Shown here: positions 1 to 64,000 of the stretch, one piece after another
Position numbering within the stretch: position 1 is the first letter of the stretch
How the letters are laid out: the number at the start of each line of letters is the position of its first letter
From: Amanita rubescens
Taxonomy: Eukaryota > Basidiomycota > Agaricomycetes > Agaricales > Amanitaceae
Reading direction: 5' to 3'
DNA: 64,000 nucleotides
NCBI GenBank assembly: GCA_015039365.1
Contig: WION01000010.1
Location: 186,001-250,000, forward strand
Position numbers and translations under genes: made by a program
The notes under the pieces: generated by a model
What the model was told of the DNA's origin: nothing
Database searches by the model: none
Seen by the model: only the letters and a program-made list of their open reading frames with translations

Positions 1-820
1 TCATTCCTTGCCTCCTCTTCTGGGTCTATCTCAGAGGAGGATGAAGAGGCGAGGGAATTGGAAGGGTCATCATCAGCCGTTGCAAGTTCGAGGATGAGTT
101 GATATATGAGGAAGAGGGTGTGGACGGTTGGGTGGACGTAGAACCAGAGTTTTTGGAGAGAGAAGGTGGAAGAGGTGTTGAAAGCATGCTCTAGTTGACA
201 AAGGAGGGTTTGGTAGTCCTGTGCGGTGTCAAGCAAAGTTTGGTGGTCAGAGAAGGGTAGGCACCTTGAGCATATCGCGGACCGCAGCGCATAGGGCATG
301 ATTGACGAGACCAAAGTCGAGATGACTTCGTTGCTCGACAAAGGCGGTGATTGCAGTGTAGTATGTGCCGAGTGGGAGAATGCGTTCCACCAGGTCGCAC
401 AGGGACGTATCTTGGGCGATTGAGCGATTATAGCAGTGTGTGAAGTAGAAACTAACCTAGTGAACTGGACGTAGCGAATTGAATGCCCTGTAATGGATCG
501 TCGTCCTCGGGTGAGTAATCAGGGTGGAAAGTGATATAAGTTCCTTCGATGCCCTGGCTTAGGTGGTTAGAACCCTGAGTGAATGCGCTGTTGCGTCGAA
601 CATACGATCAAGACGGATAATAAGTCTTCGAGGATGAGGGCTTCCTGGATATCGAGTGGTATATGATCCAAGGGCTCTTGCTTCGCTTTCCCCTTGGATT
701 TTGGGACGGCGTTGGAGGCGCCGACGCGTGAATTGAGGGGCGCGCGTACAAAAGAAGTTTCAGCGATAAAGGATGGCTCGTCGCGAGCTACACGAGTGTT
801 AAGGTCAACTTGTGGGTTCT
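1..820 (-). CDS. Gamma-tubulin complex component, GCP2/Spc97-like (partial)
   Basis: GCP proteins build the gamma-tubulin ring complexes that nucleate microtubules at the spindle pole body. On the reverse strand, separate exons read HIPLDIQEALILEDLLSVLI (about 612-680), EGTYITFHPDYSPEDDDPLQ (about 495-560) and ILPLGTYYTAITAFVEQRSH followed by DFGLVNHALCAA (about 280-400). The next piece contains FSLQKLWFYVHPTVHTLFLI (about 90-170). These match the N-terminal half of GCP2-type proteins: the LVNHALCAA segment and SLQKLWFY followed by a hydrophobic helix are family hallmarks. The gene runs off the left edge, so its C-terminal half is missing. The first exon and start codon upstream of about 820 could not be resolved. 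It is divergent from the NADH dehydrogenase at 1248. GCP2 fits better than GCP3 by motif order, but this is from memory of the family, not an alignment. Confidence 0.8.
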
Positions 821-1247
821 GTCAAGTGCTTGCCACATACCGTTGCCTCTAGAACCTCGAGAATGTACACCGTCATGCAAATCGTCGTCGGTACTATCGT
901 GTGGGAGTCTACTCCGACGCACGGATGCGATAGTTCCAGTGATCTAGACAAGAGGTTGTTGAGTATTAACCATGTTCGAGAGTGTGTATTTGACCTTTGT
1001 GTACTCTTTCGCGGATAGAGTGAGGTTTTTTTTGCGAGAAGCTGCGCGAGATCGTGGTGTGTATGGATCCATAATTAGACCGTATTTCTAACTAGATATC
1101 GGTAAGTAATAAGCGGCGGTGTCGCACGTGGGCGCGCTCGGCGAGCAACAAAACGCGCTACCTGGCACCGCCTTCTTATCTTACACTCTTTTCAACCGAA
1201 AAAAAAACTTTTGTGTTTGTGTTTCCTTCGTTCTTTCAACTTTCACC

Positions 1248-3716
1248 ATGCAGCGGTGTGTCCGCAGCGCAGGTCATTTTATTTCGTCTGTTTCCTTGTT
1301 CGCTTGTTCTTAGTTCTGCAGTGTTCCTGTCGCGCTCATCCCGGTCTCTGTCCACCCGCACCTCACCGCTCCAGAGCCAGCTCCTCAGACGGGTGCCAGT
1401 GTCGACTCCATTGTTCAAGGGACCCAAGCTCAGTGCACCGTCCAGCACCCTTGTTTGTCTCTCCCAAGGCTGGTCTCGAACAGTGTCTAATTGTAAGTCC
1501 TAGGCCACCGCAACAAAATCAAGATGGAGGGGATTCCTCCAATTTTTGGGTCGCGCGACGTTGATAACGATTTTGGGCAGCGCTGGAGCGTTCTATTACG
1601 TCACGTATCGCGAACGCCATCCTGGTCCACAGTTACCTCCAGACCCTACAAAAAAGACTATTGTCGTCCTCGGTAGCGGGTGGGGTGCAACAAGTCTTCT
1701 TAACACGATAGACACAGCCGAATACAATGTCGTAAGTATTCGGTATATGACCAGTTTTTGATGTCAATAACGCGTTGCAGGTTGTCATTAGTCCTAAAAA
1801 TTTCTTCCTTTTCACACCGCTATTGCCCAGCGTTGCCGTCGGCACTCTTAATCCCCGCTCTATCATCCAACCCATTCGGTACATCACCCGGCACAAGACG
1901 CGTGCCGTCACGGTGATCGAAGCTGAGGCGCAGGAAGTCGACGTGAGTATCGGCCATTTCGTTCACCCGTTCATCTAACTCGGCGCCACTGCTAGCCCTT
2001 GAATAAGACCGTTACATTCATAGGTGCGCTAAAAATACGCCATTGAATCGATGACGCAAACATTCACGTGTTACTGCTGAATAGACAACTCCGAAATCAG
2101 AGGCGAAGTGTCGCGCAAGACGATTTCTTATGATCATCTCGTCTTTGCTGTCGGCGCCGAAGTTCAGACTTTCAATATTCCCGGTGTCAAGGATCATGCT
2201 TGTTTCATGAAGGAACTGGCTGACGCCGAAAAAGTGAGTATATGCGGCGTTTCGTAACCTCTTTACTCAATTTCTGTTTATAGATGCAAAGACAATTCCT
2301 GGACTGTGAGTTCTTTTACGCTTTACATTGATTCGCATAATCGGTATGCAGGCGTGGAAACGGCAACCTTCCCCGGTCAATCGGAGAAAGAAATCGATCG
2401 TTTACTTCACTTGGTGCGTCTAATGCGTTAGACATAGCTGGGTTTGTACTGAGGCGTGTTATAGGTTGTCGTAGGTGGTGGACCGACTGGCGTTGAAGTT
2501 AGGTGAGTCTCAAGAGTAATGCCGTTTCAATAGATTCCTGAACACAATCAGCGGGGAATTACACGATTTCTTAGAAGAAGATTTGAGGGCATGGTACCCC
2601 GAGCTTTCCGGCAGAGTTCGGATAACTTTAGTTGAAGCATTGCCATCTGTGTTACCTACGTTCAGCAAGCAGTTGATCGAATACACCGAATCCACCTTCA
2701 AAGAGAGTAAAATCAATGTATTGACAAAGACGATGGTCAAGGAGGTATGTCGCGTCATGCTATTGTTGAATTGGTTGTTAAGATCCGTAGATAAAAGAAA
2801 ATAGTGTCATCCTTCAAATGCCCGATGGCACTATCAAGGAAGTTCCTTGTGGATTGGTGGTTTGGGCAGCGGTATGCTAAATTATATTCTCTTTGTCTGC
2901 ATGGCTGGCTTGACGTCATTTAGGGTAACAAGCCGAGAAAGCTCACACAAGAGCTTATGTCCAAAGTTTCTCATGCTCAGACCAACAGGCGTGGTATCGT
3001 TGTTGATGGTACGTTTCGATCCAAACTGCCTGCTTTTGATTATAATGTGTGATTTACAGACTTCCTCCGCATGAATGGAGCTGAAGATGGCGTGTTCGCT
3101 ATCGGGGACTGCACAGCGACGTCCTATGCTCCCACAGCCCAGGTCGCCAGTCAGCAGGGAGCTTACCTTGCCCGACTGTTCAATCAGCTAGGAAAGAGGG
3201 ACAATCTTCAGAACAGGTTGAATGAACTGGAAGTGGAAGAAGCCAGAGTTACGAACGAGGAAGACAAGACAAGAGTGGCCGAAGAGGTTGCGTCGGTCAG
3301 GAAACACCTATCGAAAATCAAGCTTAGGCCATTCCACTATTCGCACCAGGGATCGTTGGCGTAAGTGTCGTGCAGACGATGATGCTGCTCAGTTATGCTG
3401 ATACCCTTCCGAACAGGTATATTGGTTCAGAAAAGGCTATCGCAGAGCTACCTTTCATGAATGGCACTGTGAGTCCCATAATGCGGATTATGAAAAACGC
3501 TGATCCAAGTGGCCAGATTGCAAGTGGTGGTGTAGCCACTTACCTATTCTGGCGAAGCGCATATTTGAGTACTCTCTTCTCCTTGCGCAATCGAACCTTG
3601 GTTGCAACCGACTGGTTAAAAGTCAAACTTTTTGGACGGTACGTATTCTTGCTTGCCCTCGAAGTTGCCGGTATGTCTCATACGTCTTGTCAATTAGTGA
3701 TGTCTCTAGGGAGTGA
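1248..3716 (+). CDS. Alternative (type II) NADH:ubiquinone oxidoreductase, mitochondrial
   Basis: A single-subunit rotenone-insensitive NADH dehydrogenase (NDE/NDI type) that passes electrons from NADH to ubiquinone without pumping protons. ATG 1248 opens an Arg/Ser-rich mitochondrial presequence (MQRCVRSA, short intron to about 1322, then [12 protein letters not shown]). A hydrophobic segment follows around 1530-1600. The first Rossmann fold reads [13 protein letters not shown] (about 1660), with [19 protein letters not shown] after it. The second (NADH) Rossmann fold reads [12 protein letters not shown] (about 2465-2500). The flavin-site segment [10 protein letters not shown] is near 3087, and the C-terminal segment [13 protein letters not shown] is near 3419. 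The gene is rich in short introns. The last splice gives a C-terminus ending DVSRE with TGA at 3714-3716. The junction near 1492-1533, between presequence and membrane segment, does not join in frame with the best GT-AG pair, so a weak donor or a 1-nt sequence error is likely. No EF-hand was seen. Confidence 0.92.
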
Positions 3717-4205
3717 ACGCATCAAAAATTGATTTATTTATTCCGTTATAGACCATACATAGATTAGTACTTTACTTGGAATCACTTATAGACATTCAGA
3801 TACCATACTTAAGTAGCGTCCACTGCCCGAAGCATTTTGATTGCAGAGTTTATTGTTCGGATCAGCGACCAGCACGGACTTGAGCTGTCTTTGCTGTTGC
3901 CTTGTCCGTGGAGAGAAGAGAAGCGCTACCACCGTATTACGTGTTGCCAGAGCGGAAGTGTTGCGCTAATGCGACATGTGCCATTGAAGCCAGCCTCCAG
4001 GCAACGGCCTAGCCGTACTGAAGGATGCACTAGACCCATCTTCTCCCGACCAAACGCATATAAAAAGATGTTCCCCGAATCGCAGAGTTCTTCAGATCCT
4101 TGCTCAAGTGTTAAACGTAAGTTTGTGCATGTCCTAGGTGAACCGGTGACGGCCGCTGACTGTTGTTTCTTTCTCTCTTTTCAATTGGGTTAGACATATC
4201 GTAAC
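3717..4205. other. Intergenic region with promoter of the small secreted protein gene
   Basis: No convincing gene. The open frame at 3837-4193 has no recognisable product and overlaps promoter-like sequence. A TATA box lies at 4059-4067 and a probable 5'-UTR intron spans 4117-4193 (donor GTAAGT, acceptor TTAG), ending 12 nt before the ATG at 4206. Confidence 0.5.
4059..4067 (+). promoter_or_regulatory. TATA box of the small secreted protein gene
   Basis: TATAAAAAG, about 145 nt upstream of ATG 4206. A GTAAGT/TTAG 5'-UTR intron (4117-4193) lies between, so the mature 5' UTR would be short. A strong TATA box with a leader intron is typical of highly expressed, regulated basidiomycete genes. 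Confidence 0.55.
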
Positions 4206-4490
4206 ATGAAGTTCTTGTCCACCGCTATCATAGGATCACTGTACGCTGCGATGGTAATCGCGGTTGCTGTGCCGCTTACTGGAAATAACGTGGAAGAGAC
4301 GGTGAGTAATGCATGACGGTTTTTTGGTATCACTGATGTATGTGTTACGCAGGAGTTGAAAAGCAATGAGCGTGTCATAGGCGCACCTGTCATTGACGTT
4401 GTCGTAGGAGCGCGCAATAAGGACGACGTTATCGGCGGGGGCTCGCTCGGCTCTTTGGGTGGTATACTTGGTGGACTAGGCGGACTTTGA
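4206..4490 (+). CDS. Small secreted glycine-rich protein (77 aa)
   Basis: Two exons, 4206-4301 and 4353-4490, separated by a 51-nt GTGAGT/CAG intron, encode 77 residues. Residues 1 to about 22 form a signal peptide (MKFLSTAIIGSLYAAMVIAV, then AVP). The mature part is short and acidic/basic, contains VIDVVVGARNKDDVIGGG, and ends in a Gly/Leu repeat: SLGSLGGILGGLGGL. There are no cysteines, so it is not a hydrophobin or cerato-platanin. The length, signal peptide and strong promoter with leader intron fit the lineage-specific small secreted proteins common in Agaricomycetes. Function is unknown. An amphipathic self-assembling or surface-active tail is conceivable but is inference only. Confidence 0.75.
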
Positions 4491-4601
4491 GAGACCCTTC
4501 TATGTCCTAGTACTTGGGAGGAATATGTGTAAAGAGAGGCGAATGACTTGAAACGAATGTTGAGACTGGCGGCGGACTCGGAAGTTTCCGAGATTTGCGG
4601 C

Positions 4602-4705
4602 TACAGTAGACATCCCAATAATGCATATCCATTTTAGGCAATTTCCCATTCAATAGACCCTTAAATTACTATATAAGTCAATGCATTATTGGGATGTCTA
4701 CTGTA
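4602..4705. mobile_element. MITE with perfect 25-bp terminal inverted repeats, TA target
   Basis: The first 25 bp (4602-4626, starting TACAGTAGACATCCC) are the exact reverse complement of the last 25 bp (4681-4705, ending GGGATGTCTACTGTA). If the outer TA is the target duplication, the element proper starts CAGTAGAC and ends GTCTACTG and is 100 bp long. A TA target and CAGT-type ends are what Tc1/mariner/pogo-class transposases produce. The AT-rich interior (54 bp) has no coding capacity. It sits between the secreted protein gene and the GTPase gene. Confidence 0.85.
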
Positions 4706-5024
4706 CTTCCAGGTGTTGGAATGATTGCCCCTGTCTTCTGCGCATTCATCGATATCTCTCAAGTCTAACGCACCATCCTCGCGCCTCGTGCCCTTAGCTC
4801 TCAAGTCAAAAGTCCCTTGCCTCACACGATTCTTGGTTCACCGCCATCATTCGTGTTCTTATATCCTGACACCATCACTTCCAAGAGCCAGTGCACAACT
4901 TCTTAAAATTCTCCATCAAACATCTTCATTTCCTCAGTAGACATAGTGATGACAGACACTGGTTCACCTGGATCTAGTGGGTCAAATATGATATATCTCG
5001 GCTTGATCAAAGTTTGAGTTGTAC

Positions 5025-8000
5025 ATGACAGAAGCAGACATGGAAGAAGCTGTTGCTATGCGCAGGAAGCAATACAAATGCCCCTATTTTTGTATTCTTG
5101 TCATAGGAAGAGCTAATGCAGGCAAGACTACAATCCTTGAGAAGGTTTGTGGTGTAGCAAAGGGAACAAAGCCAGTCTTTATATATGATGAAGAGGGTAA
5201 GTTTGACATCAAAACCTATGTAAATCTACTTTTCTTCAGTGTCTTTCAGGTGATGAATTGGAACCTGATGAGACCCATGTAACACCATCAATTGAGGTGA
5301 GTTGATTGGCCAAATATCCTTGTGCTCACTGAGGATCATTGAATGGTAAGAGAGGCATTCATGATATCGAACATCAGATTACATATGAAGGGAGCAACTT
5401 TATCTTCCATGACTCTCAAGGTTTTGAATCTGGTGCAAGAGAGGAGCTAGAGGTTGTCTGGGACTTCATTGAGAAGAAGTCCAATGCACCTCATCTGAGA
5501 GATCAATTACATGCAATTTGGTATTTTGGCATTGGTACTTCAATGCACAATCAACTGATCTCAGGTTTCATAGGTACTGTCTACCCATGGATAGTGCCCG
5601 CCCAATTCTGCCTACAGAACTTGAGTTCTTTAATAAAGGAACAGGAAAAGGTAAGCCATGAAGCCAATCAATTCCTAGTGTAACAGTGAACAAATTATAC
5701 CTTCTCCCCATAGCTCCTTTGGTGGTTGTCTTCACTAAATTTGATGGTCTAATAGTGCAAGAATCTGGAAAATTAAATGACATAGAGGATGATGAAGTTA
5801 AGTGGAACATAGCCAGAAAGAATGCTGAAATTACTCTTCAGAGGGTTTATCTGCCTAAAGTTTTTGAAACCAAATATCCTCCAAAAGCATATGTGTGTTT
5901 GGAAGGTGAGAACAATAAACTTCAAGATAGAAATTATGTTTTTTTTTTGGAATAGATATGGACATGCCAGAAAATGATTGTCCTGAATTGACTAAGAAGA
6001 CTGCTGATGTGATTGATGATGCTAGTCTGCGAGAACTTTTTGTTTCAACACAAAAGAACAACCTTGATCTTTGTGTTCAATATGCACTTGAGTGAGTATT
6101 ATGTTAAATCTGACTTTCAGTTGTTGAGTCTTTAGACATGTCCTTCGCCGAGACAACACCACATGGGAAGATGCTTTTATCATAGCTCTCAGCAAGTTTC
6201 CTCATTACTGGGTATTTTCAAATAACATGTCATGAATGTTGAAAAACTGAGTTGAAAATGATAGGCTGGCAGAGAAGTATGTTTAGTTTGTACAGAAGAC
6301 ATGCAGTTTGCAGATGACATTATTGAAGCAGGATGTGAGTACTACAGTGAATTGCTTTTCTTTAATGGTGTACTTTGCTAAACAGGCCCAGGATGAAGGG
6401 CATGATGTATGTTCCACTTTTTGTTACCCACACAGTTTTTGAATAACTGGAGACACAACATTGCATCAAGCAACATGATGAAATTGATGTGAGTAGTACC
6501 ACAAAATTTCAACTGTAGGTCTGACACCTTTAAAAATATTAAGTGGGTAAGTGATATTGAAAAAATCATAAACTTCAATGTGCACTGATATTAAAACAAA
6601 CAGTTTGTGAGTAATATATTCATTTGCAACCAGGAAGTTTATCATGAGAAACAGGAAGTGAGTGATAATACTACATCTTCTGTGGCAAACTCTCATCAAG
6701 TATGACCTTAACAGATGGTAAGGAATACCTCTTTGAGAAGCAGTTCAATTGGCATATCATATGGTCTCATGCCATGACCAATGGCAGGCAGTGAGTGGCA
6801 ACACTGTGACTTTGGCCAGCCATTCACATGTCATGCATTATGCCACACAGGATGTAAGTGCACCCACTTTTGATGGAAAGCAGTTTCATCATGTTCCCTA
6901 TGACTTATAGGAGGTAGTGCTACACTGTATTACTACTTTCTCCTGGCAGATGATCACATGCCAACAGATGGTGAGCTGCAATATATTGACTGCAAAACAG
7001 TCTGACAACATCCATGGCCACTTAGGCAGTAGGTGGCACTAAACACATATATATAAAGTAGTCTCATTTCATTCACAGGAAGTGAGTGACACCTGTCAGA
7101 TGTCTATAGGGATGCTTCAGCATTATGCGTTGGCAGAATGTGAGTGAGTATGCATGATCCTTTACACAGTAATTTCATATGGGGAACAGGAAGTAAATGA
7201 TATTACACTTCTTTTGCCAAGCTGACCAACACATTTAATTCAACAGAGAGTGAGTACTAATTGCATTATGTTCCAACCATAACAAATCCCATTGTCTCAA
7301 CAATAGAGAGTATGTAAACAATCAATGGTTTGATGGCTAGACAAATTCATTGTGTATATGCTCAACAGAATGTGAGGAATATCCACTTGGTGTAGCCCAC
7401 AAGACTCATTTTATAATTAATAGTATGTAAGCAAGAGTTCTTTTTTTTGCTAGGAAGTCACAAAGTCCATGACCAACAGCTTGTGAGTTTCACTTTTTTT
7501 TTTCCTTTTTGACAGGCAATCTATGGTATCACATCTTGTTCCATGACTCCAGGAAGTGAGCAGTATTTGCTTATCAGGCACCCTCATCATATCTACTTCC
7601 ATGAAATCAGTATGTGAGTGACACCACATTTTCATTTTTGACATGCAGTCCTGTCACATCTCATACATTGACCAATGACAGGATGTGAGCAATACTACAT
7701 TTAGACAGTCTCTCAGTGCATCCCATCCCATGACCAACAGAATGTGAGTAACATGGTGTCATTCTTTTTCTTTGCCATGCAGCCTCACCACATTTTAAAA
7801 CAGTTTGTAAGTGGTGCTGCAGTTTCTTCTTTGCCAGCCTGTCTAATTTATCTCACCCCATGACCAACAGGACTCAAATGTCAGTGACATTGCAATTTAT
7901 CCTTTGCCAGACAGTCTTATCACATCTCATCCCATGGCAAACAGCATGTGAGTGAAGATGCAGTTTTTTCCTTCAATCCCACCCCCATCTAATCCATTGA

Positions 8001-10164
8001 CCAACAGGGAGTGAGTGATACCTTCATTTTTTTTTCATTTGCAGCCAGGCAGTCTCACCCCATGGCCAATAGCTTGTGAGTGATTGTCTTTGCCAGGCAG
8101 TCTCATCACATCTCATTCCATGATTAACAGGGTGTGAGTTATACTGTGTCATTTTTCCTTTGCCAGTGTCCCATCACATGACCAATAGGTTGTGAGTGAC
8201 ATTGCATTTGTCTTTAACAGGAAATCCCATCCCATCATCACATGACCAATAGCTTGTGAATTACTTTTTTATTTCTTCCTTTTCCATCTTATTTCATGAC
8301 CAACTCAGGGTGTGAGTGATACTGCATTCCTCTTTTCCCTGGCACTCTCATCACATCTTAACCAATAATCAACAGCTTGTGAGTGCCAACACTGTATCCC
8401 TTTCTCTTTGCCAAGCAGTCTCATCACACTACATCTCATAAGCTTGTGAGTGCTAGAACATTTTTTCTTTGTCAGATACTATTCAACACATCCCACAACA
8501 CCACTTGACCAATAGAATGTGAGTGTTTTTCCTTTGTCAGGAAGTCTCATTACATCCCATTCAATGACCAACAGGATGTGAGCATCACTGCCTCTTTTCT
8601 TTTCCTGCAATTTCATCACACCCATGACCAATAGCATGTGAGTGATACTAGTACCTTTCTTTTCTTTTCCAGGCAGTCTCATCACATCACATGATCAGCT
8701 TGTGAGTGATATTGCTTTCTTTAATCACCAGGGAGCCTCATTACATCTTATTCCATAACCAACAGGCAGTGAGTGGATTTTCATTTTAATTTGCGAAGTG
8801 ACAGTCATTACATCAAATCTTATGATCAATAGAGAGTTAGTCATGTTTTCTGATATAATCTATTATCACCATTTCATATCACATTCAACAGAATGTAAGT
8901 GGTGTTACATTCCTTTCCATCAGACAATTTTGGCCCACAAGTAACAGAAGGTGTGTCACATAGGGTTTTGCTTGGCCATGCTGATCATATTTGTCTATAA
9001 CCAACAGAGAGTGAGTGCCACTACCAAAGTAGACTGACTCATCTCATCCCATCTGGCCCATGTCATGACCTATAGAGAGTAAGCCCAGTGTGTTCATCAT
9101 GGCTGTTTCATCTTACCTCAAAGTTGCATGACTAACAGCAAGTAAGTGATGCTGCCCTGGCAAGCAACCTGACACACCTCATACTATTTATTATCACTTG
9201 TGGTCAATAGTTTGTAAGTAACATTGCACTTATTTCAAATCATCTCTCTCTAATATACATATACACCATACTTGATATTATTGTTAGTTTGTGAGTGCCA
9301 ATGTGGTTCTTTGCATCATCTGACTCTCCAGATACATCCCTGTTTCTCAAACAGAAAGTGAGTGGTATTGCACTTCACTTCCTGTATGGTATTCCCATCC
9401 ATAAATGCAGAGAGTGAGCAGAATTACACTTCTCTCAAAGCATCATGATATGAGTTTGACAGAAAGTGAGTGAATCTCTACTTTTTATGTGCTGTCTTAT
9501 GTATTTACAATCTTATCAATATTTACAGATTGTAAGACATTAGTTCAATTTTCTCAAACTTTTCCTGATAACATTTCCAGGTAAGTAATCACAATGTTGA
9601 GATATCAATGGCCATACTAATATTACTCAGCTTGTATGTTCTCTCTACTAAGCTAAATTCCTACATAATTTCACACTTCCTGTTTTCAGCCCCAACTTCT
9701 CTCATCATTTGGAAATCATATAACACAATTCTCAGAAACTGTAAATTTATTGCCTTTTTTGTGGTATTGCAACCTTAATTGATGCTGTAACTAGCCTACT
9801 GCATGTCAAATCTTAGCTGGTAGTAGTAGTGCATCTTATTTTACTTTCTTGGACTTACATTTTACAGCAATCACTATCATTGCAAAACTGTCATTTTGGG
9901 TAGCAAAGCCAGCTGAGGAATTAATCATTGCTGAAGAAATGCCACTATTTGAACAATCAATCACGGAAGCTTCTTACCAGTTCAAAAGAGGAGGTTATGT
10001 GGAAAAACTGAAGAGTTGCATTACTTCTGACTCTTTACCTTCTGGTTATGATGATTTAGTTCCATTCATGTTTGCCCAAACTTGTAGTATGTGTTATTAA
10101 CACTTTCAACTCCATGATATCTCAATGGCCCATCATTGCAGTTCAAACCCTTGCCATAGGATAA
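5025..10164 (+). CDS. P-loop GTPase with 64 introns and an array of one-codon microexons
   Basis: A fungal AIG1/MMR_HSR1-like G-domain protein. Exons traced: 5025-5196, 5250-5296, 5351-5520, 5565-5650, 5714-5905, 5956-6091, 6136-6211, 6265-6276, 6332-6334, 6386-6406, 6471-6488, the 48-exon microexon block 6544-9465, 9544-9580, 9631-9633, 9690-9740, 9817-9819, 9868-10086 and 10142-10164. They sum to 1419 nt, or 472 codons plus TAA, with every junction in phase. G1 is GRANAGKT, switch I region SIERGIHD, G3 DSQG, G4 TKFD. After the G domain come HVLRRDNTTWEDAFIIALSK, the residue-by-residue microexon segment, and a hydrophobic C-terminal domain (FNFLKLFLITFP, then SAITIIAKLSFWVAKPAEEL). The C-terminus is TCIQTLAIG. 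An alternative first exon at 4949 (MTDTGSPGSS) could splice to 5075 with a weak GTCAAA donor. The gene is clearly more AT-rich than its neighbours. Cellular role is unknown; the C-terminus may associate with membrane. Confidence 0.75.
6489..9543 (+). repeat. Tandem family of similar 48-78 nt introns
   Basis: Forty-nine successive introns, mean about 59 nt within the microexon block. Many share a recognisable layout: GTGAGTGATACTGCATT at the 5' end, a T-rich centre, TTTGCCAGGCAGTCTCATCA in the middle, then CATCTCATCCCATGACCAAC before AG. The most alike members lie between about 7600 and 8770. Members toward both edges (6550-7400, 8830-9540) are more diverged and keep only the splice signals. 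Sequence likeness of neighbouring introns points to copying (introner-like expansion or tandem amplification) rather than independent origins. The 3-nt exons between them differ, so the codons were not copied with the introns. Confidence 0.8.
6544..9465 (+). other. Array of 48 consecutive microexons (47 of 3 nt, one of 9 nt)
   Basis: Each unit reads AG, three bases, GT[G/A]AG. Start position and residue of each 3-nt exon: 6544 W, 6604 F, 6655 E, 6715 M, 6788 A, 6851 D, 6911 E, 6968 M, 7026 A, 7079 E, 7137 N, 7190 E, 7247 R, 7307 R, 7369 N, 7424 Y, 7480 L, 7553 E, 7611 Y, 7682 D, 7741 N, 7804 F; then 7871-7879 D-S-N (the 9-nt exon); 7945 H, 8008 G, 8073 L, 8131 G, 8189 V, 8253 L, 8309 G, 8376 L, 8443 L, 8516 N, 8575 D, 8635 H, 8699 L, 8766 A, 8833 R, 8892 N, 8948 K, 9008 R, 9076 R, 9139 Q, 9211 F, 9288 F, 9355 K, 9411 R, 9463 K. 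All are phase 0 and none is a stop. The two shifted readings are closed: one hits TGA within three codons, the other breaks in the next exon. Three further 3-nt exons are at 6332 (D), 9631 and 9817. Confidence 0.75.
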
Positions 10165-11668
10165 ATCATGGATCACACCAGACCCCAGAAATTCATTGGC
10201 AGTGCCTTGGCACATTCAATTTAGCTATGGTCTTTGTTGAATCTCCCTTTTTGACTCCTATGCAATACCTCAAATACCACGACCCTTTTGTTCAAATGAA
10301 TCTCCAGTATTTCAGTTTTACATAAATTTCATCCAAGGCTACTATCCCCAGACCCCACAATTCTATGGCCTAGATTTTGCACAAGTAGGAGCTGAATTGA
10401 ATGTACATTGTGCTTCTGTCCTGGGCCTAGCACACCATACATAGCATGCAGATAAATAGGTTTGTTGAAAAGGATAGCATGGCAGGCTGGGGTCACACTG
10501 CAGATATACTATACAGATGTGGATGCTAAATTTGTTGTCACTCGAGCCTTACTAGCACGGTTAGGGAATAAATAACACGGGCAGTGTTATATGATTCCCT
10601 GGGCTGCACTGCAGTGCCTAGCCAGGGCCTAGGTCCTATTGTACCTTTTGCCACCGCACGGATCCGTTGACATATCGAAGTGCAGAACTTACGGTCAAAT
10701 CTGATTTGTAGATTGAACGTGATTCCTTGGGAAAAGAGCAATGCAGATCAATAATCAATTACACTAACAAGATTCCGAATCATCACGTTTCAACTTTCGG
10801 TTCCGGGCAATCTCGTGCCAACGCAACATTTAAATAAAGAAGGCTCACATCAATCATATACTCACAAGGCGGCAGCGACCACATTTAGCCTGGAACACTG
10901 GCAGATTAGCTAGTCAAGCTAGTCAAAAACGAACCTGCTAACTATAACATACTTCCTGCGGACTTCTGTCTATGTTATCCTGCCCGCGATTGGAGCTCGA
11001 TGGCTGGCATATGGGCCATGTACCACCCGGTTGGGGGCGAGCAGAAATTTCTGCTTTGCCGAGGCTCAAGGAACGGAGGTTTGGTCGCTTAGCAGCAAGG
11101 TCGTGCTCGAAACATTTGAAGTCGGCTTCGATCCGTCTACGGAGGGGGAATTGTAATGGTGGAGTCGGTACTTGTTTTTCGTAAAGAAACACAACACATG
11201 CCAACAATCAATAGGAAGTACGGCCGGGTTGAAATTACTTCCGAATGGCATCACAGTGCATCAACATCCGATTATTATCTCTTGTAAGTATCTGCTTTCA
11301 TTCAATGAGATCCAATTCAGTGACATGAAGGCATCGACATAAAAGTACGCGTGTGAGCTGCCGTAGGGAACGGCAGCGGAGTGACTGCGCGAGTGTCGCG
11401 GACGATGGATAACCTCCCAAGATTATGCGCACAAACCCGTTTGATAACCAGAAACCTCTGAAACGTACGGTGAGACTGCAGCGGAGTCTCTTCTTTTTGC
11501 GCAGCACTGTTTATATTGATCCCAGCAATTCTGCTACATAGATACACACCACTTTTATATATTCAAACGTAAAGGGGCCTCGTTTTATCAGCTTAAAAGA
11601 TCTCCATATGCCTGTTCTCAATCGCACATCCCTAGGTCCTCCGAGGTCGTTCCACTGTGCCAGCGATA
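10165..11668. other. Intergenic region, no gene recognised
   Basis: About 1.5 kb between the GTPase gene and ferric reductase copy 1. Overlapping open frames on both strands at about 10938-11254 are mirror shadows with no recognisable product. The last ~300 bp presumably hold the ferric reductase promoter. A short palindrome, GCAGAAATTTCTGC, lies near 11040. Confidence 0.5.
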
Positions 11669-13911
11669 ATGTCCTTCGGCACAATTCCTCCCTTTCTCCT
11701 AGGCAAAGCAGCAGATACCCATAATCAGCCTCCTCCAGATAACGACCTCTTGCTGGTAGAGCGTGTCGATATCTTCATTGCTGCCCTGGTTGGCTTTCTT
11801 GCACTTCTCCGCATTCCTCGCTTGCTTGCTAGGCTCTGGAAATGGTCTGAATGGTCTGAAGGCCATTTTCTTCGTTTTAAAGTAGGAAACCGATGGGCAC
11901 TATCAAGTCCTAGTGCTAATAATGCTAACCCGATAAAAAAATCGCGGTCTGACAAGCCAGAATTCGCTATGACCTGCGAATCAGACTCATGTTGCAACCA
12001 AACTGACCAACAACATTTCCGAGTCAGCACTCTAGAGCACCCACGAATCACGTATTCACCACATATACCAGCTTTTCCCGCCTTCTTACGACCTGTCGCC
12101 GAATATCTACGCTTGTCCATTATACCCGGATATTCTAATTCACAGGTCCTAGTCATGCTGGTGTATTTGGGGATTTTGTTATTTGCGCTCTTCTATCGTT
12201 CCGACTTCTTCAAGAACCCAAAGCGGCCAGGTTTAGTTGCTGCCTCTCAGTTACCGTTTGTGTTTGCATTCGCGGCAAAAAATAATGTACCTGGTTCCCT
12301 CCTTGGAATCGGATATCAACATGTGTGTTTTTTCGTTGCCTAGCATCAGCATTTGGTCACGTTCATTTCAGCTAAATTATTTCCACCGTTATGCCGGGCG
12401 TTTGGTTGTCCTTGCGGTCAACGTCCACGCCGTCGGAAATGGCACGTACCAAATACTATCCATTTGCCTGCGTATTGATTTCGTGAAGTCTATCGATGGG
12501 CCACCTTAGGGACCAACATTTCTCTCTCGCTCCGCCGTCCGTCCAATATATGGGGCCTGGTGGCTCTGGCTTGCATGAATATTATCTTTGTGTTCTCTAT
12601 CCCCGTCCTTAGAGCAAGGGCATACAACTTATTCAGAATCACTCACCTCGTGGGTTATCTGCTCGTTGTTCCTGCCGTAAGTGGATTCTCCTATATGTAC
12701 GTGTGTTTTAAACCCATAGGGCACTAGTTATACCTGCATCATCCGACCACTCTCCCATTTATTATCGCTATTTCAGCTGTCTATCTCCTGGACGTAGTGC
12801 TTTGCTTACTCAAGACGCGCATCGTCACGGCAAAGATTCGCCCTCTGTCGACCCTTTCTGCGACATGCGTTGAAATTTCATCACTCAATTATGGTTGGCG
12901 GGCCGGCCAACATGTTCGGATACGAGTTCTGTCCTTATCCCTTGGATGGTTCAGCTGGACTGAGCCTCATCCATTCACTATCGCGAGTGCTCCGGTCACA
13001 TCAGAGGGAGGTCATGCAATGGAAGGGCTTGTTTTGATTTGCAAAAAGGCAGGTGGATGGACAGGGAGGCTATTCGACATGGCCAAGGCTTCCCAATCAA
13101 CTGAATCTGGTGTCAGAGGTACCAGTCGGACTATCAGAATTTTAATTGAGGGCCCGTATGGTAATTCAATCGCTCGGAAATCTGTCAACGATTAACGTCA
13201 TGCACGATAGGAGGACCCGGTCATGCGATGTTCGATTCATACTCTGCTGTCGTCACGATTATAGGCGGTAGCGGCATTACATTCGCATTGCCGATTATTC
13301 AAGACCTGGTGCAAAAAGGTTTGCGTGGTGAAGGTCGTGCCAAGGTGATTAAACTCGTGTGGATAGTCCAGAATTCAGGTTCGCCCGCGTTTCATAGTCT
13401 AACGTCATACCCCTTACGATGCGGAAATATTGTAGATGCCACGACACCTCTATTGCCTGTCCTCGCGTCACTGGTCAACTCGTGCCCCTACTTGACCATC
13501 TCTGTCCATTATACTCGCACTTCGTCTATAGAGGTGAAGGACTGTGACTATAGTTCTACCTTTAGTCCTAGCAGGATCCCAGAACAAGTTTCGATAGGAC
13601 ATCAAATAACAATGTACCCAGGCCGTCCAGGACAACGATATCTTGTCAGCGTGATGGAAAATGCCATCGCACAGGCAACTAGAAATCTGAGGGACGCGAG
13701 TGGAACTTTATCAAATCGCAACCCTAGTGGAATGCTGGTCGGCGTTTGCGGTCCCCCAGGGATGAGCACGGACGTTGTTGCCGCGGTATCTGGCATCAGG
13801 TCGAAGATGAAAGCTCGGATTGGAGGTGTGGAAATGCATCAGGAGTGCGTTGATCTTGCTTCATGTTTTGGATGACAGCTGACTCGAGGCTCCAGGACAT
13901 TCAAATTCTGA
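11669..13911 (+). CDS. Ferric reductase-like transmembrane oxidoreductase, copy 1
   Basis: FRE/NOX-superfamily enzyme that moves electrons from NADPH through FAD and two haems across the membrane to Fe(III) or Cu(II). ATG 11669 begins MSFGTIPPFLLGKAADTHNQ. First membrane segment VDIFIAALVGFLALL, then the hydrophilic loop and VLVMLVYLGILLFALFYRSD. The haem-binding helices read NNVPGSLLGIGYQH, LNYFHRYAGRLVVLAVNVHA with the paired histidines, and RITHLVGYLLVVPA. The FAD-binding motif is HPFTIASAP near 12968, the NADPH motif is IIGGSGITFALPI near 13258, and GMLVGVCGPPGMS near 13733 is the C-terminal nucleotide-site segment. The last exon gives the family-type ending HQETFKF with TGA at 13909-13911. 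Five or more short introns; no frame break seen. Closest relative in the window is copy 2. Confidence 0.9.
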
Positions 13912-15327
13912 GTTTTTCTGTCTGATATGTCGGCCAATGTATATCAGAGATATAAACACCAGGTGACAAGTGTAGTAATAGAGTTAGTTATGTGCCGACA
14001 TGTTCTGTAATTTGCCTTCCTGTAGAGTTACTGACCTTCTTCCTCCTTGTCTGTTATTTGCTTGCTGGCATAGCAGAATCAGACAGTTTGCCGTTTTTAG
14101 CCAATTGATATAAAGTCGTTGCCTGCCGCTGTCATGGGAGTATTAGTACAGAGTCCCATGGCCACTATTTTCGCCTTTTCAGTCACATTCGTAGTTCTCC
14201 TCTTGCGCATTTCTGGAAGAGGAGCCCAAAAGAAATTAGTCACAGTGTTTGAGAAAGTCGGTAGATACTAGACCCATCGTGTTTAAACTACGCAGCGAGC
14301 ATTGGCACGCAAATGCGTATCGGTGACGCATCACCTTGCTAAGGAGTAGTTCAGCAATCGGAGTTCTGCAAGTAATTCAATGCTGAGAGGGGCAGTGAGC
14401 CGTGGCTCGAGTGTGACGTCACTCAGCAGGCTATCCCTAACGACGCACCTTGCTTGAACTTTAACCACGCGCTGGAGTGCCAGTTGTTTCATAGCAGTTG
14501 GAGGGGTTCATGGGGCGATAACAGAAGGACGCCGTTGTAGTTGCATCGATATCGTACTCAAGTACTCAAGTCCTGAACCGCTCGTGAGTAGTTTCAGCTG
14601 CCAGCCTTCATTGATTATAAATATCATCATCGAAGTTCGCATTCTCTCCCAAACCTCTGGCAAATCCACCTCGCTGCGATGGTCACCATTTGCGGCCCCC
14701 AGTTTCCTCCTGCACAACTGTTACATATATCCACACTGTCAATTTGAGCGCACACGTTTGTCGCTTGGGGGTCGCCAAGGACTCAGTAATGAGATGCACA
14801 GCATATGCCACATGCGCAGTTGGAATCTGAAAGTGAAACAGGACTTGGCAAGGCTTGTCTAATCTCCGGACTTCTCAGTTGAATGAGCACCGAGAAAGGC
14901 TAAAGTTGGTTTTACTTAGTGCTGCAGCGCTGATGAGTGAGACTGTACGTGAATATTAACCCTTATCATATGCGCCCAACTGATTATAATCACGACTCAA
15001 AGTCGCTACGGCATCTGTGCGTCGATTATAAATCGACCTCTGATCCTTATCGATATCTAAGACGGTACGTTTGATGTTTCTATGCCGTAATACTAGTAGT
15101 GATGACTGCGGTCACAGAACTTCTTTTTACCCCAGTTATCATCTCGAGAATCAGACTGCCAAGAAATGTGCACAAGGCAGGTTAGTGCGGTCCTCCATGC
15201 TCCAACCCAACACATGCCCGATGCGTCCAGTGTGGCTGCGGGTTTCCGTAACTAATTTTGCTGCATAATAAATGCATATCGAACCTATTTTGGCACCCTC
15301 GTTCTCCGCTCGAAGCTCTAATCGACC
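13912..15327. other. Intergenic region between ferric reductase copies 1 and 2
   Basis: About 1.4 kb. The open frames at 14508-14862 have no recognisable product and no consistent exon structure. No repeat or RNA gene seen. The distal part presumably carries the promoter of copy 2. Confidence 0.45.
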
Positions 15328-17493
15328 ATGTTGCTCGTGGATTATATCGATATCCTCATAGCTGCCCTCATTGGCTTCCTTGCATTGTTTCAGCTTCCCC
15401 GCGCGCTTGTTAGGCTCAGAAAAAGGTCGGAATGGTCCCAGGGCCATTTTTTTCAATACAAAGCAAGAAACAGTCAGGAGCTGTCGGGTTCGAGCCACGA
15501 GTCAGGCGCTATCCCCACCAAAGAACATTTATCCAGTGATCCTGTTTCTGCTGCGACCAGTGAAGCACACGCGTTTAACAATCATGGTGACCGCAGACAA
15601 CTGCTTAAAATGGCAGAGGCTACGCAACCCTCGTATCCCCCACATATGCCAACTTACCCAGCATTCCTACGTCCTTTCGCGGAGTATCTCAGTCTTTCTA
15701 TCGTACCCGGATATTCCAACTGGCAAGCCCTAGTCATGCTGGCATATTTAGGGATCTTGCTATATGTGTTTTCTTACCACTCGAATTTCTTAAAAAATCC
15801 CAGGCGGTCAGGCATGATTGCTGCTTCTCAGCTACCGTTCTTGTACGCGTTCGCATCAAAGAACAATGTGCCCGGCTCGCTTCTAGGAATTGGGTATCAA
15901 GGTGTACGTTGTTCTCTACATGTCTAGTATTGGTTTCGGCCTTAACTTTATTCCAGCTTAATTATTTTCACCGATACATCGGCTGCCTAGTTGTCCTTGC
16001 AGTCAACGTTCACGCTATTGGCTGGTGTACGTCCGGAATTGATTTCATCTACGCGTTTTGCATATTGATTATGGCAGTCTATCAGTTCACCACTCTCGGT
16101 ACCATTGCTACCGAGTTTAAAGACCCAGCCAATAGGTGGGGTCTGGTCACTTTGATATGCATGGATATCATCTTTGCGTTCTCTACGCCCATCGTCAGAG
16201 CAAGGGCGTATAACTTATTCTCACTCATGTCGTGGGCTACTTGCTCATTGTTCCTGCTGTGAGTGGATATACACATCCCATATCTTTCAATACTTATACG
16301 ACGTCAGTTGCACGCGCATTATCCACAAACTCTCCCATTTATTATCGCCGTTTCGGTTGTATACCTTCTGGATCGCGTACTTTGCTTGCTCAAGACACGC
16401 CTCGTTACTGCTACAATCAGTCCGTTATCGGCCTTTTCTGCGACGCGCGTTGAGATTCCCTCCCTCAATCATGGTTGGCGGGCTGGTCAACACGTTCGAA
16501 TACGCGTCCTGTCCTCATCGCTTGGTTGGTTCGGTTGGATGGAGCCACATCCATTTACCATTGCCAGCGCACCGGTCGACTCAAACATCGATCTCATCGA
16601 GGAACAAGGGCTTGTTTTGATATGCAAGAAGGCTGGTGGATGGACGAGCAAACTATTTGATATGGCTAAGGCCCCTCCTGTCGATTCCGGTGCTACCCTT
16701 ACCAACAGAACTGTCAAGATTTTAATTGAAGGCCCATATGGTAGGTCATTTTTAGCAATATATCGACGACTAACATCATGCGCAAATAGGGGGACCCGGT
16801 CACGCGATATTCGCCTCATATTCTGCTGTCGTCATGATCATAGGCGGTAGTGGCATCACATTCGCCCTGTCGACTATCCAAGACTTAGTGCAGAAGGGCC
16901 TAAGGGGTGACAGTCGCGTCAAAGTAATTGAACTCGTGTGGATGGTCCAAAGTCCAGGTTCCTGTCTTTCTTCCCTCGTGAAGTCGTGTCCCTTACGGAG
17001 TGGTGTTATTGCAGATACCATAGCGCCACTGTTACCGCTTCTCACATCGCTCATGAACTCATGCTCATACTTGAACATCTCCATCCACTATACTCGCCCT
17101 TATACCCCCCAGATGGAACAGAAAAGCGGTAGCTCTGGTTCAACCAGTGGTCCAGATCGATCACAAGCGGATCCGTCAGAGCATCGCATAGTGAAGTACG
17201 CGGGCCGCCCAGGGCAACGACATCTCGTTAGCATGATGGAACAAGCTATCTCTCGTGTAACTACTGGTGTCAGCGATGCGACACGGAGTTCAGCTCAAGA
17301 TATTCCTAGCGGGATGCTTGTTGGTGTTTGTGGCCCCCAGGGAATAAGCAAAGACGTTGTTTCTGCGGTTTCTAGCGTCAATTCGAAAATGAAGGCTCAG
17401 ATTGGAGGCGTTGAAGTACATCTAGAGTATGTCAGTCGTATTTGTTTTGAGGGACGATGGCTGATTCTCGATTCCAGGACTTTTGGATTCTGA
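15328..17493 (+). CDS. Ferric reductase-like transmembrane oxidoreductase, copy 2
   Basis: Tandem paralog of the gene at 11669 with the same exon layout. ATG 15328 gives a shorter N-terminus, MLLVDYIDILIAALIGFLAL. Then come VPGYSNWQALVMLAYLGILL, the haem segment LNYFHRYIGCLVVLAVNVHA, HPFTIASAP near 16550, GGSGITFALS near 16845 and GMLVGVCGPQGIS near 17311. It ends LETFGF with TGA at 17491-17493. Compared with copy 1, the stretch at about 16215-16230 lacks 4 nt (copy 1 has TTATTCAGAATCACTCAC, copy 2 has TTATTCTCACTCAT). This puts the conserved GYLLIVPA helix in another frame. It is either a disabling deletion or a sequence error; the rest of the gene is well kept. Confidence 0.85.
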
Positions 17494-17738
17494 AGTTGCA
17501 ATTTATTATCTCAGACAAAACATACCATAATAGAGCCATTGTACTTTTACAACTGACTTCCGTGATTGACTATATACACATCCCCCATGTACACGTACTG
17601 AACCTTTCTCAATTGTCAAATATAGACTGCGCACTTGAACACCTCCGTGTTTTATCATTTTATGCCGATTAGACTTTTAGCCGTATATATGTTGGGGGCC
17701 GCTGGCAGTATTTTCACTCTTTCACAATGCTATTAACT

Positions 17739-20589
17739 CTATGTGCTTAAAATGTTCTTCCACACTGTCCCTCCCATCTCACTCAATACCCTTTCCACCT
17801 CTGACTGTTCAAGGTTCAACAAGACCTTTCTTTCCCCATCAGGCTTCCCAGAAGTCCCTTCGATCAGCATGGCGCGAGTTGCAACAAGGGAATCTAGCAC
17901 CATGGCTAACTCGCTCATTGTGGGCTTTCGGGAAGAATCCGCATCTGACGGGAGCACATTCATATAGATCAGATGCTGGTTTTGCACCTAACAGGAGGAA
18001 TGAGACAATGTGTTGGAGCTGGACCTATGATAGTACAAACCTCATTCCACTTGATTTCCTCAACGCCTTCACGCTTCATGCATTTTATCATAGACGCGAG
18101 CATCAACCGCTCATGGAAGCTGCACTCGCGCAGATACGCAGCCGTCGGGCTATTCTGCATCGTCTGAATAACTTCTTTCACATCTCCCGTGCGTGCTGTC
18201 TTGCGGTTAGGTGCAACCAGCTCAACTGTTCGTCTAGATACACAATATTAAACCAAGTAACGGTCGGGGATCAAACGAAACAGACCTGCAGATGTCCAAT
18301 ACGCGTCTAGCATCTCCCGTGATACTGCTCACCTTCATAGCGGCAAACTTGATGCCATCCGGAGCGATGACATCCTTGTCAATGCCTGCTTTTCAAGCCC
18401 TCCTTGGCATTGGCTAATCGTGATTTGACGATTTGCTCTAGTTGCGCTGAGCTGTAAGGCTTGAAATTGATGCGAATCATTCCTAAAGTATTGCAATCAG
18501 CCTGTCTTCCGGAACGCAGAGAAAGTTTCACACCTAATCGGCTTCGTACGCGTCCTGTCATAACTCTTTCCGGAAGATCCATTGTATTCGCGACAGCAAT
18601 GACGATAAGTTTGCTACCGACGAGGGTTGGCCAGTTGAAAAAGTTATATACGACATCTTGCTTCGTGGTCACAAGTTGGTCGAGTTCATCCATAAGGACG
18701 ACGCTTCAATGATCGAGAAATTCAGAGGAGGTCTGGCCTCGAAACGATTTGCCACTTACCATGCATGACCACCGGGACCCCTCACTCCACCATTGAAATG
18801 TCGTGTCAAAGCCTTCAGACTATCTTTTGCAGTTATATGAAGATGTCCATCTTTGGCTATATCATGCCCTGATACACCTTCCCAGAGCAAGTTGTATGCT
18901 GCGGACGGCTCTGGTATCTTCAATCCATTGATCTCAACGTACGTAAATGGATTGGTTTCCTACCCAACATGAGCGAAACACGCGAATTTGGTTATGTATG
19001 CTTACGTTGTCTTGTGCCATCCTTTTGAGTTCTCGGATGACAGCATGGACCGTGGCGGTTTTCCCTGTACCCGGAACTCCAGAGATATCTGTTCATATAG
19101 TTTTGTCAGTGACAAGAGGGCCAATGAATGCGTTGCACGTACAGATACAACCACCACTTCCTTCCTCCAGTAGTTCACCTACGCATCGCAGAACATGCTG
19201 AAACTCTTCATCTCTACAGGGAAGTGCATCTGGCCGACTGCCAACATGAAGAACATGCATAGCTCGAAGCCATGGATCCTGGGGTAGATGTGATAGGTCG
19301 AAAGACACGTATGGCAATGGCTGCGCGCGCAATTTGGGTTTTCCCTTGGATGGCGTCCCTCGAGCTTTCAGTGCTCTCCTAGAATGAGGCGTAGGATGTA
19401 CGATTGTCTTCCTGGCCTTCCTAGGTGTCGTCGTCGTACGCGCACGCCTGCGTTTCCTGCTAGGTGTACGGGGTTCTGCATCTGAATCCTGCAAATCCTC
19501 GACCCTCTCTTCAGATAGATCATCCTCATGTGGTTCATCGGCAAGGAGCAGCTCGTCGTCCTCAGCAGCAGAGGCATTCTCTGCATCAGACGCTCGATAC
19601 TCGTCTTCCGTGCCGCCATTCTCCGATTCGGAAACCAGATTCATGTCACGATCCTCTACTTTCGTTTTTCTACGGGACTTTTGCGAGGATGGTTTACGAG
19701 TATCATTCATGGGCGTTTGGGGAACAACGTCCCATTCAGACCCTAAACCCCAGTCAGGATCGTCATTTGCCGGAATGGCATAACTAGCCTCCAGTGCCTG
19801 CTTGTAATGGCGATCCCAGTTCAGGTCATAGAACGCGGCGCGCATGGAGCTGGTGGCAAAGCGACAGAAGAAACTGTTTTCTAGTTCCACGCCGCCAACA
19901 GGTTTCACAATGCCCCTTCGGGGTTGGGCAGACTTTCGCCCCGAGGTTGGGGTGCTAGTAACGTTGCAATGACCCAATATTACTTCAGGGAACAAGACTT
20001 CTGTAGATGATAAAGAATAATATATCTCGTTCTACATGTATAATGAGCGTGGTTTACCCCCTTGACAAATCATCTCACCTGTAAATGCTCGCGGTTTGCA
20101 CGTACGCGTGCCAGCTCGGAGGGACGCAAAAACCAGTGTACGCGTATCTTCATCTCGCCGTGGTCAGAATCGTCTGTATCTCCATGTATTTTGTGGATAT
20201 CCCACATGGAAACAATGATTGCTATACTTGGTGGCTTCTTCATGGTATCCAGAGTGTTCGTCTCTATTAAGACTATGTCTCCAACGCGGTAAGGTTCGTT
20301 CGTTTGTAGTTGCACCCTTTGAAGCCTTGCGCACGCCTGTTCTGCGTTCCGTGGTGGAAGAATGTTGCGCCATTTTGAACGACTCATAAAACAGAGTTTC
20401 GTATTCATCGTTGCAGTCATACTGTTCTCTATCATCTTGTGATACGTCATACTCCGTGTTGGTTGGTCGTACGTAAATAGGTTCTCCTGTCCATTCACAT
20501 TTGAGATTTTCTCTTTGCTGTTTTGAGGGCGTTGCGAGAGGCAAGAATCTTTTCGATCGGCGAGTGGGGGTTTGCGCGATTATGGTCAT
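17739..20589 (-). CDS. ORC1: Origin recognition complex subunit 1
   Basis: Largest ORC subunit, an AAA+ ATPase that marks replication origins and loads MCM with Cdc6. ATG 20589 starts MTIIAQTPTRRSKRFLPLAT. A BAH domain follows at about 20070-20400 (YRVGDIVLIETNT, then IRVHWFLRPSELARVRANRE). Next is an acidic, basic-patch linker (19320-19700). The AAA+ core has Walker A GVPGTGKT near 19065-19090, Walker B VVLMDELDQL near 18690 and the sensor stretch VIAVANTMDLPERVM. Later exons carry the ORC1 lid and winged-helix segments, including AYLRECSFHERLMLASMIKC and the C-terminal KVLLNLEQSEVERVLSEMGG. Stop at 17739. It is convergent with ferric reductase copy 2 and divergent from the YggS-type gene, with about 230 bp between their starts. 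Confidence 0.95.
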
Positions 20590-20819
20590 GGTAATAATGG
20601 TGTGACCAGTCGCGTCGTCGATGTGACGCTACGCGATTCTGACACAACCAAACTCCATCCGCATTCGACAGTGCTCCCAAAAAGATGTGGGACGGAAGAT
20701 ATCCAGACCTGGAAAAAAGTTCTAAGATGGCCTTTGCGTTGTCAACATGAAGCTTTGCCAACTGAGCTAAGTACCAGCCGTGGGTATTTCTAAAATCGGG
20801 CCGACAAGTTCCGGTAAAC

Positions 20820-21819
20820 ATGCGAGCCGCCGTGATATCGACAATTTTATCTCGCAGACACAATCATACATCCATTCAGAGGATGTCGGCGATCGCAGAG
20901 ATGCAAATAGCAACACAAGCGCGCATCGCTGAACTACTCGATTGTCTTTCAGACGTCCGGGAGCGCGTTCGCACTGCCTCTTCCCGACAGCCAATATTGG
21001 TGGCTGTCTCAAAGTACAAGCCCGCGTCCGATGTGCTCGCTTGCTTTGAAATCTGGGAATCAGCTTGACTTTGGAGAAAACTACGTCCAAGAATTGGTAG
21101 ATAAGGCCGCAATAGTATGTTCGAGCGACCATTCACTGTTGACTTGACAACTCATCAGAAATTGTGTACAGCTTCCTCAAGACATTAGGTGGCACTTTAT
21201 TGGTACACTTCAATCGAACAAGGCCAAGACACTTGCTTGTACGTCTCTCCATCACTCACTCAACCTACTAACTCAGAGTACTTAGCAATTCCCAACCTCC
21301 ATACCATACAAACGTTGACTTCTATCAAGGCTGCGACAGCACTCAACAAATATGTCCCGCCCTGAGCGTGGCAGCCCTCTCCGTGTCCTAATTCAAATCA
21401 ACACTTCTGGAGAGGAGTCCAAATCGGGATTGTCTCCCCTCTCAGAGTCAACAGAGGATACCAATCTCGACACGGAACTTGTGCAGCTAGCTAGACACGT
21501 TGTGGCGGAATGTCCCCATCTACATCTAGAAGGCCTTATGACCATCGGAGCCATAGAACGCTCGCAGCAAACTACTGACTCTGGAGAAAATGAAGATTTC
21601 GAGCGCCTGAAGGAGACTAGAGATGTCCTTCAACGATGGTTGACCAAAGAATTTCCCCAATCACCAGAATCCAAACGGTGGGGCAGGGAGGATAACCATC
21701 AGCTAGTTCTGAGCATGGGGATGTCCAGCGATTTTGAGGCGGCAATCAAGGCGGGAAGCGATATTGTACGCGTTGGCACTGGGATCTTTGGAAGCCGACC
21801 TCCCAAATCAAGTGTTTAA
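20820..21819 (+). CDS. PLP homeostasis protein, YggS/PLPBP (YBL036C) family
   Basis: A fold-type III PLP-binding protein that buffers pyridoxal phosphate. Start ATG 20820 (possible mitochondrial-type leader MRAAVISTILSRRH), with an alternative Met at 20883. Motifs: ILVAVSKYKPASD with the PLP lysine (about 20995), DFGENYVQELVDKA (about 21069), IRWHFIGTLQSNKAKTLA (about 21193), IPNLHTIQTLTSIKAATALN (about 21288), VLIQINTSGEESKSGL (about 21386), LSMGMSSDFEAAIKAGSDIV (about 21709), and the C-terminal GTGIFGSRPP. Introns lie at about 21116-21170 and 21241-21286. Two +1 steps are needed, near 21049-21052 (GAAAT) and 21354-21363 (CCCGCCC), between well-conserved blocks. These are sequence errors or an early pseudogene. 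Family length (about 270 aa) is otherwise kept. Confidence 0.85.
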
Positions 21820-22108
21820 TCTTATACTTATTTTTTAGATATCATGTTACCCTATCGAATTACAAACAAATACAACTTCGATGCAAGCATCTTTCGACGT
21901 GCGACTGTGACTGGGGAAAAAGACACTGATCTGGAGACTAGAGAGCGACTGCACGGCAACAGAACACCCGGTGTTGACAGGAATAACGTATTACTCGACG
22001 CAACACCCGTTTTCTTAATATTGTCCTGGATCAGCCGCCCAGTTTGTTGATGTTCACGGAAAAGTGGTCACCTTCTCGACCACAACGAGCGAAAGTCTTT
22101 TTTTAGCC

Positions 22109-24064
22109 AAAAACCATGACATTGACTACTGGGTGCTTCTAGTCGTTTCGGTTTCCTTTACCTTGCGGACCTCAGCAAGACAGTCTACCCTAAGCGACGG
22201 CTGCTTGTATACTGTGGTCTTGACGTGCGTGAATCGAACGGTACAGGAGTTTTATATGGCGCACACATCAAGCCCCCTTCTTTGCCCGACTGCCCAAGAT
22301 GCCCATCTTTGCTGGTTACTCAAAATTACAGGTGCTGCTCGTACTCGGATACTTCTCCATCTGGTTATACACGTTCTCTTGCGTCGCGAATCCCTTTACG
22401 GATCCGAAACGGTCAGGATGGATAGTTATCTTTCAGTTGCCCTTCCTTTTTATGTTTTCGGCCAAGAACAACATTCTTGGATGGCTTGTTGGTTTCGGTT
22501 ATCAGAGTGTACGTGTAACTCCCAGGAAACACTTCATATGGAGCTAATTTGTATCGTCGCAAAGTTAAACTATCTTCACCGATACGTAGGCCAATTGGTC
22601 ATTCTAGCAGCCAACGTACATGCCATTGGATATGGTAAGTGACAATGCGGGTCATCCTTCCCAGTGCTAATGTCCAATATTCAATAGTCTATGATTACTT
22701 CTCAAGAGGAATAGTCTTTGCAAGGCTTCAGAGGGCATCGAATATCTTCGGCTTGACAGCCCTAGGTTGCTTTAATATTATCTTTATCTTTTCGACATCT
22801 TTTTGGAGAAAGAAAGCTTACAATGTCTTTGCAAAAATACATATCCTCGGTTTTGTAACCGCTGTCCCTGCAGTAAGCGCTTCTTTTAGAGGATGTACCT
22901 ATTTGAATGATCAGTGCAACCAGATATATTTTCACCGTCCATCAACGCTACCGTTCATCATTGCTGTTTGCGCAGTGTATTATCTCAATCTCGTTCTTCG
23001 TCTTGCGAAAACGCGTATCGTCACTGCAACTATACGTCCCTTGTCTTCATTTTCTGCAACACGTATTGAAATCCCGAGGTTGAACTCGGGGTGGCACGCC
23101 GGGCAACACGTTCGCGTACGCATCCTTTCCATGCAGTTTGGGCGCCTTGGTTGGTCCGAATCGCACCCGTTTACAATTGCCAGTGCTCCCGTGGCAGCGG
23201 GGTCCGCTGTAGGCGACGAGACCTTGACTTTGATCTGTAAGAAGACAGGCACATGGACAGCAAAGTTGTTTGAGCTAGCCAAGGAAGGCTCCGATCTGGA
23301 GTCTGGTGGTGCTGACATTGGGAAAACAATCAAAATCATGATAGAGGGTCCTTACTGGTAAGTGGGATTACCTTCTCATTCATCGTTTCTCACTATCATT
23401 CTAGGTGGACCAGAGCAAACCATGTTTTCGTCGTACTCGGCCATAGTCATAGTCGCAGGGGGAAGCGGTGTCACATTTGCTTTATCCGCTGCGCAGTCCC
23501 TGGTACACGAGCTTAGACATCAAAGTTGCTCCAAAATTATCGAGCTTGTCTGGATGGTTCAAGACCGAGGTCAGTGACATTAGCCCGTTTGGAATCTATG
23601 CCTTAACTTATTCTTGTTAAAGATGCGGCATCGTCGCTCGTGCCGCTGTTCGCAGCGCTAACCGAATCATGTTCCTTATCTTACCGTATCGATCTATTGT
23701 ACCCGCGAGCAACCAAATGCCATCATGCCTGAAAAACTGGAATGGAAGCAAATAACATTTTATGCTGGCCGACCCGGACGAGTAGGCCTGACACGAACAT
23801 TGGATAACGCGATTACACGTTTGTTGTGTGTTAATGGTGATGCACGCGAGTCCACTGGGGATGAGCGAACTGGTGGTATGTTGGTTGGAATTTGCGGACC
23901 CGTTGGACTTGGTGAAGAAGTGAGAAGTGTGGTGGATGGCATCCCGATCGAAAGACAGAAGCGGGTCGGAGGTGTGCAGATACATGAAGAGTACGTTTCT
24001 ATTTTAATACAATCACGTTGAAATTGGACTGATCCGTCTATGACGCAGGGTTTTTAACTGGTAA
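22109..24064 (+). CDS. Ferric reductase-like transmembrane oxidoreductase, copy 3
   Basis: Third and most diverged paralog of the genes at 11669 and 15328. The N-terminus is unresolved: IDYWVLLVVSVSFTLRTSAR (about 22113) matches the first membrane helix, but no ATG joins it in frame, and a step is needed before FFARLPKMPIFAGYSKLQ (about 22279). Then come VLLVLGYFSIWLYTFSC, NNILGWLVGFGYQ, the haem segment LNYLHRYVGQLVILAANVHA, IHILGFVTAVPA, HPFTIASAPV near 23167, IVAGGSGVTFALS near 23452 and GGMLVGICGPVGLG near 23875. It ends HEEVFNW with TAA at 24062-24064, the most family-typical tail of the three. One more frame step lies near 23670-23690. It is separated from copies 1 and 2 by ORC1 and the YggS-type gene. 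Confidence 0.8.
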
Positions 24065-24103
24065 ACTACATATAGATCACCACGATCAGTGCCGCCTTCA
24101 AGT

Positions 24104-24368
24104 TCACAGCTGGGGAGGCCGGATTTTGCCGCTTGCAAAATCCAGTGAAAACACATTGCTCGATGTTTAAATTTAGCCACGCGTTTCACAAGCAGGAAAA
24201 CTTTAATTTTCAATAAGGGTTTTGCTGGCACTAATATACATTGGAATCTTTACATTCTTTTCATTGCAATACATTATGTTTTGCATTGCATTTTACCATA
24301 TGCAGAACACATCCAACATCTGAAGTCTGGCCATAGGCAAAATTTTTGATTTTATTTTGAATTGTGCA
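24104..24368 (-). repeat. Inverted repeat, left copy (partner at 27451-27694)
   Basis: About 265 bp whose reverse complement matches 27451-27694 at roughly 80-85% by eye, with small indels. The outer end contains a hairpin-forming core, GGATTTTGC-loop-GCAAAATCC, followed by CGGCCTCCCCAGCTG. It starts 39 bp after the stop codon of ferric reductase copy 3 and ends where the Crinkler-like frame stops. Confidence 0.8.
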
Positions 24369-24640
24369 TTAACACGCAGCCTGCCAGGTTGTGCTTATAA
24401 GACCGAGAACTTCGGCCTCGGAATGACACGGCGTGCTCACCTTCCACAATTCTAAAGTGTGAGGATCAACGTTCTTTAAAATGCTCAGTGCTCGCGCTCT
24501 TTGTACAACTTCCTTTAGGTCGCCAACCACAGGACAATCGCGCTCGACCATAACTAGAAAGACGATAAATTCGCCTTCAATAAGACAATTAAGCTGGGAG
24601 GGCCATACTGGTCCGAGATTTCGACCATAGCTGCACTGAA
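24369..24640 (-). pseudogene. Crinkler-type N-terminal domain fragment
   Basis: On the reverse strand a single exon reads LNCLIEGEFIVFLVMVERDC, then GDLKEVVQRARALSILKNVD and PHTLELWK, followed by a GTGAGC donor. This pattern (LNCL, a short strand, a KK/RR-rich helix, VD...L.LWKV) is the ubiquitin-like header of the Crinkler superfamily, which is widespread in fungi. Nothing follows the header: the reading frame runs into the inverted repeat at 24368 and stops. A second degenerate start of the same header (QLS/LNCL-like) lies at about 24670-24690. I read it as a truncated copy lacking any C-terminal effector domain. Confidence 0.6.
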
Positions 24641-24890
24641 GGCAAGGAGGATTAGGGTCGATTCGCTTTCGGTAAGACAATTGAGCTGGCGAGAGCACCC
24701 TGCGGAAAGGAGACCTGATGCTGTGGCAGTGAGCAGTGACTAGTCACGCAGGCAACGGCATCGCGTCGACATTGCTCATACTCTGTGTAGACGAGCTTTG
24801 GGGTATTGGATAGCGTATTGTGCAGTATCATGCTATGTAATAGATTAATTAACACCTGACATTGTAATACCTTTCAATGAGATCTTTGTT

Positions 24891-26223
24891 TCATGCCCCG
24901 ATGCAGATAGGGCTTGACGTCGATCTCAAGAGAGCATGGGTCAAGATATCGAATGAACTGCCATCAGTTGCCAACACGTCCAAATCATCCGTGTCGCGAT
25001 CAAACTCATCAATGCATTCCCCTGCGCCTGAAAGATGGGCAACCTTGGCACAAGCTGCATGTAAGGCAAGGAGTTGTGGAGAAGGATAGGGAAGAATAGA
25101 GGGGTCCGGGGAAGTAAATGTGACCTCGTCTGGTACTTCCTCGGTGGAATCGAAGGTCGTTCTTACACAGGTAGCGGTTCTCGACTTCCTGAGGTTTGCG
25201 ATGGTATTAGGTACGCAAGCCCAATAATTGCAATACCCACTGTGCCTTCAAGCCACAACTCCAGGCGATCGAAATAATCATGCGCGTCTTTTTGCATTGT
25301 CATGACGTTAAAGAGGGAGTGAACTTTGGGGCCATTGATTTTTTCAACATCGTAACCGAAACGCGACAAAACGGCCAAAACAGAGGCCGCGTACTCATTC
25401 TGTGAAGGGTGAGCTTCATAGTGGCGGAAGAAAATTTAACGAAACACCTTTACTGGAGAGCTCGTGCGTGTGTCAGATACATCGAAATAAGTAGAATCCG
25501 GCAAAATATGAGCCAGCTCGGTGTGTACCGGGTTGCCCGCAGCGCGAATCACCCGGCGATCAACGAGAGATCCTTTATATGCTTCCATATCGTATTTTCC
25601 AGTCACCACACATTTGTAGCCATCTCGAATGAGAGCCTGCGGGAAAACATGGAGCATTACGCAATTGGATACCGGGATATACGCCACTGACCTGCTTCTT
25701 CGCCTCAGTATGAGTCTTCGGTGCCTCTTTAATCAATGCCTTTAGGTCTAACTTAGTCTTGTCAAACGAAGGGCGACTCGGGTGATCAGATGGAACTGGT
25801 GTCCGCCCCTTGAACTTCCTGACTGAGCGTGAAGTCAACGATTATGTAGTGTTGAGTGAAGCCGACCCTGAACTTACATGGACGAATGTACCAATTGAAA
25901 AAGCATTTTCCAAGATTTGATAGATTGTTTTCATCTTGTCCGCAGGAATGAATTACCCTGATGACCTCTGCAAGCGCAAGTGGGGTGGGAGCATGGAGAA
26001 TTAAATAGCCAAGAATCCGCGCGTATATACGATCCTGATCACTTGTGGCATTGCTTTCAAGGGTACGACAAATACGATATGCACTGAGAGCGTTTGGCAG
26101 ATGATCCAATTTGGCATCTTTTTCAGGAGGGAGAGGCTGCCCAGACTTGGGCTCAGGTTCGGGGTTGGGCATATCACCAACCACTTGGACGACGTGGGCC
26201 ACCGCTGCGAGGTTGGCCGTCAT
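24891..26223 (-). CDS. HNH nuclease domain protein (HNH_2 type)
   Basis: A member of the large Agaricomycete family of HNH_2 proteins with unknown role. ATG 26223 gives MTANLAAVAHVVQVVGDMPN and a predicted helical N-terminal region (ILGYLILHAPTPLALAEVIR). The HNH core follows in separate exons: ALIRDGYKCVVTGKYD (about 25570-25650), HTELAHILPDSTYFDVS (about 25470-25530), then FNVMTMQKDAHDYFDRLELW (about 25260-25330). The histidine of AHI, the Asn of FNVM and the His of DAHDYF are the expected HNH residues. The final exon ends THALLRSTSSPICIGA with TGA at 24891-24893. It lies wholly between the inverted repeats 24104-24368 and 27451-27694. The family is multicopy and often sits near transposable elements; whether this one acts on DNA is not shown by the sequence. 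Confidence 0.8.
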
Positions 26224-27340
26224 GTGACGTATGCAAAATGGGAAGTTAAATAATATTTGAAATAAGGCCTTACGCCGCGCGTGCGCGGCAGAACCCGCAA
26301 CTGGGTTTTCCAGATTTTCGGTAACCAATAAATGTCTATCAACGAAGTGGAAAACATATAGAAAGCTCTACTAGCAGTTCCCAAGTAGCTGACCGCCCTT
26401 CTGCAGAAACAGGAAAAATAACTACCGGTTCCAGTTCCACACAAGCGAAGAGCGCAACAACCAGCCAGTAACCTTGCAGCGTAATGAGGGGAGCGCTTAG
26501 CGCTATCCTTCATTGAATAACATGAGTCCGTGACACCGTCCCAGTGAAACAAAAGGAATGGTAATCCACGTATCCAGGGGAATGTGCATTGTGCAAGAGT
26601 TGATGGAGTATTTCTGTACTATGCACTAGACCCGACAAATGGAATTAGAATGATTCTTGCTCGCTCCCATCCGTTAAAGGTAAAATTTCCATGTTGAATG
26701 ATCGGCCACGCGGGGTGTGGTAGAAAGGAGATGCGTCGCAGTCGCGTGTTTCTATTCATGGGATGAAGAGAGGGAAACGGCGGGCCATCACATTTATTGT
26801 GCCGGCAATGAACAGGAGTACGTGAACGCCTCAGACATTGGAGGCACAATGGACAACTATTGATTGTCCATCTGAGCAGTCATCTGGGCAAATAACAACA
26901 TGTTGAAGGGATGAAGTTGTGAAACATTTCGGCATGATAGATCTCTGAGCAGGTGTCATACCAGCGAGAACATGGAAGAGAGAGAGGAACAACTTAACAA
27001 GGGGGGTCTTGGGACAGATACATGTGGTTCCATATCATTACTATTTAGGGTTACGAGAAAGTCAAACCGGTGACAGACGCGCCCCGACAGGAGATGTTCC
27101 ATACCTGAAGATGCAGGCTCAGGGGGAGCTGGAGACGGTCAGGGTGAGGGAGGATGTACAAGATATCATATGTCGACAGCATCACGGATGGACCGATAAA
27201 CACGAACTCGGTAGTGCGAGCAGTGAGCGCTTGAGCACTGGCAGGAGCCTGGATCACCGGTCGGTGGAAATAGTCACGTGTAGATTTATTTTAGGCCGCA
27301 GGAGATGCGTGCTAAGACCCTCCATCTTTCAGGTTGGGGG

Positions 27341-27402
27341 AATTCAAATATTGAGCAATGTGTTTTTTACCGGATTTTGCAAGTGGCAAAATCCAGCCTC
27401 CC
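27341..27402 (+). repeat. Direct sub-repeat of the element end (partner 27628-27691)
   Basis: About 62 bp with TTGAGCAATGTGTTTT, then GGATTTTGCAAGTGGCAAAA and CCTCCCCAGCTG. It recurs at 27628-27691 in the same orientation with a few substitutions, so the ~290-bp right repeat is bounded by two direct copies of its own end. This could be a nested insertion of the same family or a tandem terminal duplication. Confidence 0.7.
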
Positions 27403-27450
27403 CAGCTGCGCGAAATCCGTTTGTATATTCCATGGTGATAAATACTTACT

Positions 27451-27694
27451 GCAAAATTCAAAATAAAATCAAAAGTTTTGCATGTGGCCAGACTTCAAAT
27501 ATTGGACATGTTCTGCATATGGTAAAATGCAATGAAAACAATGTAAAGATTCCAATGTACATTAGTGCATGCAAAACCCTTATTGAAAATTAGAGTTTTA
27601 CTGCTTAGGAAATGTGAGGCTAAATTTAAACATTGAGCAATATGTGTTTTCACAGGATTTTGCAAGCGGCAAAATCCGGCCTCCCCAGCTGTGA
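27451..27694 (+). repeat. Inverted repeat, right copy (partner at 24104-24368)
   Basis: Begins GCAAAATTCAAAATAAAATC and ends GCCTCCCCAGCTGTGA, matching the reverse complement of 24104-24368. No coding capacity. Together the two copies bracket about 3.6 kb that holds the HNH gene and the Crinkler fragment. Confidence 0.8.
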
Positions 27695-28350
27695 GCTTAA
27701 GAACGACCGCACTGTTCCCATTCGGTTGGACAAGTTCACTCGTGTCACTCACACTTGAGTGCATCAGACACTTTTATATGTAGAGTCCCACGTGTGGCGT
27801 GTCAATTGGGTTAATCCAATACAATTGTGGAGATGATAAGGCAAGGGCAAGGGGTAAGCTAGGCTATTTTGAAAGTCTATCATATGGTATCCCGAATTAG
27901 ATATCCCACACGATGGATGGTAAATGTCCAGAAGACCACCGTCACGAAGAAGGATGTATGTAAATTATATTGATATACGAATTCCTTGCTGAGAAAGCGC
28001 GATATAAGCTATGGATCGGATGAGTATGTATCGTGTACAGTATGAATTGTAGTGAACTTGTGGACCGCATGTGACGATTCCTCCCAAAATGAAACGTCGT
28101 ATGTTATAAACAATCCGCCACTGCCTGGGGCCTTTCTTCTCCGATGCAAGAAAATGGATACTGGTCGTGGTATAGTGGAGTTAAGGGTATGTTTAGTTGC
28201 ACCGGGCGTCCAAGTATAAGAAATGATGTGCGGGCAGCACATCGTGTGTGGGATAAAACGCTGCTCTAACAGAGCAACGTAAGAAAAAAAAGAGAATTGA
28301 CCGGCGTTGGAGAAAAAGGCCGAGTGGGAGCATGGGCGATGCCAAGCCAT

Positions 28351-28735
28351 CTACTCGTAAAGCAGGTGGGTTGAACAGTCTGGGAGTAAAGCGCTGTTGT
28401 TGCCCCACAAGTAGTACATTGTCCTCCTGTGTATGTGAACTACGTGTGTTGGAAGGTAAATGATGATGCCGGCGAGCAGCAGGAGGTTGAAAGAGGCGAA
28501 TAATACTACTGTGGAATAGTGAGGGGACGAATTGTCGGAGCGGTGGAGTATACGTACTCAGCATTATCTTCTCCCAAGGTTCTAGCATGGACAGGACGAA
28601 AGTCACTTCGATCCACATTCTCCAACGCCATAACATCTTGCGCCACCTTGATTTTGGAGGGCGCGTCCAGCTAAGGTCAGGCTTTGGAGGAATTAGGCAA
28701 CGATTCAACGCGTCATTGTCAACGGAAGGGGGCAT
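28351..28735 (-). CDS. Serine palmitoyltransferase small subunit-like protein, copy 1
   Basis: A small ER membrane protein of the ssSPT type (Pfam SPT_ssu-like) that stimulates the LCB1/LCB2 serine palmitoyltransferase, the first step of sphingolipid synthesis. ATG 28735 gives MPPSVDNDALNRCLIPPKPD. Exon 1 ends RMWIEVTFVLSMLEPWEKIM followed by a GTACGT donor. Exon 2 reads LLFASFNLLLLAGIIIYLPT, then HRRTMYYLWGNNSALLPD, and stops at 28351-28353. The LEPWEK motif, a single long hydrophobic helix after it and a YLP.H turn match the ssSPT pattern (EPWER in animals). Length is about 115 aa. A close paralog lies at 30558-30936. Confidence 0.65.
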
Positions 28736-30557
28736 GGCAGGGAAATCCAAGTCTAAACTTTGGGCTAGAAGTGGTTTGCGTTGATTAAGTAGTGTTGCCT
28801 CGGCTTGGCAGAACTAATTTCGGCTTTTGCCGGTTGCGGCGCACACGCAACAGCTGCAAGGCTGCAACCCTCTATCCAATGGAAACATGTTTCGCCATGT
28901 TTCGCCAATCTAACCGCCAAAGTAGGCCATAAGCCCTCGTAACCCGCCCAAAAATTTGCCACTTTTTTTCTGCTGACGAGTCACGCTTGTTTCCGCAGAC
29001 ATACTCCATTTGGCATGTTACCGCAGAACCACTATATATAGAACCGCCGCTTTCCTGCCATTCTCTGCCGCTTTCCGCCCCCTTTATACCTCTTCACCCT
29101 ACTCACTTCTGCGCATTTGATGCAATTTTAAACCATGTCAACTAGTAGAATGAAGTTCTTCGCATATATAGCATTAACTAATGGGTCAAAAAGACGAACC
29201 CTAATGGTTGGACAGTGTTTGTATGGGGAAATAAGATGGCGGTCAAGGATCATGATACAGATTTCATCATGGGAGTAGGCCGACAATAGCGGCATGTTAG
29301 ATGAGTGATTACGAGGCTGATATCGATTGGCAAGAACTATTAGTATATAGCTGTTGTCCTAACGCTAAGCGTACCTATGTGTAAAAGGGAAATGAAACTG
29401 AGAGCAGAATGTATCACCTTCACAGTATCGCATAGTCTTCATCTTGCTCGTTCTACTAATCGCGGTAACTTCAACCGGTAAACCGCGTAGACACAAAGTG
29501 AGAGGACATGCCTGCTGCGTGCACCATTAATCCGTTTCGCTCGCTTAGAAGTTGCGGTTACTAGGTAAGAACAGCTTTTAAGCTGTTACTACTATCCAGC
29601 AAAAGAGAATAGAGCACTCCCGAGCGGCCCTAACGCGATCTGTGGGACAGTGAATGTGAATTGTTACCGTTCCGTGAGCGGCGATAGCGCAGGGGCTTCT
29701 ATCCCCGAGTCAGTCAGCGTTAGTGGGATGGAGTGCTTGAATCTTACCTCGGATCTGCGAATAGTGCCTGGTAGTACATGGGTATGATGAACTGAGATCT
29801 GTCATCCGAGGGTGACCCGATGCGACCGGCGTTTTCTTTCATGGGGTAAAATTGACATGAGGGAGACGTTGGCAACATCCAACCTGGGTCCTTCGTTGCT
29901 CAAGTTTGCATCGCCTGCGGATTGGAAACGATACCGCTGTGCATGGTCGAGATTTTGCGTCCATCTTCCGTTAGAAACGCAGAGGAGAAAGTATAAATAG
30001 GGGGGATGTTTCTTGAGTGGTTTCTCTGCGGCACTAGCAAGCGTGCTGCGCGCACTTATTATAGCGGAATCGGAAACTGAGTGTCGTAGTGCCAGGTCCA
30101 ATTGTGGCTATGTTCGGCTCCGGCTCAGCTTAGTTGCCGGAGCTGTCTGGGAGGCTTGGGTATGTATATTGTACAACGCTCTCAGAGTTTGACATCTCTG
30201 AGAGTTGTTTTTGAGTAGTTCACAACTTATCATACATCATTATTATTATCGTTCTCCGTGTCGCCAATGACCCTGCCGGTATCTTTAGATTATGCTGCTG
30301 ATATCGTACAGTACATCCTCCAAAAGAAAGCGGGTGCGCCTAGAGCAGAAACGTAGACTACCGGTATGGTGAAATATATGTTTAAGTAGTGGTCAAGTTG
30401 TCAAGATATCACCTCGTCGTGCGCAGAGAGAGAGAGAGTGACGTGACGTAGAAGTGTGTGCGTAAAGGATATCGTGGTATGAAGGCCGAATTAATTGATG
30501 GTCCCTGCGCATATTCCATGGAGCAGATAAGGCAACTGACGGACCGGGGCAACAATT
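28736..30557. other. Intergenic region between the two ssSPT paralogs
   Basis: About 1.8 kb with no recognised gene. A TATA-like ACTATATATAGAA lies near 29030. Two hairpins sit at 30118-30144 and 30173-30208. Open frames at 29802-30101 are opposite-strand shadows of each other. The paralogs may once have been adjacent and been separated by this stretch. Confidence 0.45.
30173..30208. terminator. Two neighbouring GC-stem hairpins (30118-30144 and 30173-30208)
   Basis: The first stem is GCTCCGGC with GCCGGAGC around an 11-nt loop. The second stem is CTCTCAGAG with CTCTGAGAG around an 8-nt loop, extended by imperfect ACAAC/GTTGT pairs and followed by TTTTTG. They lie about 350 bp beyond the stop codon of the minus-strand ssSPT copy 2. 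They could be 3'-end structure, a small RNA or chance. No known RNA family is recognised. Confidence 0.25.
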
Positions 30558-30936
30558 TCACGTGCGGGCGAATATCTCTGCGTCGCTCCCCTCGTGGCCC
30601 CAAAGGTAGTAAATCGCCCGCTGGTGCATTAAAGCGAGGTTGTGAGGCAGGTATTTGACGAATCCGGTCATTATAAGGACGAACAAGATGGCGAAAATAG
30701 TGACTGAATGTCGGGTCAAGTGAGACGCACAGTGGTGGACGTGCTTGGGTCGATGACTTACGCATGACGACTTTCTCCCAAGGCTCCATGACGGTTAACG
30801 CAAAGGTAGACTCGAACCACATCCTCCGTCGCCATAGAAAATACCCCAGCTTTGATTTAGGTGGGTTGGAGGCGTAGCTCCTGTCCGGCCTCGGGCGGGG
30901 CAGGACTGCTGGAGGCTTTGTGATGATGGAAGTCAT
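30558..30936 (-). CDS. Serine palmitoyltransferase small subunit-like protein, copy 2
   Basis: Paralog of the gene at 28351-28735 with the same two-exon layout. ATG 30936 gives MTSIITKPPAVLPRPRPDRS. Exon 1 ends RMWFESTFALTVMEPWEKVV, then a GTAAGT donor. Exon 2 reads ILFVLIMTGFVKYLPHNLAL, then HQRAIYYLWGHEGSDAEIF, with TGA at 30558-30560. MEPWEK followed by one membrane helix and YLPHN is the ssSPT signature. It starts 79 bp downstream of the stop of the mitochondrial S4 gene on the same strand, close enough for a shared transcript. Confidence 0.7.
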
Positions 30937-31015
30937 TGTAAAAGCAGTTCGCACGGTTACTCTGAGCCGGTTCTCAACACCGCCTAAAATAAAAAATCTA
31001 ATATTAATAGTGCTA

Positions 31016-32048
31016 TTACTTCTGAACCAGCAACGCTCGATCCTCTGGCATACGCGCCAGCTGAGTTTTCGACCGCAAACGCGGCCGTCGTTGAGCATAC
31101 CACTCCCACGCAAATCGTACCACTTCTCCATCAGCATCGTATGGGGTTGGGACTTCAGAATACCCTGGACGCGCCGTAGGATGTCTGACATAGATGGCAG
31201 AACATGTTTTGAATGAGGGTTCGATGTAGGAAGGAATGAACAGCCACGGTGAGGCATATTGAGGGAGGTAGAATGGCGTCAGCTTCAACTCCTCCCCGGA
31301 CTCCTCCGCTTCCTTTTTCTTCGCGTCGTAGTCATTCACGTCGTCGTGTCCGGGCAATTTAGGTTTAAAGAACCTAATAGCATCCGGGTTAACAGAGACC
31401 ATGTCCCCGGGTGCCAAACGAGTGTTGGCATTTTGGTGCTAAGTCGCGCGAATCAGTCAGTCACGTACAAGGACAGTCTGCCAACCAAAACCTACCTTTT
31501 TTCCATTCAACAAGACATCCCCATGAACGACCAGCCTCCGCGCCTCATACACGCTATGAGCGAAACAACATCGAAAAATGAAGACATCAATCCTTCTCTC
31601 GATCTCGGAAAACATCAAGCTGCCCACAGGCGCATTCCCTCTTTCTTCTTCCCCCTGCTCGAAATCTTTCTCTCTCTGTTTCCGCTTTGCAAATTCCTCA
31701 AGGGCAGCCTGGTCTCCGTCTCCCTTTCCAAACTGTTTTCGCGGACGCACGTCTGGAAGTGTTTCAGGGAGGTACCACTTCTTGAAGATTTTTTCGTTGA
31801 CGTAGTCTCCGTGGTAGGCACGCATGGCTGCTTTGGACCGCCACCGTTGCTGGAAGAGAGTTTTGTTCGTCCGTTTAAAGGCGATTTCTTGGGCTTTCGG
31901 ACCAACGGTGCGGTGCCAGAGGTTGTATAGGTTGCGCGGAGACCAGCTCTAAACTGGTCCTTTAGTACGCTAGTGTAAGAGACCCGCAGAGAGTACGCAC
32001 CATGCGCGGGAGAGCCCGCTCAAAGTTGAAGACGTTTAGGTCGCGCAT
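31016..32048 (-). CDS. Mitochondrial small-subunit ribosomal protein S4 (Nam9 type)
   Basis: uS4m of the mitochondrial ribosome. ATG 32048 gives MRDLNVFNFERALPRM, the usual start of fungal Nam9, followed by an intron and RNLYNLWHRTVGPKAQEIAF. Later exons read MRAYHGDYVNEKIFKKWYLP and the S4 RNA-binding domain SEIERRIDVFIFRCCFAHSV followed by EARRLVVHGDVLLNGKK. Another intron leads to GDMVSVNPDAIRFFKPKLPG. The C-terminal part is Arg/Trp-rich (FAWEWYAQRRPRLRSK), with the stop at 31016-31018. It lies head-to-tail between the membrane protein gene (58 bp upstream) and ssSPT copy 2 (79 bp downstream). Confidence 0.9.
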
Positions 32049-32106
32049 GGCAGAGTGTTCGTGACAGCAAAGTTTCAGCGCGTGTGAATTCGCAGTCTCA
32101 ACTTAA

Positions 32107-33896
32107 CTACACTAAAGTCCCAATTGTTATTGACCTTTCGCTAGCCTTTCTCTTTATCCGCTCAATTAATCCTTCACCATACTTCCCGGCTCTCTGCTTT
32201 CCAATTATTCCATCGTGCTCAGTCTTGATTCTCCGTATCTTCCACATTAAATAGTACAGCGTTAGCACGCCGCATATGAATGTCGTAGAAGCCGTAACAA
32301 TGAGTGTGACTTCACTCGATGTGGAATACTGTCCATGCTGTGCACCATAAACACTAGAGAAAGTCGAGAGCAATCCGGCGAGGGAATGGAGCAGACCTGG
32401 ACTGCAAACAATGTTGAGTTTTGCCAGGCGGTAAAAAAACACGGAGCGACTTACAGAAAGACCCTGTTCACCAACCACACATAATTATTCATCCACCTCC
32501 ACCACAAGTATCCCATTCCAGCTGCGCCAATTCCACAGCAGAGAAACGCGATAACGAAGAGTGATACATTATTTACGACGTTTAGCACGCCCTGGGCAAT
32601 AACGTTGCTTCCCTCCTGGTTGCGCAGGCTGGTAAATGTTCCCGGAAAGAGGACAAATCCTGCCAGTAGAATCCAGGTAAAGAACGATGCAGCTAGGTTG
32701 TAGATTTGGGGTATCTTGTCCATTGCGAGTAGCATCTTCATATATTGCGTCACTGTAGATGGATCCTCATCCTCTGGCCCAAGGCCAAGGTTGGCAGGGG
32801 TACCATTTTTGTTCTCAGTTATTGGAGGGGTATTTGGGTGATCGTCCACTCTAAGTGTCTCGCCTCTGACTTGCGGGACTTGTGGCCTCCGTTCTGGTCT
32901 GGGAGGTGTCGGTGGGTCAGGATTTACAACTCGATATCCGCTAGTATTATAGGGCGCTTTTTCTGGTAATTCAGGAAGCGGTGGTGAAGGCGGCAGATCC
33001 CAATACCGATATTCGGCGAGGGGTTCGTCTTGATCAGGTTTATCATCGCTCCTCGTGTTAGCCTGACCTACAGCCAACGCTGTTTGCGGTCCTTTGATAG
33101 TTCCGGAATGACGGAGTGTTCTTCGTTCGGAAATAGTCCTTCTCTGCCCCTGAATATGAACACGAGAATTAAACGAGTCCGTGGTGGGTGAAGACGCATG
33201 GTTACTGGGGTCGGTCGAATCGCGGAACTGTCGGTGGTCTATGCTACGCCTCGCGGGCGAACGTACTGGCGTCGATAATGATCTTGTAGGGGTAGGTTGA
33301 GTGTCTGTCGTATCTTCCCGATTCCGTGGGGGAGGAGACGGCGGCTGGGAATCGATTGCACCTTGAGAAGAGGCGGAAGAGCCAGGGATTGTGGGTAATG
33401 TTTCTGGTATCTTATCCGTGGGTGTTGAGGAGTCGATGTGGGTAACTGTCAGAGGTGTATCGTCGCTTCCATGCTGCTGTTGAGATCCGTCACTCCAAAG
33501 CTCCTTGTCCTCAACGCGCGGGCGTGCATGGTCGCCGACCGAGTGTGATCTGGACCTTGATTCATGCTGAACCGGCAAGTCACGGACAGGGACGTGGGGA
33601 AGGGTGCTGGACCTGCGGTGCCCGCGCAGATGGAGGAAAGGTGTTTCTGTGTTTGGATCTGTATAGACAAAGTAATCTCTGTGCGGGGAACGTTGGGAAG
33701 AGGTCGTGCGCGGGCGTGGTTGAAGAGGGCTGGGAGGCCCCTCGTCTGGTGGCGTCACCAACTTACTCACCGTGTGACTGTCGCCGCGGGAGGAGACCGT
33801 CGGTGCGCGAGCAGAAGTGCCGCTACGCTCCTCTGGCGGAATGGCTGGGAGAATCTTTGACCTCCTATAGGACTTTGACTGGTGCGGACTTGGCAT
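32107..33896 (-). CDS. Predicted four-span membrane protein with disordered N-terminus
   Basis: Two exons: one of 1.4 kb from ATG 33896 and a short second one after an intron at about 32400-32450. Residues 1 to about 380 are rich in Ser, Pro, Arg and Thr with many SPxR/RRS sites and look disordered, consistent with phosphoregulation. Four hydrophobic helices follow: NLAASFFTWILLAGFVLFPG, VSLFVIAFLCCGIGAAGMGY, then in exon 2 LLHSLAGLLSTFSSVYG and LIVTASTTFICGVLTLYYLM. The C-terminal tail is short and basic. This layout is common among uncharacterised Dikarya plasma-membrane proteins; I do not recognise a named family. Its stop codon is 58 bp from the start of the S4 gene. Confidence 0.8.
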
Positions 33897-36488
33897 TATG
33901 GCAACCGCACAAGCATGCTGCGACGTTCCCCATATGATGCTAAATGGGGATTCGGGGGCTCACGTGGGGATGGCGTTTCTCGCGCGTTGGACGGCGGCGT
34001 GTGTTGATGATCATCCCGAGTCTTTGCGCTGATTTCAAAAAACTTGTTCGTATTTCCACTCGAGTTCGTTGGTGGCTCACTTCACGTCTCTTAGTTCTCT
34101 TCTTCATGCCGAAAACTTGTTTGATTCTATTTGTGCATGTGTACGCGTCGCGAATATAAACAACCTCGACGCGCTGTTGCGATTTTCCACGCCATCTCTG
34201 CCTCGTTCGTCTTTCTAGGCCTTCATCGCTCCAGGCCCCTGTTCTCATCCTCGCCACGTCTTCCTGGAGCTCTCGCTGCCTCAGCCAAAAGATTCCCAGC
34301 TAACCCTAAATACATCAAGGCTACTGTGCATCCATTTATACTTGGTGATGCCGTTCTATATTGCCTCCTCCCGAAAGTAGCACCGGGGAGTACATCCGAG
34401 GTCATTTTTGGCTGAATCTATGCGCACATGTATACAGTTCTGTCTGCCGGCAGCTTTAGTGTTTCGCCCACGGTGATTTCTACGTGCACGCCCATATCGC
34501 ACTTCCAGAAAGTGTTACCCTCCGGCCAACCATCTCTCTATCGTTCAATCACGTACAGGTGCTCGTTTGTGTTGCCTCGTGACCCTGGATCACCAAATGC
34601 CACGGGTTCTGCCGTTCCGCGCAGAGAGTTGTACTGGTCAACATCACTGCCCTGCAAGGTAGCGTGAGACCTGACGCATATTCTCTCAACGGTTCCCTCC
34701 TGGCAGCGTGATTTGGGAAGGCGATGCCGGAACACGCAGCTCCATGTTTTGGACGTCGGGACGATGGCGGAGGAGCACCAGAAGCGCGTCGCGGCATCAA
34801 TAGGGCATTGACGCTGAATGAGTGGCTCACACACAACTAATGATCGGCGGACAGGCTAGTATGCTAACCGGGTTTCGCACCGACCTTATTAGGTTCATTT
34901 TGCCCGACTGCTACTCGTGCCTCTGATTCTTCCACGCGTCATAAGATGCGATGTGATCTCTTATGTCACATGGACGTGATAGACGGTTTCTGCCACTTTC
35001 GGCAACAAGTTCTACGAACGGGATGCCTTTGGTTCGGGTCTTTGACTCTTTACCCTGGGTTGCCTTCATGTCGGTCGCAGGGCTGGCATGAATGTGCACT
35101 CAAACTCCGGCGATTTTTCGTGGCTTCATGTCGCCGTGGATTACTGGTTTGTCTCTTGCTTGCTCTCGAAGAGCAAAGCGAGCGTTCCAGGAGTAGTCCA
35201 GAAGCGTTGGCAAGCGCAAAAAAGCTGCATGGCTACGCGGTATTTGCTTCAGGGTCGGGGGACGTAGTTGAGTGGTGATTCAGAACTTCAAAGGATACGA
35301 ACAAGAAAGCGAACTGTCATTGAATGGCTCAAGAACAACATAGTGATACGCTTTGGCATGGTGTGACAGGTCTGTTAACGTCAGTTTCGATGCTGCCCAA
35401 CACTACTCTTTCATGGCTCCTTCTCTTGCCAGGAACCCTCAACTTCAGCTCTACTGAACAAGAAGACTGATCACGAAAACTTGCCATGCGTTAGTAATTC
35501 AACTCGCGTCCGCCCCCTGCCCCTGAGCTTGAATGCGGTTTCAATGGTTTCTATGCCAGTCGAGCTCCCTGATGGTGCCTGACGTCGTGCAAAAAAGTGT
35601 CGTTATTCAGCAGGATGCAAAGATACAATTTTTCGCAGGTTGTTCATCGTGTCTGGCTAAACTCTCATGCCCATACCCGTTTCATTGGTTCCCTGAGCCC
35701 GAGTTTGTTTACCGTGATCCTGACCCTTGCGAATATCTGGAGCGCCACCGATGAGAATTACCGTTCACGTTGGCTTGACGTCTTGCTTGCGGAGGTTACG
35801 GCTCCTTCGGGAAAAGGACTTGTGGTCTGCCGTAACAGAGATTCGTTCTCGAGATCTGGAGCATGTGCAGATAGCTGACTGAACATGACATTCATATGCT
35901 CTGGTGTGACTGATTTGTAATTGTGGCAGGTCATTGGGCAGGCTTGGTCAGTGCAACTGGCCGTATGGGTCCGAACAGAGAGGACGGCTTTTCGCGGCGA
36001 TAGTCTGCGGATATTGTGAGCGGAATGCAGAGCGCCCAGCGAGACGCTGGACGGCAATGACGTAACTTGTTAAAGCTTGGCCGAGACCGTCGAACTCATT
36101 AATCCCGCTCTTACAAGGCAGTGCGAGGTATGGATGGTAGGAGCACGGGTTGGACCAACACATATGGTGGGTCTCGTGACGAGGGAAGGTTTACTTCGAG
36201 AGATCCTGGGTACGGAAAGGTGCCCTCTGTGAGGGTGGTAGCCGCAAAGGGCTACTTGACGACCTGCAATTTTTTGACGTTCATCACCTTTGGGTGATAT
36301 TACTAGTAATGGAAACATGTATCATTCACAGCAATTGCTATGCATTCATAAATGTACTAAGATCAGTAGAGGTTAGGTAGATTACTCTGATCCCGAGTAG
36401 TATGACCATATCAAGAATAGCAATGCTTTCCCGTGAGGTTATCTGGGGGAGGGTCAAACTTCCTCCGGGCATCTAGTGAGCATTTCAT
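33897..36488. other. Intergenic region, no gene recognised
   Basis: About 2.6 kb. Open frames at 34131-34415, 34428-34667, 34538-34836, 34946-35278, 35533-35878 and 36070-36318 overlap on both strands, lack consistent splice structure and match no family I know. A decayed gene around 34430-34830 on the minus strand is possible (DVDQYNSLRGTAEPVAFGDP) but unsupported. Confidence 0.4.
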
Positions 36489-39400
36489 GGATCCGCCCCA
36501 CTCTCTGCCCGACAAACCTCACAAGAAGGTATCTCGAGGTTTGTTTTTACATTCTTCCGCACGCCAACTCGCTGAGCCGGACATCTGTAGCATGTAACAC
36601 CTGCCGTCTGAAAAGGAAAAAGGTCCGTGAGATCATCGTCGTCTGACCCTTTTGCTTTCTCTAACTCGTATACTTCAAGTGTAATGGCCTTGACCCATGC
36701 GTGTTTTGCACTGAGAACAGAGTCGAATGCTCCTACTCGAGAGAACCCCGCCGACGTGGACCACCTTCGGGTTACCTGCGGTACACCGAGACACGGGTGA
36801 CGCTTTTCGAAATCCTCCTAGGCCTCTTCCTCACCCGGACGTATCCAAACACCTCAGGACCGACCCAGTACTGCCACAGATCCATTCTACGAAAGCGTCA
36901 AGACGTTGCTGGCAGAATCGGCGATGTGTACACAGGATGTGTGGGATGAACATCGGCGAGCATGGACGGTCTGTCGGTCGGCCAAGTTGATTGACGATCT
37001 GGCTATGACGCTGTCGCCGTATAGCCAGCGGCCCGACCAAGAAGTTGCATCGAAGCCGTTGTTGCCTCCCGTTCATCCAGAGTGGAAGCGGGAGTGCTAG
37101 TGCTGCCACCAACGCCATCATCGAAAACCGTGCAACCGTGAAAACGCCATCTGATTCCCCGAGGTCTCCACTCGCTCCGATTACTCCTCCTCCGCATAGA
37201 GGACGTCCTGCTTCGTCTGGCGCTCATGCAGGACCCTCCTCTTCTCCCGCAACGCGGTCGGCGCTGATCGGTGATTCTGGATCCGATCACGGCGCTATGG
37301 AATTTGCGCAATCAGCTATGCGTACGTTATCCAGAGAATCCGTTTGAACGAAATATTCCTCTCCAGCCATCCGCGCAGCCTTCGGCGTCGAATGGGCCGT
37401 CATCGCCTTGGCAGTTTTCACAGTCGGGATTGGACGTGTCCGCTGCTGCTTCCGAGTATTCCCTCTCCCCTGCCTGCAGGCCAGACAGAAAGATGACTGC
37501 AAGCGTTGGCTTCCCGTTGGACTCTGCGATAAATCCCGATCGGACCGGTGTTGGGCGGGAGAACCGCATGATAATGACGGGTGTTGGTTTTGAACTTCAA
37601 GACACAAACTATGAGGGGAGCTATTGGTATGTACAGTCTTCTGTTGTTGAGCCGCATTTCTAACTTCTTCAAACAGGCGTAGTGTCGACTTGGCGATACC
37701 TGATTCACCTGCCTATGCGTTCACGGCTCATACCCCCTCGCCACCTTCATCCATGTCCTTGGAATTACCGCCACTTCATATATTGTCGAAAATGGTCGAC
37801 GTGTATTATAACAATGTTTGGCCCACGTTTCCATTTTTACCTACGCGTCCTACATTTGAAAGTCTTCTACTGTCGGCACCCATCCAGTCAGAGGCGTTCT
37901 CGAACCGTTCCTTCTTGCTCTCTGTGCTTACTGTGGTCCGCCTTTCGCCAGTCTTCAGAAGACGGTCTGGTCGGTGGTGAAGCGGGTAATGTTGCAGCAG
38001 GATCTATGGTACGAACAAGGCGAGATCGGCCGCGTATATGTGTTTAAGGAAGGGGAGTTCGGTGGAAGTTGCGCAAGCGTTGCTTCTGTTGGCTCTGAGT
38101 GATCATGGCAAAGGGAACGAAACGCAGGCGTGGATTATTGTTGGTAATGACTTTCACTGAATTTCGAACAATTCAATATTGATCCTTTTGAATTCAGGTA
38201 TGGCCTGTGCGTGTAGGACAAGATATGGACTTGAATGGCGACTTGCCGACAACGTACGAAAAGAGCTTCCCAATGGAAGAAATACGGTTGCGGAGATGCA
38301 TATGGAATGCATCTCTTATGCTGGATTTGTTCTTGTCGCTTCAACTTGGCCGACCACCTGCTTCGTTTGACTGCCTCCGTTCAACTGTGACATACGAGCC
38401 TTCAAAGAACGAATATGCAAATCATCCAGTTCCCATTTTCCTCCACGCTGCAGCGCTCTGTCGAACCATTGCACGAATAAATTTGCACCTTTACTTAGGC
38501 TACGACGCTCCGGCGATGCAGTCACAGACAGAAAAACTGAACGCTCTCAAAGATGAATTAGAAAAGTGGTACCAAATGCTTCCAGGTCAGTATCGCGTTG
38601 TTATTGGTCACCAACCAGACCGGTCTGTGTTGGAGCTTAATATGCTCTACAACGTCGCTGTCATTCTGCTGTACCGCCCATTGTAAGATACAAAACACTT
38701 CTTAATCTGTATCCCTGGCATACTGAGTCATCTTTTAACAGTTGTCGGGGAAATGCAGTACAGCATGCCACAGATACACTGGCGGAAGCGGCGTCCGCAT
38801 TTAACGCGTTACTAGAAAAGTACCGGAATATCCATAACGAAACACTAGTTCCTTCGAATCCGTCTCTATCGCTCTCAAATCCGAACATGATTTACATCAT
38901 TTTCACCGTGGCGATCGCCCATCTATCCGGATATAGGATGCGTCATCCACAATTAGGCGTACAGAAGACGCGGACGGCGATGGCGCTTCAAACACAGCTG
39001 CATTTGTTGAATTGCCTGGAGGCGCTTACTTCCATCGGGCTAACGTGGAGACTGGCTAGAAGATGTTGGAAAACTCTGGATAGGCTAATGGAGGCCGAAG
39101 GTTTGAAGCCTCAGCCGGAACCCGACGCCGTCGGACGCCACGCAACCGAGCAGTGGCAAGCGAAAACGTGAAGATGAAGACGTCATTGGCAACGGGAGAA
39201 GACCATTCCTCGGCGGCGCAAGAGGGCTAATACCTGGTGTCCAAATCGGCTCCAACATAGACCAGTCTACGTTACGGACCTTCGCACCCACCCCGGTGAC
39301 TGCTAAACCCATGGGTACCTCGGCCTCCATGCCGTACAACTGCTGCCGGTTGGGAGCATAGTACCCCTAGTACATCGCCATTTTCAATACCGACGCCGAC

Positions 39401-39563
39401 ACTGCATTCAGAGTTATTCGGTCCGACGGACTTTTCCTCGTCCAGGTGGCTATCCGAAACTCAGGAGAACGATTCTATTGGACTCGGGATAGTGTGGAAC
39501 GGGGAATGGGATGACCAGCTGTGGGTACGCACGATGAATATAGGCTTAAACGCAAATAATTGA
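36489..39563 (+). CDS. Zn2Cys6 fungal transcription factor (frame steps present)
   Basis: A Gal4-type binuclear zinc cluster regulator. ATG 36489 gives MDPPHSLPDKPHKK; then ACNTCRLKRKK and CNGLDPCVFCTENRVEC across two introns, spacing C-x2-C-x6-C-x5-C-x2-C-x6-C. A conserved SGYLRYTETRVTLFEILLG follows. A Ser/Pro-rich linker leads to the fungal-specific TF domain: LHILSKMVDVYYNNVWPTFP near 37771, IRLRRCIWNASLMLDLFLSL near 38280, NMLYNVAVILLYRPL near 38641. Downstream, KRKREDEDVIGNG (about 39154) looks like an NLS-containing tail, ending VRTMNIGLNANN with TGA at 39561-39563. Frame changes are needed at about 36820-36870, 37070-37110, 37325-37350, 39118-39126 and 39351-39356, each a +1 step. The gene is therefore either a decaying copy or carries sequence errors. 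XlnR-like architecture is suggested by the post-zinc motif; target unknown. Confidence 0.7.
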
Positions 39564-40761
39564 TGGAGCATGGGACGGTCATATACTCAAGAAGACATGG
39601 GACTTGAGAAGGACGGATTACTATTCTCGCGGACATGGTGGTTTATGCTTAATAGGGTGTAGCTGTAATTTATTCTATGTAGCATAGAACAATATAATTG
39701 ACCTAGGGATAATGATTTTCCATCAGGAAACGCAACGGTCGTCCGGGAGTTACGGCTTGACGCTCAATGACTTCGCTCCTTTCCCAAAGCACCGAGTACC
39801 ATGTCATTTAGATGGAAATCACTTCGCTGACCGAAGCCTATTAAATGCCATTAGCACGGAACATTCGTTATGGTAATTGATTGATCCGTGCAGCTGTTAA
39901 TCAGCGGTAGACGGTGGCTTTGCCTGAATTGTCAAGTTGTCGAAGAGACGGGGACGGGAACGAGCTGGGACAGGGGTCGGGAGTAAACGTTAAACATGCG
40001 CCCAATATTGAATTCTCTATACGTAATACAACTCGTTGTAGCTTCGTGCTAAGAGGACGTACTAAGACGAACTTGGATAAGGTATACGTAGGAGGCAGGC
40101 GACGGTATCATGCATCATGCTGTGAACAAAGGAGTCTGGAGACCTCTTCATTCCGGAACTTCTGTAGCCGAAAGAAATCAGAAGCAAATGCCAAAAAAAG
40201 AGCTGTGCGCCGCACAGACGGCGGGATTGAAGGCTATCGAAAAATGTATGCCGGAAGAAATGCTCGCCGTAAGTTTCAAGTCTTCTCGTGCCTTACCCTG
40301 TACTGTTGTGAAGCATTTTCCATCAATCTAGAAGTAGAACCAGAAACGATGACTTACAAATGGCTCAGATCGAGAATGATGCTCTGCTGAGTAAGAAGGG
40401 TACGGCGAGTTGATAGCCAAATATAGAAAGTCAAACCTGTCACGGCGCGGAAGAACAATTTGTGGTGAGCTCTCGGCGGTTTAACTGTGGAAATACCTAC
40501 TTATCAGCCAATTGGAGGAAAGGGTGACTTCATTCATGTCAAGTGTAAGGCTCAATTTACGTGACGTCAAACTGGGGACTTTGTTGCATCACTTCTATTC
40601 GGTAGCAAGATTGACAAAGATGCGAATTGTAATTCAAGCACACCGCTATTCGCATCAACTTGTCATCAATCTATTCGCTTCCTTGGGACCACCTGAGCCA
40701 CTATATATGGAGCAGGGTTTGGTACTGAATCGGCATTCCAACACCCACATTCAGTCTCCAG
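39564..40761. other. Intergenic region with promoter of the TIM-barrel gene
   Basis: The frames at 39914-40390 and 40110-40331 overlap and have no recognisable product. A TATA box (CTATATATGG) lies at about 40701-40710, some 55 nt before ATG 40762. Confidence 0.45.
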
Positions 40762-42062
40762 ATGCAACAGCCTCGCTTCGCCATCGCGACTCTTTCTCTG
40801 GGCACAAACGTGCACCATAATCTCCCGACTAAAATTTGGGTCGCCAGCCAACTGGGATACAATGGTGTCGAGATGTTCATGCCTGACTTTGAACAGTTCG
40901 TGCAACAAGTCAAGGATGGACAGCACCACGACCTCTTTGAAGATATCCCTTCATTCGCGCCAAAGAACCTTTCTTCCAGTGAACTAGAGCGTACATGTGC
41001 CATGGCCATATCGCTTTTATGCAAAAAGCTTCATCTGGATATTCCCCTCAGTCCAGCCTCTTCGCAATTTCGAAAACTTTACGTCAGACGAGCAGATTGA
41101 CGCAGCTGTCAGCGTAGCTGAGCGATGGTTCGATCTGATGCCACGTCTCGGCACGGACCTCATGCTCGTATGCTCAAACTTCATTGAGGGGGGTAGCCCC
41201 GTTGCGAAGGGTTTGACCACTATGGACGCGTATCTCGACATGCAAGTTCGGGCCTTCCGTCGCTTAGGCCAATGTGCTGCTAAATATGGTGTCCGGGTCG
41301 GCTATGAACCTTTGGCCTGGGGAACCGTCGTAGACAACTGGATGCCTGTCTGGCAAGTCGTGTCACAAGTGGATATGCCCAACGTCGGTGTCATTCTTGA
41401 TTCATTTAACACACTGTAAGTTGCCTTGAAGCGAATGGCTGTGGATCTGAGCTCACGTATTCTAATTTGCAGCGGAAACCAATATGCCGACCCTTCGACT
41501 GAAAACTCCTTGAGGCCCCGTCCATTCTCTGTGTTGCTCGACAACCTCACCTTGATGTCCCGAACGATCCCTGGACACAAGATATTCTTCTATCAGATCG
41601 GCGACGCGCATCGTCCCGAGCAGCCAATCATGGATGCACCTGATGCGCCCGCTAGGATGACATGGTCCAGAGCGTCAAGGCTCTTCCCATGCGAAATTGT
41701 CCCCGATATCAACTCGAAGGATGCCTGGAAATACATAGGCTTCCTGCCAGTCGTCGAAATGACGAGAGCCTTGCTGGCGACCGGATACACTGGCTGGTGG
41801 AGTCTTGAAGGTCTTCAACAAGAGTCTTCAGGAGGAAGATGAAGGTTGCCCTTGGAGGCATGGTAAAAGAGGCATTGACGGACTTCGCAGGCTATGGGCA
41901 CGATCAATTGAGCGACAAGCATCTGCCACGTACTTGCCATTGATTTCCCGGCAAATGACAGCGTGGCGACGGGCCGCGAAAGTTATCTCTTTGACCGTCC
42001 AGTTTTGGAGGCTTCCCCATTTGGATCGCCAGTTTTTTCGGAACGGCGTAAATTCTTGCTAG
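40762..42062 (+). CDS. Xylose isomerase-like TIM-barrel enzyme (AP endonuclease 2 superfamily)
   Basis: Sugar-phosphate isomerase/epimerase-type protein, possibly a 3-dehydroshikimate dehydratase of the quinate catabolic type. ATG 40762 gives MQQPRFAIATLSLGTNVHHN, then KIWVASQLGYNGVEMFMPDF. Barrel strands include LGTDLMLVCSNFIEGG, YGVRVGYEPLAWG (metal/acid residue Glu), VGVILDSFNT (metal Asp), FFYQIGDAHR and GYTGWWSLE (terminal metal Glu). An intron lies at about 41418-41472. The C-terminal part reads VFNKSLQEEDEGCPWRHGKR. Two +1 steps are needed, at 41041-41050 (TTCCCCTC) and 41807-41813 (GAAGGTC). The exact C-terminus after about 41950 is uncertain. Specific substrate cannot be read from sequence. 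Confidence 0.75.
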
Positions 42063-42262
42063 TGACGTGGCCCACAACTTGCCGGGCAGCTATCGTTACA
42101 TTACACCAGACTCTTCCATAATTATCTTTCTTGATTCATTGTTAACCACGCTGTATCGATAGTATTGCTTTCAGTTTGTATGTATGTCTTGTGTAGAGAT
42201 TCATAATCTATTCTATTCTGGTTCAAGGTTGAAACATTGACGTTCTGAGGCTGTGCAAGCCA

Positions 42263-44348
42263 ATGCCAACCGTGTTTCGACGGGGGCCAAGGCAAATTGG
42301 CGGGATCTGTGCTGCCGCCCTGATTTTAGTCCTCTTGAACGAGTTACTCGGGTTCCTTACGGGATTTCAATTTGCTCTCACTCCAATATCTGATTATCCT
42401 AATTTTTATAACATACATACTACCTCCAAGAAAAAGGTTCTCTCCCACAAGCAAACCACCCCAGTCAAGGCCCCTGGAAAACACATATACCTCTCAAATG
42501 GTCTTCTCCAAGGTCAACGAGGACGGCCCTCATCCAATATATGAACTTATGGAGCAGGCAGAAAAGGATTGGAAGAGGAAACTAGAACGAGCGAGTACAA
42601 CGTTGGAACAAGCTGTGAGGGAATACAGACGGAGATACCACCGATATCCTCCCAAAGGTTTTGATCTTTGGTGAGCTTGATAATGAGTTCTTGGAAGATC
42701 AGCTAAGTGAATCGGCAGGTGGCAATACGTCGCTAAACATAACGTACAATTACCCGATGAATATGACTCCATCTATCATGATTTGGAGCCATTCTGGGGA
42801 CTCCAGCCAACTGAATTGCTGAAAATACGGGAAGAGCTGGAATCCAAGATCAACTCATACACTATTGGGAAGGACGCTGCTGGTCGCATAGCGGTTGTGA
42901 ACTACGCCTTTGAGGAGGGAAAATATGAGCAATTCATACGTGGCTCGGAGGCTATCATAGACCTTCTTGCCGACATCGAGGATGATCTTCCCCTGTTCCG
43001 CGCTAGTCTTATCTCCGGATGACCGGCCGAATCGCTTGTCAGATTATTTCGTCCGGGCTTCAACACTTCGGGCTGCTCACGATGGTGCATGTAAGTACCT
43101 TCCAAGCAATGCGACGCTCTTGGTTCTGAATCTACTCCCTAGACGTGACAAAAGCAGATTTACCCTGAAATCACTCGATTGGGCTGGAGGTCTGCTTGCT
43201 TTCCAAGTTCCCCAGCACGCCAGAAACCTTTCAATCTTAATCACCCTCCTCCAAGGCCAGAGAATAAAACCTTTGTTTATGACCACCTTCGTTCAATGGA
43301 TCCTTGCTTGCATCCAGACCACTTTCACCACCATGGTCAGTTTCTTTACCCACAACGAGGGCCCATCGCCGCAGCATACTATGGTCCCCGAATTTTCATA
43401 CTGTTCGACTGCCATACATCACGATATACGTATACCTACACCATATGGCTGGCTGGAAGACATTTATCCTCGGTCTAATGATCCAGCTTGGACTGACAAG
43501 CTAGATGAACGGTTACTTTGGCGAGGAAGTATACCGGCATTTTTCATAACGATAAAACGCGTTGGCAAGGTTCCCATCGTGACTTCCTCGTCAAGTATGC
43601 AAACGATCTAAATGGTACATTAAGTGTTCTCCGCCCCACGTCAAACGAAACCGAAATCGTCGGGTCACCCAAAGAGTATCACAAATCAAGGTTAAACCCG
43701 GCACTTATAGACATCGCTTTTGCCGGAAAACCTACGCAGTGCTCGCCTGCTACTTGTGACCTACTCCGAGAAATATACCCTTGGCGGGAGCAGTCAAAGC
43801 ATCAAACACGCCGGTAATTATAAGTATATTATTGATGTAAGTTGAAATACCATTGTCCTTCGCTGCATTACTTACGTTTAAACCCTAGGTTGACGGAAAT
43901 GGATGGTCAGGGCGTTTCAAACGAGTTATCACATCAAATTCGCTGATTTTCAAGGCGACTGTTTACCCCGAATGGTAAGTGACAACATTAAGCGTTTTGC
44001 CTTTGATCGGACTGGGATCAGGTACTTGGACCGGGTAGCACCTTGGTTGCATTATGTTCCAATTCAAATAGATTTGTCAGACCTTCACGACGCGTTAGTT
44101 TTCTTCCACGGCGATGCCAACGGTGAAGGTGCACATGATGAGTTGGCACATCTGATCGCACTAGAGGGTCGAAAATGGAGCAAAAACTTTTGGAGGCGTC
44201 AAGATTTGATTGCCTATTTTTTCCGGTAATGCTGTTTGTTGTTACCTCTATGCAACCTGCTTATACAGTTATTTTTAGGCTAATCCTCGAATATAGTCGA
44301 TTGATGTCGCTTGACCGAGAATCGATGACATATTTTCTTCCGTCATGA
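42263..44348 (+). CDS. GT90 glycosyltransferase, CAP10/KDELC-like
   Basis: Type II membrane glycosyltransferase of the CAP10 (Glyco_transf_90) family, related to cryptococcal capsule xylosyltransferases and acting in the Golgi lumen. ATG 42263 gives MPTVFRRGPRQIGG followed by a signal anchor (ICAAALILVLLNELLGFLTG). The stem contains HPIYELMEQAEKDWKRKLE and EYRRRYHRYPPKGFDLWW. The catalytic region has IDIAFAGKPTQCS, YKYIIDVDGNGWSGRFKRVI followed by TSNSLIFKATVYPEW, and HYVPIQIDLSDLHDALVFFH. These are the standard GT90 donor-site blocks. The last exon ends SRLMSLDRESMTYFLPS with TGA at 44346-44348. +1 steps at 42508-42516 (CAAGGTC) and 43014-43022 (CCGGATG) are needed. The last exon and 3' flank are duplicated just downstream. 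Confidence 0.85.
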
Positions 44349-44522
44349 AAATGTTTGATCGGCTTTCATATAGCTACACTTGACACTATTATACCCTGCT
44401 TACAAAGTTATTCTTAGGCTGAGCCTCGACTATAGTCGATTCACCGAGAATCGATGACTTATTCTCTCCGTCATGAAAATGCTTGAACAGGTTTCATATG
44501 GCTACACTTGACACTATTATAC
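44256..44522 (+). repeat. Tandem duplication of the GT90 last exon and 3' flank
   Basis: Copy A, 44256-44394, runs from the end of the last intron (CCTGCTTATACAGTTATTTT) through the stop codon to CTACACTTGACACTATTATA. Copy B, 44395-44522, repeats this with about a dozen substitutions and a deletion of about 11 bp inside the exon (GATGTCGCTTG missing). Copy B keeps the acceptor TTCTTAG and the region of the TGA. It offers a second possible terminal exon. Confidence 0.85.
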
Positions 44523-44577
44523 AAAACAACAAAGGGTATCAGATAAGTGTTATTACGGTATTACTAGTTTTGGGCTA

Positions 44578-46118
44578 TTATAGCGGTCTGTAAACATGGA
44601 TGTGTTCTGTCTTCTTCCAAATTTCTCTTATCAGCGCTTCTTGCTGTTGTCGCGGTGACCGACCAGCGGCGTCTCTTGAGCAGCTCCGAATTGCCAGGTA
44701 TCTGATATAGTTAATCCTTGACCCGAAAAATAAGGATATCCTTCTTACCTCCTACCACCCAAATGAGCCATGGGAATTGGGTTATTCTCGCCGTGACCAT
44801 CGGACGGATTCGCATCAACGAGGACCCCGCCAGTCTGTAAAAGGATTGCGGCGGCAGCGCAGACGTCCTGTCGTAATTAATGGTTATTCATTCGCCTCAA
44901 CATAAAGTACGCAATGTCTTACCCATTCCCAGCAGCCTCCGGCTGAAGGGAGGAAAATGTTATTTTGAAATATGTTGCGATAGAAGATGATGTAATTTAC
45001 CTTCAAACATGATGTCGCCTTGTCCCGAAGCCACATAGACTAAGTCCATGGCAGCGCTAGGAGAATGTAGATATCAAATTGTTATGCTGTTAATCAATGG
45101 CACATACCTTCCAAGGCTTCTGATTCCATGGACCATTCCGCCTCTGCCATCCCTTCCACCGATCTCAGCGGCCATGTTCGTAAAATTGATGCTCCGCTTC
45201 TCCAAGTTAGATCCCGGGAAGTCTCTTCTATCTTTTCCCCATTCTCCTAGATAGATACACCTAAATTCCACCCGAGCGTCAGAAGCGAGCGAAGATAAGA
45301 GGGATGTGAATGTATATATACCCTTTGGTGCTTCCAGGAAGAGGCGGCGGCGGCGAAATCAGAGGAAGGCTTGTCACCGGTCCACAAGGTCCAAATTCAG
45401 ACATCCATGCTCCCCCTCGGGGGTGATAAATAGCAGAGTATAGGGTACCTGGCGCACTATTGGTAGAGGTCATTATACAGTATCGAAAGACTCACCTTCC
45501 CCTCCAATGAAAGGTGCAAATACGACGCCAACCGTTGGAATAGAGTTTATACAAAACCCAATCGATATAGCGCACATGGGGACTAAGGGGACGAATGAGT
45601 GACGCAAGATGTAGTTACTTTCACATAACATACACATATGGATCATATTTACTGTGCCGTCAATTGGGTCAATGATCCTGAGGCGGCGTAAGATGTACGT
45701 TTATTGATGCTAGATAGGACCCACCAAGTCGGACCATCCTGCAAGAGAAATCGCCTCTCTTGGCTCGCGGTGTATGATTCCTCGCCGATAAACTAGAGGA
45801 ATCGGTAAACCGATATAAATTACCCAAAGGACGAATGCTTACTGCATGATCTGGATACCGTAGTGGTGATTGCCTCTCTGAAAAGGTGTCAATGATCTAT
45901 CCTGTCCTAAGTTAAAGAGCGAACCTGATAATTCTCTCGACGGCGATATCGGCGGCAGTAACGAGGTCAACTGCATTCATCTTCTCCCTTGTTTTCAAAA
46001 CTTGTAACCTTCTTCTTCTCATTTGTTCCTCTCTGAGAAAATTACCAGCGAGTCTCGCGACACCGCAGGCGAACGCGTGATATTCTTCGAGCTCAGCGAT
46101 TGAATGAGTATAAGTCAT
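44578..46118 (-). CDS. Inositol monophosphatase family protein
   Basis: Mg-dependent, Li-sensitive phosphatase that releases myo-inositol from inositol-1-phosphate. ATG 46118 gives MTYTHSIAELEEYHAFACGV, then KMNAVDLVTAADIAVERIIR. In successive short exons the metal-binding motif IIDPIDGTVN is at about 45655-45685. Then come the segment around AAMDLVYVASGQGDIMFEG (about 45005-45060), the Trp-Asp block at about 44870-44935 and NPIPMAHLGGR near 44750. The C-terminus EIWKKTEHIHVYRPL ends at TAA 44578. At least ten introns are present. It is convergent with the GT90 gene, about 230 bp apart. Confidence 0.85.
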
Positions 46119-47173
46119 TTCTCGAATGAGTTTGTTGGGGCCTTGTCGAGAACAGCGGGTTGTGGGGACATTATATATACTGTTGCCTGGCCCAAGCGTT
46201 GATCAAGGCACTATTAGCGTTCCTTGCCATCAAATGACGCTGCTGACGGACGCATTGAGTGCGATAATGCTAGATTGAATGAGAATTTCGACAAGAATGC
46301 ATTAGTGCGGGCCAGTAGGATCCGCGCGGTGTCAGCCAGTGGACACGGGCGTGCATTTTTGGATGGAATACAGTGATAAGAGACCCGATAACAGGCGGAT
46401 CATCATATAAGGATCTGGTCTTACAAAGCCCTCATCATTCGCTTACCCTGCTCTCCACGACTCGGACATCGGACAATAGATAATGATAATGTGCAGAGTC
46501 GGTCTCTTGGCGTTTCCACCGGCTAGCAACTATTTGAGTGATAACACGAGGTCGCCACTTTTGCGGTCCCTACGGATGGTTGAGGTTCCGGTTAGGACCC
46601 GAGTACAAAATTCCTGTGATGTATTTAAGTACTAGCGCTCTTCCAGAATGGAGTTGCGTCTTCCATCATTACGTCGCACCTATATCTCTAAACAAGGGCT
46701 TTGTCAGTCTTGAAAGCTTCAACGTTCAACTTTCAATTGGCGATAGCCAATGTGCTGACAGTCGTATTTAAGGATACGGAATTTGTTTCTGGGTGGTCTG
46801 TTTCATGTTCGCTTCCATCAGAACCCTGACGGTAGTGGTCTTAGTACTGGTACTAATGGAACTCCGATTTCGTCGTCGAAACGGCTTATGTTTCCCTCTC
46901 CTTAAAGACCTCTGCACTCTCAGCTAATATGGTTCAAAATATGCAGACTATCTCTAATTGCCAGTGCAGTCATAAGTCAACAAATTCAACACCCCTTATA
47001 GTATCTGTGTCACCGTGTCAGAGGAATCTTTCGTTTACATCAATTCACACGGTCGACGGCCTCGGTTCCAATTTGGCTAGGAAGGCGAGGTACGTACGGC
47101 AGGATGTTCAATGGCACGCTTTATAATGGACTGGTGGCTAGTCACACGTGCAGTTTGAATCATCCCTAGCAAC
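46119..47173. other. Intergenic region, no gene recognised
   Basis: About 1 kb between the divergent inositol monophosphatase and lactonase genes. Frames at 46538-46771 and 46929-47126 have no product I recognise. It should contain both promoters. Confidence 0.45.
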
Positions 47174-48403
47174 ATGGTCAACTTCACCTTTCTGGCTGGC
47201 GGTTACGATGTTTTCATTGCCTCGTATCTCTTCTGTTCGGAGACACTAACTCTCAGCCTCTTGAACAAATATCCAACTGGCCAGAACCCATCCTGGATAA
47301 GTGCTCACCCATTAAACAAGGGCATTATCTAGTACGTCAATGTTAGCCCGGTTACCGAGGTCCCATTTCAACCAGTTTATAGTGCAGTAAACGAGGCTAC
47401 GGAGGGACTCGGAGCCGTGCAATCTTTCTTGGTCGATGGACAGGGAGAACTTACGCCAGCCATTGCAAACATCTCCTCCGGTGGCAGCTCTCCACCATTC
47501 GTTGCCGGACTCTCAACTGGAGGAGCAGTTGTCGTTGTAAACTATTCTGGGGGCAACGGTAGAATAATTCCAACCATACGTGACGTTTTCTTCGATGATA
47601 GCGCTCCAATTATTACTTTCCCTTCCCCAGTGAACGGCAGTTCACACCCACATATGGCGCTTGAGCATAACGACGAAATCCTGGTTCCAGATCTGGTACG
47701 TTTTTTGTTCCATTATGGACCACAATTTTTTTAAATTTGTGGTTAGGGTGGTGACACGATTTGGCGACTTGCACGAAACGAGTATTCTGATTATTACGAA
47801 ATTCAGGGCTCCATTCCTCAGCCTAAAGGTAGTGGGCCAAGACATATCGCGATATATGGTAAGGTGCAATAATCGCAATTACAGGTGAGAAACTGACGTT
47901 ACTCCGTAGAGGACCGACTTTACACGCTGCATGAGCTGTCATCCACGTTAACAGTACAAAGAATACCGGCCGCGCCCAATGCTACCTCGCCTATCATTGC
48001 CAGCGTATCTATAACGCCGCCTAATCCACCGGCGGCCGCTCAATTTGCTGCGGCAGAAATCCTCATTCCCCCGCCTTCGCCGCAATTTCCCATTCCCTAC
48101 ATATACGTTTCTAACCGCAACACAGGTGGCCTTGACCCTCAAGGGGACACGATTGCCATATTTGAGCATGTTAACAAAGACGAAAGCAACGAGGGTCTGC
48201 AATTGATTCAGCAGGTTTACACGGGCCTGGATCAAATTCGAGGGATGGAGTTTGGACCTGGGCCTTGTGAGTTTTTGGCTGCCAGCGGCGTGCAGGGCTC
48301 CGCTGGTGTTATAATACTTCGCAGGACCGATCAAGGGAGGAACTTGGAAATTGTCGCACGTAACCTCGACGTTCCCACAAGGACAAGCTTTGTCTGGTTG
48401 TAA
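47174..48403 (+). CDS. Lactonase-type seven-bladed beta-propeller protein
   Basis: Related to bacterial 6-phosphogluconolactonase (Pgl) and fungal carboxy-cis,cis-muconate cyclase (Lactonase family, PF10282). ATG 47174 gives MVNFTFLAGGYDVFIASYLF. Blades are visible as repeats: YPTGQNPSWISAHPLNKGII, EGLGAVQSFLVDGQGELTP, GLSTGGAVVVVNYSGGNGRI, SSHPHMALEHNDEILVPDL followed by GGDTIWRLA, and YIYVSNRNTGGLDPQGDTIA followed by IFEHV. The H-P-H and PDLG.D segments are typical of the family active-site face. Introns at about 47330-47381, 47697-47750 and 47857-47910. The C-terminus is NLDVPTRTSFVWL. No signal peptide is clear, so it is probably cytosolic; the substrate lactone is unknown. Confidence 0.85.
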
Positions 48404-49211
48404 TTAATCACCAAATTGACTGGAATAGGAAAGCTTAGACTTTGGATATATCTTGAACAAATGGCTCCGTGAAACTGAACTTAAAAGAGCGGAGTCCGGT
48501 GTATCTAGACAACGGTCGATCATGTCCTGATACTATAACTCCCACGATGTCTAGAAAAGTTTCCACCACCGCGAACACTAAGTACTAAGTGTCAAGTACC
48601 CAAGCTAGGCCAACCGTCAAAGTGTGCTTTCGCTCCTAACGGAAGCTTATGTGGGGAACCGGGGCTAGATCGCGTCGGTGTTGCTTCGGCCGCCAGATGG
48701 GATGCCTGCTTCCATTTTCCCGGGACTCGTGAGTCGTGTATACTGCATTGCTATAGCTCGATCAGCGCTCTACTTATAAATTATCACGGCAGCACCGCCC
48801 AACCGAATAATTAAGCTCGCGCGCTCGGTTTCCACACCGCCCATAAAAGAGAAATGTCAGTGGCAAGGAGACACTGATATGAATATGACAGGCTAGCCGA
48901 TTTTTGGAGGACATCCCTGCATCAGCGTGTCATCACAGCATTGAAAGGGCAAGGAAGTCTATTGAATTGTTGGATTGTTGGATTGACGAGTGATGTATAT
49001 TTGAAATGACAAACACCGTGGAAGCGGCGATAACGAAAATGTATTAACGCATGACCCAGGATCGACCAAGGATCTCCCCATACTAGATTTTATTACGCGA
49101 CACTGCACAAGTAAATTTTGGCCAAACAGACTGCTTTAAGTAAAGTCTCTTCCACCTGTTGAAACTCCAAATCCCTTTCTTTCGACTTACCCCTCATTGT
49201 GCCATTAAATA
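48404..49211. other. Intergenic region, no gene recognised
   Basis: About 0.8 kb. Contains short direct repeats (GAATTGTTGGATTGTTGGATTG near 48963) and presumably the acetate transporter promoter. No RNA or transposon feature seen. Confidence 0.4.
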
Positions 49212-50238
49212 ATGTCTTCGCACCACGACGTTGAAAAAGCCGCTGTTGAAGCAATGCACCCGAGTAGGGCTATCAAGTCTCATTCTCCGTCCAGGATAGG
49301 CGATGCGGGTACACTGTAAGATTGAGGCACCCAACATGTTCCGTGTCGTTGACAGCTTTGTTTTGGCCAGTGGATTGTTCTCCTTCGCATCTACCACGTT
49401 TATTCTCTCGTGGTACAACACGGGTGTACGCCACATCGCCCATCCTAATGTCGTTCTTGGCATGGCTGTCGCAGCCGGTGGACTTGGTCAAGTCTTGGCC
49501 GGAATGTGGGAGTTCCCCAGAGGCAATGCCTTTGCAGGAGCAGGTTAGTCCTAAGAATTCACAATCTATTAGCCATGGCCCCGTGGCTTTCCCTCCTGAC
49601 CGTCGTTTCCCCTTCCGGGATTTATCGCTATGACCGGATGACCTCTTGCCGGTTCGGCGGATGAGAAATGCAGTTTCTTTCACAGTATTAGCCTGTGAGC
49701 TATTCGAATGCACGTGCTCACGCTTCATTTTTAGCTTTCACTTCCTACGGAGCTTTCTGGATCTCCTATGCCCTTATCCTCCTCCCTGGTACTGGAGTTG
49801 TTGCTGCGTATGGCACGAACGTCGATGAGTTGAATAGCGCACTCGGAATTTACCTGATAACCTGGTTCATGGTCACGTTCTTCTTCTTGTAAGTATTGAT
49901 TGGAAACTGATGTTTTCATCGTTAACGAGCAACGTTTAGCATTGCTGCGTTGCGGAAGAACGTCGGCTTCATTTCCATGTTCTTCTGCCTTTGGCTTACC
50001 TTCCTTCTGCTCGCCGCTAATGTCTTCACTGGAATCGCCGGGTACGTACCATATCGAGCACTGATAAAGGACAATGACCGATTCATATTCCTTTTATAGT
50101 CTTCAGAAGGCAGGTGGAATTGTTGGTATCATAACTGCCTTGCTCGCCTATTATAATGGTCTGAGCCTGTTGCTTGCGGCGGAAGAACAACCTATTTTCA
50201 GGCTTCCCCTTGGTGTTATCCCTAAACGTATTGATTAG
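49212..50238 (+). CDS. GPR1/FUN34/YaaH family acetate transporter
   Basis: Six-span plasma-membrane channel/transporter for acetate and other small monocarboxylates (Ato family). ATG 49212 gives MSSHHDVEKAAVEAMHPSRA, a hydrophilic cytosolic N-terminus, then an intron. Membrane segments: FVLASGLFSFASTTFILSWY; VVLGMAVAAGGLGQVLAGMW; TSYGAFWISYALILLPGTGV; LGIYLITWFMVTFFFLIAAL; FFCLWLTFLLLAANVFTGIA; GIITALLAYYNGLSLLLAAE. The family signature reads GLGQVLAGMWEFPRGNAFAG and the short C-tail is FRLPLGVIPKRID. Four introns. The usual NPxG(P) N-motif before helix 1 is not seen in this splice form (FVLASG instead), so the first acceptor may be placed wrongly or the motif is lost. Confidence 0.85.
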
Positions 50239-51495
50239 CCGTTTATATGATTTCGGTTAGCTACTTCCCCAAATCTCCTTGATATTTTTTGTTGGACGAT
50301 TACAATATCGGAGAGACTATTGTTGTCATCATAATGTGTTGATACTTGCCGCTCGTTTATCCAATTGTCACTCTTTTTAGATCACTTGACCGACAGGTGT
50401 GATGAGGTTCAGTGAACATCAGTTTCGCGGAGTTGGGCTGCGGGTTCCTCCGAAGAGTGTAAGTAGGTGAGTAGATGATACGATGGAGAGAAGAAGAAAC
50501 ACATCAAACAATGTCAGGTGGTGGCGGGCATATATGTCCGGCAAGTCCCCATTGCCGTCGGAGCAACTTTGGTCCCTGCCTCCTGTCCATTGGTGACGAC
50601 GTTCGGTTCCGTGCCCTCACTGCCTTGCAGCAGCTTGTAGCAGCCAATTTAGACGGCTGGGTTAATAATAGTCGTGGTCACGGAAAAAAAATGTTCGCGA
50701 CAACCCTGTCCTTTATTCCACCTAATTAAAGTTAAATTTGATCCTACCGCCACCTGGGTTCTGATTCAACGATCCTGAAAATAATGAGGAGACCTACCCA
50801 ACTACATAAAGCAGACATATATCCCATAGCTTTGCTTCATGGATTGTAAGTGCCGATTAAATTTATGGTTTAAAAAATAAAATAAAATTGATGGGCTGCC
50901 ATGACGATATCGATGAGAGTGTATAACGAACCTTTTCTTGTCGCTCAGTTACGGTCGGATGAGGGTATTGGTCGTTCGAATAATGGGTCGCAGCTGACGC
51001 AAGGACCTGGATCGGAAGCCCGTAAACGGCGACTAGGTTACAGTGGCACAAGCTCTAAGATACGGGAGGATACGGGTGAAACGCATGGGTTTCCTTTCTC
51101 GCTGGAGATACTATGCGGCTGAAGCGTTTGCCGCGATGCCGAGGTGGACCAGAAGTGAATCTTTAAACTTTCCATATGATAATGGAGTGTCTAGTCTAGT
51201 AAACAGCACCACGGATCAAAAAACTAAAGTTTACTTGAACAAGGTTGAGACTGGTTCAGAATTTTCGACAATGCATAATGCACGACGTCCGCGTGAGGTA
51301 CTGTGCGCCGTGCGGCAGAAAAGAGCAAACGGCGGAAACAATCTGAATAGATGAGGCGGGGACGGCAGACCGGGGTTAATAATAGATGGAGTGCAAGGGG
51401 TCCTGTGAGCAACTTTAAGGACACAAGGTCTGGCTGGCACCTCTAGACCGCAACCACTCTCTTGATTCTCCCTTCTTTTCCCCCTCCCGACGCCC
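50239..51495. other. Intergenic region, no gene recognised
   Basis: About 1.25 kb. Frames at 50475-50729 and 50901-51354 have no product I recognise. The distal 200 bp form the promoter of glyoxal oxidase copy 1. Confidence 0.4.
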
Positions 51496-53950
51496 ATGCT
51501 GCGCCCGCCTGTCTCTTTACTAGCACTATGGCTCGCAACGTTTTCTTCTCCATCTCTCGCGCAAACTGCTGGCTCTTTTGCAGATGGTGGTAATACCCTT
51601 GTTAGTGCAATGATGGTCCGTCTTTTTTCTTCCCTCCCCCTTCTGCTCTCATCCCTCCTAGATGTTTCTTGGCAACGCAGAAAAAATATACATCTTGGAC
51701 AAAGCGGAGGGAAACGCTGCACAAATAAATGGCCATCCTGCGTGGGGCTCAGTCTGGTGGGTATACCGCTATCTCCTTCCAACAATCACTAATCCCAGAT
51801 CATAGGGACACGACGACTCACAAGGCAGAAGTGATGGAAGTCATGACAAATACTTTCTGCGCATCAGGATTCCATATGCCGAACGGTTCATACGCGACTT
51901 TTGGCGGCAACGGTGCAGTTGCACCAGGGGGAGGCTTAGGCTCTGTGCTCGAACCAGGCGGATACACGGCATCATGGGATAGTACATACCAAGATTTCGA
52001 CGGTCGCAAATCAATTCGTATCCTAAATCCTTGCACGAACTCTGACGACTTCGGTTCTGATCACTGCCAGTGGTATGATGATCCCACGGTGCTCTCTATG
52101 CAGGCTACGCGGTGGTATTCGTCAGCAGAGTCGTTGGGCAATGGGACCATTGTTCTTATAGGTGGATTCGTCAACGGTGGATATATCAACCGCAATTACC
52201 CCAACCATGATCCTCAGTTCGAAGGTGGAGCCGCTGAAAATACATTTGAATTCTATCCCTCTATAGGACCCGTCCAACCCCTCAACTTTCTCATCCAGAC
52301 ATCTGGGTTGAATGCTTATGCACATTCCTTCTTAATGGCCTCTGGCAATATGTTCCTTCAAGCCAACGTTTCTACTGGTGAGCAGAAACATTATCTCCCC
52401 TCCTTTATCTTAATTTTATTTTGTTAGTGCTTTGGGACCCGCTTACCAACGTGGAAACTCCTTTACCTGATATGCCTGGTGCTGTTGTTCGAGTTTATCC
52501 CGCCTCGGGTGCAGTTGCTATGCTCCCTCTGACGCCAGCAAATAATTATACCCAAACTATCCTTTTCTGCGGTGGATCGAATATGACCGATGCAATGTGG
52601 GGTGACTATACCATGCCAGCAGTCAATACATGGCTCTGGCCGGCATCCAATGATTGCCAGCGCATTACCCCTGAGCCACAAAACGGACAACCAGCTGCCT
52701 ATGAGCAGGACGACGATATGATGGAAGGCAGGTCCATGGGGCAGTTTATCATCCTTCCAGACGGGACATTATTCCTTGTCAACGGTGGATTGAATGGCAC
52801 AGCTGGCTATGCCCAGGGGACTGGTCAGACGGCCACTTATGGCCAGATGCCATATGGCGAATCTCTTGCATCCGGACCGGTCGGCACGCCTGCAATCTAT
52901 AATCCCAACATGCCCCCGGGACAACGTTGGTCCAACGCGGGCCTCGGAACGTCCAACATTGCCCGCCTATATCATTCATCCGCCATACTCCTCGCTGACG
53001 GTTCGGTGTTAATAGCAGGCTCTAACCCGAACTACGACGTCAATTTGACCACCACTTTCCCAACAACCTACCAGGCTGAGATTTTTTACCCACCATACTT
53101 TAGCGCGCCGGTTCGGCCAGTTGTTACCGGCGTGCCCAGCAACATCTCTTATGGTGGCGAACCATTCGATCTCACGATATCTGCAAGCTCTTACTCTGGT
53201 TCCTCCAACAACGCGGCCAACAACGCGACTGTCGTGCTCCAGCGAGGTGGATTCACCACACATGCGATGAACATGGGTCAACGTTTGATGCAACTCAACA
53301 ACACCTTCACTGTTCAAAGCGATGGAACGATCACTCTTCATGTGGCCCAAGCACTTCCAAACCCCAATATTTTCCAACCAGGGCCTGCATTCTTGTTCGT
53401 GACCATAAATGGGATTCCTAGCAACGGTACCTTCGTTATTGTTGGAAACGGACAATTGGGCACCCAGCCGACGTCGGCGGCCAGTATCTTACCACCCAGC
53501 ATACTCGATGCGAGTGCAAGTGGATCTGCCGGTGCATCGAGTGCAAACAGCGCCAGTGGCGGTAACTCTCGTAGCTCTAGCTCTTCACCGCATTCCGCCG
53601 CCTTGGTAGGTGGCATTATTGGTGCCATTGCTGCGATTGGTGTTGTTGGCGCACTCATAGGAGTCACTCTTGTCCGCCGCCGCCGTGCTAGCCCCTCCAA
53701 CGTTCCAATTATGAGAGGCTCGGGAAAGGCAATAGCGATGGTTGGCCCAAAATCTCGGGGAGCCAGGGATTCTGACTCAAGCGCGTTTGTGCCCCTACAA
53801 CAAGATAACTTCAGTCAGGCGTGGAACGCCAGCAGTATAAGCCTGCCTTATAGAGATGGACCACCAAGCAGCCGACAAAGTGGGGTGGACAATCATGACC
53901 CATACACCCCAACATCCCAACACCATTCGCTACCTCAATATCGGTATTAA
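51496..53950 (+). CDS. Glyoxal oxidase (copper radical oxidase), copy 1, membrane-anchored
   Basis: Extracellular AA5_1-type enzyme that oxidises aldehydes such as glyoxal and methylglyoxal to acids and supplies H2O2 to ligninolytic peroxidases. ATG 51496 with signal peptide (MLRPPVSLLALWLATFSSPS, then LA-Q). Motifs in order: NTLVSAMM then MFLGNAEKIYILDKAEG; FCASGFHMPNG with the Cys of the Cys-Tyr cofactor; RWYSSAE with its Tyr; RLYHSSAILLADGS with axial Tyr and Cu His; THAMNMGQRLMQL with the second Cu His. The DUF1929 domain is C-terminal. The C-terminus is not that of a simple secreted GLOX: a Ser-rich linker is followed by a membrane helix (LVGGIIGAIAAIGVVGALIG) and a basic cytosolic tail (VRRRRASPSN). 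Introns at about 51615-51660, 51770-51807 and 52377-52425. Stop at 53948-53950. Confidence 0.93.
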
Positions 53951-56378
53951 CACCGACAGTTAGGTGATTCTTTATGCCTGGTATTATCATTCTTTTTTGG
54001 GACATCTGTGTGGTTCGCATTTCTGTATTAGATATCAAACTTTTTAATGAACAATGGTTCTGACACATGGATTTAGGCAGGTCATCCGATCCTTTGCTAT
54101 GGTGGCCTCGTTTAATACTCGTGTCAAGACCCACACTTGTTCCGTTCCACCTTGCATGGCTACCTCACCGCTTCTTAACTTGTGCTCAAGCATGTTGCAT
54201 CATGCGCAGAATTATATCTGCGCGTCTCAGTTTTAGTACATTATTTGCTCTTTTTTTTTTTGATATTATATGGACAGGCACGGACAATTTTGGACAAATA
54301 CTCTTTTTGCAAATAGTGGAAGAACGCACCGGACATAGCCATGCATACTTTATTTACTTTTTGCTGATACGTTGGCAGAGTCTGACGGCACCAATATGTA
54401 CGAAGATCTGGATATCATATGAAATCTGGGAGTTTTCGGGCCTCAGATTCCTGACACCGCAGTCGTTCTTGTTCTCCTTCCACTCTTTTTGATAGTCACT
54501 CGTTTAGGAATAAAGTTAGGAAATGATAACGTTTGTAATAGCATGATTTAGATATCTTGCATTCACCGGGGACCGCATAGCTGGCGACACTCGCATCCGT
54601 AACACCAGGCTCTTAGCTAAACACACAGACTAGAGACTAGCCGTAACAGTGGCAGTTCCGGGAGACAGAAGAAGGTAAATGACGGAAGGAAGTTTTAGTG
54701 CTTTCCGTAAGTCGGAAAATGACAGGTATGGGACGTAACAATAAGCATGGGAACTAGAATAACGTTTTTTGACGAGAGGACGACGACAGCGATGCTGATG
54801 TATACAACCAGGTAGTGAGACTTGGACGCACTATGGATCGCAAAGGCGACTCAGAACTTATATAAGTACCTGATTCAGCCAGAATTAGTTTTTACATAGA
54901 ATTGAGCTCGAGTCGAGTATGCATGTCTATGATGGATAACGGCAGAGATGACGAAATCCCAACTTTTTTTTCGAGTGCGTTTGAGGACGGCCGGTAATGC
55001 AAGTAGATCGCGGTCATGATGTGCCTCTTACAATTATTTAACTTCTCTACACTGGTACCCCGCCGAAAATTCTCGAACTAAATTTGTATTATTCGAACGG
55101 CACCGAACTGCTTGCGTAGAAAACATGTTGACGTTGAGGTCAGTATCTGCGGCACTTGCGGCAATATATCTCAGTTCCTAGACAGAGGCACTGACATGCG
55201 GGTTGCACATACTGTCGCTCTTCATGGTCCTACTCTCCCTGGTGACGATGCCTTTCCCCCTATCTACGCTTTACACCGCCGCGACTGTACGGCATCAGTA
55301 TGCAGGGATATCGAGTCCAGATGATTCCTTGGAATGTCTCGGTAATGGATTCGCCCATGTAGCGTTCACCACAGACGACCTTTTTGGTTCGCGGAGCATA
55401 CGTTCGTAGCTGCTATAGCGCCTCAGATAACAAAATCGGTAGTCATAAAGTAACCTGCGACACTACCAGAGGCCGGACTCCAGAAAAGACGAGTAAAACG
55501 GCGAGTAGCCAAGCTGACCGATTCTAGTCGACAAGAGATCATGCACACAAGGCTCTGGTGTTTTTTTGTGTGATTGATCATGACATATGCAGTAACGGAA
55601 CAGTAGGCATGGCCCGGGGGAACTAGCATAAATTTGGAGAAGATGACAATAATATGCACTTGTGCAGTAGATGTCGACGAGATAGATGATTTCGCACAGA
55701 TGGAGAAACGGTCAGTACTGGTATTCCTTGCCTCGTTTTGTTGAAGTATCATAAGAACGAGAACGCATCTATGCGTAACCGCGAAATTCGGACACGGAGC
55801 GCATCCACGACAAGTTTGAGGACGGTAGGCAGTGGTCTAGCCTTCGGAACTGGAACATGTTGCAACTTGGGATGAGCCGATGACATCGTATCATTTTTTA
55901 ATCATCTCCCTCTACACCGACGCTGCTGGTAGCTGATACCACGAAATAGGACCAACTTCCAATCTCCGGGTACGTGGGATTGGTCGTCCAGTCGTCCAGA
56001 AGAGTCGCACGACGGTCTCAGAACGCCAAGCCAAGCGCAATACTTGGCAGGACAATAGTCGCCCAGAGCGTTGCCGCGCCATGTGCCCGGGATTCACATG
56101 ATCATCGTGAACTTAAAACCCTACAACTATCTCGTGACGAGCTCATTCTCGATTTCTCTGAACAAAGGGATTAACGGAGTCAAACATGAGCGCGGTTGCA
56201 AAGGTGGACGACCGCAAACGCGAATAGGGCAAGAGACCGGATTTGATATCGTCATACGATGCCGTGATCAATTCCGCTCATACTGATACGGAAATCCGAA
56301 GGCGTCAAGTATCAATGTCGACAGTTAGGGGCAGCTACCTTTTTAAATTCTTACGCCGGTCCTTCCCGTATCATTTCC
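53951..56378. other. Intergenic region between the glyoxal oxidases, no gene recognised
   Basis: About 2.4 kb. No frame has a recognisable product. Stretches near 54640-55070 and 55590-55900 share scattered similar runs (for example TTTGAGGACGG at about 54980 and 55820), which may be remnants of a duplicated flank, but the match is weak. Confidence 0.4.
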
Positions 56379-58710
56379 ATGTTTCCTCTCTCCATACTGG
56401 CTCTATGGTTGGCGGCTACTACATCCTCTACCGTTGCAGGGACTGCAGGGTCATTTGCGAACGGAGGGAATACCCTCGTCAGTGCAATGATGGTTTGTGC
56501 TTCGTTTATCATCTGACATTTGTTAAGTCCACCATTAGATGTTCCTCGGTAACGAGGAGAAGCTCTACATCTTGGACAAGACCGAAGACAATTCTGCCCA
56601 AATAGCAGGTCATCCCGCATGGGCTTCCGTCTGGTAAAGCCATCGTAATACCTTGCTTACGACGATAACCGACACACTGCAGGGATATGGCCACGCATCA
56701 GGCCCAGGTGATGGACGTCAGATCCAACGCTTTCTGTTCGTCAGGATACCATTTACCGAATGGCTCCTACGCGTCTTTTGGCGGTAACAACGCTGTTGGG
56801 CCTGGCGGAGCTTTGGGCTCGCAACTCAATCCAGGTGGCTATTCGGCGTCATGGGACAGCACATATCAAGATTTTGACGGAAGCAGGGCTATCCGGATCC
56901 TGAATCCGTGTCGGAACTCGGACGACTTCAATTCTCCTCAATGTCAGTGGTACGATAACTCGAGTGTCCTTTCAATGGAAAGGAGGAGATGGTATTCGTC
57001 TGCAGAGGCGCTAGGCGACGGAACAATCGTCATTATGGGAGCGTTTGTCAATGGCGGATACATCAATCGCTATTATCCAAATGTGGATCCGCAATTCGAG
57101 TGTAGAGATGAAAGTTGTGCGGCTGCTGAAAACACGTTCGAATTCTTCCCTTCCAATGGAGTGGTCCAGCCCTTCAACTTTCTAATTAAAACCTCCGGAC
57201 TGAACGCTTTTGCTCACGCTTTTTTGATGGCATCGGGCAAACTATTCGTCCAGGCCAACGTTTCAACCGGTACGAAACATGTTCTCTTCTTCGGCATTTT
57301 TTAACCCAGGTGCCAGTCTTGTGGGACCCGATTGCAAACGATGAAACCCCTTTACCGGACATGCCGGGTGGTGTTGTCCGCGTCTATCCTGCCTCGGGTG
57401 CAACTGCTATGCTTCCGCTGATGGTCGCAAACAACTATACGCAGACCATTATTTTTTGTGGCGGTTCTGATATACCTGATGCAGAATGGGGCGACTATTC
57501 GATGCCAGCAATCAACACATGGCTATATCCGGCATCGAGCGACTGCCAACGGATCACTCCTGAGCCACAAAATGGACCGGCTGTCTACGAACAGGACGAT
57601 GATATGTTGGAAGGCAGGACCATGGGCCAATTTATCATCCTTCCAGACGGGACATTATTCCTTGTCAACGGTGGACTAAACGGTACAGCAGGCTATTCCC
57701 GGGTGACTGCTCAGACATCCGATCTCTCAAAAATGCCGTACGGCGAGTCTCTTGCCTCCGGACCGGTAGGGACACCTGCAATTTATAGTCCTAATGCCCC
57801 TCAAGGACAACGTTGGTCCAACGCGGGCCTCGGAACATCTAACATTGCCCGCCTATACCATTCGTCCGCCATGCTCCTTGCTGACGGTTCGGTATTGATG
57901 GCAGGCTCTAACCCGAACTACGACGTCAATTTGACCACCGCTTTCCCAACAACCTATCAGGCTGAGATCTTCTACCCACCATACTTCGGTGCGCCGGTCC
58001 GACCAGTTATTAGTGGTGCGCCTAACACCATCTCTTATGGTGGCCAACCATTCAACATTTCGATTTCTGCGGGCTCTTATTCTGGAACTCCTAACGATGC
58101 CGCTGCTAATACAACTGTCGTACTCCAACGAGGAGGTTTCGCCACACATGCGATGAACATGGGTCAGCGTTTAATGCAACTTAATAACACCTTTACCGTT
58201 CAAAACGATGGAACTATCATTCTTCATGTGGCCCAGGCGCCTCCAAATCCCAATTACTTCCAACCAGGACCCGGATTCCTGTTTGTCACTATAAATGGGA
58301 TTCCTAGCAATGGCACATACGTTATTGTTGGAAACGGACAAGTTGGTACTCAGCCAACATCGGCCGCTAGTGTACTGCCCCCTAGCGTGTTTTCTTCGAA
58401 CACTGGTGTCTCTGCCCCCGCCCCCTCGGGCCCCTCATCCCACACGGGTGCCATAGCGGGGGGTGTGGTTGCAACCATTGCCGTGATTGTCATACTTGCT
58501 GTTCTCGCAGCAGTATATCTTGTCCGTCGCCGTGCAGCGGGCAAGGCGCCTAATCTATCATCAATTAAAATCGTGCCGGAGGGTGCCGGAGCTGGTGACT
58601 CGCTCATGCCGTCGCATCCGTCCAGTAGGACAGGTGTTTATCGAGATTATGATACCACTCCGAGCGGGAGCAAATTAGCAACGATGGTTAGGAGAATTTG
58701 GCGCATATAA
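56379..58710 (+). CDS. Glyoxal oxidase (copper radical oxidase), copy 2, membrane-anchored
   Basis: Tandem paralog of the gene at 51496, about 80% alike in protein by eye, with matching intron positions. ATG 56379 with signal peptide (MFPLSILALWLAATTSSTVA). Catalytic residues conserved: FCSSGYHLPNG, RWYSSAEALGDG, RLYHSSAMLLADGS, THAMNMGQRLMQL. It differs from copy 1 by a small insertion with two cysteines (FECRDESCAAAENTFEF at about 57098-57130, against FEGGAAENTFEF), which could form an extra disulfide. The C-terminus again has a Ser/Pro linker, a membrane helix (GAIAGGVVATIAVIVILAVL) and a basic tail (VRRRAAGK). The introns near 56490-56537, 56634-56683 and 57270-57308 match those of copy 1. 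Stop at 58708-58710. Confidence 0.93.
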
Positions 58711-59101
58711 CATCGGCAGCCAAACTCGCCGATCTCAGTCCTCGCCTTCCAAGCCTCAAGGACCTTTTACATTAACTTTATCATTTACGACAGTGAACCC
58801 ACGCTTCTACCTTCCATTATACGAGCACGAACAATGCTTGATACCATTATGTAAATTAATTCAATCGTGTAAAAGGTCAACACGGGCAGGCATGGTATGC
58901 TATTGTTCTCGTGAACGATGATACGTATCTCTCGTCGCCACCTTTGAGCCGTAACCTTCGGCTCTCTGAACGACGGGGAGTCTGCGAAGTGCATGGATAG
59001 GTACATCTCAGTGACGAGAGCACATATATTGAAACTAGCAACAAATGTAAACATGCTTTAGTATGTATATCATGCATACACCAGCACTCCAATTGCGACT
59101 C
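58711..59101. other. Intergenic region
   Basis: About 390 bp; 3' flank of glyoxal oxidase copy 2 and promoter of the next gene. Nothing else seen. Confidence 0.5.
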
Positions 59102-59794
59102 ATGAATTCATCCATTAGTCTCCCTGATCCTCATTGTTACAGCATGCAAGAGCTGTCGTCTGCATCGAGCGAGCGCGCGACCGTCAGAGAACTCCTTGGA
59201 CGACAAGCCGACGGCGATACACAAGCAGAGAAAGATATAGCTTCTAACACGCTTTACCAGCATCTCTCCCGTGGCTTAGCTTATACTACTGGATCCGCGC
59301 TCGGATGTGTGCCACCGTCCACAGATACATGCCTAGAAGCCTTTTTGGTTACAAATACGGCGGGGCTAACGGAGGGTGCTAGGGCTTGGACAAAACACTT
59401 TCACCGTTCGGTACCTGTTGATGCCACCCCGGGTGGGAACGGTGAGGGTGGTGAGTCAGGATCGAAGAAGCGGAAGAAGGCTGACGTTGAGGCCAGCGCC
59501 GGGTGGTGGGGAATTGCTTCAGGCTCAGTGACGACCATCAATGAAAAAGCACTCGCACTCTTCTGGAAAGTGATGAATGGGGCTACGTGGAGAAATTTAC
59601 ATTGGCTTCCACACGAGATTGTCGTGTATGAAGTTAGGGTGGCGGAAGGATACGGCATGAGATGGTCACAGCAGCGGGTTTTGGGAGGTTCAGGGGAAGA
59701 AGCGCAGACGGAAGTATCAGGACGTCCATGGACATTTAGAGGATTCGTGGAGCCGATGATGGATAATGGCCATGAGGTCGGTTGGAGGCACTGA
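59102..59794 (+). CDS. Conserved fungal protein of unknown function (230 aa)
   Basis: Single-exon frame from ATG 59102, MNSSISLPDPHCYSMQELSS, to TGA 59792-59794. Later Met codons near 59144 are alternative starts. The C-terminal half is compact and conserved-looking: WWGIASGSVTTINEKALALF, MNGATWRNLHWLPHEIVVYE, EGYGMRWSQQ, then WTFRGFVEPMMDNGHEVGWR with H. I recall similar tails (FRGFVEP..ENGHE.GWRH) in uncharacterised fungal proteins but no function. A basic stretch, SGSKKRKKAD, near 59457 could be a nuclear signal. It ends only 61 bp before the start of the LanC-like gene on the same strand. Confidence 0.75.
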   Translation: MNSSISLPDPHCYSMQELSSASSERATVRELLGRQADGDTQAEKDIASNTLYQHLSRGLAYTTGSALGCVPPSTDTCLEAFLVTNTAGLTEGARAWTKHFHRSVPVDATPGGNGEGGESGSKKRKKADVEASAGWWGIASGSVTTINEKALALFWKVMNGATWRNLHWLPHEIVVYEVRVAEGYGMRWSQQRVLGGSGEEAQTEVSGRPWTFRGFVEPMMDNGHEVGWRH

Positions 59795-59855
59795 AATCAA
59801 GGCAATACTGTCGATGACGAATTTGTAAGGAATTGCCCGTTTTGTCCGCATCCTC

Positions 59856-61453
59856 ATGTCTAAGAGATACGTATCTCACTCTCATCAACCTCCTAGCCCG
59901 GGAGACTGGGAAGCTGCGCGGAAGACCATTACTCATGCGCTATGCAGTAATGTGGAGGGCGTGGAGAAGCATAGGCGGACCCTCGCGGGAGGTGGGGTCT
60001 ATGTTGGGTTATCAGGTGCGGTAACTCGGAAAGATGACAGAAGTCGTCGATGACGATGCAAAGGCATTGCATTGATGGAGAGCAAGATAGCCACGATGCT
60101 CAGAGGGGGTCTAAATGTTCCAGACTTGCAACACGAGGATCTTGAGACACTCGCGGATAGGCATATTGCCAAGGCCCTGAGATCACCAGAAGCGCTCGTG
60201 GTTCGGAGCACGCGTGTTTCTTTTCTCGAGACTGGCATTGGAATTGTGACGTTGGCAATTTTGCACTACCGCAACCAGGTGGGCTCTTCATCTGATGATG
60301 ACTGGGTCAAGTATACGGCGGTCCTGGATTGCGCACTCAGAAATATCATTGACGAAGATAATCACTCTTCAACCGCTAACGATGATGGCTGTGAAGTGCT
60401 TTATGGCAGAGCCGGGCTGTTGTACGCCTTCCTGTTATTGCGGAACGCCTGCCATCAAGGATTATTCAACGATTTACCTGCCGAGTTTGCACGTCAACTG
60501 AACCAACTCGTTGCCGTGGATAATCTGCGGTTGATTACAGATTCTATCATCGTCCGTGGAAGGCGTGGCAGTCGATGGCTCAGCGATGAGTTAGGGTCAG
60601 CCATGAAGACAGGGCAAACTGTCCCTCCTCTCATGTGGTCATGGCATCAAAAGAGGTATCTAGGAGGTGCGCACGGCGTAGGTGGGTGGAAAGTACACTT
60701 GGGTGAAATATTTAATCAATGATCTTTCAGCTGGCATTTTACAAATGCTCCTCAGCTGTCCAGCAGAAGTCGTTGCGCCATATGTAGACGACATTTTGTA
60801 CACGGTTGAATGGTTTATCGACATACAAGATGAAACTGGTAATTGGCCATCAAGCTTTAAATTGAAGAAGCACCACGATTCGGACAATGAACTCATACAG
60901 TGAGTAACGGAATCGTTTGACATTGACCCATGTATAAATGCCCGCTAGATGGTGCCATGGAGTACCTGGAGTATTAATCCTGCTTTCCACGGTTCTCAAG
61001 CTCGCCACTCGATCCATTAACCCATTTCCCGTAGATGAGCAGATGAAAGTTAACATCGCATCGGCGTTGCATCGCGGAGCATTCCTCGTCTATAGACATG
61101 GGCTCCTTCGCAAGGGTCTAGGTTTATGTCATGGTGTTGCTGGGTCCGTTTATGCCCTCTTGACCGTGGCGGACGTGTCGCACGAAATCAAAATAAGGGT
61201 TGGCGGAGAATCCGCTCGAGATCTGGATTATGTTGCTGCAGCGATACATTTATCGGTGCTTGCAACACGCATGGACCAGCTAGTTGAGCAAGGTAGGATG
61301 GGAACGCCGGACCGACCTTGGAGTCTATATGAAGGTAGGGCGGGGATGTGTTGTGCCTGGGCGGAAGTTTTGTACAAGATGCAGGCGGCGTCGAGCGGCG
61401 AGGCCATTGGTAGCGGAATGATAGGCTACAGTGATATCGCAATTGAGCCGTAA
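59856..61453 (+). CDS. LanC-like protein (LANCL family)
   Basis: Eukaryotic homolog of bacterial lanthionine cyclases. Mammalian LANCL proteins bind glutathione and add it to dehydrated Ser/Thr residues. ATG 59856 gives MSKRYVSHSHQPPSPGDWEA; VYVGLSG joins IALMESKIATML across an intron at about 60014-60061. The alpha/alpha-barrel motifs are present: LYGRAGLLYAFLLLRN, YLGGAHGVAGILQMLL, LIQWCHGVPGVLILLS (Zn Cys), GLGLCHGVAGSVYALL (Zn Cys and His) and SLYEGRAGMCCAWAE. Introns lie at about 60681-60729 and 60902-60948. The C-terminus is YSDIAIEP with TAA at 61451-61453. Length about 450 residues, as for the family. Confidence 0.9.
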
Positions 61454-61569
61454 CTGCTACTACTCTAGTATAACAAGTACACTAATAGCAGGTCGAACAC
61501 GTCTGCAGTGGCTGTGCCATTACTAAGCGCGTCTTCGCCACGGCGCCGCGTCGGCCACGCGCACAAGAC

Positions 61570-62888
61570 ATGGCCAGTTTCTCCTCCCCGTCGCCGCCGC
61601 CTCTCCGTCACCCTGTGCCTACCCATCCCGCATACATCCCAGAGCCTCCTTCGACGCCTGCATCTCCAAACGGTTATCAACGTTACTCATCGTCTCCAGG
61701 TCCCCCACCTCAGGTTCAGGCATACCCGACACATGTCCCAGCGTACACGTCACCATTTCAACACTCTCAACCCCCGCATATGCAACAGATGCATCATGAA
61801 CAGTCACATATGCGCTCGCAACCTGCTCCTGGTCCTTCCGTACCTGCGCCAGACTACGGGGCGTGGGGACTGAATGATGCAACGGCGCAGTTTGGTATGC
61901 AATTGGGTCACAATGCAGTAGCAGCAGGCCAGGAATATGTGCAAAAGAATGTATGCACATCTTTCTTTATTTTATCTTTCATTTTCTCATCGGATTGTCA
62001 CGTAGTTTGGAACAATATTTCCTGCCACACATATAAAACACCACTTTAACGTTTCCAATTCGTACGTTATGCGCAAAATCCAGCTTGTGCTGTTTCCTTG
62101 GAAGCACAAGCCTTGGTCAAGACGCGTTCGAAGGTCAGAAGCTGGGCAGAGTGAATGGCAACCACCACGAGACGACGTAAACTCTCCCGATCTTTATATA
62201 CCCCGTATGTTATATATTGTCTTTCATTCACATGGACACTGAATCTGGTAACTACAGTAATGGCGCTTGTAACATATGTCCTTCTATGCGCGTTATACTC
62301 GGGTCTGAATGGCAGTTTTCATCCCAAAGTACGCAGCAAAACGACTTTTTCGATTTCTTCACCTCATCAACATTGCAGATGCTAGGCGAATCTGCATCTC
62401 GTGCTCTAGGTGTCCTCACCATAGATTTTTGTTTCGTTAAACTGGGATGTTACTTCCTCAACGTGCAGGGATCGAGCCAAGTCGTGGACTTGGTAGCCTA
62501 TGGCGGTTACAAGTTTGTTGGGTTTGTGTCTTCGTCTAATACATTTCTTTATTTTACTAACGCTGTTTGCAGGGTTGTCTTGGCCCTGATGGCAGGATTC
62601 TTGGGGCTCCCATATGCATTGTGGTCACTCGTATTCCTCTATGCTTTTCTAGCTAATGCTTTCTTTCTGGTACGTGTGCGTATGAATACCATTTACTCCC
62701 ACTAAATAACGGTCCACCAGCTCCGTTCCCTACGCTCAGTGGTCCTCCCAGACCCTTCGATCGCTGTAAACAGCTCCACAAACCCAACTACCACCGTGAA
62801 CCCAGCACAACGACGCCGGAGAATCACGTTCCTTTTCCTCGTGGCAGTATGTCAGATCGTTTATATGGGCATTCTAGTTCGTGTTTGA
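61570..62888 (+). CDS. YIF1: YIF1 family ER-Golgi transport protein
   Basis: Partner of Yip1 in COPII vesicle budding and fusion at the ER-Golgi interface. ATG 61570 opens a Pro/Ser/Gln-rich cytosolic N-terminus (MASFSSPSPPPLRHPVPTHP). Then come NDATAQFGMQLGHNAVAAGQ and the YVQKN-F junction across an intron, VMRKIQLVLFPWKHKPWSR (the conserved LFP..H..W segment), and DDVNSPDLYIPLMSFVTYVL. Membrane helices include LGVLTIDFCFVKLGCYFLNV, DLVAYGGYKFVGVVLALMAG and YALWSLVFLYAFLANAFFLL. The tail RRRITFLFLVAVCQIVYMGI ends LVRV with TGA at 62886-62888. Five introns. It starts 116 bp after the LanC-like gene on the same strand. Confidence 0.88.
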
Positions 62889-63205
62889 ATGCCTTTGGAA
62901 TGCCATGACATGAGCAGAGAAATTTATCACCGATCGTGATTATCTTAGACTATGCAGTAAAATATTTAAGGACCACGACGACAGTTGCTCAAGCAAGTCT
63001 CGCCTGAGACGGTGGAGATTTATTGTTACAGATATTTCTACATATTAGGATAACGGGAACGTGTGCGCAGGTCATAGGATGACGGCCGTGTGACCCGACG
63101 TATCGTCGTGACGTTCGCGCCGTTAACTAGCTTCCATCTTCCTCCTGTCCCTGGCTTCAGTTATTCTTTAGATATCCCTCTTCCGAGGACATATTACTGT
63201 ATACT

Positions 63206-64000
63206 ATGTCTACAGCGGAAGCACGAACGGCACACGCCAAGGCAATACTTGGTGCCGAATTACACGCCCGCCTTTCTGACACGAAAGTGTTATTAGTCGG
63301 CGCAGGCGGCATCGGATGCGAACTCTGTATGATGCGAATTCTATTTTCCAACCAATTTCTCACCACGGACGCGTGACAGTTTTCAGTGAAAAATATCGTA
63401 TTGACTGGGTTCGGAAATATTACTCTTTTGGATCTTGACACTATAGACTTGTCGAACTTGAACCGCCAGTTCTTGTTCAGAAAGAAAGATGTGAAGCAGA
63501 GCAAAGCATTGGTGAGTGTGCACGTTTCATCTCTTGTCCCAACAGTCAAATATGCGGGAAGATATATATTTGATCATTTTCTTCTCTGGAATGAAACAGA
63601 TCGCTGCACAGAGCGCATGCGCCGTTCAATCCCAATGTTCGTATCACACCTATCCACGGGAATATAAAAGAACCGCAATATGATATTGAGTGGTTCCGAC
63701 AATTCGACATTGTACTTAACGCTCTCGATAACCTAGGTAGGGCTTTACCTAGGGTTTTTCTTTAGGATCTACTTACTCCTTCTGAAAGATGCTAGAAGAC
63801 ATGTAAATAAGATGTGCATGGCGGCTGAAATACCGCTCGTGGAGTCCGGAACTGCAGGGTATTTGGGACAAGTTCAGCCTCTACTCAAGGTAAGTGATCA
63901 TGAATTGTCTACCGAGTTAGATATCAATCTCCTTAATAGGAGGTGACTGAATGCTTTGATTGCATTCCAAAACCTACGCCAAAGACGTTCCCTGTCTGCA
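63206..64000 (+). CDS. UBA2: SUMO-activating enzyme E1 subunit Uba2 (partial)
   Basis: Catalytic half of the SUMO E1 (with Aos1) that adenylates SUMO and holds it as a thioester. ATG 63206 gives [20 protein letters not shown], then the adenylation motif [13 protein letters not shown]. An intron leads to [40 protein letters not shown], the segment [20 protein letters not shown] and [10 protein letters not shown]. Then [20 protein letters not shown] and [16 protein letters not shown]. The window ends at the TGC codon 63997-63999, which by family alignment is the catalytic cysteine that starts the CTIR motif. A +1 step near 63624-63630 is needed to keep the frame. The C-terminal two thirds lie beyond the right edge. 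Confidence 0.92.

What the first reader, a model, noticed from the sequence alone, without database searches (positions are those of the whole stretch)
6544..9465. A coding segment with an intron after almost every codon
Read directly: 48 successive exons of 3 nt (one of 9 nt) sit between GT-AG introns of about 59 nt. All are in phase 0, none is a stop, and they lie inside a GTPase gene whose other exons join in frame on both sides (total 1419 nt, divisible by 3). The residues make a plausible helical segment (for example LLNDHLARNKRRQFFKRK, one residue per exon) leading into the C-terminal hydrophobic domain. The two other readings of the same microexons are closed. I know of single 3-nt exons in animals and plants but not of dozens in a row in any gene. 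If spliced as drawn, the spliceosome must define some 50 one-codon exons by intron definition alone. This is the strongest candidate for an undescribed system here.
Basis: partly seen in the sequence, partly recalled or inferred. Interest (0 to 1): 0.96.

Follow-up and report, generated by a model that had tools for sequence, protein, structure and literature searches.

The report
One-codon exons in long mushroom arrays
A mushroom gene family writes part of its protein one amino acid at a time, each codon being its own exon between short introns, and proteins that look spliced from RNA of the same or a related mushroom match the codons in order, which makes this the most finely chopped coding sequence we know of.

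Summary
Confirmed, and larger than reported. Positions 6544-9531 hold 48 one-codon exons and one 9-nt exon, phase 0, split by introns of 48-74 nt. Genome-wide, AAYAG-NNN-GTGAGTG occurs 3389 times (24 for the backward control); NNN is TAA/TAG 0 times, TGA twice, TAT 120 times. In fetched loci 527 of 534 exons of 1-15 nt are multiples of three. Splicing is supported by transcript-like JGI proteins: P0083 (295 aa, 1107-nt contig) matches 58 of 59 one-codon exons of paralogue L019 in order (reversed/shuffled controls 17-23 of 60), and P0001 matches 41 of 49 codons of L033 with one gap. The window's own array resembles P0001-P0003 (z about 8) but no transcript of it was found. The 20 loci fetched around pattern hits all carry one GTPase family. 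I infer stepwise 5'-to-3' splicing, one codon per step; a zero-length AG|GT site precedes 14 of 22 C-terminal exons (3.4% of random windows). The middle of the array is hypervariable. No description was found.

The parts
5025..5196 (+). coding exon 1, start codon and P-loop GRANAGKT
   Evidence: aligns to transcript-like homologues P0001-P0003
5250..5296 (+). coding exon 2
5351..5520 (+). coding exon 3 (HDSQGFESG)
5574..5650 (+). coding exon 4
5714..5905 (+). coding exon 5 (TKFD)
5956..6091 (+). coding exon 6
6136..6211 (+). coding exon 7 (ends FPHYW)
6265..6276 (+). 12-nt exon AGRE; less certain than the rest
   Evidence: by analogy with GTTGGCAGGGAA (VGRE) read in the L033 sequence printed
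6332..6334 (+). one-codon exon GAT (D) ahead of the main array
   Evidence: a GAT one-codon exon stands at the same place in L033 (sequence printed) and L019
6386..6406 (+). 21-nt exon AQDEGHD; boundaries uncertain
6471..6488 (+). 18-nt exon QHDEID
6544..9531 (+). array of 49 exons (48 of one codon, one of 9 nt) and their introns. First bases: 6544 6604 6655 6715 6788 6851 6911 6968 7026 7079 7137 7190 7247 7307 7369 7424 7480 7553 7611 7682 7741 7804 7871(9 nt) 7945 8008 8073 8131 8189 8253 8309 8376 8443 8516 8575 8635 8699 8766 8833 8892 8948 9008 9076 9139 9211 9288 9355 9411 9463 9529. Peptide WFEMADEMAENERRNYLEYDNFDSNHGLGVLGLLNDHLARNKRRQFFKRKI
   Evidence: similarity to transcript-like proteins
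9580..9581 (+). zero-length exon / recursive-type junction (ccag|gtaagt) inside the 99-nt intron 9532-9630
   Evidence: such a site lies upstream of 14 of 22 C-terminal exons of the family, against 3.4% of random windows
9631..9633 (+). one-codon exon CTT (L)
   Evidence: same place in L033 (CTT) and L019 (TTT)
9690..9740 (+). coding exon PQLLSSFG...SET
9795..9819 (+). 25-nt coding exon PTACQILA (phase change)
   Evidence: like exons read in L014, L024, L027, L028
9868..10100 (+). last coding exon, AKLSFW domain, stop at 10098-10100; its last few residues are not supported by homologues

Best explanation
A large Amanita GTPase gene family carries, between its G domain and its C-terminal hydrophobic domain, a segment encoded by series of one-codon exons in phase 0 (about 20 to 100 per gene copy in the fetched loci), separated by introns of about 50-75 nt. 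The codons are spliced into the mRNA (supported for two paralogues by transcript-like proteins, inferred by homology for the window gene) and translated (inferred from the near absence of stop codons). Mechanism (inferred): acceptor and next donor are 3 nt apart and cannot be occupied together, so introns are removed one after another from the 5' side by intron definition. Each step joins one codon to the growing exon and leaves a strong donor, mostly GTGAGT or GTAAGT, directly behind it: recursive (ratchet) splicing with a three-base payload. The first and last codons of the array are shared among family members; the middle varies in length and residues, giving a hypervariable linker whose codon-sized units can be gained, lost or skipped without changing frame.
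For: Splicing: a parse of L019 made without knowledge of P0083 gave nearly its peptide; the guided alignment to P0083 (295 aa on a 1107-nt contig; the matching genomic stretch is about 4.7 kb) has 59 one-codon exons, 58 identical. Controls: reversed and four shuffled targets 17-23 of 60 identical against 59 of 60. P0001 against L033: 49 codons aligned in order, 41 identical, 1 gap column, score 228, 2000 shuffles -4 +/- 12, maximum 50. Coding: 0 TAA/TAG and 2 TGA among 3389 genome-wide, TAT 120; 1 stop of 819 in chains against 48.6 expected from base frequencies by position; 527 of 534 lengths are multiples of three. Stepwise splicing: strong donors behind the codons and a recurrent zero-length AG|GTRAGT site, 14 of 22 against 3.4% (four of the 14 come from the related pair L011/L023). 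Hypervariability: P0002 and P0003 are 298/317 and 84/89 identical on either side, 18/36 in the middle, array segments 52 and 69 residues long.
Against: No transcript of the window gene (100 candidates, none at E <= 1). That P0083 and P0001 are cDNA is inferred from ORF and contig lengths; I saw proteins, not the contigs' DNA. Six of the 49 L033 exons were picked in the gaps with P0001 in view. With the guided aligner, P0083 against the window array scores no better than shuffles (21 of 60), so P0083 supports L019, not the window. P0014, P0021 and P0048 enter the array but do not end in the usual C-terminal domain, and P0013 ends just before it: splicing may often be incomplete or faulty. A few stops exist: TGA in L023, one TAG among 506 3-nt exons and one TGA in a 12-nt exon. 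The zero-length site was not found in 8 of 22 cases. The order of intron removal is untested.
Confidence: 0.91

Rival explanations
1. The array is a degenerate minisatellite inside one large intron; the AG-NNN-GT sites are decoys and the block is skipped.
For: Introns of some arrays resemble each other; every array exon is a multiple of three, so skipping the whole block would also keep frame.
Against: Stop codons are almost absent among 3389 triplets; transcript-like proteins contain the codons of two paralogues in order; Tandem Repeats Finder reports no array in the window.
Confidence: 0.02
2. The codons are included, but by ordinary unordered splicing; the AG|GT zero-length site is a relic and there is no ratchet order.
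For: The same mRNA results either way; the 99-nt (window) and 115-nt (L019) introns that hold the AG|GT site could be removed in one piece; 8 of 22 members show no such site.
Against: Acceptor and donor 3 nt apart cannot both be bound (established knowledge of spliceosome footprint, recalled); the AG|GT site recurs in 14 of 22.
Confidence: 0.3
3. A schistosome-style system: the in-frame microexons exist mainly to be skipped in different combinations, making many isoforms from one gene.
For: All units are frame-neutral; in L033 one unit reads as a 4-nt exon that would have to be skipped to keep frame.
Against: P0083 contains all 59 one-codon exons placed in L019, and no L033 codon is missing from P0001; no isoform pair was seen.
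Confidence: 0.12
4. Question of origin, compatible with the best explanation: introns of one family were inserted, introner-like, between the codons of an ordinary exon, instead of tandem duplication of codon plus intron.
For: Among the most similar intron pairs (n 390) the upstream codon is the same in 0.18 against 0.08 overall; in the homogenised arrays intron similarity does not fall with distance; the array ends align with a shorter segment in the more distant relative P0055, of unknown source.
Against: Insertion alone explains neither phase 0 throughout nor the change in residue number between P0002 and P0003; in the diverged arrays similarity falls slightly with distance (0.076 to about 0.06).
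Confidence: 0.35

Closest known systems
Schistosoma micro-exon genes (MEGs; PMC10526429, abstract and introduction read)
   Same: Many short exons, a family spread over the genome, highly variable products.
   Different: MEG exons are given as 3-81 bp (abstract) or 6-81 bp, mostly 15 bp (introduction), introns 0.1-5 kb, 35 genes, secreted proteins; here most exons of the gene are one codon, introns about 60 nt, tens in a row, in a P-loop GTPase.
Aphid bicycle / megacycle genes (PMC9168663: search listing and two passages seen)
   Same: Rapidly evolving family with many microexons.
   Different: The megacycle gene has more than 100 microexons for about 2000 aa, on average nowhere near one per residue; unrelated proteins.
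Single 1-nt exon of Arabidopsis APC11 and single 3-nt exons (PMC4674806: abstract, opening and outline seen)
   Same: Shows that the spliceosome can include exons of 1-3 nt.
   Different: Isolated exons; the abstract names 6 nt as the smallest constitutive and 3 nt as the smallest alternative exon known before it. Here they come in long runs.
Recursive (ratchet-point) splicing in Drosophila (PMC8605326: search listing, short abstract and outline seen)
   Same: Acceptor next to donor, stepwise removal; a recurrent zero-length site is present in this family.
   Different: Ratchet points there lie in long introns and add no residue; here each step would add a codon and the introns are tiny.

Membership tests
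Coding microexons (spliced, translated) | no stop codons, lengths in multiples of three | tested here: met
   rare exceptions named in the report
Coding microexons (spliced, translated) | codons present in mature mRNA | tested here: met
   for paralogues L019 and L033 by transcript-like proteins P0083 and P0001; for the window gene by homology only
Schistosome MEG | introns 0.1-5 kb, exons mostly 15 bp | tested here: not met
   all 63 introns of the model are 44-99 nt and 50 of 64 exons are 3 nt
Schistosome MEG | secreted products | not tested
   no signal-peptide test was run
Recursive splicing | juxtaposed AG|GT site, recurrent | tested here: met
   upstream of 14 of 22 C-terminal exons; 3.4% of 5000 random windows
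Recursive splicing | stepwise intermediates | not testable with these tools
   needs nascent RNA
Introner elements | similar introns in unrelated genes, signs of mobility | tested here: inconclusive
   the 20 loci fetched around pattern hits (L009-L028, from the first 100 listed of about 3100 hits) all carry the same gene family; mobility not tested
P-loop GTPase | G1 GRANAGKT, G3 DSQG, G4 TKFD (motif names recalled) | tested here: met
   sequence; several listed relatives carry PF01926
P-loop GTPase | Pfam match for the window protein | tested here: not met
   0 families at E <= 0.001; profile A3 gives 4 weak PDB hits (ARL2, ARL3) over about 30 positions

The most novel reading that the evidence does not exclude
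The array is a frame-safe diversity generator: because every unit is intron plus exactly one codon, recombination or slippage in the introns adds, removes or swaps single residues without breaking the frame, and ratchet splicing reads the units out one by one. The many family members would then supply a hypervariable recognition segment (for example in self/non-self or immune-type GTPases), with the intron, not the exon, as the repeat.
Probability: 0.4. Interest if true: 0.98.

Novelty: categorically new. Interest (0 to 1): 0.96.

Why it matters
It pushes spliceosomal exon recognition to a limit that I know of in no other gene: runs of tens of codon-sized exons, roughly 10,000 in one assembly (estimate: 1074 in chains of 22 loci, 357 of them with the strict pattern that occurs 3389 times genome-wide). 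It offers a natural test bed for intron definition, splicing order and fidelity, since each mRNA needs about 50 extra splicing events. It points to a constraint of splicing on codon choice: 5 of 1074 array codons end in C against 16% in long exons of parsed family genes. It probably also explains why public gene models of the family stop early: no NCBI-named row among the 120 listed covers more than 66% of the window protein.

Tried and rejected
Minisatellite or decoy reading: set aside because of the stop-codon test and the transcript-like proteins. Exon-versus-intron divergence between near-identical copies: uninformative (window copy L032: 1 difference in 5473; other pairs, where two alignments are poor outside the arrays). 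Unit-by-unit tandem duplication: no excess of equal neighbouring codons (0.077 against 0.069 +/- 0.008 by shuffling). In the homogenised arrays, a group I chose by hand, codons three units apart agree somewhat more often (0.142) than neighbours do (0.103); unexplained. Near-identical blocks between arrays: 1 stretch of 90-3000 nt at 88% or more with array sites, with a stricter cut, gave none. W-F-E codon conservation across paralogues: the search itself selected those codons, and the intron identity of 0.77 is close to a shuffled baseline of 0.72, so I use it only as illustration. Paralogue pair L023+/L023-: 9 of 31 shared codons differ (7 replacements, 1 stop, 1 synonymous), 13 of 93 bases against 127 of 1096 in introns: no sign of constraint, no proof of selection. 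Pfam gave nothing. The first gene model had MTLLKQD at 6314-6334; I replaced it by GAT 6332-6334 after comparison with L033 and L019. The automatic parse used splice matrices trained on the same arrays, so it is partly circular; one search started at a wrong base; of 11 loci, L014 failed and several others are visibly wrong outside the arrays. The alignment allowed introns at codon boundaries only, so its last exon is misplaced (93 of 101 residues identical in all). Literature; by the tool's statement most subscription papers are missing.
Full report
WHAT IS THERE. The window is G000:C2:186001-250000 of a 75.7-Mb assembly. On the + strand 6544-9531 I find 48 exons of 3 nt and one of 9 nt between AG and GT, introns 48-74 nt, phase 0, no stop. 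Two more one-codon exons lie at 6332-6334 and 9631-9633. The joined model has 64 exons, 1389 nt and 462 aa. It begins with a P-loop GTPase domain and ends in a hydrophobic AKLSFW domain.

IT IS CODING. Genome-wide the exact pattern AAYAG-NNN-GTGAGTG occurs 1708+1681 = 3389 times; read backwards 15+9 times. NNN is TAA or TAG 0 times, TGA 2 times, TAT 120 times. In chains of fetched loci 1 of 819 triplets is a stop (the near-identical L014/L018 and the 95% alike L011/L023 are both counted) against 48.6 expected from the base frequencies at each position. In a second count without L018, L029, L031 and L032, 1 of 1074 is a stop (L011 and L023 both still counted). Measured without regard to frame, 527 of 534 exons of 1-15 nt are multiples of three, 506 being 3 nt; among the 506 one reads TAG, and one TGA stands in a 12-nt exon; the reversed sequence gives 26 cases, 12 of them multiples of three.

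IT IS SPLICED. A protein search with the window model returned JGI proteins that fill contigs of about 1.5 kb (P0001 478 aa on 1486 nt, P0002, P0003), while the genomic copies span about 5 kb; such contigs are most likely cDNA, which I could not check on their DNA. I read 20 JGI proteins. Five run through the array segment into the C-terminal domain (P0001, P0002, P0003, P0023, P0083). Three enter it but do not end in the usual C-terminal domain (P0014, P0021, P0048). Six end before the array or near its start (P0013, P0031, P0056, P0134, P0150, P0155). Six are more distant relatives (P0055, P0058, P0063, P0067, P0082, P0084). Further JGI rows listed were not read.

The closest genomic copy of P0001 that I found is L033 (C1:29600-34700). 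Its one-codon exons read WFESADNAAAKERQYYDDGVHAGYGYYGGEKISEKERDKRKDFVEREIL against WFESADDAAGKEREYYDDGIHSGGYGYYGGKKISEKERDHRRDFVEREIL: 49 aligned, 41 identical, one gap; score 228, 2000 shuffles -4 +/- 12, maximum 50. Forty-three of these exons came from a scan by splice score; six were picked in the remaining gaps with P0001 in view. In the 121-nt stretch at the gap the genome holds AATAG-AGCT-GTGAGTC, a unit of 4 nt. P0083 (295 aa on 1107 nt) is almost identical to L019: 59 one-codon exons plus a 15-nt and a 9-nt exon, 58 of the 59 identical (93 of 101 residues overall, since the last exon was misplaced by a rule of the script). That alignment was guided, but a parse made without P0083 had already given nearly the same peptide, and reversed or shuffled targets reach 17-23 of 60 identities against 59 of 60. 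The window's own array aligns with P0001, P0002 and P0003 at z 8.2, 8.5 and 8.1 and with P0083 at z 4.5; in the guided aligner P0083 against the window gives 21 of 60, no better than shuffles. A last search with window residues 300-468 found nothing, so splicing of this very copy is inferred.

HOW WIDESPREAD. The 20 loci fetched around pattern hits (L009-L028, chosen from the first 100 listed of about 3100) all show pieces of the same GTPase family (L010 and L013 only the C-terminal exon within the stretch). A 265-aa G-domain query gives 368 exon-level matches (not all candidates scored). Fetched loci carry 21 to 100 one-codon exons per strand and locus (low values are partly due to thresholds or cut stretches; L011 and L023 hold two genes each). 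Scaling 1074 chain exons (357 with the strict pattern) to 3389 gives about 10,000 in the assembly, which holds some loci twice. No NCBI-named protein among the 120 rows covers more than 66% of the window protein: public gene models stop at or before the array.

HOW IT PROBABLY WORKS. Shown: strong donors directly behind the codons, short introns, and zero-length AG|GTRAGT sites. Eleven such sites follow a terminal ATT codon by 49-83 nt, and 14 of 22 C-terminal exons have one within 560 nt upstream against 3.4% of random windows (four of the 14 belong to the related pair L011/L023). Inferred: since acceptor and next donor are 3 nt apart they cannot be bound at once, so introns go one by one from the 5' side; each step leaves a longer upstream exon ending in a fresh donor. 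That is recursive splicing with a codon as payload. Codon choice is narrowed: 0.5% of array codons end in C and 7.5% in G, against 16% and 21% in long exons of parsed family genes, which suggests that the last exon base matters for the donor.

EVOLUTION. The first codons (WF..AD..A..ER) and last codons (up to RE/RK-I-L-P) are shared among P0001-P0003 and the window, while the middle differs in length and sequence. P0002 and P0003 are 298/317 identical before and 84/89 after, but 18/36 within, with 17 residues difference in length. Intron similarity does not fall with distance in the homogenised arrays, falls slightly in the diverged ones, and depends only weakly on the codon, so simple unit-by-unit tandem duplication is not supported; array-wide spread of one intron family fits better, but phase 0 throughout and the changing residue number remain to be explained. 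In one paralogue pair 7 of 9 codon changes are replacements, one is a stop and one is synonymous, and exon change (13/93) is about as fast as intron change (127/1096).

RESULTS AGAINST.

NOVELTY. Papers searched. By title and abstract start, none of the listed papers concerns one-codon exon arrays; 'Amanita' with 'microexon' and 'introner' with 'Amanita' give 0 papers. Nearest are schistosome MEGs (abstract and introduction), aphid bicycle genes (listing and two passages), the single-nucleotide exon of Arabidopsis (abstract, opening and outline) and recursive splicing (listing, short abstract and outline). The parts (GT-AG introns, microexons, ratchet sites) are known; a gene segment with an intron after nearly every codon is not among them, and I therefore rate the architecture as categorically new. 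A stricter reader could call it an extreme variant of microexon genes.

Noticed in passing
window 9580-9581; L033 4602-4603; L019 5523-5524: Recurrent zero-length exon (AG|GTRAGT) downstream of the terminal ATT codon, a recursive-type splice site in introns of about 100 nt.
   Followed up: yes
L033 about 2900: A unit that is no longer codon-sized: AATAG-AGCT-GTGAGTC, in the stretch where one residue (S or G) of P0001 has no counterpart; it may now be skipped.
   Followed up: partly
L023 minus strand, offset about 2546: An in-frame TGA exon where the paralogue has Glu. Two TGA cases genome-wide at C537 and C557 and one TAG 3-nt exon were not examined.
   Followed up: partly
array loci: Array codons almost never end in C (5 of 1074) and seldom in G, unlike long exons of parsed family genes.
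   Followed up: partly
L033 1651 and 2720; L019 2256: Some units seem to use GC instead of GT donors; their codons agree with P0001 and P0083.
   Followed up: no
window about 4600-4710: Inverted repeat (TAGACATCCCAATAATGCAT ... ATGCATTATTGGGATGTCTA), hairpin- or MITE-like, upstream of the GTPase gene (read).
   Followed up: no
L012 downstream of its array: The automatic parse runs on into a retroelement gag-like reading frame (the label is recalled).
   Followed up: no
P0014, P0021, P0048: Transcript-like proteins that enter the array but do not end in the usual C-terminal domain; possible mis-splicing, intron retention or isoforms.
   Followed up: no
homogenised arrays (L010, L017, L021, L022, L025, L027, L028, L030): Codons three units apart agree in 0.142 of cases against 0.103 for neighbours; cause unknown.
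   Followed up: no
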